Shown: positions 1 to 48,091 of the stretch, in pieces
How positions within the stretch are numbered: position 1 is the first letter of the stretch
Layout of the letters: each line of letters opens with the position of its first letter
From: Spirochaetota bacterium
GTDB taxonomy: Bacteria > Spirochaetota > B62-G9 > DRHN01
DNA: 48,091 nucleotides
Direction of reading: 5' to 3'
Assembly (NCBI GenBank): GCA_016934265.1
Contig: JAFGTF010000116.1
Span: 1 to 48,091, forward strand
The notes under the pieces: generated by a model
The model's database searches: none
What the model saw: only the letters and a program-made list of their open reading frames with translations
What the model was told of the DNA's origin: nothing
Translations under genes and position numbers: made by a program

Positions 1-223
1 GCTCTGATAGAGGACTTCAGGCTCTCCGATATCAGGGGATATTGAGAAGAAATTGACTTGCATCACGATAAAAAAATTATTAGTATGTAGGATGTAGTTG
101 CCGGTTTAACTGATTGTTCTTAGATCCAAAATATCGAGTGATGAGCTTCGGTTCTTTGAAAATTATCCGTTTTCTTTCGAAATCGTAAGTAGACCGATCT
201 TTGCGTGATGCGAACGATTAATT

Positions 224-470
224 GGTGCCGAAGGTATCATCTAAACTTAGTTGTTGGGATAGGTCGTTGACGGTGGTGAAGTGGAGTTAACGGCAAAGCA
301 TTATTAGAGTGATAGATGGTATCAACAACTAAAATTTACTATATGATGCCGAAGGCTTCGTCTAAACTTAGTTGTAGGAGTAGAGTATTGTATGTGGGGA
401 AACGAGGTTCAAGAAAAGCATTATTAGGGTTATAGGTGATATCAACAACTAAAATTTACTATATGATGCC
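224..470. repeat. Two tandem copies of a ~120-bp non-coding unit
   Basis: The block ATCAACAACTAAAATTTACT occurs at 321-340 and again at 441-460, exactly 120 bases apart, and GCATTATTAG recurs at 298 and 418. The start of each unit (GCCGAAGG.. then CTAAACTTAGTTGT) is also shared, at about 227 and 348. The middle of the unit has diverged to roughly 60-65% identity by eye while its length is kept. Within a unit CTTAGTTGT near the start can pair with ACAACTAA near the end, so each unit is itself an imperfect inverted repeat. A degenerate third copy may run to about 560. This is seen directly; the function is unknown. Confidence 0.75.
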
Positions 471-488
471 GAAGCATCATATAGTAAA
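455..488. other. Perfect 15-bp hairpin with CGAA loop
   Basis: TTTACTATATGATGC (455-469) is followed by CGAA and then by its exact reverse complement (474-488). It lies at the end of the second 120-bp unit. No T-run follows on either strand, so it is not a typical Rho-independent terminator. Confidence 0.8.
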
Positions 489-582
489 CAAACATAAGTT
501 CATGGGGTAGCAGCAACGGTAGTTGAGGTGCGTGATTGAAAAAGCAGCTACATACCGGTAATTAGTATCGCATGAGCTCAAA

Positions 583-619
583 TTTATAATTTTGGTGCCT
601 ACAGCACCAAAATTATAAA
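583..619. other. Perfect 16-bp hairpin just upstream of tRNA-Gly
   Basis: TTTATAATTTTGGTGC (583-598), a 5-base loop, and the exact reverse complement (604-619). It ends three bases before the first base of the tRNA. It has no T-run after it. It sits where the next repeat unit would end (hairpin centres at about 351, 471 and 601), so it may belong to the same repeat series. Confidence 0.8.
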
Positions 620-622
620 CAA

Positions 623-693
623 GCGGCCGTCGTAAAGTGGTATTACCTCAGCCTTCCAAGCTGAAGTCGTGGGTTCGATTCCCATCGGCCGCT
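623..693 (+). tRNA. tRNA-Gly (anticodon UCC)
   Basis: The acceptor stem GCGGCCG (623-629) pairs with CGGCCGC (686-692), and T693 is the discriminator. The anticodon arm is TCAGC-CTTCCAA-GCTGA, giving anticodon TCC, which reads GGA/GGG glycine codons. The T arm GTGGG-TTCGATT-CCCAT is standard. The 3' CCA is not encoded (CAT follows the discriminator), so it must be added by the CCA enzyme whose gene lies next door on the other strand. Confidence 0.96.
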
Positions 694-758
694 CATTTTT
701 TTCCCGCCTGACAAAATACCCATCTTTATTGACGGTCAATCGGTCCGCTGCGGGCGCA

Positions 759-2120
759 TTATACGGTGTGCGCTTTCTCTGTCTGAGATGTGATGATTTC
801 CTCCGCGATGTGCATAAGGGTTTCCTTGCTGTTTTTCTCCGGGTCGTCGATTATCTCTTCGAGGAGGAGGGAAAGGATACGGCCGATCAAGGGTCCGGGA
901 CCGAGCTCGAACTCGGACATGATATCGGTACCGTTCACCGCCAGGTCTTTCACCGTTATCGCGTTTTCCGCCTCAATAACCCTGGCGATACGGTCTTTCA
1001 GGTTTCGTACGGAGTTGGATTCACCTCTTTTTAGGCCGTTGCCTACTCTGTCTGCCCGTCTCAGTTCGAACAGCGCCTCGAGATTTTCGAGCCCCACCTT
1101 TCTCATGAAGCGGCGTACCGCACCGTCCGTCCACTGACGGGTATAATGGAACATGTGGTTCCTGATGAGGTGCGTAACGAGCCTCACATCGTTGTTGCTG
1201 AACTTCATGCGGCGCATGATGCGTTTCGTGATACCCGCCCCGATGATCTCATGATTGTAAAAAACCGACTTGCCTTCTTCGACGTCATGTTTTACATGAT
1301 ATTTTCCGATATCGTGAAACAGCGCGGCGAGCCTGATGCGGTAATCGTCCGCGGGAGCGGCGTCGCAGGAGTATAGGTTGTGGTGGTAAATATCATATCG
1401 ATGAAATCGGTTCTGCTCGACGCCGTATCCGGTGAGCAGTTCTGGAATTACCTGTTCGAGCAGGCCGCTTTCACGCATAAGGTTTATTCCGACGGACGGG
1501 ATCCTCGATCCGAGTATTTTGATAAACTCGTCCCTGATCCGCTCGATCGAAATTTGAGATGTCGTATCGAGGCATTTCGAAATGGCCGTAAAGGTCTCTT
1601 CGAAGATAGAGAATTCGAGCTGCGATGCGAGCCTGCAGGCCCTAAAGGGGCGGAGGCCGTCTTCGGAGAATCGTTGCAAGGGGTCTCCTATGGTTCGGAT
1701 CAGCTTCCTCTCGATGTCCTTCTTTCCCTCATACGGATCCACTGTTACACCTGTCACCGGATTGTACGCGATGCCGTTAATGGTGAAATCTCGTCTCGAG
1801 AGGTCCTCATATATGGTCTTGGCGTATGTGACCATGTCCGGTCTCCGACTGTCGGAATACTTACCGTCACTTCGAAAGGTCGTCACCTCCACCCCGTATC
1901 CTCTCTTGAGGACCGTCACGGTGCCGTGCTTTATTCCGGTTGGAATGACACGCTTGAATACGTTCATTACCTCTTCAGGCGTCGCGTTCGTCGCGATATC
2001 GTGGTCATACGCCGGCCTGCCGATGATGATGTCCCGGATCGAGCCCCCGACAAGCCACGCCTCGTACCCGTTCCTGTTGAGAGAATCCGCAATCTCGATC
2101 ACATAGCGGGGTATTTCCAT
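759..2120 (-). CDS. cca: CCA-adding tRNA nucleotidyltransferase / poly(A) polymerase family
   Basis: This 453-residue protein adds or repairs the 3' CCA end of tRNAs in the cytoplasm. The N-terminal head has the class II nucleotidyltransferase signature VGGSIRD near residue 24, the metal-binding D-H-D in AYDHDIATNA, and the RRDFTINGIAYNP motif that ends the catalytic head. An HD domain follows, with FHDIGK near residue 270. The length is normal for the bacterial family. The ATG start lacks an obvious Shine-Dalgarno site, but the N-terminus MEIPRYVIEIADSLNRNGYE lines up well with family members. The gene converges on a tRNA-Gly gene without encoded CCA. The family includes CCA-, CC- and A-adding enzymes and poly(A) polymerases, which cannot be separated by eye. 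Confidence 0.93.
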   Translation of the reverse strand: MEIPRYVIEIADSLNRNGYEAWLVGGSIRDIIIGRPAYDHDIATNATPEEVMNVFKRVIPTGIKHGTVTVLKRGYGVEVTTFRSDGKYSDSRRPDMVTYAKTIYEDLSRRDFTINGIAYNPVTGVTVDPYEGKKDIERKLIRTIGDPLQRFSEDGLRPFRACRLASQLEFSIFEETFTAISKCLDTTSQISIERIRDEFIKILGSRIPSVGINLMRESGLLEQVIPELLTGYGVEQNRFHRYDIYHHNLYSCDAAPADDYRIRLAALFHDIGKYHVKHDVEEGKSVFYNHEIIGAGITKRIMRRMKFSNNDVRLVTHLIRNHMFHYTRQWTDGAVRRFMRKVGLENLEALFELRRADRVGNGLKRGESNSVRNLKDRIARVIEAENAITVKDLAVNGTDIMSEFELGPGPLIGRILSLLLEEIIDDPEKNSKETLMHIAEEIITSQTEKAHTV

Positions 2121-2316
2121 AAATAGAAAGGTAAGAAAAATGATTTTTCATGTCAATACAATATAGGGTTTTTGGCTTCCTTGGACGGGATGACGTAAAC
2201 GGCAAATAGTACAAGACAAAACGGGGCTTTTGACGCTTCAAACAGGAAACAAAACGGCATATTATACGGTTTTTTTAGAACCGGATCGAAATGTTTTTGT
2301 CGTCTTTTCGAAGGGG

Positions 2317-2352
2317 AAAAAAAGGCAGCCCGAATGTTTTTCCGGGCTGCCT
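2317..2352 (-). terminator. Rho-independent terminator of the flagellin gene
   Basis: On the minus strand a GGCAGCCCG stem pairs with CGGGCTGCC around an AT-rich loop (2324-2351), followed by seven T residues (A-run 2317-2323 on the plus strand). It begins about 20 bases after the flaB stop codon. Confidence 0.92.
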
Positions 2353-2370
2353 CTCTTGGGGGTAATACAA

Positions 2371-3243
2371 CTATCTGAGCAACTGCAGAACAGATTGAGG
2401 CGTGGTGTTCGCCTGTGCCAGCATTGCCGTACCCGACTGAACGAGTATCTGGTTCTTTACGAAGTTCACCATCGCTTCCGCCATGTCCGTGTCCCTGATC
2501 CTCGATTCGGCGGCCTGCATGTTCTCGTATCCGGTCATGAGTCCTTTGGCCGCATACTCCATCCGGTTCTGGTAGGCACCTAGGTCCGCCCGCTGTTTCG
2601 AGACCTTTCTAAGCGCCTCGTCGATGGCACCGATCGCGCGGTTCGCTTTCGCAGGAGTGCTGATGCTGATGAAGGTCGCGGTGTGGGCGAAGCCCGTCGG
2701 GTTCTTCAGTCCGAGGCCCTGAGAGGACATTGTGCCGATGTAGACCCGCTTCCGCTGGTCCATATTCGGTCCCATGTGGAGCCACATACTCGCGGAAATG
2801 GTATTCTCACCCGTGGCGGCGGCGAACCGTCCGGTAAGAATATTCATGCTGTTGAACTGGGCATGGGACGCGATCCTGTCGACCTCGTCGACGAGCTGTG
2901 AGACCTCCACCTGGATCATGAGCCGGTCCTCGTCCGAATAGACGCCGTTCGATGCCTGTATCGCTAGCTCACGAAGCCTCTGGAGAATTGACTGCGTCTC
3001 CTCGAGGTATCCCTCGGCCGTCTGGATGAATGAAATACCGTCCTCTACGTTCTTTTCGGCCCGGCGAAGGCCCCTGATCTGGGAGCGCATCTTCTCGGAT
3101 ACGGCAAGACCCGACGCGTCGTCTCCGGCACGGTTGATCCTCATGCCCGACGACAGTTTCTCCATATCCTTGGTAACGTCCCAGCCGGTGAACTTGAGCT
3201 GCCGGTTGGCAAAGATGGCAGACAGATTATGGTTGATAACCAT
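2371..3243 (-). CDS. flaB: Periplasmic flagellar core filament protein FlaB (flagellin)
   Basis: This is the flagellin core subunit, which in spirochaetes polymerises into periplasmic flagella. It has 290 residues, close to the about 286 usual for spirochaetal FlaB and much shorter than enteric flagellin. The conserved terminal D0/D1 helices are present: N-terminal [13 protein letters not shown] and [20 protein letters not shown], and C-terminal [19 protein letters not shown]. There is almost no variable central domain. The start is fixed by a strong AAGGAGGAG site a few bases upstream of ATG 3243. A sigma-28-like promoter lies upstream and a terminator downstream, so it is monocistronic. Spirochaetes usually carry several flaB copies; only one is in this window. 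This gene is the main evidence for the taxonomic assignment. Confidence 0.96.
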
Positions 3244-3303
3244 CTTTCTCCTCCTTGAATGGTAGTTGTTTTGCTAGTTTTGAACATCCCTGTTCTAAGG
3301 TTT

Positions 3304-3330
3304 GTGTCGGATCAATATCAATTTCCTTTA
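3304..3330 (-). promoter_or_regulatory. Sigma-28 (FliA)-like promoter for flaB
   Basis: On the minus strand TAAA (3330-3327), a spacer of exactly 15 bases, and TCCGACAC (3311-3304) resemble the flagellar sigma-28 consensus TAAA-N15-GCCGATAA, with 5 of 8 matches in the -10 box. Transcription would start about 50 bases before the flaB start codon. The match is seen; use by FliA is inferred. Confidence 0.6.
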
Positions 3331-3378
3331 GACATTTTTCATCAGCCCTGGTACTTTATCAATAGGAGGGACCGCTGC

Positions 3379-4029
3379 ATGAAAGCGTACATCTTCCTTC
3401 ACCGGGAAGGCGCGGGGGCGCGGGTGTACAAGACGTACTACGAACGGACAAGGGCTCCCGAAGATGTGATTATCTGCGCAAACGGAGGGTATAAGACCGC
3501 CCGTTCTTTTTCGATCGAGCCGCATATCGTGGTGGGAGACCTCGATTCACTTTCCGCGGAAAAGATCGGCGAAGGGATAGAGGTCAAAAGCTATCCGCCC
3601 GAAAAAGACTACTCGGATTACGAGCTCGCCCTTGGCGAAGCGGTTCGTCTTCGCGTGGAAGAGGTCGTCGTTTTCGGCGCCCTCGGCGGCAGAAAGGACC
3701 ATGAAATCGTAAACCTTGTCGTAACGGCACATGCCGGAATACCGGTCGTGCTCATAGAGGAGGAGGCGGAGATACATAACGTTATAAAAAGCCTCGAGAT
3801 AGCGGGGAAGAAGGGAAGCGTGTGCTCGCTCGTCGCGTTCTGCGGGGGTTGCCGTGTCCGGAAAATGGAAGGATTCCGCTATTCGCTGACGGACGAGGAG
3901 ATTATTCCGTCGAGCAGGGGGCTCTCCAACGTTATCGAGCGGGACAAGGCTTCTATCACTCTCGCGGATGGATCCCTTTTCCTTATCATACCTGCCGGTG
4001 CACATCACACCCCTCGAAGGCGAGTGTGA
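3379..4029 (+). CDS. thiN: Thiamine pyrophosphokinase
   Basis: This enzyme transfers pyrophosphate from ATP to thiamine to give thiamine pyrophosphate, the cofactor needed among others by the acetolactate synthase encoded at 35597-37348. The protein has 216 residues. Family motifs are clear: ANGGYKTA near residue 34, VVGDLDSL at 51-58, PPEKDYSDYELAL at 73-85, and GALGGRKDHE at 100-109. The start at ATG 3379 is chosen because AGGAGGG lies 8 bases upstream; the frame remains open back to 3259 but that part overlaps the flaB promoter and has no homology character. No TPP riboswitch is seen upstream. It is divergent from flaB and convergent with the HIT gene. Confidence 0.92.
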   Translation: MKAYIFLHREGAGARVYKTYYERTRAPEDVIICANGGYKTARSFSIEPHIVVGDLDSLSAEKIGEGIEVKSYPPEKDYSDYELALGEAVRLRVEEVVVFGALGGRKDHEIVNLVVTAHAGIPVVLIEEEAEIHNVIKSLEIAGKKGSVCSLVAFCGGCRVRKMEGFRYSLTDEEIIPSSRGLSNVIERDKASITLADGSLFLIIPAGAHHTPRRRV

Positions 4030-4105
4030 TGTCTTGCTGAATGTCCGACGACAAAGCAATCGCGTATGTTTAATCCACCGACAGTACGTGGAAATTTCCT
4101 CTAAT

Positions 4106-4609
4106 TCACTTCATGGAAAAACCGCGGAACGCTTCACGGAGTTTCTTCATCGTAATGGAAGGGTCTTCGACGATGATCTTCGCACCCCCCACGATATCTA
4201 TGAATCCCAGCTCATTTCTGTACCGCGGGATTACGTGCACGTGAAGGTGTTGTATGCTTGCACCAGCGGAATCACCCATATTGAACCCCGCATTGTAGCC
4301 CGCGGGCGAGTAGAGCGATTCGAGCACATCGAGACTCTTTGCAAGCAGCCCGTCCATCTCCCTGCGTTCGCCGGACGATAAATCCCTGTAGTCGGTGATA
4401 TGCCGCTTCGGGAAGATCAATATATGTCCGGAGTTATAGGGATACTTGTTCACACAGACGGCGGTATCCATGCCCTCGGCTACGAGCAGGTTGACGATGT
4501 CCTTGTGCTTCGCGACGATAGCGCAGAGTATGCAGTCGACATTCGGTTTTCCGCCCTTGATATAACTCAGTTTATTGAGAGAAAAGAGATTTTTGTGATG
4601 TGGCGTCAT
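4106..4609 (-). CDS. HIT-family nucleotide hydrolase/transferase
   Basis: This 167-residue cytoplasmic protein belongs to the histidine-triad superfamily, which acts on nucleotide phosphoramidates or dinucleoside polyphosphates. The triad is QHLHVHV, with H121, H123 and H125, the central His being the nucleophile of the family. A CILC pair at residues 26-29, often metal-binding in HIT proteins, and the conserved NKYPYNSGHILIFPKRH block are also present. The overall pattern is nearer to the Ap4A-phosphorylase-like branch than to short HinT proteins. The start codon is uncertain: ATG 4609 has no clear ribosome site, and the first 20 residues are not typical of the family. It is separated by 13 bases from the SPFH-like gene upstream, so the two may be cotranscribed. 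Confidence 0.9.
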   Translation of the reverse strand: MTPHHKNLFSLNKLSYIKGGKPNVDCILCAIVAKHKDIVNLLVAEGMDTAVCVNKYPYNSGHILIFPKRHITDYRDLSSGERREMDGLLAKSLDVLESLYSPAGYNAGFNMGDSAGASIQHLHVHVIPRYRNELGFIDIVGGAKIIVEDPSITMKKLREAFRGFSMK

Positions 4610-4622
4610 AAGATGCCGAAGC

Positions 4623-5693
4623 CTATTTCGTGAAAAATTTCCAGAACATCAGGTACCGGTACCACGGTATGTCATCTTCCTCGGCCGCTTCACCATCCTT
4701 CGGGATACCCGCCCCTTCGTCGATTAACCCGCCTGAAGCGGGTTCTTCGTTATCGGATTCAAAGACTGGCGGTATCTGCTCGTTTTCCGTCTCTAAAGGG
4801 GGCAACTCCTTTTCAAACCGCGGTATTTCGGATTCGAGTATTCGAGGAAACCCGCCGGATTCGTCCTCGGGAAGCACGAGTACACGTACCTTGTCGTTTA
4901 ACTGCTGAATATAGAAATACTTCAGAAGGGACGGGTATTCGGTTATCAGTTCTCCGTATTTTCGGAGCCTTTCGATTTCAAGATCCTCCTGCGCCAAACG
5001 AATCTTCCGCTCCATCTCCCGCCTGCTGTCTTCAGATTTTTCGGCGGCGAGCGCCTCCATGAATTCGAAGTAGCTCGCCAGGGCTTTTTTATAGGTTTCT
5101 ATCTGGGGGATGGAATCGAAGGTGACGTGCGAGCGGACGTTTCGCAGGTCGTATCGTGACGCATACTCCGCGATCTCCTCTAACAGGAGGCCGCGCAACA
5201 GTTCGACCGATCCGTATCCGAACCCTTCCGTCACCAGAGAGGTATCCGAGAGCGTATCGAGAAGATATGCGGTCAGCGTTTCCTGCGTCCGGGAGGAGAG
5301 CCCGTGCTCGATATACGCTTCGAACCCTTCAATAATTCCATTCTCCAAAAGCTTCCGCGCGGTATCGAAATCGACGTTGTAATCGACCTCTACGGCCCCG
5401 TCGAGGGAGAAGCTTCCATATTCCGCAAGAACTTCGTTACCGGGAAGCGGCAGCGTGAATTCGAACCGTGCGGTATACGGTTCGGTCTCGATTCTATATA
5501 GATGAAAGCTCTTCGGAACGAGCTTCTGCCAGAGCCAGTAAAAGCGGCCGGATTCGAGCGGGTAGTCGATCGTACCGGTCAATGTGGAATGGGCGAGATA
5601 GAAAGTCTGCGGCTGGACGTTTACCCAGCCGAAGTAAAAGCATACTCCTGCGGCAATAATAAGTAAAACCAGAATGAGGATTACTTTTTTCAT
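4623..5693 (-). CDS. Membrane-anchored protein with SPFH/prohibitin-like features
   Basis: This 356-residue protein has one N-terminal hydrophobic segment (about residues 2-20, KKVILILVLLIIAAGVCFYF) acting as signal anchor. The bulk then faces the periplasm. Residues 90-270 resemble an SPFH/band-7 arrangement: a beta-rich part, a helical stretch rich in Glu/Lys/Arg (AEKSEDSRREMERKIRLAQE), and a final YPSLLKYFYIQQLNDKVRVLVLP, which resembles the end of prohibitin-like domains. A long acidic Pro/Glu-rich tail follows, and the last residues IPWYRYLMFWKFFTK are aromatic and could touch a membrane. ATG 5693 is preferred because GGGAGGT lies about 9 bases upstream; a TTG start at 5711 would overlap that site. 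The family assignment is inferred by eye. Confidence 0.55.
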   Translation of the reverse strand: MKKVILILVLLIIAAGVCFYFGWVNVQPQTFYLAHSTLTGTIDYPLESGRFYWLWQKLVPKSFHLYRIETEPYTARFEFTLPLPGNEVLAEYGSFSLDGAVEVDYNVDFDTARKLLENGIIEGFEAYIEHGLSSRTQETLTAYLLDTLSDTSLVTEGFGYGSVELLRGLLLEEIAEYASRYDLRNVRSHVTFDSIPQIETYKKALASYFEFMEALAAEKSEDSRREMERKIRLAQEDLEIERLRKYGELITEYPSLLKYFYIQQLNDKVRVLVLPEDESGGFPRILESEIPRFEKELPPLETENEQIPPVFESDNEEPASGGLIDEGAGIPKDGEAAEEDDIPWYRYLMFWKFFTK

Positions 5694-6056
5694 GGTTCCG
5701 TTACCTCCCAATCTTTTTCTCGCCGCTTCCCTAAATAAGGAGAAAACCCATACGTCGCTTCGAAACGCCCCGGCCGACTAGGATATGATATAATATATTT
5801 CCGTAATTACAATAGAATTCTGAAAAAGCCGGACGAGGGGGGTGCGTGTATTTTTTAATTACGCTAGCATTTAGATAAGAAGGTATCCCTTTTAAATATA
5901 AAAAGTTTCAATGGAGTACACGTATTATTATAAGAGAGTCTTTTTAACCGACTGAGTTAAATATTTTTACTTTTTCCCGGTGACGTATTACCTATTACAG
6001 AGGAACATAAAAAGGCGTCGCTTTTTATTGCTTCGCTGATAACGGGAGAGCACGGT
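5694..6056. other. AT-rich divergent intergenic region
   Basis: This region of 363 bp separates the SPFH-like gene (minus) from mazG (plus). It contains TATAAT near 5787 and many A/T runs, so it probably holds both promoters, but no convincing -35/-10 pair or riboswitch was found. Confidence 0.5.
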
Positions 6057-6821
6057 TTGCGCACTATGTACGAACTTGTAGAGGTTATGAAGAGGCTGAG
6101 GGCGAAAAACGGGTGTCCGTGGGACCGGGAGCAGGACCACGAGTCGCTGAAGCCCTACCTCGTCGAAGAAACGTACGAGGTGATCGATGCAATAGACAAG
6201 GGAAACGACGCGCACTTGAAGGAGGAGCTCGGCGATCTGCTGCTACAGATTGTCTTTCATGCGCAGATCGCGGCGGAGGAGGGCCGGTTCACGATAGACG
6301 ACGTCGCGTCGTCGATCGTCGAAAAGCTGAAACGGCGTCATCCGCACGTGTTCGGAGACGTCAGGGCGGACACTCCGGAAGAGGTTCTGGTAAACTGGGA
6401 GCTGATAAAGAAGGACGAGGGAAAGGAATCGATCATGGACGGGGTTCCGAAGAGCCTTCCCGCCCTTCTCAAGGCCAGGCGGGTACAGGAGAAAGCGCGG
6501 AGGGTTGGGTTCGACTGGGAGAATGCGGAAGGAGCGGTGCACAAGGTTTCGGAAGAGGTAAAGGAGCTCGAGGAGGCAATCCATCGAGGCAGGGAAGAGG
6601 AGGCGAAGGAGGAGTTCGGAGATCTTCTTTTCTCACTCGTCAATGTATCCAGGTTTCTCGGAATCGATGCGGAGGATTCCCTGCGTGCGACGATCGATAA
6701 AGTGATCGAGAGGTTCAAATATATCGAGCAAGAGGTAAAGAGGCGCGGGTCGAAACAGATAGGTGACTATACGCTCGATGAGCTGAACAGTATGTGGGAG
6801 AGTTCGAAAGGGAAGCGGTAA
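6057..6821 (+). CDS. mazG: Nucleoside triphosphate pyrophosphohydrolase MazG
   Basis: MazG hydrolyses (d)NTPs to NMP and pyrophosphate and cleans the nucleotide pool. The 254-residue length and two tandem MazG domains are typical of the long form. The first domain has the CPWDREQDHESLKPYLVEET block near residue 20 and metal-binding acidic residues in EETYEV and EELGD. The second repeats the pattern in SEEVKELEEAI and KEEFGDLLFSL near residues 165-200. The start is TTG 6057, with GGGAGAG 6 bases upstream; the ATG three codons on is too far from that site. The next gene follows after 62 bases and may be cotranscribed. Confidence 0.95.
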   Translation: MRTMYELVEVMKRLRAKNGCPWDREQDHESLKPYLVEETYEVIDAIDKGNDAHLKEELGDLLLQIVFHAQIAAEEGRFTIDDVASSIVEKLKRRHPHVFGDVRADTPEEVLVNWELIKKDEGKESIMDGVPKSLPALLKARRVQEKARRVGFDWENAEGAVHKVSEEVKELEEAIHRGREEEAKEEFGDLLFSLVNVSRFLGIDAEDSLRATIDKVIERFKYIEQEVKRRGSKQIGDYTLDELNSMWESSKGKR

Positions 6822-6883
6822 CCCCGTTATGGACGGGCGTCTTTTATCCGTGTGATGAGCGATCCGTCGAAATAAGCGGTGTA

Positions 6884-7666
6884 ATGAACGAAAAGCCGAT
6901 AGTCAACAAGAAGATGAAGAGTGAGAATGCGTTTCAGTACTATCTCCTCAAGAAAGTCGGAAAGACGATCAAGAAATACGGGATGATCGAAAAGGGCGAC
7001 CGAATCCTTGTCGGCGTCTCCGGGGGAAAGGACAGCTTTACCCTGCTCAAGATACTCCAGGACAGGAAGGGCTTCTACCCGAACCAGTACGAGCTCTTAG
7101 CGCTCCATGTGGTCTTTGACATCGAGTGCGAGGGACGCGCCGATCCGGCAGTGCTGGAAGATTATTTCGTTTCGCAGGGATACGAATACAGGATCGTGAA
7201 GCAAACGGTGGATAACGGCGAGAAGGGGCCGAGCTCTTTCTGGTGCTCCCGTAACCGCAGGCGGGTTCTCTTCGATACGGCCAACCGGCTCGGATATAAC
7301 AAGATCGCCCTCGGACACCACAGAAACGACGTGATCGAGACGCTTCTGATTAATCTTTTCTACCATTCGGAAGTTTCCACCATGCTCCCCACGCAGCGCC
7401 TCTTCGGCGGCAGATTGTCGATCATCAGGCCGCTCTACAACCTTCCGGAATCCGATACACGTAAGTTCTGTTATACGCACCATTTTCCCGCTGTATCATG
7501 CCGGTGCCCGTCACAAGACGAGACGAAGCGGGAAATGTTCAAGAGACTGCTCGCCGAGGTGGAGAAGACCCACCCCAAGGCGATGCTCAACGCAATACGG
7601 GCGCTGGAGAATGTCAGAGAGGAGTATCTTCCCGGCAGTACGGTTGTCGATGATATCGTAATCTGA
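6884..7666 (+). CDS. TtcA/TilS-family PP-loop ATPase (tRNA thiolation-like)
   Basis: This 260-residue PP-loop enzyme is nearest to TtcA, which thiolates C32 of tRNAs using ATP and an Fe-S cluster. SGGKDS at 46-51 is the PP-loop. FWCSRNRRRVLFDTA at 119-133 and ALGHHRNDVIETLLINLFY at 142-160 are family blocks. The usual CxxC before NRR is altered: residue 118 is Ser and only C121 remains. C206 and C208 are at the place of the second Cys group. This could change cluster binding, so the tRNA 2-thiocytidine role is not certain. The start at ATG 6884 was chosen because the product then begins like its relatives; its ribosome site is weak. Confidence 0.8.
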   Translation: MNEKPIVNKKMKSENAFQYYLLKKVGKTIKKYGMIEKGDRILVGVSGGKDSFTLLKILQDRKGFYPNQYELLALHVVFDIECEGRADPAVLEDYFVSQGYEYRIVKQTVDNGEKGPSSFWCSRNRRRVLFDTANRLGYNKIALGHHRNDVIETLLINLFYHSEVSTMLPTQRLFGGRLSIIRPLYNLPESDTRKFCYTHHFPAVSCRCPSQDETKREMFKRLLAEVEKTHPKAMLNAIRALENVREEYLPGSTVVDDIVI

Positions 7667-8180
7667 GAGATGCTGCCTGCATTCTCCTCGCTGGTTCTGG
7701 AATACCATATTATGAGGAAAACCCAAACCCCAATTCCTACAAGCCGGGATGCCGGTCGGCGGTTTATCAATTCGTTCCTGACAAGTATCAGCAATCGTTG
7801 ACAGTTACATACTCGTTGATATTTTCGCAATTCTCTAAAAATCAACTCCTTAGGACTTGTGAGGGGATTGATTTTCAGATGTTCTTAATCCTCAATTCAA
7901 TTGTCAACGCCGGGTGATATATAACACGTTCCTATTAGGGGGCGGTGCCCACGTCAGATGAATACCGGAGTAAGGAACGAAAGAGGTTTTTTAAAAATTA
8001 AAAAATACGTAGATTGCTTCACTTCGTTCGCAATGACACGTAGGGGCTTCTACTTCTTTAAAAGTCATTGCGAGCGCAGACATCGAAGATGTCAGATGTC
8101 CGTTAGAGAAGCAAGCCGTCGAGGAATAGGGGTTGCCGGGGATCGTTCTTCCGCTGAAGGGTGTAGAGCATGGAAGCCGC
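7667..8180. other. Intergenic region with palindromic repeat
   Basis: This region of 514 bp separates the ttcA-like gene from the convergent macrodomain gene. Apart from the repeat at 8012-8116 nothing is recognised, and small open frames here have no ribosome sites or coding character. Confidence 0.5.
8012..8116. repeat. Dispersed palindromic repeat (CTTCGTTCGCAATGAC type)
   Basis: The left arm ATTGCTTCACTTCGTTCGCA (8014-8033) continues as ATGAC, and the right arm begins GTCATTGCGAGCGCAG at 8066 and ends GAAGCAA near 8115. The arms are complementary except for an insert that itself forms the hairpin GACATC-GAA-GATGTC. Translations of this repeat give CHCERSEAI, a well-known spurious peptide, and related repeats are found between genes in many unrelated bacteria. 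It is probably a miniature mobile repeat. Confidence 0.75.
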
Positions 8181-8726
8181 TCATACGGAACTTTGCAGCG
8201 CCGATGCATATTCACGTTCCGTTGTATCGTCAAAGCCACAGAACGTGATCTCGACGAACGCGTCCGGATGGGCTTTCACAAAATCGACGACCGCTGATAC
8301 CGCAACCGACGCCGCACGGGATACCGGATACCCGTAGACTCCGGTGCTGATCGAGGGGAACGCGACGGTTTTCAACCCGTGACGAGACGCCTGTTTCAGG
8401 CTGTTGGTATAGGCGTTTCGAAGTATCGCCGGTTCGTCCTTTTTGCCGCCGTGCCAGACGGGCCCTACGGTGTGTATGACGTGTTTCGACGGCATGTTTC
8501 CAGCCGTGGTGATGACCGCTTCTCCGGCTGGGAGCCGTCCGATCTCCGAAACGATTTTTTTACACTCCTGCAGGATCGAGGGACCGCCGGCACGGTGAAT
8601 CGCGCCGTCCACCCCTCCGCCGCCCATAAGCGAGGAGTTCGCCGCGTTCACTACCGCATCCACTCGAAGGGTGGTGATATCCGATACGACGGTCGAAAGC
8701 GTGGTAGTACCGATTTTCTTTTCCAT
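8181..8726 (-). CDS. Macrodomain protein (O-acetyl-ADP-ribose deacetylase-like)
   Basis: This 181-residue single-domain protein belongs to the macrodomain family, which binds ADP-ribose and in the YmdB/MacroD branch removes acetyl or ADP-ribosyl groups. The motifs are VDAVVNAANSSLMGGGGVDG (about 25-44), HVIHTVGPVW near 83, and SISTGVYGYP near 125, which together line the ADP-ribose pocket. The catalytic-loop Asn and the GGGGVDGAIH segment typical of active deacetylases are kept. ATG 8726 is preferred because GGGGAGG lies 9 bases upstream; the TTG three codons earlier abuts that site directly. No ADP-ribosyltransferase gene is nearby; the RES protein at 44989-46194 is far away and probably unrelated. 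Confidence 0.93.
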   Translation of the reverse strand: MEKKIGTTTLSTVVSDITTLRVDAVVNAANSSLMGGGGVDGAIHRAGGPSILQECKKIVSEIGRLPAGEAVITTAGNMPSKHVIHTVGPVWHGGKKDEPAILRNAYTNSLKQASRHGLKTVAFPSISTGVYGYPVSRAASVAVSAVVDFVKAHPDAFVEITFCGFDDTTEREYASALQSSV

Positions 8727-8831
8727 CCTCGGCAACCTCCCCGCGCACGTGCGGCTTCATCCGCAGAGGTCGGGACCTGTGATGACGCTGCATGAAAAAA
8801 CTACCGACACCATGCAGCCCGTAACGATATG

Positions 8832-9416
8832 TTATAAGGAAACGCCGGTATCGATTGCCTCGACGATCCGAACGTTGTAGTTGAGGAACTCGAGCCACCC
8901 GTATTTATTCGCCCTGTCCCGCGATATGACGAGGTACGGCATGTATTTCGGCTCCACCGGTTTTCTCAGAAGGGAAAACCTGCATTCGTACAGCAGTTTG
9001 TTGCCCTTGATGGTGTTGCATCGCCTGCAGGCGCAGACCTGATTCTCCCAGGAGTTGGGGTCTTCCGGCCGATGTTCAGGCGGGACGGAATTCCACTTCG
9101 AGAGGGGAATGATGTGGTCGACGGTGAGCTCGTCCATCCTGAACCGTTTACCGCAGTACTGGCAGCGCATATCGTCGCGGTATATGATGTTCAGGCGTGA
9201 ATAGGCGACCCTTTTCTTCGGGATCTTATGGAAATTGAACAGCATGATGACCCTTGGAAGCGGAAGCGTGAGGTACTGCGAGTGTATGTTCGTGCTCGTA
9301 TCGACCCGGATCGCCTCGGCTTTGTTGAGGACCTGCAGTACGATCGCCTCTTTCACATTGCAGATATCGATCGGTACCATACCTGAATTGAGTGTGAGAA
9401 CCGGCGAATTCAGCAT
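8832..9416 (-). CDS. HNH endonuclease-family protein
   Basis: This 194-residue protein has a central HNH nuclease fold. CQYCGKR (about residue 87) and CRRC (about residue 132) form a four-Cys zinc site. LTVDHIIPLSKW carries the first catalytic His, and the NQVCACRRCNTIKGNK stretch the later residues. The first 80 residues (VLNKAEAIRVDT...) are the extension seen in a widespread chromosomal HNH group that is not tied to phages. The function of that group is not established; DNA repair has been suggested. The ATG start has no strong ribosome site. It is transcribed in the same direction as the macrodomain gene, 105 bases away. Confidence 0.88.
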   Translation of the reverse strand: MLNSPVLTLNSGMVPIDICNVKEAIVLQVLNKAEAIRVDTSTNIHSQYLTLPLPRVIMLFNFHKIPKKRVAYSRLNIIYRDDMRCQYCGKRFRMDELTVDHIIPLSKWNSVPPEHRPEDPNSWENQVCACRRCNTIKGNKLLYECRFSLLRKPVEPKYMPYLVISRDRANKYGWLEFLNYNVRIVEAIDTGVSL

Positions 9417-9477
9417 ACTTAATATTACTATAACATCGGATGGAAAGGAAGAAGTTTCGGTTGTTCTTAAAAAGCGC

Positions 9478-10278
9478 TCAATAGGGCAGCTGGCCGCCGT
9501 TCAGGCCGATGCTCTGCCCGTTGATGAACCCGGAACGCTCGCTTGCGAGGAAAAGAGCGAGCCACGCGACATCTTCTACGGTACAGGATCTCTTCATCGG
9601 ATTTTTTTCCCTCCTTTTTTCCATGAGGGATTCGAGGGTGCCGACACCCTCCTTGTGAAGCGAAATGTCAAGAAGCGAGGGGTCGGTCCAGCTCTTCGCA
9701 CCGGTTTCTCCCTCCGGATACACGTCCGAGGGACAGATCGAGTTGGCTGTGATGTTATATGCGCCGACTTCCAGGGCGGTCGAGATGGCGAATCCCCTGT
9801 CGAAATATTTCGATGCGGAGTACAGAGGAAGTCCGGCCGAGGCCTTCAGACCGGAGGAGGAGTTGATGTATATGAGCCTTCCGAAGCCCGCCTCTTTCAT
9901 CAGCCCAACGGCATGTATCGTGGTATAGATATATCCCTTTATATTCACCCGCAGGACCCTTTCGATCTCCTCTTCCCGCAGGTTACAGACCCATCCCGCC
10001 GTATTGACGGCGGCACAGTTGACGAGGATATGAAGGGTGCCGTATTTCTCTTTGACCTCGGAAAAGAGCGATACGACGCCGGCCTTTTCGGAAACGTCGC
10101 ATACCTTGCAGGATGCATGGCGTTCGAACCCTTCGGCAGCCCTTTGCAGTCCGCGCTCGTCGATATCGACGAACACAGTTTCTACCTTTTCGGTGCAGAA
10201 GGCACGTGCAACCGCGGCGCCGATTCCGCTGCCGGCACCCGTTACAAGAGCGATCCTTCCAGCCAGACCGAGGTCCAT
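9478..10278 (-). CDS. SDR-family NAD(P)-dependent oxidoreductase
   Basis: This 266-residue classical short-chain dehydrogenase has the nucleotide-binding TGAGSGIG at 13-20, and D38 in VDID suggests a preference for NAD(H). The active site shows the Ser group at 140-142, Y153 and K157 (YSASK). NCAAVN replaces the usual NNAG. The substrate cannot be told; the sequence resembles sugar/polyol or 3-oxoacyl reductases. The start ATG 10278 is supported by AGGAG 6 bases upstream. It stands alone, with the HNH gene 61 bases downstream in the same direction. Confidence 0.9.
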   Translation of the reverse strand: MDLGLAGRIALVTGAGSGIGAAVARAFCTEKVETVFVDIDERGLQRAAEGFERHASCKVCDVSEKAGVVSLFSEVKEKYGTLHILVNCAAVNTAGWVCNLREEEIERVLRVNIKGYIYTTIHAVGLMKEAGFGRLIYINSSSGLKASAGLPLYSASKYFDRGFAISTALEVGAYNITANSICPSDVYPEGETGAKSWTDPSLLDISLHKEGVGTLESLMEKRREKNPMKRSCTVEDVAWLALFLASERSGFINGQSIGLNGGQLPY

Positions 10279-10616
10279 GATCGTCTCCTTTTTTTCGATT
10301 TTGGAGGATACTACGAGATATATTTTTGTTCAGTCTATCAGAGGCACGACGGTATCGCCATTCTTTTTTTCCGACACGCGTTTCTTCCGGAAAAAGACCT
10401 TGGCGGGGATTTGTGGATAAGGTGTTGATAGTCGGTTATTTACTGTTATGTTATATATATGAGAATTATAAGGCGGCCTGTATACGGCAATGGATTTATA
10501 TGCAACCAAGACCTAAATAATTTCGTCCGTCCTGTCGAACATCTATAAGAGGGAACATAAATATAGCTCGTTTTTACTGACATAACCTGTTTTATCATGG
10601 AAGCGAGGTATTACAC
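10279..10616. other. Divergent intergenic region
   Basis: This region of 338 bp lies between the SDR gene (minus) and the PilZ gene (plus). A weak plus-strand promoter candidate is TTGATA with TATGTT 16 bases later, near 10425-10455. No riboswitch or repeat is recognised. Confidence 0.4.
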
Positions 10617-11675
10617 TTGCGGACCATCATCATTATCGCTGCAGTCGTCGTGATAATCGGTATAGTGGTATGGCGTTTCAGAGGTGGGAAAAATAAGTTT
10701 CCCTGGTACGAGTTCTTCTCGAGAGGCAGGAAGGAGGGGTTCTCTTACAAGGAGATACGCTTCCTGAAGCGGATTGCGGTCTCCAACAAGCTCACCAAAC
10801 CGCAGTCCATCTTCTGGTCGACCAGACAGCTCGACCGCTGCCTTCGTCCCGCGATACGGCAGATCAATGCTGATGAGAACATGAGCCCGGAAGCGAAGCA
10901 GGCGATGATCAACAAGCTGCTCGAGCTCAGGAAGAAGGCGGAGTTCAATCTTCCGAAATATCAGAAGCGTATTCGCGATACCAATGCGATGCTGCCGAGA
11001 CAGAAACTCATCATTCGGGAATCGACCTACGGAACGTTCGTAAGCTGGGTGGTCGAGGTGAACCGCCGTTATATCGTTATCACCCAGCCGTCCGGTCAGG
11101 CGGGGTGGCAGGCGCTGAAATGGACGGGAATGAAGATCAACATATACTTCTGGAGAATGGATGATGCGGGCTACTCTTTCGAGACAAAGGTTCAGCAGCA
11201 GATAAGCCATGAAGAATACCCGCTCATGTACCTGGAACACTCCAACAAGCTCAAGCGGGTCCAGAAGAGAGAGAGCGTGCGGGTGGATACGAACCTAAGG
11301 GCGAGCTTTTATCCCGTCGTCTATTCCACCGCGGACGGCGGCAACAAGCCCTTCATATCGAAGAAGAAGCACGTGGGAAAGATCATCGACCTCTCGGAAA
11401 CGGGATGTGCCATGATTGCGGGCAAGGGGATGAAGCTGAATGCGAGGATGAAGCTCGATTTCTTCATTACTGAACACAAGCGGATCGTCACGCTCGGCTC
11501 GGTAGTAAACGTCTCGGATACGAAGGACGAGCGGGTTAAGAAATACCATATCGTGTTCCTGAAGATAGGGCCCATTTCAAAGAACAACATACTGCTCTAC
11601 GTGTACAATATTTTCGGCGAGCGCGAGCAACGCGAAGAGAAGAAGAAGCAAGTTGTTACCCCTGTGAAGCAGTAA
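10617..11675 (+). CDS. Membrane-anchored PilZ-domain protein (YcgR/PlzA-like c-di-GMP receptor)
   Basis: This 352-residue protein has an N-terminal membrane segment (about residues 3-19) followed by a cytoplasmic part. Residues about 125-205 look like a PilZN/YcgR-type domain. The PilZ domain at about 212-330 carries the c-di-GMP binding motif R218-E-S-V-R222 and D258-L-S-E-T-G263 (DxSxxG), so it should bind the second messenger. In other bacteria such proteins slow or modify flagellar rotation, and spirochaetal PlzA proteins affect motility; a similar role is inferred. The start is TTG 10617, with GAGGT about 7 bases before. The tail is basic (EREQREEKKKQ). It is probably monocistronic or leads into the acyltransferase gene 118 bases downstream. 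Confidence 0.88.
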   Translation: MRTIIIIAAVVVIIGIVVWRFRGGKNKFPWYEFFSRGRKEGFSYKEIRFLKRIAVSNKLTKPQSIFWSTRQLDRCLRPAIRQINADENMSPEAKQAMINKLLELRKKAEFNLPKYQKRIRDTNAMLPRQKLIIRESTYGTFVSWVVEVNRRYIVITQPSGQAGWQALKWTGMKINIYFWRMDDAGYSFETKVQQQISHEEYPLMYLEHSNKLKRVQKRESVRVDTNLRASFYPVVYSTADGGNKPFISKKKHVGKIIDLSETGCAMIAGKGMKLNARMKLDFFITEHKRIVTLGSVVNVSDTKDERVKKYHIVFLKIGPISKNNILLYVYNIFGEREQREEKKKQVVTPVKQ

Positions 11676-11793
11676 CCCCAAAGAGCTTCCCCGGCGCGAG
11701 ACGTGTTTTCCCCCTCCGCCGGAATACCGACCTCCTTTCGATTTACGAATAGGTTGCATACACGACTGTTTAGGGATATTTTTTACTTGTAGG

Positions 11794-12690
11794 ATGTCAT
11801 TTGTAACGGACCGAAATCCCTGCGGACGGTGCCCGATGTTCCTCGTGAAATTCCTTTCCGTACTATTTGCCGTGATTCCCGATCCCGTCGTCATGCGGCT
11901 CGCTGGAATAATGCTGCCGATATTTCATCGGCTCGCGAAGAAGGGAAAATGGGGGTTTAGATATCCGTCCATAATACCGAAGGCTTTTCCGGGCATGGGT
12001 GAAGAATGGTACCGAAAAGTCGTGCGCGCAAACACCCTTCATCTGCTGAAGGTGGCAGGGGAACTCTTGAAGGCCCACTACAAGACGAGGCGGGGCGTTG
12101 ACAGGAAGTGCTATATAAAAGAAGGGGAACATCACTTCCGCGATTGTCTCGATTCGGGAGAAGGGTTCGTGCTTGTGACCTGCCACCTCGGCAACTGGGA
12201 GTACGCGGCGGAGTACCTGTCCTTAAACTACCGCAGGATCCACGCCCCGGTGTTCGTAGAGGAATCTTCCGGAAACAAGGCATTGAAATGGATGCGCGAG
12301 GGACGAAACGTTACGATACTCGAAACCGGGTACGACACGAGACGCTCGGCCCGTACCCTTCTTACGATGATCGACGTATTGAAAAAGGGTGGGATCGTGT
12401 TCCTCGTCGCTGACCAGGAGGCGCTCGCCGGGGAATACCGCGGTACGCTGTTCGGAAAAGAGCTGAGGGTCTTCGGCGGCCCCTTCATCCTCGGACAGAA
12501 GACGGGGGTTCGGATTCTTCCTCACTACAATTACCGGGAAAAAGATGGAAGGCTCGCGCTCTGTTTCGAGCCTTCCATCCGGCTAAACGGGAAGGATCCA
12601 GCACGCGATATAGGGAAGGTGATGGGTTTTTTCGAAAAGTGCATCGGCGCCCACCCGGAGCAGTATATATGGTCCCAGGACAGATGGTAA
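11794..12690 (+). CDS. LpxL/HtrB-type lysophospholipid acyltransferase
   Basis: This membrane-associated acyltransferase of about 298 residues belongs to the lipid A late-acyltransferase family, which moves acyl chains onto glycolipids. The HX4D/E-like active-site block is TCHLGNWEYAAEYL near residue 129, and VADQEA near 207 and the terminal QYIWSQDRW match the family. Many spirochaetes lack classical LPS, so the acceptor may be another glycolipid. The start is uncertain: ATG 11794 has no clear ribosome site, and ATG 11836 with GGACGG upstream would give a protein starting at the hydrophobic MFLVKFLSVLFAVIP. The next gene begins 18 bases later, so the two probably form an operon. Confidence 0.85.
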   Translation: MSFVTDRNPCGRCPMFLVKFLSVLFAVIPDPVVMRLAGIMLPIFHRLAKKGKWGFRYPSIIPKAFPGMGEEWYRKVVRANTLHLLKVAGELLKAHYKTRRGVDRKCYIKEGEHHFRDCLDSGEGFVLVTCHLGNWEYAAEYLSLNYRRIHAPVFVEESSGNKALKWMREGRNVTILETGYDTRRSARTLLTMIDVLKKGGIVFLVADQEALAGEYRGTLFGKELRVFGGPFILGQKTGVRILPHYNYREKDGRLALCFEPSIRLNGKDPARDIGKVMGFFEKCIGAHPEQYIWSQDRW

Positions 12691-12708
12691 CGGGGCGGGG
12701 AGGATGAA

Positions 12709-13422
12709 ATGAAGGCCGATCTGAAGGATAGAATCGCGCTCGTAACCGGGGCGAGCAGGGGAATCGGGCGGAGTATCAGCGCCGCTCTTGCATCGAGCGG
12801 CGTCAGGGTGATCCTCTCCTCGAGGTCGAAAGAGAGCCTGGAAGCGGTGGGGAAAGAGATAGGTGGCGCGACCGTCATCCCGGCCGACATTTCGAAAGAG
12901 AATGATATCGACTCTTTGTTCTCCTCGGTGCAGGAGACGTTCGGAAGGCTCGATATACTCGTCAATAATGCGGGGATCGGGTTTTTTGGAAGCCTCGTCG
13001 ACTTTTCCATCGAGGATTTCGATCGTCTTTTAGCGATCAACCTCAGGGGAACGTACCTCTGCTGCCAGCGGGCCATGCGTATGATGATACCCCAAAAAAA
13101 AGGACATATAATAAATATGTCGAGTGTGGCGGGATTCAAGGGGTACGAAAATCAGTCCGCGTATACGGCGAGCAAGCACGGTGTCATGGGCCTGACGAAG
13201 TCGCTTGCCGTAGAGGCACAGAAGCATGGAATCAGGGTCTCGGTAATCTGTCCGGGAGGTGTAAATACCGATCTCTGTAAGGCGGCGAGCCCACAACTAG
13301 AAGAATCGGTGCTTATCCCTCCGGAGGACATCGCCAAGACGGTGCTGTATCTCCTCTCACTCTCGGACCGATCGATGGTCGATGGGGTGTACATCAGGAG
13401 AAGTACGGGTTCTCCGTTTTAA
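12709..13422 (+). CDS. SDR-family oxidoreductase (FabG-like)
   Basis: This 237-residue short-chain dehydrogenase has TGASRGIG at 13-20, NNAG at 86-89, Ser138/139, and the YTASK active site (Y152, K156). Arg16 in the first motif and SSRSKES after strand 2 suggest NADP(H). It resembles 3-oxoacyl-ACP reductases, and its place directly behind a lipid acyltransferase (18 bases) fits lipid metabolism, but it is not proven to be FabG. GGGGAGG 6 bases before ATG 12709 supports the start. Confidence 0.9.
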   Translation: MKADLKDRIALVTGASRGIGRSISAALASSGVRVILSSRSKESLEAVGKEIGGATVIPADISKENDIDSLFSSVQETFGRLDILVNNAGIGFFGSLVDFSIEDFDRLLAINLRGTYLCCQRAMRMMIPQKKGHIINMSSVAGFKGYENQSAYTASKHGVMGLTKSLAVEAQKHGIRVSVICPGGVNTDLCKAASPQLEESVLIPPEDIAKTVLYLLSLSDRSMVDGVYIRRSTGSPF

Positions 13423-13564
13423 GGACGCTGCACAAGCGGCGGAATGGGGTTCGGTTCGGATTTAAAAGCGACATCTTTGGTTATGCAAGCAGGACCCTCC
13501 GTCAACGGCGCAGGGTGAGACCGGCGGGGACGTGGGGAATATTCTTAAAGAAGAGGTTTGCGTG

Positions 13565-14740
13565 ATGAAGAGCGCGGTTGTGTTCGGGGCCGGGAACATC
13601 GGCCGCGGTTTTATGGGACAGCTGTTCTGGGAGATCGGGTACGGAATCGTGTTTGTGGACGTCAATGAGCGGCTTGTGGGGATCCTCAATGAAAGGAAGG
13701 CCTACACTCTCCGTATCCTGGATGCGGAAACGAGGAAAGAAAAAGACGTCGTTATCGACGGGATACGCGCTTTTGATCCGAAGAACCGGAATGCGGTGGA
13801 GGAAGCCGTTTTATCCGCAGCGGTAATATGCACGGCCGTCGGGGTCGAGAACCTGCAGCCGGTTGCAGGTCTCCTCGCGGAAGGAGTAGAGGCGAGGCGC
13901 CGGGACGGCGCCCCTCCTGTCGACGTCTACCTATGCGAGAACAGCCTCCACGCATCCGAGATACTGAAAACAGCGGTCTTCGACCGTCTGAAGGCGGAAA
14001 CGAAGAGATGGGCCGAGGAGAATGTCGGCTTTATACAGACCGCGGTCATGCGGATCGTTCCTCAGACTTCGGAAAAGTCCTCTACGGACCCGCTTCTTGT
14101 GGTCTCGGACGCCTATCACCGGCTCCCGTTCGACAACAGGGCGAGGAGGGCACCACAACCCCCCATAGAGGGGCTTCGTCCCGTAGAGGACTTCAAAGCC
14201 GAGATGACGAAGAAACTGTACACCTACAATCTCGCACATGCCGCGCTCGGGTACCTCGGCGGACTGAAGGGGTACCGGTATATACACGAATCATTCGACG
14301 ACGGTGAGATAGTTTCCCGGGTGGAAGATGCGCTCTCCGAGAGCATGTCGGCGCTGATCGCGCGGTACCCGGAAAATTTCGAAGACGGTGAGGAGGAGTT
14401 CATCGTACGTGACATCAAGCTCCGTTTCAGCAATCCGCTTATTAAGGATACGGTTAAGAGAATAACGAGGGACCCTATAAGGAAGCTCGGACCCGATGAA
14501 CGCCTCATCGGGAGCGCGACGCTGTGCCTTTCTTGCGGTATCGAACCGGAGGGCATCTCGCTTGTATGCGCCGCCGCGCTTCTCTATGGAGATCCGGAAG
14601 ATCCGGCGGCGGCGAAGTTAAAAAGACTCCTGGAAGAAAAGGGTGTCGGAGAGACGCTTCGGGCCGTGTCGAAGCTCGATCCGGGCGGCTGGCTCGTCCG
14701 CAGGATCGAAACGCACTACCGCTTGCTGAAAGACGCGTAA
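13565..14740 (+). CDS. Mannitol-1-phosphate 5-dehydrogenase-family oxidoreductase
   Basis: This 391-residue protein of the mannitol dehydrogenase family oxidises mannitol 1-phosphate to fructose 6-phosphate with NAD in known members. The Rossmann motif is GAGNIGRGFMGQ at 8-19. The C-terminal catalytic block contains the conserved Lys and Asn-His of KLYTYNLAHAALGYLG, near residue 220. The length fits MtlD (about 380-390). ATG 13565 is chosen because AAGAGG lies 10 bases upstream and the product then begins right at the Rossmann strand. No PTS or mannitol transporter is nearby, so the physiological polyol is not certain. The promoter probably lies in the 140-bp gap upstream. Confidence 0.85.
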   Translation: MKSAVVFGAGNIGRGFMGQLFWEIGYGIVFVDVNERLVGILNERKAYTLRILDAETRKEKDVVIDGIRAFDPKNRNAVEEAVLSAAVICTAVGVENLQPVAGLLAEGVEARRRDGAPPVDVYLCENSLHASEILKTAVFDRLKAETKRWAEENVGFIQTAVMRIVPQTSEKSSTDPLLVVSDAYHRLPFDNRARRAPQPPIEGLRPVEDFKAEMTKKLYTYNLAHAALGYLGGLKGYRYIHESFDDGEIVSRVEDALSESMSALIARYPENFEDGEEEFIVRDIKLRFSNPLIKDTVKRITRDPIRKLGPDERLIGSATLCLSCGIEPEGISLVCAAALLYGDPEDPAAAKLKRLLEEKGVGETLRAVSKLDPGGWLVRRIETHYRLLKDA

Positions 14741-14958
14741 GCGGCCGGGCCCTGCGGTTTTTTCGGACCGGTTTTATCCGTAATGATACGGCCTGAAAGC
14801 CGCATACCCCAATCGTCTATGTGTACTATTGTCGATCTGTCGTTATTGAAGTGAAACGGGAACAGCGTACCGGATGATGTTTTACGGTTGATTTTTCCCG
14901 CGTATGGATCATACTTGATGGAAAAAGCCCGCAATGGTTCAGCCGCCGGAGGTTTCTT

Positions 14959-16461
14959 TTGCGACGTGTACCGACCGTCTGCCGTGTGCTTCTCTTCGCC
15001 GCAGCGCTCCCATGTTTTGTGACCGCCGGCGTATCGCGTACGGATAGAGACGATCTTCCCCCGCAGGCGCCTGAAGAAGAAACCGAAGATATGAAGCCCC
15101 AAAAAACCGTGATCGACGTCGCGGTAGCCCGGCCGTTTTACGAGTCCTGTTTCGAGCGGTTCGGGGAAGCGGCAGAAGCGCACGGAATAGGGTTGTCGAT
15201 AACGCGCCTCCCGTCGGACATCGGCTTAGAGGCGGCGAAGGCTTTAATCGAGAGAGGCAACGCCGACCTTTTTCTCATACCGGCAGAATGGCTTCCCGGG
15301 TTCGCGGAATCGGGATTCCTCTTGCCGCTCGACGGCCTTGAAGGTATTCAGGATGCCAAGCTCGGCGACATATTCCTTCCGATGCTCGATTTCTACTGTA
15401 AATACGACGGCAGGTTGTACGGGCTGCCGTTGGACGGGGATGTTCGTCTTTTCTACTACAGAAAGGACCTTTTGGAGGATTCTGCCGAAAAGTCTCTATT
15501 CGAGAGAGAGTACGGGTACGCGCTTTCGGTTCCGAAGAACGTCGAGCAGGCTGTCGATTTCTCACGGTTTTTCACACGAACACGGGGGAGCGTGCTGGCG
15601 GGAGAGGTGCTGTCACGCGATTTCTACGGTATAGGGATGGCGCTTGGGCCGGGGTGGTGCCACTATGAATGGCTCGACCGCTTTCTGTCATACGGGGGAG
15701 TGTACTTCGACGGCGCCCTGCGGCCGTTGATTGCGGACGCATGCGGCGTGAGAGCGCTCGAGGATCTCACGCGGCTTCTTCGGTACGCGCCGCAGGACGC
15801 CGTCTTATGGGGATACAAAGAGGCAAAGGAGGCGTTTGCCCAAGGACGTATCGCATCGCTCGTTCTGTGGTCGGATCTCTTCAAACTCGTATATGATGAG
15901 GAAGATCCGATCCCGCTGGGTATGGTCGGGGTCTCTCATATTCCGGGACGCTCGGTAAACGGCGGTAGCGACTTCAGGGCTCTGATGTCGGGGGGAGGCG
16001 TCATGACGATTGCCTCCCAGACGGAGAAACCGGATGCGTGCGTATGGGTCGCCGCCTCCATGAGCGCCGACTCAGGAGGGTTCGTGTTCGACCCGAGAAC
16101 GCGGTGCGACCCGTTCCGGTATTCGCATGCGGCCTGTTCACGCGAGCTCTCCAAAATGCTCTCCGATATCGTCGGCTCGGAGATATCCGAAAAAGACGCC
16201 GTGGAATATCTCGATGCGGTCGAAGCGAGCATGGAACATGGGGTGCCGGCGCTTACCATCGCCTCGTCTGATGACTATATCGATCTTCTCGACCTGTACG
16301 TGTACCGGGCGCTTACCGGAGAGATAAAACCGGCGGTTGCCCTGAAACGGGCGGCGGAAGGCTGGGATGAAATCTCAATGGGTGAAGGTCGTGAATTGAA
16401 AGAGAAGATGTGGGAAAGTACGTATGCGGTATGGGAAGAAATCCACGGAATGTTTCGTTGA
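14959..16461 (+). CDS. ABC transporter extracellular solute-binding protein (family 1)
   Basis: This 500-residue exported protein resembles sugar-type family 1 binding proteins. An N-terminal signal segment (CRVLLFAAALPCFVTAG) is followed by an acidic linker. The fold is suggested by NADLFLIPAEWLPGFAESGFLLPLDGL, DGRLYGLPLDGDVRLFYYRKDLL (the common family block) and GGVMTIASQ. It captures a solute in the periplasm for an ABC permease. No permease or ATPase gene is adjacent, so it is an orphan here. The start is TTG 14959, with GGAGGT 5 bases before. A Cys at about residue 19 is not in a good lipobox, so it is probably not a lipoprotein. Confidence 0.82.
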   Translation: MRRVPTVCRVLLFAAALPCFVTAGVSRTDRDDLPPQAPEEETEDMKPQKTVIDVAVARPFYESCFERFGEAAEAHGIGLSITRLPSDIGLEAAKALIERGNADLFLIPAEWLPGFAESGFLLPLDGLEGIQDAKLGDIFLPMLDFYCKYDGRLYGLPLDGDVRLFYYRKDLLEDSAEKSLFEREYGYALSVPKNVEQAVDFSRFFTRTRGSVLAGEVLSRDFYGIGMALGPGWCHYEWLDRFLSYGGVYFDGALRPLIADACGVRALEDLTRLLRYAPQDAVLWGYKEAKEAFAQGRIASLVLWSDLFKLVYDEEDPIPLGMVGVSHIPGRSVNGGSDFRALMSGGGVMTIASQTEKPDACVWVAASMSADSGGFVFDPRTRCDPFRYSHAACSRELSKMLSDIVGSEISEKDAVEYLDAVEASMEHGVPALTIASSDDYIDLLDLYVYRALTGEIKPAVALKRAAEGWDEISMGEGRELKEKMWESTYAVWEEIHGMFR

Positions 16462-16647
16462 CCGGCCGGTGCGATATGCCACGCCGAGCACGATTTTCTA
16501 CGTAACAGATCATAGAATAATTTGACAATAAAAATAAATATTATAAATTGATGGAAATAACCCGGATCGATAGGCTTCTTTAGGGGCGGTAGTCGGCATT
16601 CTATCCGGTCCAATCGTTCCTGAAAACCAAAGACAAGGCGTTGAATC

Positions 16648-17616
16648 TTGTTCGTCCGTACCGTTTTAGGAGACATCCCGCCCCGCCTTCTCGGGCGTAC
16701 GAGCTGTCACGACCATCTTGTCGTGCGGAGAATCGACGGCGTCGAATTGCCGGACAGGTTCGTCATAGACGATGGAGAGAAGAGCGCGCTCGAGCTCGAG
16801 CGGTTCAAGTCATACGGGGGGGGCTCGGTACTGGACGCACAGCCGTTCGGCGCGGGAAGGGATGTGGAGACGCTTGCATCTCTCTCCCGGTCCACGGGTG
16901 TGCATATCGTCGCGTCCACGGGAATTCACAAGCGTTTCTTCTACCGGGACGATTTCTGGTCCTACGGCGCATCGACCGAAGAGCTCGCCCGGCTGTTCGT
17001 GTCCGAGATATCCGACGGGGCCTATGCATACGACGCAGGCCTGCCGTTTGCAGGTCGAAGCAAGGTCAGAGCGGGCGTCATCAAGACGGCGACGGGAAAA
17101 AACGGCCTCGATGACTATTATGAGAAAATCTTCCGTGCGGCCTCGATCGCGCACAGAAAAACCGGCGCCCCCATTCTCACCCATACGGAGCTGTCGGCTT
17201 TCGGAGCACAGCAGGCCCGTTTTCTCATCGATAACGGCGTCAGTCCGAGCTGCATAATCATCAGCCACATGGACCGGGTAATTAATACCGCGGCGAACGT
17301 CGCACTTGCCAAACTCGGGGTATATCTCGATTACGATACCATTGCCCGTGTCGGGTATCACTCAGACGAAGAGGAGATACGGCACATCGGGAAGATGGTG
17401 GAAGAGGGTTTCTCAGACAGGATAGTGCTCGGCATGGATTCGACTCGAGACAGGCTTGCTTCCTACGGCGGGAAGCCGGGGCTTTGGTATCTAGTAACCG
17501 TCTTTCCCGAGAAGCTAAAACGGATGGGGGTCAGCCGGGAAGCCGTCGACAGGATGCTGATCGATAACCCCTGTTCGGCGCTTTCGTTCGGGCGCAGGGA
17601 GGATTGCGGTGATTGA
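16648..17616 (+). CDS. Phosphotriesterase-family metal-dependent hydrolase
   Basis: This 322-residue amidohydrolase-superfamily protein of the phosphotriesterase branch includes lactonases and carbohydrate-phosphate hydrolases. The binuclear metal ligands can be placed: H21 and H23 (CHDH), bridging K146 (GVIKTATG), H179 (LTHTE), H207 (SHMDR) and D264 (GMDSTR). All are present, so it should be active. The start is TTG 16648, with a weak AAGGCG site. Its stop overlaps the next gene by 8 bases, indicating translational coupling and a joint pathway. The natural substrate is unknown; a sugar lactone or similar is inferred from the neighbours. Confidence 0.87.
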   Translation: MFVRTVLGDIPPRLLGRTSCHDHLVVRRIDGVELPDRFVIDDGEKSALELERFKSYGGGSVLDAQPFGAGRDVETLASLSRSTGVHIVASTGIHKRFFYRDDFWSYGASTEELARLFVSEISDGAYAYDAGLPFAGRSKVRAGVIKTATGKNGLDDYYEKIFRAASIAHRKTGAPILTHTELSAFGAQQARFLIDNGVSPSCIIISHMDRVINTAANVALAKLGVYLDYDTIARVGYHSDEEEIRHIGKMVEEGFSDRIVLGMDSTRDRLASYGGKPGLWYLVTVFPEKLKRMGVSREAVDRMLIDNPCSALSFGRREDCGD

Positions 17617-18550
17617 GAGCCCGAATCGGCCGACCTTCTACTTCATCGGCGTTACCACCGTGCAGTCGTCGATCATGAAGGTCTTTCCGCGATGGATGGA
17701 AGCAATCGGGAGACCTGAAATCGGGATCGAAGGATGCGATATCGAGCCCGGGGGACCGCGAGAGAAGTACAGGGAGATCCTCCGTCATATCAGAGAACAG
17801 CGGTACGCGACAGGCGCCCTGGTGACGACCCATAAGATCGATATCCTCGAAGCGGCGCGCGATCTTTTCGACCGTCTCGACGATCTCGCGCGGTTGTGCG
17901 GGGAGGTATCGTGCATATCGAAGCGGAGGGGGCTCGTATACGGATATGCGACGGACCCCATTTCGGTCGGTCTCGCTCTCGAGGATTTTCTGCCTCCGGG
18001 ATACTGGGAAAAGAACCGCCGCGCCTGTGTATTCATCATGGGGGCGGGAGGGAGCGGTCTCGCGCTCTCCGTATACCTCGTTCGGACAGGGCACGGGGCG
18101 AACATCCCCCAGAAGATATTTATTTCGAACCGGAGGCCCGAGCGTCTCGATCGCGTGAGGCGGGTACACGAACGTATGGGAATGTCGGCGAATATCGAAT
18201 ACGTGCAGGTGAATGACGCGACGAGCAACGACGATATACTGAAGACGCTTCCGCCGGGATCGCTCGTGGTGAACGCGACAGGCATGGGCAAAGACAGGCC
18301 GGGATCGCCGCTTTCGAACGACGCCGTTTTTCCGTTACACGGGTACGTGTGGGAATTCAACTACAGGGGCGATCTAAAATTTCTCCGCCAGGCCGAACGC
18401 CAGAAACGTTTTGCCGACCTCGTGATAACGGACGGATGGATGTACTTCGTTCACGGGTGGATGCAGGGCGTCGGCAAGGCCCTTCAGGTCGATTTATCTG
18501 CCGGGGATACTGAAAGGCTGAGCCGGATTGCGGCGGAGGCCGGGCGCTAG
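17609..18550 (+). CDS. Shikimate dehydrogenase-like oxidoreductase
   Basis: This 313-residue protein has shikimate/quinate dehydrogenase architecture: a substrate domain with LVTTHK (K76 at the catalytic Lys position) and YATDP (D116 at the catalytic Asp position), then a Rossmann domain with GAGGSG at 145-150 and VVNATGMGKDRPGSP near 215. The spelling of the motifs (VTTHK instead of VTxPHK) and the N-terminal FYFIGVTTVQSSIMKVFPRW differ from AroE, so this is a paralogous branch that probably reduces another cyclic polyol or ketone. Start GTG 17609 has GGGAGG upstream. It is coupled to the phosphotriesterase-like gene and ends 4 bases into the convergent FAH-family gene. Confidence 0.8.
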   Translation: MIESPNRPTFYFIGVTTVQSSIMKVFPRWMEAIGRPEIGIEGCDIEPGGPREKYREILRHIREQRYATGALVTTHKIDILEAARDLFDRLDDLARLCGEVSCISKRRGLVYGYATDPISVGLALEDFLPPGYWEKNRRACVFIMGAGGSGLALSVYLVRTGHGANIPQKIFISNRRPERLDRVRRVHERMGMSANIEYVQVNDATSNDDILKTLPPGSLVVNATGMGKDRPGSPLSNDAVFPLHGYVWEFNYRGDLKFLRQAERQKRFADLVITDGWMYFVHGWMQGVGKALQVDLSAGDTERLSRIAAEAGR

Positions 18551-19326
18551 TCCGAAGGACGCGCGCGTTCGGCCACGATCGCGTTTCGCAGGACGCCGAT
18601 TCCCTCGACCTCCACTTCCACCGTATCACCAGGTTTCATCGCGCCTATACCGGACGGCGTGCCCGTCGTGATGACATCTCCGGGAAGCAGGGTCATGATG
18701 TGCGAGATGAAACTGAAGAGCTCGAACACGGGAAATATGAACTGCCGGGTATTGGACGACTGTCTCGTCTCGCCGTTCAGCCGCGACACGACGCTTAGCT
18801 CTAAAGGGTCTATCTCGGTCTCTATGACGGGGCCGATGGGGCAGAAGGTGTCGAACGACTTGGCCCTCGTCCATTGTCCGTCCTTTGTCTGAAGATCCCT
18901 CGCGGTAACGTCGTTGCAGCAGGTATATCCGAGTATGAAGCGGGGGGCATCCTCCTCGCTGACCCTGTACGCCTTCTCTTTCACCACGAGCGCCAGCTCC
19001 GCTTCGTAATCCATCCTGTTGCAGGCGGACGGGTGCACGATGGAATCCTCGGGCCCAATCACGGAGGTGGAAGGCTTCATGAACAGGATCGGCTCGGACG
19101 GAATGGGGGAGCCGAGCTCCTCCGCGTGATCGCGGTAGTTAAGGCCGACTGCAACCACCTTGGAGGGTACGACCGGCGGGAGGAGCGCGGCCTCTTCGAC
19201 CGGCAGCGGGTTTTTTTCGACGATTTTGAGCCCGCCGTATATGTCGCCTGTGGCCGTAAACACCCTCCCGTCTTCAAGAATCCCAGTAACGGTCTCTTTT
19301 CCGCGTAAGAAACGGACGATCTTCAT
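18547..19326 (-). CDS. Fumarylacetoacetate hydrolase-family protein
   Basis: This 259-residue protein belongs to the FAH superfamily, whose members hydrolyse or decarboxylate acylpyruvates and 2-keto-3-deoxy acids with a divalent metal. Metal ligands are E108 and E110 in MDYEAELALV and D139 in CCNDVTARD; K156 follows in TRAKSFDTF. The glycine-rich GDVITTGTPSGIGAMKPGD block is complete. The length is that of the short two-domain form (YcgM-like). It converges with the shikimate-dehydrogenase-like gene with a 4-base overlap. The likely substrate class in this setting is an acylpyruvate or dehydrated sugar acid (inference). Confidence 0.9.
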   Translation of the reverse strand: MKIVRFLRGKETVTGILEDGRVFTATGDIYGGLKIVEKNPLPVEEAALLPPVVPSKVVAVGLNYRDHAEELGSPIPSEPILFMKPSTSVIGPEDSIVHPSACNRMDYEAELALVVKEKAYRVSEEDAPRFILGYTCCNDVTARDLQTKDGQWTRAKSFDTFCPIGPVIETEIDPLELSVVSRLNGETRQSSNTRQFIFPVFELFSFISHIMTLLPGDVITTGTPSGIGAMKPGDTVEVEVEGIGVLRNAIVAERARPSD

Positions 19327-19449
19327 GCATTCCCCCTGTACGCCGATCCCCCGCCGAGATACAGGAGACGGCTATTTTTACTGTCCTGTATGCGTACCGG
19401 TAATATATTATAGTAGTCTTACATCAGCAAATAAAAAGAGGAACACGCG

Positions 19450-20688
19450 ATGCGAAGGATACTGCTTGTCCTGCTTCTGTTGCTCGTCCCCTTCGGTGCA
19501 TACCCGAAGGATACGGAAATAACGTTCTGGCATTCGCTCGGATTTCACGTGAAAGAGATCGTGGACGGGCTCGCCCTCGAATATTCGGAGAGTCACCCGG
19601 GAGTTCGGGTGACGCCCGTGTTCCAGGGACTGTATGAGGAGCTTCAGGTGAAGATGCTCGCCGCAGCTGTGACCCGGGACCTGCCCGACGTCGCCCAGGT
19701 GCAGCTCGAATATATGAACACGTATATAGAAAACAGTCTCATCGATCCGATAAACTCCACGATACCGCCAGAAGAAAGAGACGACATACTCGATCTGTTC
19801 TGGGACCTCGTGACCAAAGACGGAAACATATACGGGGTGCCGTTCTGCATCTCTACTACCGTGTTCTTCTATAACGAGGACGCGTTCAGAAAGGCGGGGG
19901 TCGAGGGGGAGCCCTCCACGTGGGAGGAGATGGTCAGTATCGGTAAAAAGCTCACCACGGATACTAACGGCGACGGCAAACCTGACAACTATGCGGTGAT
20001 GTTCTGGATGGACGGTTTTTACGGTATCGCCCCGTTTCTGTGGGCGAACGGGGGAGATTTCTTCTCAAGCGACAAGCGGCGGATACTTCTCACATCGGAG
20101 GAGATGGTGAGAACGATCACCATGCTTCACGATCTCGCATACAAGCACCGTATCATGCCGGGAAACTGGACGGACTGGGAATCCGGCCAAGCGTTTCTCA
20201 CCGGCAACCTTGCGATGGGGCCGTTTACCAGCGCGGCGATCTCCTACGGCGAGCAGAACCTGCCCTGGAAGCTCAGGATAGTCCCGATGCCCTCGGTGAA
20301 CGGGCGGCGGGCCTCGGTGCTCGGGGGATCGGCGCTCGTGAACTTCGCACAGAAAAGAAAACAGCGCAGTGAGGTGGACAGTTTCATATACTGGCTCGTG
20401 AACAAGGAGAACACGATACGGCTCCACGAAAAGATAGGGTACGTGCCGGTTCGCGGTTCGGCGCTCAACTCTCTTTCGCTCAGGGCGTTCGACCGGAAGA
20501 ACCCGAATTTCAAGGTTGCCATAGACACGCTCGATTTTGCAAGGCCGCTTCCAAGCCACCCGGAATTCTATAAGATAAACGAGCGGCTCCGCGAAATGCT
20601 GCAGGAGGTATTCTTGGGCGCCGCGGATCCGGCGGAAGCGCTGAAGAAGGCCGAAGAGGAGATCAACCGTATGATCGGGGAGCAGTAA
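19450..20688 (+). CDS. Sugar ABC transporter substrate-binding protein (family 1)
   Basis: This 412-residue periplasmic binding protein of the maltose/glycerol-3-phosphate (family 1) group has a clear signal peptide, MRRILLVLLLLLVPFGAYP. ITFWHSLG at the start of the mature part, MLAAAVTRDLPDVAQVQLEYM, YGVPFCISTTVFFYNEDAF and LTTDTNGDGKPDNYAVMFW are family blocks. FTSAAISYGEQ and GGSALVNFAQ follow in the C-lobe. The start ATG 19450 has AGAGGA 7 bases upstream. As with the other binding protein here, no permease or ATPase follows; the next gene is mscS. It may serve a transporter encoded elsewhere. Confidence 0.92.
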   Translation: MRRILLVLLLLLVPFGAYPKDTEITFWHSLGFHVKEIVDGLALEYSESHPGVRVTPVFQGLYEELQVKMLAAAVTRDLPDVAQVQLEYMNTYIENSLIDPINSTIPPEERDDILDLFWDLVTKDGNIYGVPFCISTTVFFYNEDAFRKAGVEGEPSTWEEMVSIGKKLTTDTNGDGKPDNYAVMFWMDGFYGIAPFLWANGGDFFSSDKRRILLTSEEMVRTITMLHDLAYKHRIMPGNWTDWESGQAFLTGNLAMGPFTSAAISYGEQNLPWKLRIVPMPSVNGRRASVLGGSALVNFAQKRKQRSEVDSFIYWLVNKENTIRLHEKIGYVPVRGSALNSLSLRAFDRKNPNFKVAIDTLDFARPLPSHPEFYKINERLREMLQEVFLGAADPAEALKKAEEEINRMIGEQ

Positions 20689-20764
20689 TGCGGCGTGACT
20701 GCTGAACGACCGCCCTTGTTTAATGAATCGAATCGGGCGGGAAACCCTTTTGTGAGGAATCGAA

Positions 20765-21880
20765 ATGCCTGAAGTGATACGGCTGTTTTTTCAACACGAG
20801 ATAATCAAGGTTGGAACGTATTCCATCAGCGTCCTGAATACTGTCCTCATGGTTCCGATCGTCGCGGTCGACGTGTTCATCGTCAGAATGTTCACTCGCT
20901 TTATACGGAAACGTGATCTCTATAAAAAGAAGTTCGTCCGTAACCTGGGTCGCGTATTCAAGGGGATCGTCCACCTTCTTGCATTCGTTGCAGTAATGCG
21001 CGTTTTCGGGGTGAGGCTCGCCAACATATTCGATTTCATCGCAGCGGTGCTGAGCTTCAAGCTCTTCACGATTGCGGGCACCGATATCAGTCTCCTTACC
21101 ATCATCGTCATGGTGATTGTGGTGTTCGTTGCGGCAAAGATCGCCAAAGTCGTGAGAAATTACTTCAGCAGCCGGGTATTCGCACGGTTCAACATAGAGG
21201 AGGGCCTGCGTTTCTCTCTCGCGAAACTGATCGGCTATCTCATCATCATTATCGGGGTGATCATCGCCCTGCAGGGCTTCGGCATCAAGCTCACCGCCCT
21301 CACCGTGTTCGCGGGGGTGCTCGGTGTCGGCATCGGTTTCGGTATGCAGAGCATTACGGCCAATATCGTGTCCGGGTTCGTCATACTCTTCGAGCGGCCC
21401 ATAAAGGAGGGAGACATGGTTCGCCTCCACGATACGATAGGGGAGGTCACGAAGATAAACCTCAGGGCCACGGTGATAAAGACCATTCTAAACGAGCACC
21501 TCATCGTACCGAACAGCGAATTCATCAATTCCACGGTTGAGAACATGTCCTACGGCGACATACGGGTCCGTATCAAGGTCAATGTCGGGGTCGCATACGG
21601 TACCGACCCGGGTCTTGTGAAGGACGCGCTGCTCGAGGCCGCGGGGAAAACGGAAAACGTGATGAAATCGCCTCCGCCGTCGGTGCTGTTTCGTGAGTTC
21701 GGGAACTCTTCGCTTAACTTCGAGCTGCTGGTCTGGATTGACCACCCGAGGAAACGGTTCGATACGGAGAGCGACCTCCACTTCGAGATTGTGAATCAGT
21801 TCAGGCGGCATGGCATCACCATACCGTTTCCGCAGCATGATGTGTATATTAAAAAGCTCCCGAAAGACGGCGAGGGGTAG
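20765..21880 (+). CDS. Small-conductance mechanosensitive channel (MscS family)
   Basis: This 371-residue inner-membrane channel opens under membrane tension to release solutes in hypo-osmotic shock. Hydrophobic segments lie at about 18-40, 65-85, 100-125 and 155-180. The pore helix and following beta domain carry the family signature, GVLGVGIGFGMQSITANIVS (near 180-199) then GFVILFERPIKEGDMV. The C-terminal cytoplasmic vestibule follows, with NVGVAYGTDP and LNFELLVWIDHP. It is longer than E. coli MscS (286) because of an extra N-terminal segment. GAGGA lies about 7 bases before ATG 20765. It follows the binding protein by 76 bases, perhaps by read-through. Confidence 0.94.
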   Translation: MPEVIRLFFQHEIIKVGTYSISVLNTVLMVPIVAVDVFIVRMFTRFIRKRDLYKKKFVRNLGRVFKGIVHLLAFVAVMRVFGVRLANIFDFIAAVLSFKLFTIAGTDISLLTIIVMVIVVFVAAKIAKVVRNYFSSRVFARFNIEEGLRFSLAKLIGYLIIIIGVIIALQGFGIKLTALTVFAGVLGVGIGFGMQSITANIVSGFVILFERPIKEGDMVRLHDTIGEVTKINLRATVIKTILNEHLIVPNSEFINSTVENMSYGDIRVRIKVNVGVAYGTDPGLVKDALLEAAGKTENVMKSPPPSVLFREFGNSSLNFELLVWIDHPRKRFDTESDLHFEIVNQFRRHGITIPFPQHDVYIKKLPKDGEG

Positions 21881-22063
21881 GACAAAGCCGCCTCCCGGTT
21901 TCCGGCATCGGGTCTGGCGCAGAGCGCAGTATAACTTTTCCTTATACCACGATTTTCCGTATAATTACAATTTATCGACCCACGAGTCGAAACCTCTGTC
22001 TTTTTAATTAGAGATTCCGTACAATAACCGAAAAAGACGAGACCTGTGCAGAGGGAAGGGTGT

Positions 22064-23350
22064 ATGGCAAAGTACGTGTTGAAATGTGTGGAGTGCGGAA
22101 AAGAATACGAGGACGATTCGTTCAGGCTCAGATGCGACGAAGACCACGAGCCTGCGCTTCTTCGGACGATTTACCGAAAAAAGGAGCTCACCGTGAAAGA
22201 CGAGCTCCCGGGAATGTTCAAGTTCGCCGATTACCTTCCGGTCGGGCGCGTTATCGACTGCATGGGGGCTCCGCTTACCTACAAGAGCGAGAGACTGGGA
22301 AAATATCTCGGCCTCGAAAAGCTGTACGTCATATTCAACGGGTACTGGCCCGAGAAGGGAGCCTTCATGGAGACGGCCTCCTTCAAGGAGCTCGAGGCGC
22401 CCTCGGTTCTCGCAAGGGTTCCGAAAGACTGCGGCAAGACCATCGTGGTCGCCTCTGCGGGTAATACGGGAAGAGCCTTCGCACGGATATGTTCGGAGAA
22501 CGGCCTGCCGCTCGTGCTCGTGATTCCGCAGCAGAGCGCGGATCAGATATGGAACACGAAACCCTTCTCGGACAGCGTAAAGCTCATACTTGCGGGCGGT
22601 AACAGCGATTACTTCGACGCCATAACACTGGCGGGAAAGCTCGTGGGCCTGAACGGTTTTTTCCCCGAGGGGGGGGCGTTCAACGTTGCGCGAAGAGACG
22701 GTATGGGAACGACGGTGCTCGATTTCGCCGCTACGGTGGGGGAGGTTCCGAAGCACTATTTTCAGGCGATCGGCTCCGGTACCGGCGGTATCGCCGCGTG
22801 GGAGGCGTATCTCCGTCTCGCAGAGGAGGGACGATACGGCAACGGCTGCATGACGCTTCATCTGTCTCAGAACCATCCCTTCGTGCCCATAACCGAGTCA
22901 TGGGCCGACCGTCTGCCGGAGATACCGGCTTCCGATCCCGAGTCCGACAAAATGAAGATCACTGAAACATGCGCCAAGGTGCTCACCAACAGGAAGCCGC
23001 CCTACGCGCTGCGGGGAGGGGTCTACGACGTGCTATGTGAATCGTCCGGACGTACCTATGCAGTCACCAATACCGAGGCGTACCGGGCAATGTCGATCTT
23101 CGAGAAGTTCGAGGGAATCGATATATGTCATGCGGCGGGAGTCGCCGTGGGGTCGCTGATGCAGGCGGTGGAGAACGGTATTGTAGCTTCGGGCGATCTC
23201 ATCGCGCTCAACATCACGGGCGGCGGCGAGCGGAAGGTGAAAACAGACTACGATCTACACTACCTCGAGCCCATCGCATGTTTCAGCGACGGGGAGATCG
23301 GCGGCAGGGACGCAGTGCATAAGCTCGAGGCGCTTTTTGCTGGCGTGTGA
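22064..23350 (+). CDS. PLP-dependent cysteate synthase-like / threonine synthase-family enzyme
   Basis: This 428-residue fold-type II PLP enzyme has PLP-lysine K108 in FMETASFKELEA and the phosphate loop SAGNTGRAFA at 131-140. N-terminal C8, C11 and C24 resemble a small metal-binding element. The sequence follows archaeal cysteate synthase more closely than ordinary threonine synthase: GYWPEKGAFMETASFKELEA, PEGGAFNVARRDGMGTTVLD, YFQAIGSGTGGIAAWEAYLR and LHLSQNHPF. Cysteate synthase makes L-cysteate from O-phosphoserine and sulfite; threonine synthase uses O-phosphohomoserine. The family recognition is from memory of motifs. The start is ATG 22064, with AGAGGGAAGGG just upstream. A LysR regulator gene follows in the same direction. 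Confidence 0.75.
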   Translation: MAKYVLKCVECGKEYEDDSFRLRCDEDHEPALLRTIYRKKELTVKDELPGMFKFADYLPVGRVIDCMGAPLTYKSERLGKYLGLEKLYVIFNGYWPEKGAFMETASFKELEAPSVLARVPKDCGKTIVVASAGNTGRAFARICSENGLPLVLVIPQQSADQIWNTKPFSDSVKLILAGGNSDYFDAITLAGKLVGLNGFFPEGGAFNVARRDGMGTTVLDFAATVGEVPKHYFQAIGSGTGGIAAWEAYLRLAEEGRYGNGCMTLHLSQNHPFVPITESWADRLPEIPASDPESDKMKITETCAKVLTNRKPPYALRGGVYDVLCESSGRTYAVTNTEAYRAMSIFEKFEGIDICHAAGVAVGSLMQAVENGIVASGDLIALNITGGGERKVKTDYDLHYLEPIACFSDGEIGGRDAVHKLEALFAGV

Positions 23351-23449
23351 AGCCGGTCCAAACGGCTGCCGGCAAAGCCGCAGATAGAGGGTGCCTTCCT
23401 CCGATAGAGCTCATGTGTACGACCTCCACTTACGGTGACGACGAATCTC

Positions 23450-23478
23450 TTGACAACGGCTATGGGGGGGCGCATATT
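23450..23478 (+). promoter_or_regulatory. Sigma-70-like promoter of the LysR gene
   Basis: A perfect -35 box TTGACA (23450-23455) is followed by a 17-base spacer and CATATT (23473-23478); TATTAT at 23475-23480 is an alternative -10. Transcription would begin about 30 bases before the LysR start codon. Confidence 0.55.
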
Positions 23479-23512
23479 ATTCAAAAACCGGACTTGTTTC
23501 AGACCACCTCAA

Positions 23513-24394
23513 ATGAATACGAAACAGTTACGTCTCTTCATGCTCATCGCCGACATAAAGAGCTTCAGTAAGGCGGCGGAGCACGAAGCTCTCACTCAAC
23601 CGGCCGTGACGCAGCAGATCATACGGCTGGAGCGCGAGATGGGCTCCGTGCTCTTCAAACGCAAGAATAAACGTATCGAGCTGACGAAAAAGGGCAGGCT
23701 TTTTTACAAGTTTGCGAAGAACATGCTCTCCATGATGGACAGCCTCGAACGGGAGCTGAGGGTTATCGACTCCACGGACGAGGGGGTGCTCAAGATCGGC
23801 TCCTCCCACATTCCTACCTCCCAGATGCTGTACGAAAAGATCGCCGGTTTCAAGAAGAAGTACCCCAACGCCTACATCATCTATGAGCTGAACGATACGG
23901 AGAATATATCCTATATGGTCGAGAACGAGATGCTCGACATAGGATTCGTCGGCGCGATCGAGGACAGCAATCTCGACTACAAGAGCTTTTCAGGCGACGA
24001 GCTTTTGCTCGTCGCCTCCAACAGTCTCGACATTCCGTCGAAGCTGAACCTCTCGCAGCTGAAAGAGGTGCCGCTCATTATTAACCAGAAGGAATCGGGC
24101 GTAAGGAAGTTTCTCGAGAAGAAGCTCGGGGAGTGCGGTATCTCCTTTTCCGAGCTCAACATCATATCGGAGATCGGCCTTCCGGAATCCTTGCTCAGCG
24201 TCGTCAGGATGGGGGTAGGGTGCGCCTTCGTCCCTTCGATCATCTTCGACAAGGTCGCTGCGGAGGGCGATCTGAAGGTCATCGAGATCAAGAATTTCTC
24301 CGCGTACAGGGACTACTATATGGTAACGAAGAAGGGAGTCATCCTTTCCAACCTGGCACAGACCTTCCTGGATTCTTTCGAGTTTATGACATAG
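23513..24394 (+). CDS. LysR-family transcriptional regulator
   Basis: This 293-residue LysR-type regulator has an N-terminal winged helix-turn-helix (residues 1-60: FSKAAEHEALTQPAVTQQIIRLEREMG, then LFKR and LTKKG), a linker helix, and a periplasmic-binding-like effector domain (about 90-290). ATG 23513 gives the standard N-terminus MNTKQLRLF; the frame stays open upstream to 23435, but the promoter lies there. No Shine-Dalgarno site is evident. The same-strand neighbour upstream is the cysteate-synthase-like gene, 162 bases away; a regulatory link to sulfur or amino acid metabolism is only inferred from this position. Confidence 0.93.
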   Translation: MNTKQLRLFMLIADIKSFSKAAEHEALTQPAVTQQIIRLEREMGSVLFKRKNKRIELTKKGRLFYKFAKNMLSMMDSLERELRVIDSTDEGVLKIGSSHIPTSQMLYEKIAGFKKKYPNAYIIYELNDTENISYMVENEMLDIGFVGAIEDSNLDYKSFSGDELLLVASNSLDIPSKLNLSQLKEVPLIINQKESGVRKFLEKKLGECGISFSELNIISEIGLPESLLSVVRMGVGCAFVPSIIFDKVAAEGDLKVIEIKNFSAYRDYYMVTKKGVILSNLAQTFLDSFEFMT

Positions 24395-24469
24395 GGCGGA
24401 CGGTATTAGCGGTGTATTTGTCTGCCCGAGCTACCGATATTACTATTAAAGACCGTAGGGGACGCCATT

Positions 24470-25075
24470 ATGCGGATGAAAGAAGGCCGTACAACATTGC
24501 CGTTTGCCGTTTTTATTATCTTCGTCTTTATGTTGCAGGGCACCGCTTCCTTCGCGCAGCAGATGGGGGAGCCGAAGTCCCCCGGGTATTCGTTCGTCGA
24601 CTTCGACAAGAGCTACGAATACATCGAAGAAAACGCGAGAAAAAGCGGGTACGAGGTGCGTCGCGGGGATTCGATTTCACGATTCGGCCGTTCATCGCTG
24701 ACGCTCGAGAAGGCGGGGAAGTTTTATTCGGAAAACCTCTACCTGTTCTTCGACAATACGGGCCGCCTGCTGTTTTTCACCGTCAGTCTCGATCTTAACG
24801 TGGATCAGTCGAAGATCGTTATCGACAGGCTCGTCACGGAGATAGCGGGGAAGTTCGAAGTCGAGTACGGGAAGAGCGAGAGAGAGACCGTTCCCTACTA
24901 CCGTGTAGTTGAGGGGGAGTACGAATTGTTCATACGACCCGTAACCGCAACCACCGTTTCCTGTGTAGTGACTTTCAGGCACATACCGAGGTACGACGAG
25001 TACGGCGAGTTTTATACGGCCGAGGTCCTGCGTGAGATCGAGGAGGAGATAGTAAAGACGGTTGAGATGTTCTGA
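24470..25075 (+). CDS. Secreted protein of unknown function
   Basis: This 201-residue protein has a typical signal peptide: basic MRMKEGR, hydrophobic FAVFIIFVFMLQGTA, and cleavage after SFA. The mature part has no family I recognise. It is rich in charged and aromatic residues (YSFVDFDKSYEYIEENARK, LYLFFDNTGRLLFFTVSLDL) with an alternating pattern that suggests beta strands, and has one Cys. It may be a periplasmic protein. It starts 75 bases after the LysR gene and ends 148 bases before the ackA start codon. Confidence 0.75.
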   Translation: MRMKEGRTTLPFAVFIIFVFMLQGTASFAQQMGEPKSPGYSFVDFDKSYEYIEENARKSGYEVRRGDSISRFGRSSLTLEKAGKFYSENLYLFFDNTGRLLFFTVSLDLNVDQSKIVIDRLVTEIAGKFEVEYGKSERETVPYYRVVEGEYELFIRPVTATTVSCVVTFRHIPRYDEYGEFYTAEVLREIEEEIVKTVEMF

Positions 25076-25126
25076 CGTCGAACTCCTCTTAAAGCGCGTA
25101 CCCAGGTAGATCAACCCACATTTGTA

Positions 25127-25155
25127 TTGAAATTCCAGCGGCGAATTAGTATTTT
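25127..25155 (+). promoter_or_regulatory. Promoter of the first acetate kinase gene
   Basis: TTGAAA (25127-25132), a 17-base spacer and TATTTT (25150-25155) form a plausible sigma-70 promoter. The predicted start point near 25162 lies at the edge of the palindromic operator that follows, so a bound repressor would block initiation. Confidence 0.5.
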
Positions 25156-25157
25156 GA

Positions 25158-25185
25158 ATATATTGTTAATAAATTAACAATATAT
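25158..25185. promoter_or_regulatory. Rex-type operator upstream of ackA
   Basis: A perfect palindrome with 13-base arms and a 2-base centre contains TTGTTAA-TAAA-TTAACAA at 25163-25180. This matches the Rex operator form TTGTTAA-N4-TTAACAA known from clostridia and other anaerobes. Rex is an NAD(H)-sensing repressor that controls fermentation genes. The site ends 38 bases before the acetate kinase start codon and overlaps the predicted transcription start. The rex gene is not in this window. Confidence 0.75.
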
Positions 25186-25223
25186 CCGGCGTCTTGAGCC
25201 ACCATTAAACGAGGGGGATGTAG

Positions 25224-26516
25224 ATGGATGTAATAATGAGTCTCAACTGCGGAACGTCATCGGCCAAATATGCGCTCTACGAGATGAAAAGCGGAACGCC
25301 CCTGTGCAGAGGTGTCGTCGAACGGGTAACGACCGGCGGATCGTTCATCCGCCACGAGGTGCCCGAAAACGGCGAATTTAAAAAAGAGCATGAATGCGCC
25401 GATCACACCGAAGCAATACGACTCATATTCGATACGATTTCAGGAAAGCTTTCGGCCGATTCTTGTGCGATCTGTGAGCTCAAGCGGATCAAGGCTGTCG
25501 GGCACAGGGTGGTGCACGGAGGGCATAGGTTCGTGAAAAGCGCCCTCGTTACCGATGACGTATACGACGCGATAGTCGAGATGATAGACTTCGGCCCTCT
25601 GCATAATCCCGCGAACCTCGCAGGTATCGATGCGTGCAGGAAACTGCTGCCGTCAGTGCCTCAGGTAGCCGTTTTCGATACCGCTTTCTTCCAGACGCTG
25701 CCGCCGAAGGCCTATCTCTACGGATGCGCCAAGGAATGGTACGACAAATACGGGGTCCGGAAATACGGGTTTCACGGCTCTTCACACCTGTACCTATCGA
25801 GGCGGGCTTCAGCGATGCTGTCGAAGCATCCGGGGCGGACGAACCTCGTGACCCTCCATATAGGAAACGGCATCAGCCTCACGGCAGTAAAAAACGGCAG
25901 GGCAGTCGACCACAGCATGGGGCTGAGCCCGCTCGAGGGTGTCATGATGGGGACGAGGTCCGGAGACGTCGATCCCGCGATCATCCCGTTCATATGCAGG
26001 AAAGAGCGACTGAACGCCGGCGAAGTCGTGAACACGTGGCTCAACCGGAAGAGCGGCGTGTTCGGATTCACGGGGATTACGGATATCCGGGATCTCTGCG
26101 CGAGGGTCGATCAGGGAGACGAATCGAGCATGACTGCATACGAGCTGTACTGCTACAAGATAAAGAAGTATCTCGGTGCCTACCTCTGTGTGCTCGACTA
26201 CGGCGTCGACGCAATCGTATTCGCAGGGGGTGTCGGGGAGAACGGCTGGAGCGTGCGCCGTGACATACTGCAGGGATTTGAAAATGTGGGAATCGTCCTC
26301 GACAGCAAAAAAAACCGGTCTGCGTGCGGGACAAAGGCCGAATGCGATATATCCTCCGACGACTCCAGGATCAGGATCCTGGTCATACCGACGAACGAAG
26401 AGCAGGTGCTGCTCGAGGACGTCGTTGCGATTCTCGAAGACCGCTACGACGATCATACCCGCTTCTCATACTCGTTCGAATCTTCGAGCTGGGGCACTCA
26501 CGCGCAGTCGTATTGA
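25224..26516 (+). CDS. ackA: Acetate kinase (paralogue 1)
   Basis: This 430-residue enzyme converts acetyl phosphate and ADP to acetate and ATP in fermentation. ASKHA-fold motifs are present: N8 and K15 in LNCGTSSAK, R95 in HRVVHGG, D152 in FDTAF, H184 in YGFHGSSH, R245 in MGTRSGD and E392 in IPTNEEQ. Some spellings differ from the consensus (CGTSSAK for CGSSSLK, FDTAFFQ for FDTAFHQ), so it is the more divergent of the two paralogues in the window. The C-terminal tail (HTRFSYSFESSSWG) is shared with paralogue 2. GAGGGGG lies 6 bases before ATG 25224. Control by Rex is inferred from the operator upstream. A related propionate or butyrate kinase role is less likely. Confidence 0.9.
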   Translation: MDVIMSLNCGTSSAKYALYEMKSGTPLCRGVVERVTTGGSFIRHEVPENGEFKKEHECADHTEAIRLIFDTISGKLSADSCAICELKRIKAVGHRVVHGGHRFVKSALVTDDVYDAIVEMIDFGPLHNPANLAGIDACRKLLPSVPQVAVFDTAFFQTLPPKAYLYGCAKEWYDKYGVRKYGFHGSSHLYLSRRASAMLSKHPGRTNLVTLHIGNGISLTAVKNGRAVDHSMGLSPLEGVMMGTRSGDVDPAIIPFICRKERLNAGEVVNTWLNRKSGVFGFTGITDIRDLCARVDQGDESSMTAYELYCYKIKKYLGAYLCVLDYGVDAIVFAGGVGENGWSVRRDILQGFENVGIVLDSKKNRSACGTKAECDISSDDSRIRILVIPTNEEQVLLEDVVAILEDRYDDHTRFSYSFESSSWGTHAQSY

Positions 26517-26844
26517 GAGCCTCGTTTGCTTCACTCTGTCTTTGCGTATCGGGGCATGCGGTGCCGCGGGGGTCCTGCTTGGCGCAATTTTCCTGGTTTA
26601 TGATCTTTCGGGTGTATGGATTTACTTATCAAGTCAACGACGTGTTAGAAAGTATACCATGACTAATCGACATCTGCACGGTGCCAATGTTGTCCAAGAT
26701 ACGATGTTGTTTTTTAGGATTTCGGTTTGTAAAGAGTCGGCGTTTTCCGCCCCTTGTCGATTACGGACAGCCGTCACCGGTGGATACTAAACGCACAGAA
26801 TTTTTCCAACCGCACAAAGACGGCCCGACCGGGGAACGGCGCGG
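26517..26844. other. Intergenic region between convergent acetate kinase genes
   Basis: This region of 328 bp has no gene, repeat or clear terminator. The two ackA genes end facing each other across it. Confidence 0.5.
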
Positions 26845-28188
26845 TCATGCAAAGGGCGGTACAGCCCTGATTTTTCCGAGCGCCGGGTTTTTTCGCACTT
26901 CCGTCCGAAAAGCCTGCTCCCGTATGCTGTTGGTATAGTCCGGGCTCTGAAACGAGTAGGTGAACCCGGTATGCAGTTCGTACCTGCCTTCGAGGAGGGC
27001 CACCGTGTCTTCGACAATTACAAGCTCCTCGTCCGTCGGTATGACGAATATCTTCGTATCCGTATCGGGGGCGGAGATGTCGGTCTCGGCGTTCCTCGTA
27101 CGGGAGATTTTGTTCTTTTCCGTGTTCACCAAGACGCCGAGGGATTCGAGACCCTGCACCATCTTGATTCGTATATCGGGGTTCATCTCGCCGACACCCG
27201 CGGTAAACACGATGGCGTCGACCCGCCCGAGTGCGGCCATGTAGGAGCCGATGTATTTCTTTCCCCTGTACGATTCGATCTCGACGGCGAGTGCGGCCCG
27301 TTGGTCCCCCTTCTTAGCGGCCGCGACGATGTCTCGCCTGTCGATATACCTGCCGGTGATCCCTAAAAGACCGCTTTTCTTGTTTAAAAGAGCGTTCATT
27401 TCTGTAGTCGAGAGACCGAGCCTTTCCATCATATAGAGATCGATCGCCGCGTCGTGGTCGCCCGCCCTCGTGCCCATTACCGCGCCTTCTAGCGGTGTGA
27501 ATCCCATACTCGTATCCACGGAGACGCCGTTTTCCACCGCATTGAAGCTCACACCGTTGCCGATATGGGCGAGCACGAGGTTGGCGGAAAACGGGTCCTT
27601 ACCGAGCAACACTGCGGCCCTTTTGGCGACATAGAGCAGCGAGGTTCCGTGGAACCCGTACTTACGTATTGAAAACTCCTCGTACCAGCTGTACGGAAGC
27701 GGGTAGATGTATGAACGGGGAGGCATGGTCTGGTGCCAGGCGGTGTCCATTACCGCCGTGTGAACCACATTCGGCAGTACTTCCTTGGCCGCTTCGATAC
27801 CGGTGATATTCGGAGGATTGTGAAGGGGAGCAAGCGCTGAAAGCTCCCTGAAGGTATCGAGCGCATCATCGTCGATTATTACGGACTTGTTGAACTTTTC
27901 CCCGCCGTGTACGACCCTGTGTCCCACCGCCTTAATCCTTTCGGGATCGTCGAGGATACTTCCCTCTCCTTCGGTGAGCGTCTTCATGATGAGATCCACC
28001 GCTTCCTTGTGTGTCGGACACTCCTGCTCGACTTTGACTTTATCGTTCCCTATCACCTCGTGGATGATGAACGATCCGGGCTGTGTGACGCGTTCCACGA
28101 TTCCCTTGGCGAGGACCATCCTGTCTTCCCATCTGTAAAGGGTATACTTCAGAGAGCTGGAACCGCTGTTTAATACGAGTATATCCAT
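26845..28188 (-). CDS. ackA: Acetate kinase (paralogue 2)
   Basis: This 447-residue acetate kinase keeps more standard motifs than paralogue 1: VLNSGSSSLKY at the N-terminus, HRVVHGGEKF, AVMDTAWHQTMPP, YGFHGTS, LAHIGNGVSF, VMGTRAGDHD and VIPTDEE. It has an extended C-terminus (HTGFTYSFQSPDYTNS..., about 30 residues), as in other spirochaetal acetate kinases known to me. ATG 28188 is chosen because AAGGAG lies 7 bases upstream; the frame is open to 28209 but that ATG precedes the ribosome site. No Rex operator is seen before this copy, so the two paralogues are probably regulated differently. No phosphotransacetylase gene is nearby. Confidence 0.94.
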   Translation of the reverse strand: MDILVLNSGSSSLKYTLYRWEDRMVLAKGIVERVTQPGSFIIHEVIGNDKVKVEQECPTHKEAVDLIMKTLTEGEGSILDDPERIKAVGHRVVHGGEKFNKSVIIDDDALDTFRELSALAPLHNPPNITGIEAAKEVLPNVVHTAVMDTAWHQTMPPRSYIYPLPYSWYEEFSIRKYGFHGTSLLYVAKRAAVLLGKDPFSANLVLAHIGNGVSFNAVENGVSVDTSMGFTPLEGAVMGTRAGDHDAAIDLYMMERLGLSTTEMNALLNKKSGLLGITGRYIDRRDIVAAAKKGDQRAALAVEIESYRGKKYIGSYMAALGRVDAIVFTAGVGEMNPDIRIKMVQGLESLGVLVNTEKNKISRTRNAETDISAPDTDTKIFVIPTDEELVIVEDTVALLEGRYELHTGFTYSFQSPDYTNSIREQAFRTEVRKNPALGKIRAVPPFA

Positions 28189-28568
28189 GCAACACTCCTT
28201 GCTGAACATCGTTCTTCGGGCCGTCCGCTTTTAACACGAGCCCGAAAGTAATTGCACCTCTATTCCAAATACGTTAAATTTATATCGTACCCGGTCCACG
28301 ATCGGGTAACGACCGGTGCAAAGCGCCGCCCGTTATCATACGGTCTGCCCGGTTTACTGGGGAGGCTTCGGAGACACCGATCGCCTTCGGTGAAAGATCG
28401 GAATTCGGAATTGGTTGTGAGCGATATACCGAGTGTACACAACACGCCGCCCGATCTTTTTCGGTATATAGTATGTGGGTAATACACCGAAATCGTCAAT
28501 AATTAGAGGAGACGGAAGCGTCACCGGCTGAGGGTACAGGAATAATTGAATCGTGAATGGAGGTTGCG
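28189..28568. other. Divergent intergenic region
   Basis: This region of 380 bp lies between ackA paralogue 2 and the PAC2 gene. It contains a small hairpin CACCGA-TCGCCT-TCGGTG near 28376. TATAAA near 28285 on the minus strand could be a -10 box for ackA, but no good -35 box accompanies it. No riboswitch was recognised. Confidence 0.4.
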
Positions 28569-29543
28569 ATGGGTACTTCTATTCGGAGAATCGGCCGGAT
28601 AGAGCCGGAGAGGCCTTTTCTCCTAGCTGCGTGGCCCGGTATGGGAAACGTAGCGTACGGTGCCGCCGCATATCTCAAAGATAACCTTCCAATGGAGAAG
28701 TTCGCCGAGATTGATTCGGAAGGTATATTCTACAAGACCGGTGTCCAGATAAAGGGAGGGGTGGTAAGCATACCTCAACTGCCGACAGGCGAGTTCTTTT
28801 TTTATAAGAACCGGTTCCCCGAGAACGAGTTCCGCTTGAGGGACATCCTCCTCTTCATCGGAGAGTCTCAACCAGTCATGGAGAAGGAGTATGACCTCGC
28901 GCGTGGTGTTGTAGAGGTCGCGAAACAGCACAAAGTCGACCAGATAATAACATTTGCGGCGACTCCGGTCAACATCACGCACCGTTCGGAGCCCGCGGTC
29001 TGGGCCGTTTCAACTGATCCGGTGATTCTCAAGAAACTACCCGGATACGGACTCAAAATAATGAGCTCGGGTCATATAGGCGGTCTGAACGGGCTTTTAC
29101 TCGGCGTGGGCAAGGAGGCGGGCATCAACGGCGTGTGTTTTTTGGGTGAGATACCCTTCTATACCGCCAAGATTGAAAACCCGAAGTCCTCACTCGCGAT
29201 TCTCAAGGCCTTTATGCGGTATACCGGGGTGGAGATAGATACGAACGGTTTGAGGCAGACGGCGGAGTATGTGGAGGAGGAGATCGATAAGGTAAGCAAG
29301 TCCACGAAACAGACTCTCTTCGGCAAGGAATCGGAGGAGCGGCCGCGTAAGGAAAACGAGGGTGCCGAGACGCTGCCCGACGCCGTACCGCATGGCATCA
29401 GGGAGAAGATAGAGTTCATGTTCGAAGCGGCCGGTAAGGACATATCGAGGGCGGGAGAGCTCAAAAAGGAGCTCGACAAGTGGGAACTGTTCGGTGAGTA
29501 CGAGGACAGGTTCTTAGATCTGTTCGGAGAGAAGAATCTCTGA
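28569..29543 (+). CDS. PAC2-family protein
   Basis: This 324-residue protein belongs to the PAC2 family, named for a eukaryotic proteasome assembly chaperone; bacterial members are of unknown function. The motifs are the N-terminal LLAAWPGMGNVAYGAAAYL, SIPQLPTGEFFFYKN, DILLFIGESQP, ITFAATPVNITH and SSGHIGGLNGLLLGVGKEAG, followed by a charged helical C-terminal part (residues about 240-320, TKQTLFGKESEERPRKENEG). ATG 28569 is preferred because GGAGGT lies 5 bases upstream; ATG 28557 overlaps that site. The von Willebrand A gene follows after 66 bases in the same direction. Confidence 0.87.
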   Translation: MGTSIRRIGRIEPERPFLLAAWPGMGNVAYGAAAYLKDNLPMEKFAEIDSEGIFYKTGVQIKGGVVSIPQLPTGEFFFYKNRFPENEFRLRDILLFIGESQPVMEKEYDLARGVVEVAKQHKVDQIITFAATPVNITHRSEPAVWAVSTDPVILKKLPGYGLKIMSSGHIGGLNGLLLGVGKEAGINGVCFLGEIPFYTAKIENPKSSLAILKAFMRYTGVEIDTNGLRQTAEYVEEEIDKVSKSTKQTLFGKESEERPRKENEGAETLPDAVPHGIREKIEFMFEAAGKDISRAGELKKELDKWELFGEYEDRFLDLFGEKNL

Positions 29544-29609
29544 TCCCGGCGCCGGAGGAACGATTTGTAAGGCGGTTTTATTATAGAAGCACGGCGGTGC
29601 GTCTCGGGG

Positions 29610-30557
29610 ATGTACCGCCCGAGGCAGGACATTCGGGAAAGGGATGTGGGATTATTTAAAAAACAGAACGACGAGGAAAGAACCGATCTTCCCACCACGA
29701 TATTTCAAAACCCGACGTTACGGATCCTCGAGGGTTTCAAGGAGGACGGCGGGTCTACCGATGCGATCGTACGGCTCACAAGGCACCTGAGGGAAGTACT
29801 CGGGCTCAAACGCGGAGATACCGTCACGCTGAGATCGGGCGACCGATACATTAAGGCTAAGGTGGAAGTGTCTTCGGCGTCGGACGGTACCCGGACCGTT
29901 GCACGGCTCAATCCTCGAGCCAGGGAGCTTCTGAAAGCGGAAATCGGCGAGGAGATAGAAGTGATCCCGCCGGAAACGTGTATACTCCTCATCGACACCT
30001 CCGGAAGCATGGCGGACTTCATATCGGGAATCGTCAAGCTCGATGCGACGAAAAACGCGGTGATCGAATTCATTCGAAGCAAATTCCTCATGGGGGAGGG
30101 CGATCGCACCGGTATTATCAGCTTCGGCGAATTCGCGACCGTAGTCGAACGGCCGACGGTCGAATACGAGCATCTCGAGAACAGGGTGCACACACTCACC
30201 GCCAACGGCTCGACCTCGATGTACGAGGGACTAAGCCTGGCTATGGATGTTCTTCCACAGGGCGGGGTACAACGGATCGTACTGCTCACCGACGGCGTGC
30301 CGACCACGACCGGGAAGCTCTCAATCATATCGCTTGCCAAGCGTGCCGCGTCGAAGAGGATCGTCATCGATACGGTCGGTGTCGGCTCTCCTTTCGATTT
30401 CATGGGGTATGACGAGCATCTTCTCAGGCGTATCGCAGCAATTACCGGCGGTACCTTCAAGCGGGTGCTCGATATACAGGAGCTGACGGGCCAGTTCGTC
30501 GAGCTCGCACGGAAAAAAAATTTCACCTACCTTCTGCCGGAACGGCAACAGGACTGA
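29610..30557 (+). CDS. Von Willebrand factor A domain protein with N-terminal barrel-like domain
   Basis: This 315-residue protein has no signal peptide and so is probably cytoplasmic. Residues about 120-310 form a vWA domain with an intact MIDAS metal site: D129-T-S131-G-S133 (DTSGS), the Thr of NGSTSMYEG and the Asp of LLTDGVP. Residues about 55-118 (LGLKRGDTVTLRSGDRYIKA..., LLKAEIGEEIEVIPP) have the look of a small beta barrel such as the Cdc48-N or AbrB type; this is inferred by eye. Such domains bind partner proteins or metal ions. The start is uncertain: ATG 29610 lacks a good ribosome site and GTG 29646 (VGLFKKQ) is an alternative. It is followed by a PilZ gene after 57 bases. Confidence 0.85.
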   Translation: MYRPRQDIRERDVGLFKKQNDEERTDLPTTIFQNPTLRILEGFKEDGGSTDAIVRLTRHLREVLGLKRGDTVTLRSGDRYIKAKVEVSSASDGTRTVARLNPRARELLKAEIGEEIEVIPPETCILLIDTSGSMADFISGIVKLDATKNAVIEFIRSKFLMGEGDRTGIISFGEFATVVERPTVEYEHLENRVHTLTANGSTSMYEGLSLAMDVLPQGGVQRIVLLTDGVPTTTGKLSIISLAKRAASKRIVIDTVGVGSPFDFMGYDEHLLRRIAAITGGTFKRVLDIQELTGQFVELARKKNFTYLLPERQQD

Positions 30558-30614
30558 AAAAACGCCGCCTGCGCCGGAATATAAACGTCCGTTGTCCGCA
30601 GTGAGGCGGACCGG

Positions 30615-31079
30615 ATGTACGACGGGAAGCGGAATATGGTAGACGAGAAAAGGCGATTCATCAGACACCCGCTGAGCTACCCGCTGAAGACGCGGGTGGT
30701 GCGGCAGAGCGCCGAAGATATACTGCTGCACGGCGAGTCTGAAAACATCGGGGGCGGGGGACTCCTCTTCAAGAGCGTCGAGCGGGTGGCGGAGGATGCC
30801 GAGGTCGAGATAAACCTCACAGTGGAGAACAGGCAGTTTCGGATCGACGGAGTCGTGGTCCGCTGCGAACCTTCGGGAAACGGCGGCTACAACATCGCGG
30901 TCTCCTTCAGAAGGCCGGATGAGGCGCTGAAGGCGAGGATGATGGAGCAGGTGGTTCGGATAGAGGAGTTCAAACGGAGGCTCGAGCGGAGGTGCGGGAA
31001 ACCGCTCGATTTCTCATGGGTGGCGAAGCAGTGGATAAAACGGTACTCCGGCCTGTTTGCGAGACACTATGACATATAA
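30615..31079 (+). CDS. PilZ-domain protein
   Basis: This 154-residue cytoplasmic protein has an N-terminal PilZ domain. R13-R14-F-I-R17 forms the c-di-GMP binding arginine motif (RRxxR). The second motif reads N44-I-G-G-G-G49, where most members have D/N-x-S-x-x-G, so the Ser is Gly and binding may be weaker. The last 45 residues are basic and helical. ATG 30615 has GAGGCGG 5 bases upstream; ATG 30636 is an alternative. Its 3' end overlaps the start of the rhodanese-like gene, which implies translational coupling. Confidence 0.85.
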   Translation: MYDGKRNMVDEKRRFIRHPLSYPLKTRVVRQSAEDILLHGESENIGGGGLLFKSVERVAEDAEVEINLTVENRQFRIDGVVVRCEPSGNGGYNIAVSFRRPDEALKARMMEQVVRIEEFKRRLERRCGKPLDFSWVAKQWIKRYSGLFARHYDI

Positions 31080-31662
31080 GTTCCTGCATTCGCCTTTTAG
31101 CCCAAAGCGGCACCGTCACAAGGGTTTCGGGCTCAGTGATGCCGATCCTACAGCAGGCCTCCCGCGGGCTGCCGTTTCCCGTTCATGTATGGGTATGACG
31201 GCCCTCTTTTGCTTTTTCCTCGTCTTTGCGGTTCTTGCAGTCGCGCCCGCCGCCCTGCCTCAGGAGTCCTTCATAAACGAGATCGAGTTCGCCCCCTATA
31301 TCATAATGCCCGAGGAGCTTTTATACAGGGTCGCGGCGGGGGAGGGGACGTATCTCATCGTCGATATCAGGCAGGCGGACCGGTTTTCGAAGGGCCATGT
31401 CAGGGGAGCGATCCGCCTCGAGTGGCCGCATGAAAAAACGGACTCGGCTGAATCGAACGAACGGTCCCCCGGGTTGAGTGAGCCCTTGAAAACAATGTTT
31501 TCGTCCGATACCGATCTGTATATCATCGATGAAGCGGGGAACGAAAGCTTCGAGCTGCTACGGTATCTGCTCGAGCGCGGCTGCTCGAGAGTCCGGGTGG
31601 TGGAGGGAGGTATGAAAAACTGGCCGTACCGGGAGTATATGGAAACGGGAGGTGGGGAGTGA
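31057..31662 (+). CDS. Membrane-anchored rhodanese-like protein lacking the catalytic cysteine
   Basis: This protein of up to 201 residues has one hydrophobic segment at about 46-65 (GMTALFCFFLVFAVLAVAP), then a rhodanese-fold domain outside the membrane: MPEELLYRVAAGEGTYLIVDIRQADRFSKGHVRGAIRL and VVEGGMKNWPYREY. The loop that normally carries the catalytic Cys reads YIIDEAGNESFEL, without Cys, so sulfur transfer is unlikely and the domain may serve binding. TTG 31057 overlaps the PilZ gene; ATG 31069 or a start near 31189, which would make the hydrophobic part a signal peptide, are also possible. Confidence 0.72.
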   Translation: MRDTMTYKFLHSPFSPKRHRHKGFGLSDADPTAGLPRAAVSRSCMGMTALFCFFLVFAVLAVAPAALPQESFINEIEFAPYIIMPEELLYRVAAGEGTYLIVDIRQADRFSKGHVRGAIRLEWPHEKTDSAESNERSPGLSEPLKTMFSSDTDLYIIDEAGNESFELLRYLLERGCSRVRVVEGGMKNWPYREYMETGGGE

Positions 31663-31849
31663 ATGAGGCCCCGCAGACGAAGTTCGGTCCTCAGAAGGTC
31701 TTCGGACCGGCAATCGTCGACAAACGGCAAACCGTCTCATATGCCGTAATGCAAAACCGTCGCGTTCAATGATACGAGGAGGACGACGATCGGCTGTCGC
31801 CCGGCCCTCCGTTATACGTTAGCGTGTTTTGAGCTTTGTGACCTGCGTA

Positions 31850-33442
31850 TCAGCGCTTGATTCTGCGCTTGTTCCGTTCGTCCTTCATAAGCTTGTAGGA
31901 GATCGAATCGACGAGGGCAAGCCAGCTCGCCTCCATGAGGTTCTGTGACACTCCCACGGTGCCCCACTCATCGATCCCGTCGGTGCTCTGGATGAGAACG
32001 CGGACCAACGCTTCCGTCGCTTTCTTTGTATCTAAAACCCTGACCTTGTAATCCACGAGTCGCATCTCTCCCAGGGTGGGGTAGAATATGGTGAGCGCCT
32101 TGCGCAGCGCCCTGTCGAGCGCGTTTACCGGTCCTACCCCTTCGCTTGCGGTGAGCTCCTTTTCACCGTCCACCGTAACTTTTATCGTCGCTTCCGAGAG
32201 CACGTGCTCTTTCGGACCCCGCTTTTCCGTGATCACCCGGAATCCCTCGAGAGAGAAATAATCGTCGAACGTGCCGATCAGTTTCTTGATCAGTATTTCG
32301 AACGAGCTTTCCGCCCCCTCGAACTGGTATCCCATATGCTCGAGCTCCTTCAGCCGTTTCAGCACCTCCTTGGTCTTTTTAGAGCGGTCTTCGAGGGCCG
32401 AAAGGTCGATACCGAACTCGGACGCCTTGTACAGTATGCTGCTTTTGCCCGAGAGGTCGGAAACGAGCACGCGCCTCATGTTTCCGACTGTTTCCGGTTC
32501 TATGTGCTCGTAGGTCTTCGGGTTCTTCATGACGGCGTTCACGTGTATACCGCCTTTGTGTGCGAATGCGCTCTCCCCGACAAAGGGCATGTTCATGACA
32601 TGCGCCATATTGGCGAGCTCGGACACGTACCTCGACAGCTCGGTGAGGTGGCGGATATGGTCATCGGGCACGCACGGCATCCCGAGTTTCAGATGCAGAA
32701 TGGGAATCACGGAACAGAGGTTGGCGTTTCCGCATCGTTCCCCGTAGCCGTTTATCGATCCCTGTACGTGCACCGCGCCGCACATTACCGCTTCTATGGA
32801 ATTGGCTACCCCGCAGTCGGAATCGTTGTGGGCGTGAATCCCCAAGGGCCTTGTGATGCGTTTTTTGACTTCCGCGAAGATCGGCGCCAGCTCGTGTGTG
32901 AGGGTCCCGCCGTTGGTATCGGCGAGCACGATGATGTCGGCCCCCCCGCGCTGTGCGGCCTCGATGGTCTGAAGCGCGTATGACGGGTTCTCCTTATAGC
33001 CGTCGAAGAAGTGTTCCGCGTCGTAGATGACCTCCTTACCCCTTTTTTTCAGATAACGGCAGGAGTCTTCGATGATATCGAGGTTCTGCTCGGGGGAGAT
33101 TCTGAGGGCGTCTTTAACGTGGAGGTCCCAGGACTTTCCGAAAATCGTGGCGACCGGGGAGCCGGTCTCTATGATTGCGTTGAGATTCGGGTCCTTGTCG
33201 GCGCTGTTTTCAGGTCTTCTCGTGCTCCCGAATGCGGCTATCTTCGCCGTCTTCAGTCGTACGTCATTGATCAGCTTGAAGAATTCGATATCCTTCGGGT
33301 TCGAACCCGGCCATCCGCCCTCTATGTAGTGGACTCCGAACTCGTCGAGCGCCTCGGCGACCCTCACCTTGTCTTTGCTGGACAGCGTCACCCCCTCTCC
33401 CTGGCTTCCGTCCCGCAACGTAGTGTCGAATATCTGTATCAT
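31850..33442 (-). CDS. cimA: (R)-citramalate synthase
   Basis: This 530-residue enzyme condenses pyruvate with acetyl-CoA to (R)-citramalate, the first step of the threonine-independent isoleucine route. It has the DRE-TIM metallolyase motifs [14 protein letters not shown] at residues 5-18, the [13 protein letters not shown] block characteristic of CimA and not Leu[14 protein letters not shown] with the metal-binding His pair, and ERCGNANL. The C-terminal regulatory domain is intact. AGGAG lies 8 bases before ATG 33442. It is the last gene of the ilv/leu operon, 110 bases after leuA. The product feeds leuCDB-encoded enzymes not in this window, then the IlvB/N-C-D enzymes. Confidence 0.95.
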
Positions 33443-33552
33443 CGGTCCGTCTCCTGCACAGTGTTATAGAGGGCATCACGGCGGCACATTGTATGTTCAG
33501 GCGGAGGATAGTGCCGTTGTCCCTGTGGCGGATATTTTACCGTATATCCGTT

Positions 33553-35061
33553 TTACCCTCCGTTGTAGTAAATCCTGTTGATGGCGTTAATCAGCGCGTG
33601 AACGCTCGCCTCGATGACATCGGTGGCAACCCCATATCCCCTGAAGATCCGATTGTCTTTTTCGACGGTTATCGTCACGCCGCCCATTGCGTCCTTGCCG
33701 CGGGTCACTGCGTTAATCGAGTAGCTCGAGAGCTTAACCGGCGTATCCGTGATCTTCTCGATCGCCCGATACACGGCGTCTACGGGACCGTCGCCAGTCG
33801 CGGCTTCCTGGATGACCGCATTACCGCTTTTGAGCCTCACCGTTGCGGTCGGTATCACGTTGTTTCCGGTGATGACGCTGAAATAATCGAGGGTGAACGT
33901 CTCGGGGAGTATGCTCAGCTCCTCTTCGATGAGCGCGATGAGGTCCTCGTTGAAGACCTCTTTTTTCTTATCAGCGATCTCGGTGAATTTCGTGAATACC
34001 TTGTCGAGGTCCTTCGACGAGACTACGTACCCGAGCTCCTTGAGCCGCTCCTTCAGCCCGTGCTTGCCCGAATGACGGCCGAGCACGAGGGTGGACTGCC
34101 GGCGTCCGATGGACTGCGGAGTCATGATCTCGTAGGTCATCTTGTGCTTTATTATGCCGTCCTGGTGGATGCCCGCCTCGTGCGCAAAGGCATTCTCCCC
34201 GACTATCGCCTTGTTGGGCTGAACCGACATACCGGTATAGCTCACGATGGTCTTCGAGAGATGATAAATCTGCTCCGTCTTAATCCTGGTCTTGAAATTG
34301 AAACAGTCGGCACGGGTCTTGAGGGACATCACGACCTCTTCGAATGAGGCGTTACCCGCCCTTTCGCCGATACCGTTCACCGAGACCTCGGCCTGACGGG
34401 CGCCCGCCTTCAAAGCCTCGAGCGTGTTTGCGGTGGCAAGACCGAGATCGTTGTGGCAGTGGACGCTGATAACGGTCTTATCGATCCCGGGTACCTCCTT
34501 CTTGAGGTACCGTATCAGCGCCGCATACTCCTCGGGAACGGTGTATCCCACGGTGTCGGGGACATTGAGGATTGTGGCTCCCGCCTCTATTACCGCGGTG
34601 TATATCTCCTTTAGGTATTCCCGGTCGCTTCTCGTGGCGTCCTCGGCGGAGAACTCCACCTCGTTCGTCAGCGATCTCGCGTAGCGTACCGCATCCACGG
34701 CGAGTTTCAATACCTCTTTTTTCGACTTTTTCAGCTTGTAAGTGAGATGGATGTCGGATGTCGCGATGAAGGTGTGTATGCGCTTCTTCGGGGCCGGCGC
34801 AAGCGCCTCGTAGCAGCGGTCGATGTCCTTTTCGAGCGTCCGTGCGAGACCAGCGATCGTCGACCGGCGGACCGTTTCAGCGACTCGCCGGACCCCTTCG
34901 AACTGTTTCGGAGAAGAGATTGGAAACCCCGCCTCGATCACGTCGACCCCGATGGCGGTGAGGAGCTTCGCCACCTCGACCTTCTGCTCGATCGACATGC
35001 TCGCACCGGGAGACTGCTCTCCGTCTCTCAGCGTGGTATCGAAGATGAATATCTTATCCAT
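33553..35061 (-). CDS. leuA: 2-isopropylmalate synthase
   Basis: This 502-residue enzyme condenses 2-oxoisovalerate with acetyl-CoA, the first committed step of leucine synthesis. [16 protein letters not shown] at the N-terminus, VIEAGFPISSP, HCHNDLGLATANT, NGIGERAGNASFEEVV and HSGKHGLKERL are all family motifs; the C-terminal leucine-binding domain is present. ATG 35061 is supported by GGGAGG 8 bases upstream and makes the start overlap the last 8 bases of ilvN, so translation is coupled. Confidence 0.96.
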   Translation of the reverse strand: MDKIFIFDTTLRDGEQSPGASMSIEQKVEVAKLLTAIGVDVIEAGFPISSPKQFEGVRRVAETVRRSTIAGLARTLEKDIDRCYEALAPAPKKRIHTFIATSDIHLTYKLKKSKKEVLKLAVDAVRYARSLTNEVEFSAEDATRSDREYLKEIYTAVIEAGATILNVPDTVGYTVPEEYAALIRYLKKEVPGIDKTVISVHCHNDLGLATANTLEALKAGARQAEVSVNGIGERAGNASFEEVVMSLKTRADCFNFKTRIKTEQIYHLSKTIVSYTGMSVQPNKAIVGENAFAHEAGIHQDGIIKHKMTYEIMTPQSIGRRQSTLVLGRHSGKHGLKERLKELGYVVSSKDLDKVFTKFTEIADKKKEVFNEDLIALIEEELSILPETFTLDYFSVITGNNVIPTATVRLKSGNAVIQEAATGDGPVDAVYRAIEKITDTPVKLSSYSINAVTRGKDAMGGVTITVEKDNRIFRGYGVATDVIEASVHALINAINRIYYNGG

Positions 35062-35563
35062 TTGTCGTGCCTCCCTTTTTCCCAGCACCCCTGCTGATCG
35101 AGACCCTGCCGGTCCTGGCCATTTCGAGAATGCCGTACGGCTGCAGTATTTTGATAAGAGCCTCGATTTTGTCGGCGATTCCGGTTACCTCGAGCGTCAA
35201 GGATTCGTGGCTGAGGTCCACTACCTTTCCTTTGAAGATCTCGGCGATCTGAAAGACCTCCTGCCGTTTCTGGGCGGGCGCCTTTACCTTGATGAGAATG
35301 ATCTCGCGATGAACCGCGGTGGCGCCGGACAGGTCTATCACCTTGACGACGTCTATGAACTTGTTGAGCTGCTTTTTCACCTGATCGAGTATCTTTTCGT
35401 CTCCCTTTACCACGATGGTCATACGCGAGTAGTCGGGGTTTTCGGTCTCTCCGACGGACAGCTCCGAGATGTTGAAGCCCCTTCCGCTGAAGAGTCCCGC
35501 TATGTGCGCCAGGACCCCGCTCTTGTTTTCAACGGTCACCGCCAGGGTGTATTCCTTTTCCAT
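35054..35563 (-). CDS. ilvN: Acetolactate synthase small (regulatory) subunit
   Basis: This 169-residue regulatory subunit contains an N-terminal ACT domain (TLAVTVENKSGVLAHIAGLFSGRGFNIS) that binds valine in known members, and a C-terminal domain (REIILIKVKAPAQKRQEV..., YGILEMARTGRVSISRG). The length is standard for the IlvH type. AGGAG lies 6 bases before ATG 35563. It lies 33 bases downstream of ilvB and overlaps leuA by 8 bases. Confidence 0.95.
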   Translation of the reverse strand: MEKEYTLAVTVENKSGVLAHIAGLFSGRGFNISELSVGETENPDYSRMTIVVKGDEKILDQVKKQLNKFIDVVKVIDLSGATAVHREIILIKVKAPAQKRQEVFQIAEIFKGKVVDLSHESLTLEVTGIADKIEALIKILQPYGILEMARTGRVSISRGAGKKGGTTNG

Positions 35564-35596
35564 ACCGTTCTCCTCTTTTGTCCGTACTTGTGTTCG

Positions 35597-37348
35597 TCAT
35601 GCGAGCAGGAACGCATCCGCATCTTCCTTGCTCGAGATCATTTTATTGATCGGCGCACCGGCGGGGACCATGGGCGTCACGTTCTCCTCGGGATTAATGA
35701 GAAAGTCCATAAGAACCGTTTTGTCCTGTGTGACGGCTTCCCGGAGGGCGTCGTCGACGTCCGCTTTCTTGTGTATTCGGATTCCCACCGCCCCGTACGC
35801 GTCCGCGAGCTTGACGAAGTCCGGGACGTAGGGCGGACAGTGGGGCCCCGGCTCGCAGCAGATATCCGGGCAGCGTTTGTCCCGTCGCAGGCAGGTCGCG
35901 GAGTAACGCCGGTCGAAAAAGTACTCCTGCCACTGCCGAACCATGCCGAGGTAGCCGTTGTTGAGGATAACGACCTTTATAGGGAGCGCGCGTTGGGCTA
36001 TAGTCGCCATCTCCTGTATGTTCATCTGAATACTGCCGTCGCCCGCGATGTCTACCACCAGTGCGTCGGGGTTTGCGAGCTGCGCGCCGATGGCTGCGGG
36101 GAGGCCGTACCCCATGGTCCCCAGGCCGCCGGAGGTTATCAGCCTGCGCGGTTTGTTGAACTTGTAGAACTGGGCCGCCCACATCTGGTTCTGGCCCACC
36201 TCGGTCGTGATAATGGCGTCTCCCTTCGTGATCTCGTAGAGACGATCGATGACGTACTGGGGCCTGAGCACCTCGTCGTTGCTGTAAGTCAGCGGGTGCT
36301 CCTCTTTCCATCGTGCTATCTCGGAAAGCCAGTCGGAGATGGCGAGCTTTTGGGCCTGCTTGTTCATCTCCCTGAGCGTCTGTTTCGCGTCGCCGACGAT
36401 CGGAATGTCTATTATCACGTTCTTGCTGATTGAAGCGGGGTCGATGTCGACGTGGATGAACTTTGCGTGGGGCGCGAAGAGCTCGAGCTTTCCTGTGACC
36501 CTGTCGTCGAACCGCGAGCCGAGCGCGATGAGCAGGTCGCACCTGTCGGTGGCGTAGTTCGCGGTCTTCGTCCCGTGCATCCCGAGCATTCCGAGGAATT
36601 CCGGCTCACTGGCCGGGAATGCGCCGAGGCCCATGAGCGTGAGCACGACCGGGATACCGGTTGTCTTCGCGAACTTTTTGAGCTCGTCCGATGCGTTGGA
36701 GGTTATGATGCCTCCCCCGGCGTAGATGAGGGGCTTCTTGGCCTCTTTTATCGCATCCATTACCTTTTTGATCTGGCGCGCATGTCCCTGCTCCGGAATG
36801 CTGTATCCCGGTATGCTGACCTTGTCCGGGTAGTCGAATTCGATCTGGGCGGTGAGCATATCCTTCGGTACGTCGACGAGGACCGGTCCACATCGTCCTG
36901 TGGTCGCGAGATAGAACGCTTTTTTCAGGACTAGCGGCAGCTCCCCCGGCTCCCTTATTAAAAAGTTGTGCTTCGTTACCGGTCTCGTGATTCCCGTCGT
37001 ATCAGCCTCCTGAAAGGCGTCGTTGCCGATCATCGCGGTGGGAACCTGCCCTGTGATGGCGACCAGGGGCACCGAGTCCATGTATGCGGTGGCGAGGCCG
37101 GTCACGATGTTCGTAGCACCGGGACCGGAGGTCACGATACAGACGCCCGGTTTCCCGCAAGACCTCGCGTACCCGTCAGCGGCGTGTATCGCACCCTGTT
37201 CGTGCTTTGTTACCACGAGGTTGAGCTTCTTGTCACCGTATATCGCGTCGAAGAGGGGAATGACGACGCCCCCCGGGATACCGAAAAGGGTCGTAACCTT
37301 TTCTTTGTGCAGTGCTTCGACGATTGCCTTCGCGCCGGTCATCCTCAT
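35597..37348 (-). CDS. ilvB: Acetolactate synthase large (catalytic) subunit
   Basis: This 583-residue TPP-dependent enzyme joins two pyruvates to acetolactate, or pyruvate and 2-oxobutyrate to acetohydroxybutyrate. Catalytic Glu is E50 in KHEQGA; the TPP site is GDGSI at 436-440 with NN at 463-464. The FAD and quinone-like binding domain in the middle is normal. Between RYSATC and [11 protein letters not shown] (residues 481-511) there is a Cys-rich insert with C486, C493, C497, C498 and C504, absent from most family members. AAGGAG lies 6 bases before ATG 37348. It follows ilvD by 22 bases. Confidence 0.96.
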
Positions 37349-37370
37349 GGGTATCTCCTTGTATGTAAAA

Positions 37371-39041
37371 TTAAACTGGAAAAACCGCTCCCTGGGCGGC
37401 AGATGAAACGAGCATTGAATACCTGTACATATACCCTTTATCGATATTGGGCTTGCGTGGAGCCTGTTTTTTCAGGCGTTCGAGCCTGTCTTTAAGCTCT
37501 TTTTCTGCGACCTTCAGTGTGATCTTCTTTTTCTTTATATCTATCAGTATGCGGTCGCCCTCGAGTACCAGGGCGATGGGCCCTTGTGCGGCCGCTTCGG
37601 GTGAAACGTGCCCGATGGCCGCCCCCCTCGTGGCGCCGGAGAACCTGCCGTCGGTGATAAGCGCAACCGAGTCGTCGAGCCCCATGCCGGCGATGGAGGA
37701 GGTCGGGGTGAGCATCTCGCGCATTCCCGGGCCCCCTTTCGGTCCCTCGTACCTGATAACCACGATGTCTCCCCGCTGAATGACGCCGTTTAGTATGGCG
37801 TCGACCGCCTCCTCCTCGGACTCGAACACGCGTGCGGGGCCTTCGTGTACCATCATACCAGGCAGTACCGCGGCGCTCTTTACTACGCACCCGTCCGGCG
37901 CGAGGTTTCCCTTGAGCACGGTCAGCCCTCCCGTGGCGTGGCGCGGATTTGCCGCCGGGGCGATTATTTCGCTGTCTTTGACGGTTGCATTCTCTATGAG
38001 CTCGCCCACGGTCCTTGCCGTTACGGTCATGAGCCCCGTGTTTATGTGTCCGCTGCCGGAGAGCTCCTTCATGACGGCAGGTATGCCGCCTGCGCGATGG
38101 AGGTCCTCCATGAAATGCGGGCCCGACGGGGATAGGGAGCAGAGGTGCGGGACCGTTTCACTGATACGGTCGAAGTCGTCGAGGCCGATTTTGATCTCTC
38201 CGTAGTGTGCGATCGCAGGGATGTGGAGCGCGGTGTTGGTGGAGCCTCCTATCGCCATGTCGACGGCGATGGCGTTGAGAAACGCCTCGCGGGTCATGAT
38301 CTGTTGCGGCAGAATATTCTTTTCGACGAGCTTCATGACCGCCGATCCGGCGTTTTTAGCAAGCCTCATCCGCTCTGCGTGGACTGCGGGAACCGTTCCG
38401 TTTCCGGGAAGCCCCATGCCGAGGGCCTCGGTGAGACAATTCATGCTGTTCGCCGTGAAGAGGCCGGCACAGCTGCCCATTCCGGGACACGCGCACTCCT
38501 CGATGACTTTGAGCGCCTCTTCGTCTATCTTTCCCGACCGTATTTCGCCCACGGCTTCAAAGGCCTTGTCGACGCCGATCTTCACACCATTGTATTCGCC
38601 TGCGAGCATCGGCCCCCCCGATATTACCACCGCCGGTATGTTGAGCCGGATCGCGGCAATGAGCATTCCGGGAACGATCTTGTCGCAGTTCGTGACGAGC
38701 ACGAGGCCGTCGAAGGGCATCGCCTTTGCAACCGTCTCGATGGAATCGGCGATGAGCTCTCTGCTCCCGAGGGAATATTTCATGCCCGTGTGGTCCATTG
38801 CTATTCCGTCGCAAACGCCTATCGTGCCGAATTCGAGGGGCGTCCCACCCTCCATCCTAACACCGGCCTTCACCGCTTCGGTGATCGTGTGCAGGTGTAT
38901 ATGGCCCGGGATTATTTCGTTCGCCGAGTTCGCGATGCCGATGATGGGGCGGTCGATCTCCCCCTTCGTCAGTCCGAGTGCGTACATCAGACTGCGGTGC
39001 GGAGCTCTCTGTGATCCTTTTTTCATAAGGTCGCTGCGCAT
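37371..39041 (-). CDS. ilvD: Dihydroxy-acid dehydratase
   Basis: This 556-residue Fe-S enzyme dehydrates 2,3-dihydroxy-isovalerate and -methylvalerate to the corresponding 2-oxo acids in valine, leucine and isoleucine synthesis. Conserved Cys residues occur in [16 protein letters not shown] and [11 protein letters not shown], the cluster ligands of the family. GGGAGG four bases before ATG 39041 fixes the start. It is the first structural gene after the attenuator and so the first one to be switched by it. Confidence 0.97.
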
Positions 39042-39085
39042 GGTACCTCCCGTATGTAAGATTTTACCGATGATGTTAAAATAGT

Positions 39086-39114
39086 AAAAAAAAACCCGCT
39101 GCAGGCAGCGGGTT
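39086..39114 (-). terminator. Attenuator terminator of the ilv-leu operon
   Basis: On the minus strand AACCCGCTG pairs with CAGCGGGTT around CCTG, followed by a run of nine T (seven beyond the stem). It lies between the leader peptide stop and ilvD. The 5' half, CCGCTGCC (39111-39104), can pair instead with GGCGGCGG (39138-39131) just after the leader stop: eight pairs including one G-U. That pairing would destroy the terminator. GGCGGCGG can also pair with CCGCCGC inside the leader frame (39200-39194). These are the classic 1:2, 2:3 and 3:4 alternatives of amino acid attenuation. Confidence 0.92.
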
Positions 39115-39138
39115 ATCGTCTTAGCTTGTTCCGCCGCC

Positions 39139-39216
39139 CTATGGCATTAAAAGAAGGAGTACAATAATAAGGCTGATAAGGCTTACAATCCTTGCGGCGG
39201 TATTTCCAACCAGCAC
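39139..39216 (-). CDS. Ilv-leu leader peptide (attenuation)
   Basis: A 25-codon frame starts at GTG 39216 behind AGGAGGAG and stops at TAG 39141-39139. Codons 10-23 read [14 protein letters not shown], so 12 of these 14 are isoleucine, valine or leucine. The peptide itself probably has no function. When charged Ile, Val or Leu tRNA is scarce, the ribosome stalls in this run, covers the first pairing segment and lets the antiterminator form, so the operon is transcribed. With enough amino acids the ribosome reaches the stop, covers the second segment, and the terminator forms. The sequence is seen; the mechanism is known from enteric ilv and leu operons and is inferred here. Confidence 0.9.
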
Positions 39217-39247
39217 TCTTTCTCCTCCTCTTAGGATGATTGAAGTA

Positions 39248-39275
39248 AGAATACAATCTTATCTCCGTTTGTCAA
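39248..39275 (-). promoter_or_regulatory. Promoter of the ilv-leu operon
   Basis: On the minus strand TTGACA (39275-39270) is followed by a 16-base spacer and TATTCT (39253-39248). Transcription would start near 39241, about 25 bases before the leader peptide start. The -35 box is perfect and the -10 box matches 4 of 6. Confidence 0.6.
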
Positions 39276-39334
39276 GTAAAAACGTGCGTGACCGGTATAA
39301 AAATTTGGTGTACATTAATGTCCTGGAGAAGGAG

Positions 39335-40264
39335 ATGGGTCGTGAATTCGATGTGCTCGGGATCGGGACGTACTGCATCGATTACCTCTGCTTCGTATCG
39401 CGATACCCGAAGGAGGATGAGAAGCTCGAAGCGGAGCAGATCGAGATACAGGGCGGCGGAAACATAGCGTCCGCATGTGTCGCGGCGTCGAGACTCGGAG
39501 GCAGCGTCTGCTACCACGGTACGGTGGGAAAAGACGGGCTCACGGAACATATCATAAAAGGCCTGAAGAACGAGGGAATCGATACGGCGCATGTGAAGAT
39601 CAAAAAGGGGCGTAATCCTCTCGCTTTCGTCGTAGTAAGCAAAGAAAGGGCGTCGAGGACGATTCTCTATATGAAAAATGAGGTGCCCTTGTTCCGTGCA
39701 GGAGATGTCGATCCGGCCTTGATACTGGCGAGCCGGGTTCTCCTCGTCGATTTCTACCACGAGGAAGCTTCGCGTGCCGCGTCCGTGATCGCGCATGAAG
39801 CGGGTATTCCCGTTGTCGTCGACGCCGAAAAGGACTCGCCTCTCGCAGGCGAAATCCTATCGAACGCCACCGATATAGTCGCCTCAGAAAAGTATGCGCT
39901 GCGGGCGGTAGGCGAGGACTCCTGCGAAGATAAATGGGAGCTTTTAGAGCGGTTGGCGGAAAAGCTCAAAAGGCCTTCGATCACGATTACGCTGGGAAAA
40001 AGGGGTTCGGTCTGTCTCGCTGAGAACGGGCGAAAGAAGATAGAACAGAAGGCATTCCGTGTGAACGTGGTAGATACGACGGGTGCGGGTGACGTGTTCC
40101 ATGGGGTATACGCGCTGTATCTCGCACGCGGATACCGGCAGGAGGAAATACTCCGGCTCGCCACAGCCTGCGCGGCGATGAAGTGCAGAGAGATGGGCGG
40201 GCGCAAAGGAATACCGGCGCAAGACGAGCTTTTACGGTTTATTAGGGAGAACGACGAGCGATGA
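39335..40264 (+). CDS. PfkB-family carbohydrate kinase
   Basis: This 309-residue sugar kinase of the ribokinase/PfkB fold has the N-terminal GGGNIASACVAASRLGG substrate-binding block and the C-terminal DTTGAGDVFHGVYAL block with the catalytic Asp of GAGD. The phosphorylated sugar or nucleoside cannot be named from sequence. ATG 39335 is preferred because GGAG lies 6 bases upstream and the product then begins FDVLGIGTYCIDYL as in relatives; the upstream extension to 39236 overlaps the ilv promoter. Its stop overlaps the start of the next gene (ATGA), so the two are cotranslated. Confidence 0.9.
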   Translation: MGREFDVLGIGTYCIDYLCFVSRYPKEDEKLEAEQIEIQGGGNIASACVAASRLGGSVCYHGTVGKDGLTEHIIKGLKNEGIDTAHVKIKKGRNPLAFVVVSKERASRTILYMKNEVPLFRAGDVDPALILASRVLLVDFYHEEASRAASVIAHEAGIPVVVDAEKDSPLAGEILSNATDIVASEKYALRAVGEDSCEDKWELLERLAEKLKRPSITITLGKRGSVCLAENGRKKIEQKAFRVNVVDTTGAGDVFHGVYALYLARGYRQEEILRLATACAAMKCREMGGRKGIPAQDELLRFIRENDER

Positions 40265-40746
40265 AATACTCCCGAAAAGGGAAAAACACTGAAGGGACGC
40301 AAAAACGTTCCGACTTGGAAGCTCTTCATACCGGGACGTACGCGTCGCGGTCGCTGTCTTTATTTCTTCTTTTCCTGTCGATCCTGGCGGGTATGGGTGC
40401 GCTCGTATACGGATTGTACTTTATCGTTGTGAGGAGCAGGTCGGTGTACGGGCTCGTGTTCTACATTGCGTTCGGTGGCCTCGTGCTGTTTTACGTGCTG
40501 AAAGCCGTAAGAAGCGGGGATTTGGTCCGTGTTCTCCTGAAAATTTCCGTCGTTCTGATCAAGATGATTCTCGTCTTTTTCTGCATCGGATGTGTGATGC
40601 TATACGGAGCATTTGTGGTTCGCCGCCTCGTAGTCGGGGCCTTCGTTACACCCCCGGTTGCCGTGCTGGCGGTCGTATTGTTTCACAGGTTCAGAATCGT
40701 CTCCTCCGTGAGAAAATATTTCAATAATTTACAACACAGATATTGA
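40261..40746 (+). CDS. Small multi-spanning membrane protein, unknown function
   Basis: This 161-residue protein begins with a basic hydrophilic stretch of about 28 residues, followed by three or four hydrophobic segments (about 30-56, 62-80, 90-116, 118-138) and a short basic tail. No family was recognised. The ATGA overlap with the PfkB kinase gene implies coupling. It is the last gene before the mobile region; the integrase gene ends 25 bases downstream on the other strand, so an attachment site may lie at or near its 3' end. Confidence 0.75.
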   Translation: MKYSRKGKNTEGTQKRSDLEALHTGTYASRSLSLFLLFLSILAGMGALVYGLYFIVVRSRSVYGLVFYIAFGGLVLFYVLKAVRSGDLVRVLLKISVVLIKMILVFFCIGCVMLYGAFVVRRLVVGAFVTPPVAVLAVVLFHRFRIVSSVRKYFNNLQHRY

Positions 40747-40771
40747 CTTTTTATCCCGTTGTCCATACGGT

Positions 40772-41887
40772 TTAACTAACTCCTGATATTTCTTTAAATG
40801 GCAATACCTCGCAATTAAAATTAGACATTGTTTTAGACATTTCGTCCAATAAAACCCGTAAATCTTCGTCAAGATAATGGCCGTACTCGTTTAACGTAGT
40901 CTTAATATCGCGGTGACGCATCAGCTTCTGGACCGCTTTGATATTCGCATTTTGCTTTATCATTATGTAACCGAACGTATGACGTAGACAATGAGGGGTG
41001 AAATCCCTCGGTAGTTTGTACTTCTTCCTGAGTTTAGGCCAGTGATAGGACTCCCAGCCGTCATACGATTTCGCCCCTGTTCTACCGGGGAAGAGATACA
41101 CTGAATCGGGCCGTGCCTTAATCTGTCTGTTACAGAACCAAAAAACCTCATTGCGAGCAGGCAAAAAGCCGTAAGACTCCTCTGTCTTGGTATAGTTCTC
41201 GATCCTGCCTTTATACTGTCGTTTAATGATGTTCACTCCCCGCTGTTCGAAGTCTATGTCTGATTTCAAGAGCGCGAATGTTTCCCCGATCCGTAACCCT
41301 GCAAGCCCTTGCAGCGCGAATATCGCCGCGTTCTCGATGTCCATGTCGAGTATCATTTCCATTAATCGCTCTTCCTGTATGACGGGCCGCTCTTTCTGCT
41401 CTCTTTTCGGGATACTGAACGGAGGATATCGGGAGATGATCTCCTCATTCTTCGCGTAATTCAGTATTCGCTTGAGGTCTTCGTGTAATGCCCTCTGCAT
41501 GGCATTTTCATAATTGCGTTTAACTTCGTTGCTATATTGTGTGATATCAGATTTCTGCAAATCGCATAGCCGTACCTTTCCGAGCAGGGAAGGGGAAAGG
41601 TGTTTGTGTAATCGGCGCTCTACCTCTCTGTACGTGCTCCACCGTACGTTTCCGAGCTCCGGATCTGCGTACTCATGCAGGTAGTATTCTACGAGCTCGG
41701 TAACAGTCATCTTACTGTCCGCTCTGTAGAGCCGTTTCAAGACTTCCGAGCGTTTCTTGATACACTCGTCCTCGCATTTGTCCCTTGTGGTATATTTGCC
41801 GGATACGGGAATAGTCTTACCTGTGCGGTCGTCCTTAACACGTCCGTGGTAGTAACCGCCGGACCGGTAAACAGTATAACCCTTCAT
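40772..41887 (-). CDS. Tyrosine-type site-specific integrase
   Basis: This 371-residue phage-type integrase has an N-terminal arm-binding-like domain (residues 1-50: GGYYHGRVKDDRTGKTIPVSGKYTT), a core-binding SAM-like domain (about 60-155), and a catalytic domain with R199 (GLRIGE), K234, H299 and R302 (HCLRH), H325 (MRHRD) and nucleophile Y335 (NEYGH). All are present, so it should be active. The upstream excisionase-like gene overlaps it by 4 bases. A near-consensus promoter lies at 42185-42213. The gene ends next to a chromosomal gene, the usual position for an integrase at one edge of an island. Confidence 0.94.
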   Translation of the reverse strand: MKGYTVYRSGGYYHGRVKDDRTGKTIPVSGKYTTRDKCEDECIKKRSEVLKRLYRADSKMTVTELVEYYLHEYADPELGNVRWSTYREVERRLHKHLSPSLLGKVRLCDLQKSDITQYSNEVKRNYENAMQRALHEDLKRILNYAKNEEIISRYPPFSIPKREQKERPVIQEERLMEMILDMDIENAAIFALQGLAGLRIGETFALLKSDIDFEQRGVNIIKRQYKGRIENYTKTEESYGFLPARNEVFWFCNRQIKARPDSVYLFPGRTGAKSYDGWESYHWPKLRKKYKLPRDFTPHCLRHTFGYIMIKQNANIKAVQKLMRHRDIKTTLNEYGHYLDEDLRVLLDEMSKTMSNFNCEVLPFKEISGVS

Positions 41888-42087
41888 GCCATACCTACCC
41901 CTGCTTCACGTTTCGCCCATTGCTCTACCTCATCGAACGGAAACTTCCAGAGATGGCGACCATATTTCAGGCAGGGGAGAGGGTCTTCTTTTCTTTTGGT
42001 CAGACCGCGAATGGTAGCCTCACATACTCCAAGGTAGACCGATACCTCGGACGTAGAAAGGTACTTCGTTTGCGTTAACGTCTGCAT
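41884..42087 (-). CDS. Excisionase-like helix-turn-helix protein
   Basis: This 67-residue protein resembles small MerR-type excisionase/DNA-binding proteins (LSTSEVSVYLGVCEATIRGLTKRKE, then GRHLWKFPFDEVEQW). Such proteins bend DNA and steer the integrase toward excision. Its stop overlaps the integrase start by 4 bases, so both are translated together from the promoter about 100 bases upstream. Confidence 0.87.
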   Translation of the reverse strand: MQTLTQTKYLSTSEVSVYLGVCEATIRGLTKRKEDPLPCLKYGRHLWKFPFDEVEQWAKREAGVGMA

Positions 42088-42184
42088 AAATTATACCTCT
42101 TCTCTAGGATTGTAATTATTGTACTTCGGGTACTGCGAATCTCCCTTTCGCCCTGAACGATGCGGTAAAATGTAGGCAATTTTT

Positions 42185-42213
42185 ATCATATCATAAAACG
42201 CGCTTTTTGTCAA
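42185..42213 (-). promoter_or_regulatory. Strong promoter of the excisionase-integrase operon
   Basis: On the minus strand TTGACA (42213-42208), a 17-base spacer and TATGAT (42190-42185) match 11 of 12 consensus positions. Transcription would begin near 42178, leaving a leader of about 90 bases before the excisionase-like start codon. Confidence 0.8.
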
Positions 42214-42352
42214 GAGTTATCTTCTCTTGTCATTGTCCTTAATCACAGTGTGCTGTATATCGTAGGAGTGCGCCAAGCGTCTTTATTCAGCTCGTAGCAA
42301 TTCTACAAATGCTTTCCGCTCTTCCCCCTTCTTATACAAACTTGTATTAGTT

Positions 42353-42589
42353 TCATTTCTCAATGATATACACAGGTACGCCAGAATTATACGGTGAAAC
42401 ATATGGACCCATGTTAATTCTCTGACCGCCAACTTTTGCTATGTTCACATCGGCTTGGATTGTTCCTATTACATTCACATCGGTTATCCCCGGGTTGGCC
42501 GCGACCTCAGAAATAAGCTTTGGTTTTAATAAAATCGCTATCAGTAGAAACATAATGATCGTTAGAATTACTTTGCTATATCTATCCAT
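42353..42589 (-). CDS. Small membrane-anchored or secreted protein, unknown function
   Basis: This 78-residue protein has an N-terminal hydrophobic segment (VILTIIMFLLIAILL) after MDRYSK and a hydrophilic remainder (TDVNVIGTIQADVNIAKVGG...). AGGAGG five bases before ATG 42589 supports translation. No family was recognised. Confidence 0.7.
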   Translation of the reverse strand: MDRYSKVILTIIMFLLIAILLKPKLISEVAANPGITDVNVIGTIQADVNIAKVGGQRINMGPYVSPYNSGVPVYIIEK

Positions 42590-42699
42590 ACTAACCTCCT
42601 GATATAAGATTGTTCTATCTCAGCGCTGCAGCCCCCCATAGAACTCCTTACAGCGGTTTTTTGCGTCGTGTACGATAAGCTGCATATATCAAGAGAGAA

Positions 42700-42885
42700 C
42701 TACTTTTTCTCGTCGCCCTGATCCTGCTCGGCACGTTCGAGTGATTCCTCGATAAGTCTACGGATAGCTTCTGAGCGTGAGGGTATTTTATTCTTGTAGC
42801 GGTATTCGTCGATACGTTCGATAAACTCAGGTTCAAGCATCATGTGTAAGTGAAAGTCTTTTGCCATGTCTAAAGCATCCTTCAT
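42700..42885 (-). CDS. Ribbon-helix-helix (CopG/Arc-type) DNA-binding protein
   Basis: This 61-residue protein has a beta strand (DFHLHMMLEPEFIERIDEY) followed by two helices (PSRSEAIRRLIEESLERAEQ), the ribbon-helix-helix pattern of small repressors and antitoxins. GGGAG lies 6 bases before ATG 42885. It is divergent from the recombinase gene and no toxin gene is adjacent, so it probably regulates the element, including its own promoter. Confidence 0.85.
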   Translation of the reverse strand: MKDALDMAKDFHLHMMLEPEFIERIDEYRYKNKIPSRSEAIRRLIEESLERAEQDQGDEKK

Positions 42886-42916
42886 GTGATACTCCCATTA
42901 TAAAATATTCTAAGAA

Positions 42917-42998
42917 AAATGTTGACAACTATTTTACATCATGTTAGTGTTGTTTATATTAAACATAATAAACAATATGTTCAGGGGAGTCAACATTT
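42917..42998. promoter_or_regulatory. Face-to-face promoters within a 10-bp inverted repeat
   Basis: AAATGTTGAC (42917-42926) and its exact reverse complement (42989-42998) enclose 62 bases. Each arm carries a -35 box pointing inward. Plus strand: TTGACA (42922-42927), 17 bases, TAGTGT (42945-42950), toward the recombinase. Minus strand: TTGACT (42993-42988), 17 bases, TATTAT (42970-42965), toward the ribbon-helix-helix gene. ATGTT half-sites recur inside. The arrangement suggests operators for the ribbon-helix-helix protein or, less likely, an invertible segment. Confidence 0.6.
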
Positions 42999-43015
42999 AT
43001 TTCAAGGGGGAAATC

Positions 43016-43975
43016 ATGAAGGAAATCGTCAAACGACAGGACGTACAGAACTTCAGTATTGACTGGAAACAGTACCTCGAAAACTTTCTACTTTCACAGA
43101 GCGGATTATCACAGAAGACCGTACAGGCCTACAGGGGAGGGGTATCACGGTTTATTTGCTTCATGCAGGAGCAGGGTATTGACCGGCCCTTACCTGATGA
43201 TATCCACGTGTACATAAGGATGCTGCAAGATAAAGCCTATAAACTGCACACCATTAATCTGTATGCGGTCTCTATCAAGAAGTTTTTCAAGTATCTATCA
43301 AAACCATACGGGACGGTCGGCGCTGCCTCTGTCAAGATTTACGAAGACATCTACAGTATGGCACGACCCAAGATAACCAGACCGGAGAAGGGGAAGCACT
43401 ACCGGAATGTACCTACCGAAACGATGGTTAAAAAGCTCAGAGGATACCTCAGATTCAAGCAGGATCGTAAGAGTGTGCGTGATCTGCTCATGATAGACCT
43501 CGGCCTGTATGCGGGTCTACGGGTAAATGAGATCGCAAATATTCACTGTGACGACATCGTGAAAGACGAAGACGTGTACCGTTTGAGGCTGCTCAGGAAA
43601 GGACACAGAAGCAAAACCGAGAGCGTGTTTGTGTCCAGCGACATAATCAATAGAATGCAGGCTTATATAAGCAAGTACAAAATAGAGGGGCACATCTTCA
43701 TGGACATATCGCACGTCCAGCAGGGGAGGAGCGATCATCTCTGCAGCGGCACGGTCTCAACCATCATCACTAGGTATATACGAAAGCTCAAGATTAAGGA
43801 CAATATTACGGCTCACAGTCTCAGGCACTATGCCGGGACACGGTTCTACCGGGAGACGCATGATATCTACGCTACACAGCAGTTTCTATCGCATAGGGAC
43901 ATCGAAACTACAAAAGTGTACATGCACCTTGATAAAGCTTATGAGCAGAAACGCATGGTGTTAAATCCAATATGA
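43016..43975 (+). CDS. Tyrosine recombinase (XerC/D-like)
   Basis: This 319-residue recombinase has an N-terminal SAM-like core-binding domain (WKQYLENFLLSQSGLSQKTVQAYRGG...) and a catalytic domain with R169 (GLRVNEI), a basic residue near 195-200, H267 and R270 (HSLRH), H293 (LSHRDIE) and Y302 (VYMHLD). It lacks the arm-binding domain of the other integrase and so resembles XerC/D or transposon resolvase-type enzymes. ATG 43016 follows AAGGGGG by 6 bases. It is divergent from a ribbon-helix-helix gene and 11 bases upstream of a small gene of unknown function. Confidence 0.92.
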   Translation: MKEIVKRQDVQNFSIDWKQYLENFLLSQSGLSQKTVQAYRGGVSRFICFMQEQGIDRPLPDDIHVYIRMLQDKAYKLHTINLYAVSIKKFFKYLSKPYGTVGAASVKIYEDIYSMARPKITRPEKGKHYRNVPTETMVKKLRGYLRFKQDRKSVRDLLMIDLGLYAGLRVNEIANIHCDDIVKDEDVYRLRLLRKGHRSKTESVFVSSDIINRMQAYISKYKIEGHIFMDISHVQQGRSDHLCSGTVSTIITRYIRKLKIKDNITAHSLRHYAGTRFYRETHDIYATQQFLSHRDIETTKVYMHLDKAYEQKRMVLNPI

Positions 43976-43986
43976 GGGGGGTGGTC

Positions 43987-44244
43987 ATGAAACAGCTTAT
44001 CAAATGCACTGGCCCGCGTGATATGAGCCTCGTGGAGTTCACTCTCAGAATCGCAAATCTCGCGTATCAGTACCAGAAGGACAGAAAGGTATTCGAGGAT
44101 ACGGCTCATACCTTCGAAGACCGGCAAGCTGCGTATACCCGCATGGTACGAGCTCAAAGCATGCTCGAATCCTATAAGGGGGTACGCAGGGACATTCTGA
44201 AAAAAGAAGGTGGGGTACCTCAAAGAAAGGTACCAGTTTCCTGA
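43987..44244 (+). CDS. Small protein of unknown function coupled to the recombinase
   Basis: This 85-residue, mainly helical protein is rich in Arg, Lys and Gln (LRIANLAYQYQKDRKVFEDTA and ARVMVRAQ-like spacing in YTRMVRAQSMLESYKG). GAGGGGGG lies 6 bases before ATG 43987, overlapping the recombinase stop region. No family was recognised. Confidence 0.65.
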   Translation: MKQLIKCTGPRDMSLVEFTLRIANLAYQYQKDRKVFEDTAHTFEDRQAAYTRMVRAQSMLESYKGVRRDILKKEGGVPQRKVPVS

Positions 44245-44347
44245 TAAATCGATTCAACAACCTATCTGGGAAAGCTCGCCGACAAAATAGCTGAACAGCT
44301 GTAATCCAATCCACCGACACAAGACCCGGGAGATCAGGGGGATTATT

Positions 44348-44857
44348 CTAATTGGATTTTTCCTCTTGCCATTCTGCCGGCAAACAACGAGAGATACTCT
44401 TGACAATCAATTCTGACATATGTGAATTGTCGTTAAGCGGCCAACCATAAGGGCTCTCTCTTATTGGTTTTACTAATATCTTTCTATCTATAGACTCAAC
44501 AATAAGCTGATATTCAACTGCATGGTTCTCGGTATAATTAGCGTTTCTATCATAGGACCCCCATACTATAAAACAAGCCCAACAATTATTTTTAGGAATA
44601 GAACCGCTTTCTCTATCAGCTGGTCTTATTTCAATTTTAGTGTACATTGTTTGCCCACAAAAATTAAAGACTATTTTTCCTCCAGATGATAGGTCATTGC
44701 ACACCTCAACTTTATAAGTGGGCGTATCGTTTTTTAATAATGGCGTGTGTACGAAATTGTAATCTTCGAGGTACTTCCTAATTGTTTTTAAAGCTTCCTC
44801 GCCGTAGTGGTAACATTGTGCAATGTCACTTAGATTGTCGTATTCATATTTCCACAT
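44348..44857 (-). CDS. Protein of unknown function, AT-rich gene
   Basis: This 169-residue soluble protein (MWKYEYDNLSDIAQCYHYGEE...) was not recognised. It has several Cys residues (C15, C53, C67, C93, C137-type positions) and mixed alpha/beta character. AAAGGAGGG about 7 bases before ATG 44857 gives a firm start. Base composition is markedly AT-richer than the host genes, which suggests acquisition by transfer. Confidence 0.7.
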   Translation of the reverse strand: MWKYEYDNLSDIAQCYHYGEEALKTIRKYLEDYNFVHTPLLKNDTPTYKVEVCNDLSSGGKIVFNFCGQTMYTKIEIRPADRESGSIPKNNCWACFIVWGSYDRNANYTENHAVEYQLIVESIDRKILVKPIRESPYGWPLNDNSHMSELIVKSISRCLPAEWQEEKSN

Positions 44858-44988
44858 CGTGATACCCTCCTTTCTCTTCTCTTAGTTTAGTGCCACACCA
44901 GGAGGAATGCAAATAAAGTTATGGGAAAGGAAGCGGTACGGATGTGCTAATAATGGGGAACCGGCTTATTAAAAGTTACTAAATAAAT

Positions 44989-46194
44989 GTGGTAACCAAT
45001 AACAGTTTTGCATATAATAAAGAAATGGATCTATATAAGTACAACAAAGAAATTGCTCAAATGGCCGAACAATATCGGAATTATATATTTCCTACACAAG
45101 ACCTTATTGAAAGTTTAAGAAATCAACAAGAATGGATTCAATCAACATACTCTATCTCAGCAATCAAACAATTATCTGAATTATATTCTAAGGAGGCGAT
45201 GAATTTTCGAACTGTCGTTAAAGAACTTACTGCTCAACTTACGCGTGAGATAGAAATATTTAAGGAATCAGAACCTTACCTACCTCTACTTGAAGCGGCC
45301 GCGGCATTTCGTGCTTCATCTATTTGGGAACAACTTCAACAAATTGCTGCGCACGCTAAAGAATTAATAGGTTGGTATGAACCGCTTCGTGATACCTGGG
45401 CATCAGTAGCCAAAAAACTAGATTCTATTAGACCAAGTTTTGGTATTGCAATAGACAACCAACAGGGAAGCGTAATACCGAATATTGCCATTCGTGATTA
45501 TTCGGAGGAGAAAAAAGAATCTGATTTATATGAGTTTCCAGCTTCAGCGATTAAGGATGTTGTAGGTATACCAGGTCTACTTGTTGGTATTAATCATGAG
45601 GAGGCTATTGACTTTGTAAATTACTTATCAAAATATCCTATGTTGGGGATTAAGCACAAAGTTGGTAGTAAAATTTTCAATTGGGTAAAAAAGGTTAATT
45701 ATAGGGAACTTTCCGAAGTCGATTTGTTTAGAGGTAGGTTATGGGAAAGTGGTCAAAAAATGTCTTTTGTTGAAGATCAAATGTTCGACCCACCATTCGG
45801 AACAGCTTCCCAGGGGCGTTACAATCCACATGGTTTATCTACTTTATATTTTGCTGATTCAAAGGATGGAGCGATTTCTGAAATACATGAAGAAGGGAAA
45901 TCTGTTACATTTACGATGATTAGGGCCAAGCTTATTAGAACATTACGAATATTAGATTTATCTGATGATTCCTCTCCAATAATATCTTTATGTAATAAAC
46001 CCCTTCAAAATCGTAGCAATAATAATGTTGAGTATCTTGTACCAAATTTCTTATCACAGTGCTGTAAATATCACGATATCCATGGATTTGTTTATCAAAA
46101 TAGTAAATTCCCAAATTCGAAAAGTTACACCTTTATTAATGTTTTCAAAGATTCATTTAGTGTCCTCAAGATATGGGATGAATCATTACCATAA
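44989..46194 (+). CDS. RES-domain protein with long N-terminal helical region
   Basis: This 401-residue protein has a RES domain at about 243-395. RES proteins are NAD-degrading toxins (NAD phosphorylase type). Visible motifs are LFRGR (R248, R250), GRYNPHGLSTLYFA with R277 and Y287, E298 in AISEI, and YQNS with S372: the Arg-Glu-Ser set the family is named after. Residues 1-235 are helical and rich in charged residues, with no family recognised. No Xre-type antitoxin is adjacent. The start is uncertain: GTG 44989 has no ribosome site, and ATG 45025 is an alternative. The gene is strongly AT-rich compared with the chromosome. A role in phage defence or abortive infection is inferred. Confidence 0.75.
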   Translation: MVTNNSFAYNKEMDLYKYNKEIAQMAEQYRNYIFPTQDLIESLRNQQEWIQSTYSISAIKQLSELYSKEAMNFRTVVKELTAQLTREIEIFKESEPYLPLLEAAAAFRASSIWEQLQQIAAHAKELIGWYEPLRDTWASVAKKLDSIRPSFGIAIDNQQGSVIPNIAIRDYSEEKKESDLYEFPASAIKDVVGIPGLLVGINHEEAIDFVNYLSKYPMLGIKHKVGSKIFNWVKKVNYRELSEVDLFRGRLWESGQKMSFVEDQMFDPPFGTASQGRYNPHGLSTLYFADSKDGAISEIHEEGKSVTFTMIRAKLIRTLRILDLSDDSSPIISLCNKPLQNRSNNNVEYLVPNFLSQCCKYHDIHGFVYQNSKFPNSKSYTFINVFKDSFSVLKIWDESLP

Positions 46195-46685
46195 CGGCCA
46201 TTACATAATAAATACTTAAACTGTAGTCATAAAAGCCGATAACCGAAAGTCTCCCGAATGTTCGTGAAACATGCCCTCAGATGCTGATAATGGCCCCTTT
46301 GAGCCGTTTTTATAAGGTACCTATTTTTTTATACACCCTAAAAATAGGCCTTCTAAGCGCCTTTTAATGTCTATATGTATGCTTATTCACGCGCGGTCTT
46401 TTCTTAAGAAACGCCCTAAGGCGGTACTGCATGCGCGCCTAGCGAGACATAGTGATAAGGGCACGGATTTTCCGGAAAACTGAAATCATCATAATGTCCG
46501 TCTTATATAGGCAGGTTCGCGGAAATGGTGATTTAAACGATTGAGAGGAGGATACTTGTGAAGGGTGGGGGGGTGCAATCCGTACCCGGGCACAGATAAT
46601 ACGATTCTGAGGGGTGGGTAGAGAAAGGCTGAGTTTGTTTATTAAGCATGCTTGTACTTTCGTAAAAGTGGATTTTCATAAACAC
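46195..46685. other. Gene-free stretch in the island
   Basis: This region of 491 bp has no convincing gene. It contains the hairpin CCTATTTTT (46320-46328) with AAAAATAGG (46340-46348), and a good ribosome site at about 46545 followed by only 13 codons from GTG 46558. The composition is mixed. It may be the remains of other genes or carry sites used by the element. Confidence 0.45.
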
Positions 46686-47066
46686 TTAAAGATTTACGCG
46701 GTCAACTCTTTCGCCATTCGGTCGGATCCTATAAATAAATGGAGGGCGCTCCTTTCTCGACAGCTCCTTAATTCTCGGCCAAATCCTAACGATTTGCCGG
46801 ATGAGTTGACACTTGCCTATATTTTTCCCTCCCACAAAAAAAGCTTTTACTTTGTATTTATGTATAGCGGTAATTTCTGCAGGATTTAATCGTACTCGTT
46901 CATCGCGAGTAATGAGGACAAGTCCCCTTTCACCAATATATTGAAGCCATACACTGTCCTCAACATTTTCAAAATTAAGTTCTTTACTATGGACTACATT
47001 TTCGCCAAAACATCTTAGGCCATATACTAAGTTCTCTCCGATATTCACATCAAAAAAAAATTTCAT
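46686..47066 (-). CDS. PIN-like toxin (DUF5615/VapC45-like)
   Basis: This 126-residue protein has the look of DUF5615 PIN-like nucleases: FFDVNIGENLVYGLRCFGENVVH at the N-terminus with D6, EDSVWLQYIGERGLVLITRDE with D37 and the T53-R54-D55 motif, as in acid-clustered PIN folds. It is probably a ribonuclease toxin. It starts within the last 4 bases of the upstream DUF433 antitoxin-like gene, typical of toxin-antitoxin operons. Confidence 0.82.
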   Translation of the reverse strand: MKFFFDVNIGENLVYGLRCFGENVVHSKELNFENVEDSVWLQYIGERGLVLITRDERVRLNPAEITAIHKYKVKAFFVGGKNIGKCQLIRQIVRIWPRIKELSRKERPPFIYRIRPNGERVDRVNL

Positions 47067-47767
47067 GCTGCAATTAACCGCTCTTCAAATCTTATAGCGG
47101 CTTCTACTTCGTTGCTATTTAAACCCATCCACTTACATACCCGATTAACCTTTTTATTTTCCCCAAGATATAAGTCATGAACATTAGCCGTTGCTATGCC
47201 TCGATGAATAATGTGTGGTTTGCCAAAGGAAATATTAGGGTCAAGAGCAATAAGCCCCGAAGGACCAAAAGGATACCACCTACTGGCAAATTCTGTTGAT
47301 TTATCGAAATCTATTTGATTTGCGAGCTCTAAAATAATTGGTGCGATAACCCACTGTCCGCCAGATAATAACTCTAATAGGTTAGGCGCCTCATTATCTT
47401 TATCCTTTATTTGAAGATAGATTTTACTACCATCGGTAAAAAATCTACTTTTCGCGAAGTGTGCTTCGCCGATTAGCCCCTCTGCTTCTATCAAGGCTTT
47501 TCTTATTTTCTGCAAGCTTACCCCGGCATCTAGAAACTTTTTTACAAATAACAGGTCAATTAATTCTAAGAAAGAAGCATACGTTGAAATCTCTTTTGTA
47601 CCACGTCTAAGTACAGGTTCTTGGTGAACTATATGTTGTTCTTCAAGAAATCTAGGAGAATAGGAATAATGATATCCCTTTAACCAACGTCGTACTCGTG
47701 TTGGATTAAGCCCCACAAGTCTTCCAATGGTGCTTGATGGATACATAGATATATCAAGCATATTCAT
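47063..47767 (-). CDS. DUF433-family antitoxin-like protein (VapB45-like)
   Basis: This 234-residue protein has an N-terminal MerR-like helix-turn-helix (STIGRLVGLNPTRVRRWLKGYHY) and a C-terminal DUF433-type domain (ALDPNISFGKPHIIHRGIATANVHDLY, then CKWMGLNSNEVEAAIRFEERL). In the Mycobacterium VapB45/VapC45 pair the same two domain types form a toxin-antitoxin module. A promoter lies 35 bases upstream. Neutralisation of the PIN-like protein by this one is inferred from the family and the overlap. Confidence 0.85.
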   Translation of the reverse strand: MNMLDISMYPSSTIGRLVGLNPTRVRRWLKGYHYSYSPRFLEEQHIVHQEPVLRRGTKEISTYASFLELIDLLFVKKFLDAGVSLQKIRKALIEAEGLIGEAHFAKSRFFTDGSKIYLQIKDKDNEAPNLLELLSGGQWVIAPIILELANQIDFDKSTEFASRWYPFGPSGLIALDPNISFGKPHIIHRGIATANVHDLYLGENKKVNRVCKWMGLNSNEVEAAIRFEERLIAA

Positions 47768-47801
47768 TATTTATATCCCCAATCCTTTTTATTTACTCCA
47801 A

Positions 47802-47829
47802 AGTATAGAACAAGTACACAGTTTGTCAA
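47802..47829 (-). promoter_or_regulatory. Promoter of the DUF433/PIN toxin-antitoxin operon
   Basis: On the minus strand TTGACA (47829-47824) is followed by a 16-base spacer and TATACT (47807-47802), 11 of 12 matches. Transcription would start near 47795, about 28 bases before ATG 47767, which supports that start codon. Confidence 0.75.
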
Positions 47830-47922
47830 TAGCACTCAAAAAGATAATTCAAAATAAATACGCCCCCCGGTGGAGGTAGACCGGAGGACTAGGGGAATGA
47901 GGAGTGAGGCTATCTGTAGAGA

Positions 47923-48090
47923 CTAAAAACCCCCACGATTGCGTTCTGCATCAAGTATCGCTTCTTCTCTCTCGGCCTTGAGATCGGCGTTAAGCTTGTT
48001 AATGTCTTCGACTTCTCGTCTGTACGCCGCGGGTGAAAACAAAAACGTACGAGATAAAGCCTTCACCGGGAGCTCGTCGAAAAGCTTTGC
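47923..48090 (-). CDS. C-terminal part of an unidentified gene (window edge)
   Basis: An open frame enters from the right edge and ends at TAG 47925-47923. The 55 visible residues begin AKLFDELPVKALSRTFLFSP and continue into a charged helix (REVEDINKLNADLKAEREEA) that could be a coiled coil. It is GC-richer than the toxin-antitoxin genes beside it. The product cannot be named from the part seen. Confidence 0.6.
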   Translation of the reverse strand, partial: AKLFDELPVKALSRTFLFSPAAYRREVEDINKLNADLKAEREEAILDAERNRGGF

Positions 48091-48091
48091 C

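Follow-up and report, generated by a model that had tools for sequence, protein, structure and literature searches.

A conserved putative Ile/Val/Leu leader attenuator upstream of the ilvD-ilvB-ilvN-leuA-cimA operon in an order of Spirochaetota

Ribosome-mediated attenuation operates at the ilvGMEDA and ilvBN operons of E. coli (cited in PMC10272879), and a branched-chain amino acid (BCAA) leader with a terminator, supported by experimental evidence, precedes the ilvBNC operon of Corynebacterium (ilvB-II motif; PMC10272879, PMC11857589). In 2010, Naville and Gautheret described leader-peptide systems as known only in Proteobacteria and Actinobacteria, with Firmicutes added (PMC2965389). The Leptospira ilvB motif was reported in 2021, together with the Veillonella ilvD motif, as a weak riboswitch candidate (PMC8632094), and was reinterpreted in 2023 as a BCAA leader attenuator (PMC10272879). 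The element described here is not the first attenuator proposed for a spirochaete, the earlier proposal concerning a leader before another gene, and the sequence-only reading of this locus, which knew of no described case in spirochaetes, has to be corrected in this respect. A literature search that covered only a minority of subscription journals found no paper on this ilvD leader and none on a trp leader from a spirochaete.

The element lies upstream of ilvD on the minus strand of the window, the whole stretch of 48,091 nucleotides that was analysed. It resembles the E. coli ilvGMEDA (ilvL) and ilvBN attenuators in its multivalent Ile/Val/Leu leader, in opposing an antiterminator to an intrinsic terminator and in preceding a branched-chain operon; it differs from them in matching no Rfam family, in a segment 2 that abuts the stop codon, in the operon ilvD-ilvB-ilvN-leuA-cimA, and in a segment 1 that precedes the control codons and does not form reliably. 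With the Leptospira ilvB motif (WRC-14-1) it shares a spirochaete host, a BCAA-rich leader, a branched-chain gene and predicted attenuation (PMC8632094, PMC10272879), a likeness drawn by description only; that motif precedes ilvB rather than ilvD, carries a Val run, is Thr-rich and has seven representatives in one genus. The Corynebacterium ilvBNC leader likewise serves an ilv operon, but in another phylum, with another first gene and another sequence. None of the Rfam leader and riboswitch families scored above its gathering score, the best being Phe_leader with 21.3 bits against a threshold of 55. From its sequence, we consider the element very probably a ribosome-mediated transcription attenuator that would sense charged Ile-, Val- and Leu-tRNA and control ilvD-ilvB-ilvN-leuA-cimA. 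Its parts and the operon are as follows.

39248-39275, minus strand: sigma70-like promoter TTGACA-N16-TATTCT, 10 of 12 positions matching, assigned by consensus match only
39222-39229, minus strand: leader Shine-Dalgarno sequence AGGAGGAG, strong, read directly
39139-39216, minus strand: leader open reading frame of 25 codons, GTG at 39216 to TAG at 39139, its character kept in six relatives
39194-39200, minus strand: segment 1, CCGCCGC, codons 6-8 (Thr-Ala-Ala), pairing partner of segment 2 (codon shuffle p = 0.011)
39148-39189, minus strand: control codons 10-23, 12 of 14 Ile/Val/Leu, read directly
39131-39139, minus strand: segment 2, GGGCGGCGG, at the stop codon and directly after it, from sequence and pairing scores
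39103-39111, minus strand: segment 3, CCGCTGCCT, common to the antiterminator (2:3) and the terminator (3:4), from pairing and energies
39084-39114, minus strand: intrinsic terminator, stem AACCCGCTG-CCTG-CAGCGGGTT followed by a T run, kept in seven of seven genomes
37371-39041, minus strand: ilvD, dihydroxy-acid dehydratase, first gene (TIGR00110)
35597-37348, minus strand: ilvB, acetolactate synthase large subunit (TIGR00118)
35054-35563, minus strand: ilvN, acetolactate synthase small subunit (TIGR00119)
33553-35061, minus strand: leuA, 2-isopropylmalate synthase (TIGR00973)
31850-33442, minus strand: cimA, citramalate synthase, last gene (TIGR00977)
From about 39320-39335, plus strand: PfkB-type sugar kinase, divergent neighbour

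Read directly on the minus strand, the -35 hexamer TTGACA (39275-39270) is separated by 16 nt from the -10 hexamer TATTCT (39253-39248), the two control codons that are not Ile/Val/Leu are Ser, and GGCGGCGG (39138-39131) stands directly 3' of the leader stop TAG. The terminator stem AACCCGCTG/CAGCGGGTT (39114-39093) comprises nine pairs, its T run reaches 39084, and two overlapping terminator-like sites were counted, where shuffled sequences lead one to expect 0.6. Rereading this strand bore out the sequence-only reading in the letters, counts and coordinates of the promoter, the Shine-Dalgarno sequence and the GTG-started 25-codon frame, in its count of 12 Ile/Val/Leu codons within codons 10-23, and in placing GGCGGCGG after the stop and a T-ending stem behind it. 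The five genes that it had placed behind the element were named by NCBIfam models scoring above their cut-offs, and they stay behind the leader elsewhere: their order is kept in six of six relatives, the contig of G004 stopping within cimA. A second ilvD in the same genome (contig C120, 19284-20933), 59% identical to the first, has no leader attenuator in its upstream region. Near the divergent neighbour of the operon, and not far from each other, lie two tyrosine recombinase genes (40772-41887, minus strand; 42941-43975, plus strand), which possibly mark the end of a mobile element.

Conservation was assessed upstream of ilvD in the window's genome, four relatives of the same family and two from a second family of the order; the IlvD proteins of these relatives are 71-72% identical to that of the window. 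All seven ilvD operons sampled from the order, spanning two families and seven genera, have the attenuator anatomy: a run of Ile/Leu/Val codons at the leader end, a stop codon, a GC-rich segment 2 at most a few bases from that stop, with the sequence GGCGGCGG or GGCAGCGG or a variant of these, and a CCCGCT...CAGCGGGTTTTTTT terminator, which by sequence lies in every case between the leader frame and the first structural gene. The leaders have between 23 and 38 codons, according to which start is taken; some relatives have no clear leader Shine-Dalgarno sequence, and both the N-terminal half and the identity of Ile, Leu or Val at each site vary. Over the last 18 codons of the seven leaders, 82 of 126 codons encode Ile, Leu or Val, and codon position 2 is the best conserved (0.79, as against 0.59 and 0.50 for positions 1 and 3), the pattern expected when selection acts on the residue class of the encoded peptide. 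The other 13 ilvD loci sampled from the phylum include none with such a leader and terminator. A covariance model (R1) derived from these seven leaders and searched against 393 genomes of the phylum matched exactly the seven operons, with E-values of 1e-12 to 1e-16, no match elsewhere being better than 2e-3; weak matches beyond the order (E 0.002-0.01) were taken as chance. FlaA, known from spirochaetes as the sheath protein of their periplasmic flagella, is present in all seven operon-carrying genomes of the order and absent from 14 control genomes; a spirochaete host is regarded as very likely.

The antiterminator of the window is a helix of nine pairs between GGGCGGCGG and CCGCUGCCU (2:3), which overlaps the 5' arm of the terminator and is mutually exclusive with 3:4; the sequence-only reading had recognised a real pairing here, but counted eight pairs, one of them G-U. 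The energies of the two structures are -15.7 kcal/mol (2:3) and -14.7 kcal/mol (3:4) in the window and are nearly equal in six of the seven genomes, the antiterminator being far stronger in G004. Segment 2 forms seven to 10 pairs with the terminator 5' arm in each genome, and the summed 2:3 score over the seven was reached by none of 1000 shuffles, although G003 taken alone has a weak helix (p = 0.067 against shuffles). The sequence-only reading had made its case depend on conservation of the leader frame and of the alternative pairing in relatives, and all seven genomes keep the leader, the post-stop segment and the terminator; the compensatory changes that it had also asked for are absent from 2:3, which is 91% paired and shows only G-C/G-U and A-U/G-U alternations. 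The claim made for this helix is thus one of conservation and not of covariation.

The protector helix (1:2) between segment 1 and segment 2, put forward in the same reading, can be drawn in the window with seven pairs (codon-shuffle p = 0.011), but it is not the favoured fold of the window's naked leader: both the minimum free energy (MFE) and the centroid structure place the Shine-Dalgarno region AAGAGGAGGAG in a helix with the Leu codons CUCCUUCUUUU. Across the genomes, 1:2 beats codon shuffles in sum, G003 being an exception, and forms in three of the seven naked leaders, the window's being among the four in which it is not favoured; as a brake acting when the leader is untranslated, it is plausible for certain relatives only. 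The folding energy of the whole leader is unremarkable (z = -1.6) and was dropped as evidence, which leaves the anatomy of the element and its conservation to carry the argument.

The effect of a ribosome on this switch was modelled by folding the RNA with segment 3 made and segment 4 not yet made, masking the bases under the ribosome codon by codon with three footprint sizes; these are fixed masks at equilibrium and not a kinetic model. With the standard footprint, a ribosome at the stop codon is predicted to abolish 2:3 pairing in all seven genomes, whereas at least five pairs of 2:3 are kept at 12 of 12 Ile/Leu/Val codons in the window. The fraction of these codons at which 2:3 is kept is 0.92-1.00 for the window across the three footprints and 0.50-1.00 for the relatives, certain mid-run positions in G031 and G003 not favouring 2:3. 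The three footprints agree broadly, although with the smallest one four relatives retain one or two pairs when the ribosome is at the stop. The masked folds predict the logic of classic attenuation, an outcome that partly follows from segment 2 adjoining the stop. With amino acids plentiful, the ribosome would traverse the leader to the stop codon and cover segment 2, leaving segment 3 free for segment 4, and transcription would stop near 39084. When Ile-, Val- or Leu-tRNA is short, the ribosome would be delayed within codons 10-23, and the uncovered segment 2 would take segment 3 before segment 4 exists, allowing RNA polymerase to continue into ilvD. That the leader is translated, that transcripts end there in the cell and that amino acids alter the outcome is what we infer from these features, and the analysis supports the attenuation interpretation of the sequence-only reading. 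At ribosome-free equilibrium 2:3 forms as well, so shut-off would require active translation and a poorly initiated leader would read through.

Because the window's Leu codons can sequester the leader Shine-Dalgarno sequence, as in the MFE and centroid folds that pair AAGAGGAGGAG with CUCCUUCUUUU, initiation and elongation might together set the switch. Such translation coupling is compatible with ribosome-mediated attenuation, but the Leu codons are made about 60 nt after the Shine-Dalgarno sequence, by which time a ribosome is normally loaded, and several relatives have no strong Shine-Dalgarno sequence, so we give it a small chance. A more distant alternative dispenses with codon sensing: the terminator would act constitutively or answer to a protein or, in the manner of a riboswitch, to a small ligand, and the short frame would be a gene for a hydrophobic micropeptide. 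Ligand-controlled leaders do precede ilv genes elsewhere, namely ppGpp riboswitches (cited in PMC8632094, PMC10272879), and a membrane micropeptide would likewise be expected to be rich in Ile, Leu and Val. Several observations speak against this account: a stop codon that adjoins segment 2 in seven of seven genomes, the exchange of Ile, Val and Leu between relatives with mainly codon position 2 kept, the lack of any Rfam family at threshold, and a freedom of variation in leader length and in the N-terminal half that would be expected neither of an aptamer nor of a functional protein. We regard it as very unlikely.

That a random Ile/Leu/Val-rich frame merely lies next to an ordinary terminator deserves mention since short hydrophobic frames are frequent in AT-rich DNA and the whole-leader fold reaches a z-score of only -1.6. 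Conservation in seven of seven genomes together with a matched segment 2 and terminator is counted as decisive against it; the terminator is, moreover, always between leader and gene on the strand of the gene, and a leader-plus-terminator scan of ilvB upstream regions returned 0/60 in shuffled sequence and 0/60 on the opposite strand. Coincidence is accordingly barely credible, and the ilv leader is a real, conserved regulatory element, ordinary in kind.

The window's genome also has a Trp leader attenuator upstream of trpE (contig C19, minus strand, at about 11469-11569; L156, L161), its peptide ending ...YWWWFRR-stop before tandem terminators, and the element recurs in five relatives (G001, G002, G003, G004 and G042; L152-L155 and L162 among the loci). 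In the window's genome (G000) and in G001, G003, G004 and G042 the leader follows the pattern ...(Y/F)WWWF(R/W)x-stop, followed by a CCGGAACC-like segment; the terminator reads GGCCGCAGGTTCTGG...CCAG.TTCTGCGGCC with a T-rich tail and is often followed by a second one. The presence of this independent leader in the same genomes suggests that the lineage uses attenuation. A spirochaete of another family (G197, contig C40, L163) has a CWWW leader beside trpE with tandem terminators, and its R2 match was kept for this reason; weak R2 matches in G352, G080, G220, G026 and G319, with neither a WW leader nor an adjoining trpE, were rejected. A scan of the regions upstream of the ketol-acid reductoisomerase gene and of hisG in the same genomes revealed no leader with a terminator, hisG perhaps not being first in its operon.

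Upstream of ilvB, an Ile/Leu/Val leader followed by a terminator occurs at eight of 60 sampled spirochaete loci, against none in either control. Six of these leaders, from other spirochaete families (L193, L194, L195, L197, L198 and L199, in G006, G030, G073, G055, G019 and G049, respectively), share a terminator of GCCATCC or GGCTATCC type and appear to form a single family; a relationship between the GCCATCC-type leaders and the Leptospira ilvB motif is possible. Among the eight, the locus in G103 (L170) is doubtful, since it resembles the last part of a gene for a membrane protein.

Outside the phylum, Desulfobacterales carry an Ile/Val/Leu leader and a CCGTTATC-type terminator directly before ilvD (L006, L013, L016, L027, L030, L034, L050, L053, L062, L068). 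These leaders differ from the window's in their ending (e.g. VEVII..S.RRGS) and terminator core. In a quick, midpoint-rooted IlvD tree, from which an ORF filter excluded four of the six relatives, the window's clade groups mostly with others from the same phylum (SH-aLRT 95, 11 rows) and away from the leader-carrying Desulfobacterales. The separate clade of the latter indicates that their ilvD leader is probably an independent element, and horizontal transfer from Desulfobacterales is unsupported by the tree. In Veillonella sp. R32 (L063), a leader frame MLGLVVVIISLLIIIDIIVIIS... lies 289-136 bases before ilvD, with a terminator later.

The mechanism itself is textbook ribosome-mediated attenuation, so the surprise is modest; it is the host that is unusual. 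The weak riboswitch candidate described before ilvD in Veillonella (PMC8632094) may instead be a leader attenuator. For the spirochaetes, we consider it likely that several amino-acid operons are run by ribosome-mediated attenuation through at least three separate elements, repeatedly invented or recruited: an ilvD type in the window's order, an ilvB type in the sampled families f3, f16 and f29, perhaps identical to the Leptospira motif, and a trpE type that the window's order shares with a single genome from a different family. The known range of leader-peptide attenuation, which takes in Proteobacteria, Actinobacteria and some Firmicutes, would thereby grow to include a spirochaete clade, in both its Ile/Val/Leu and its Trp pathways.
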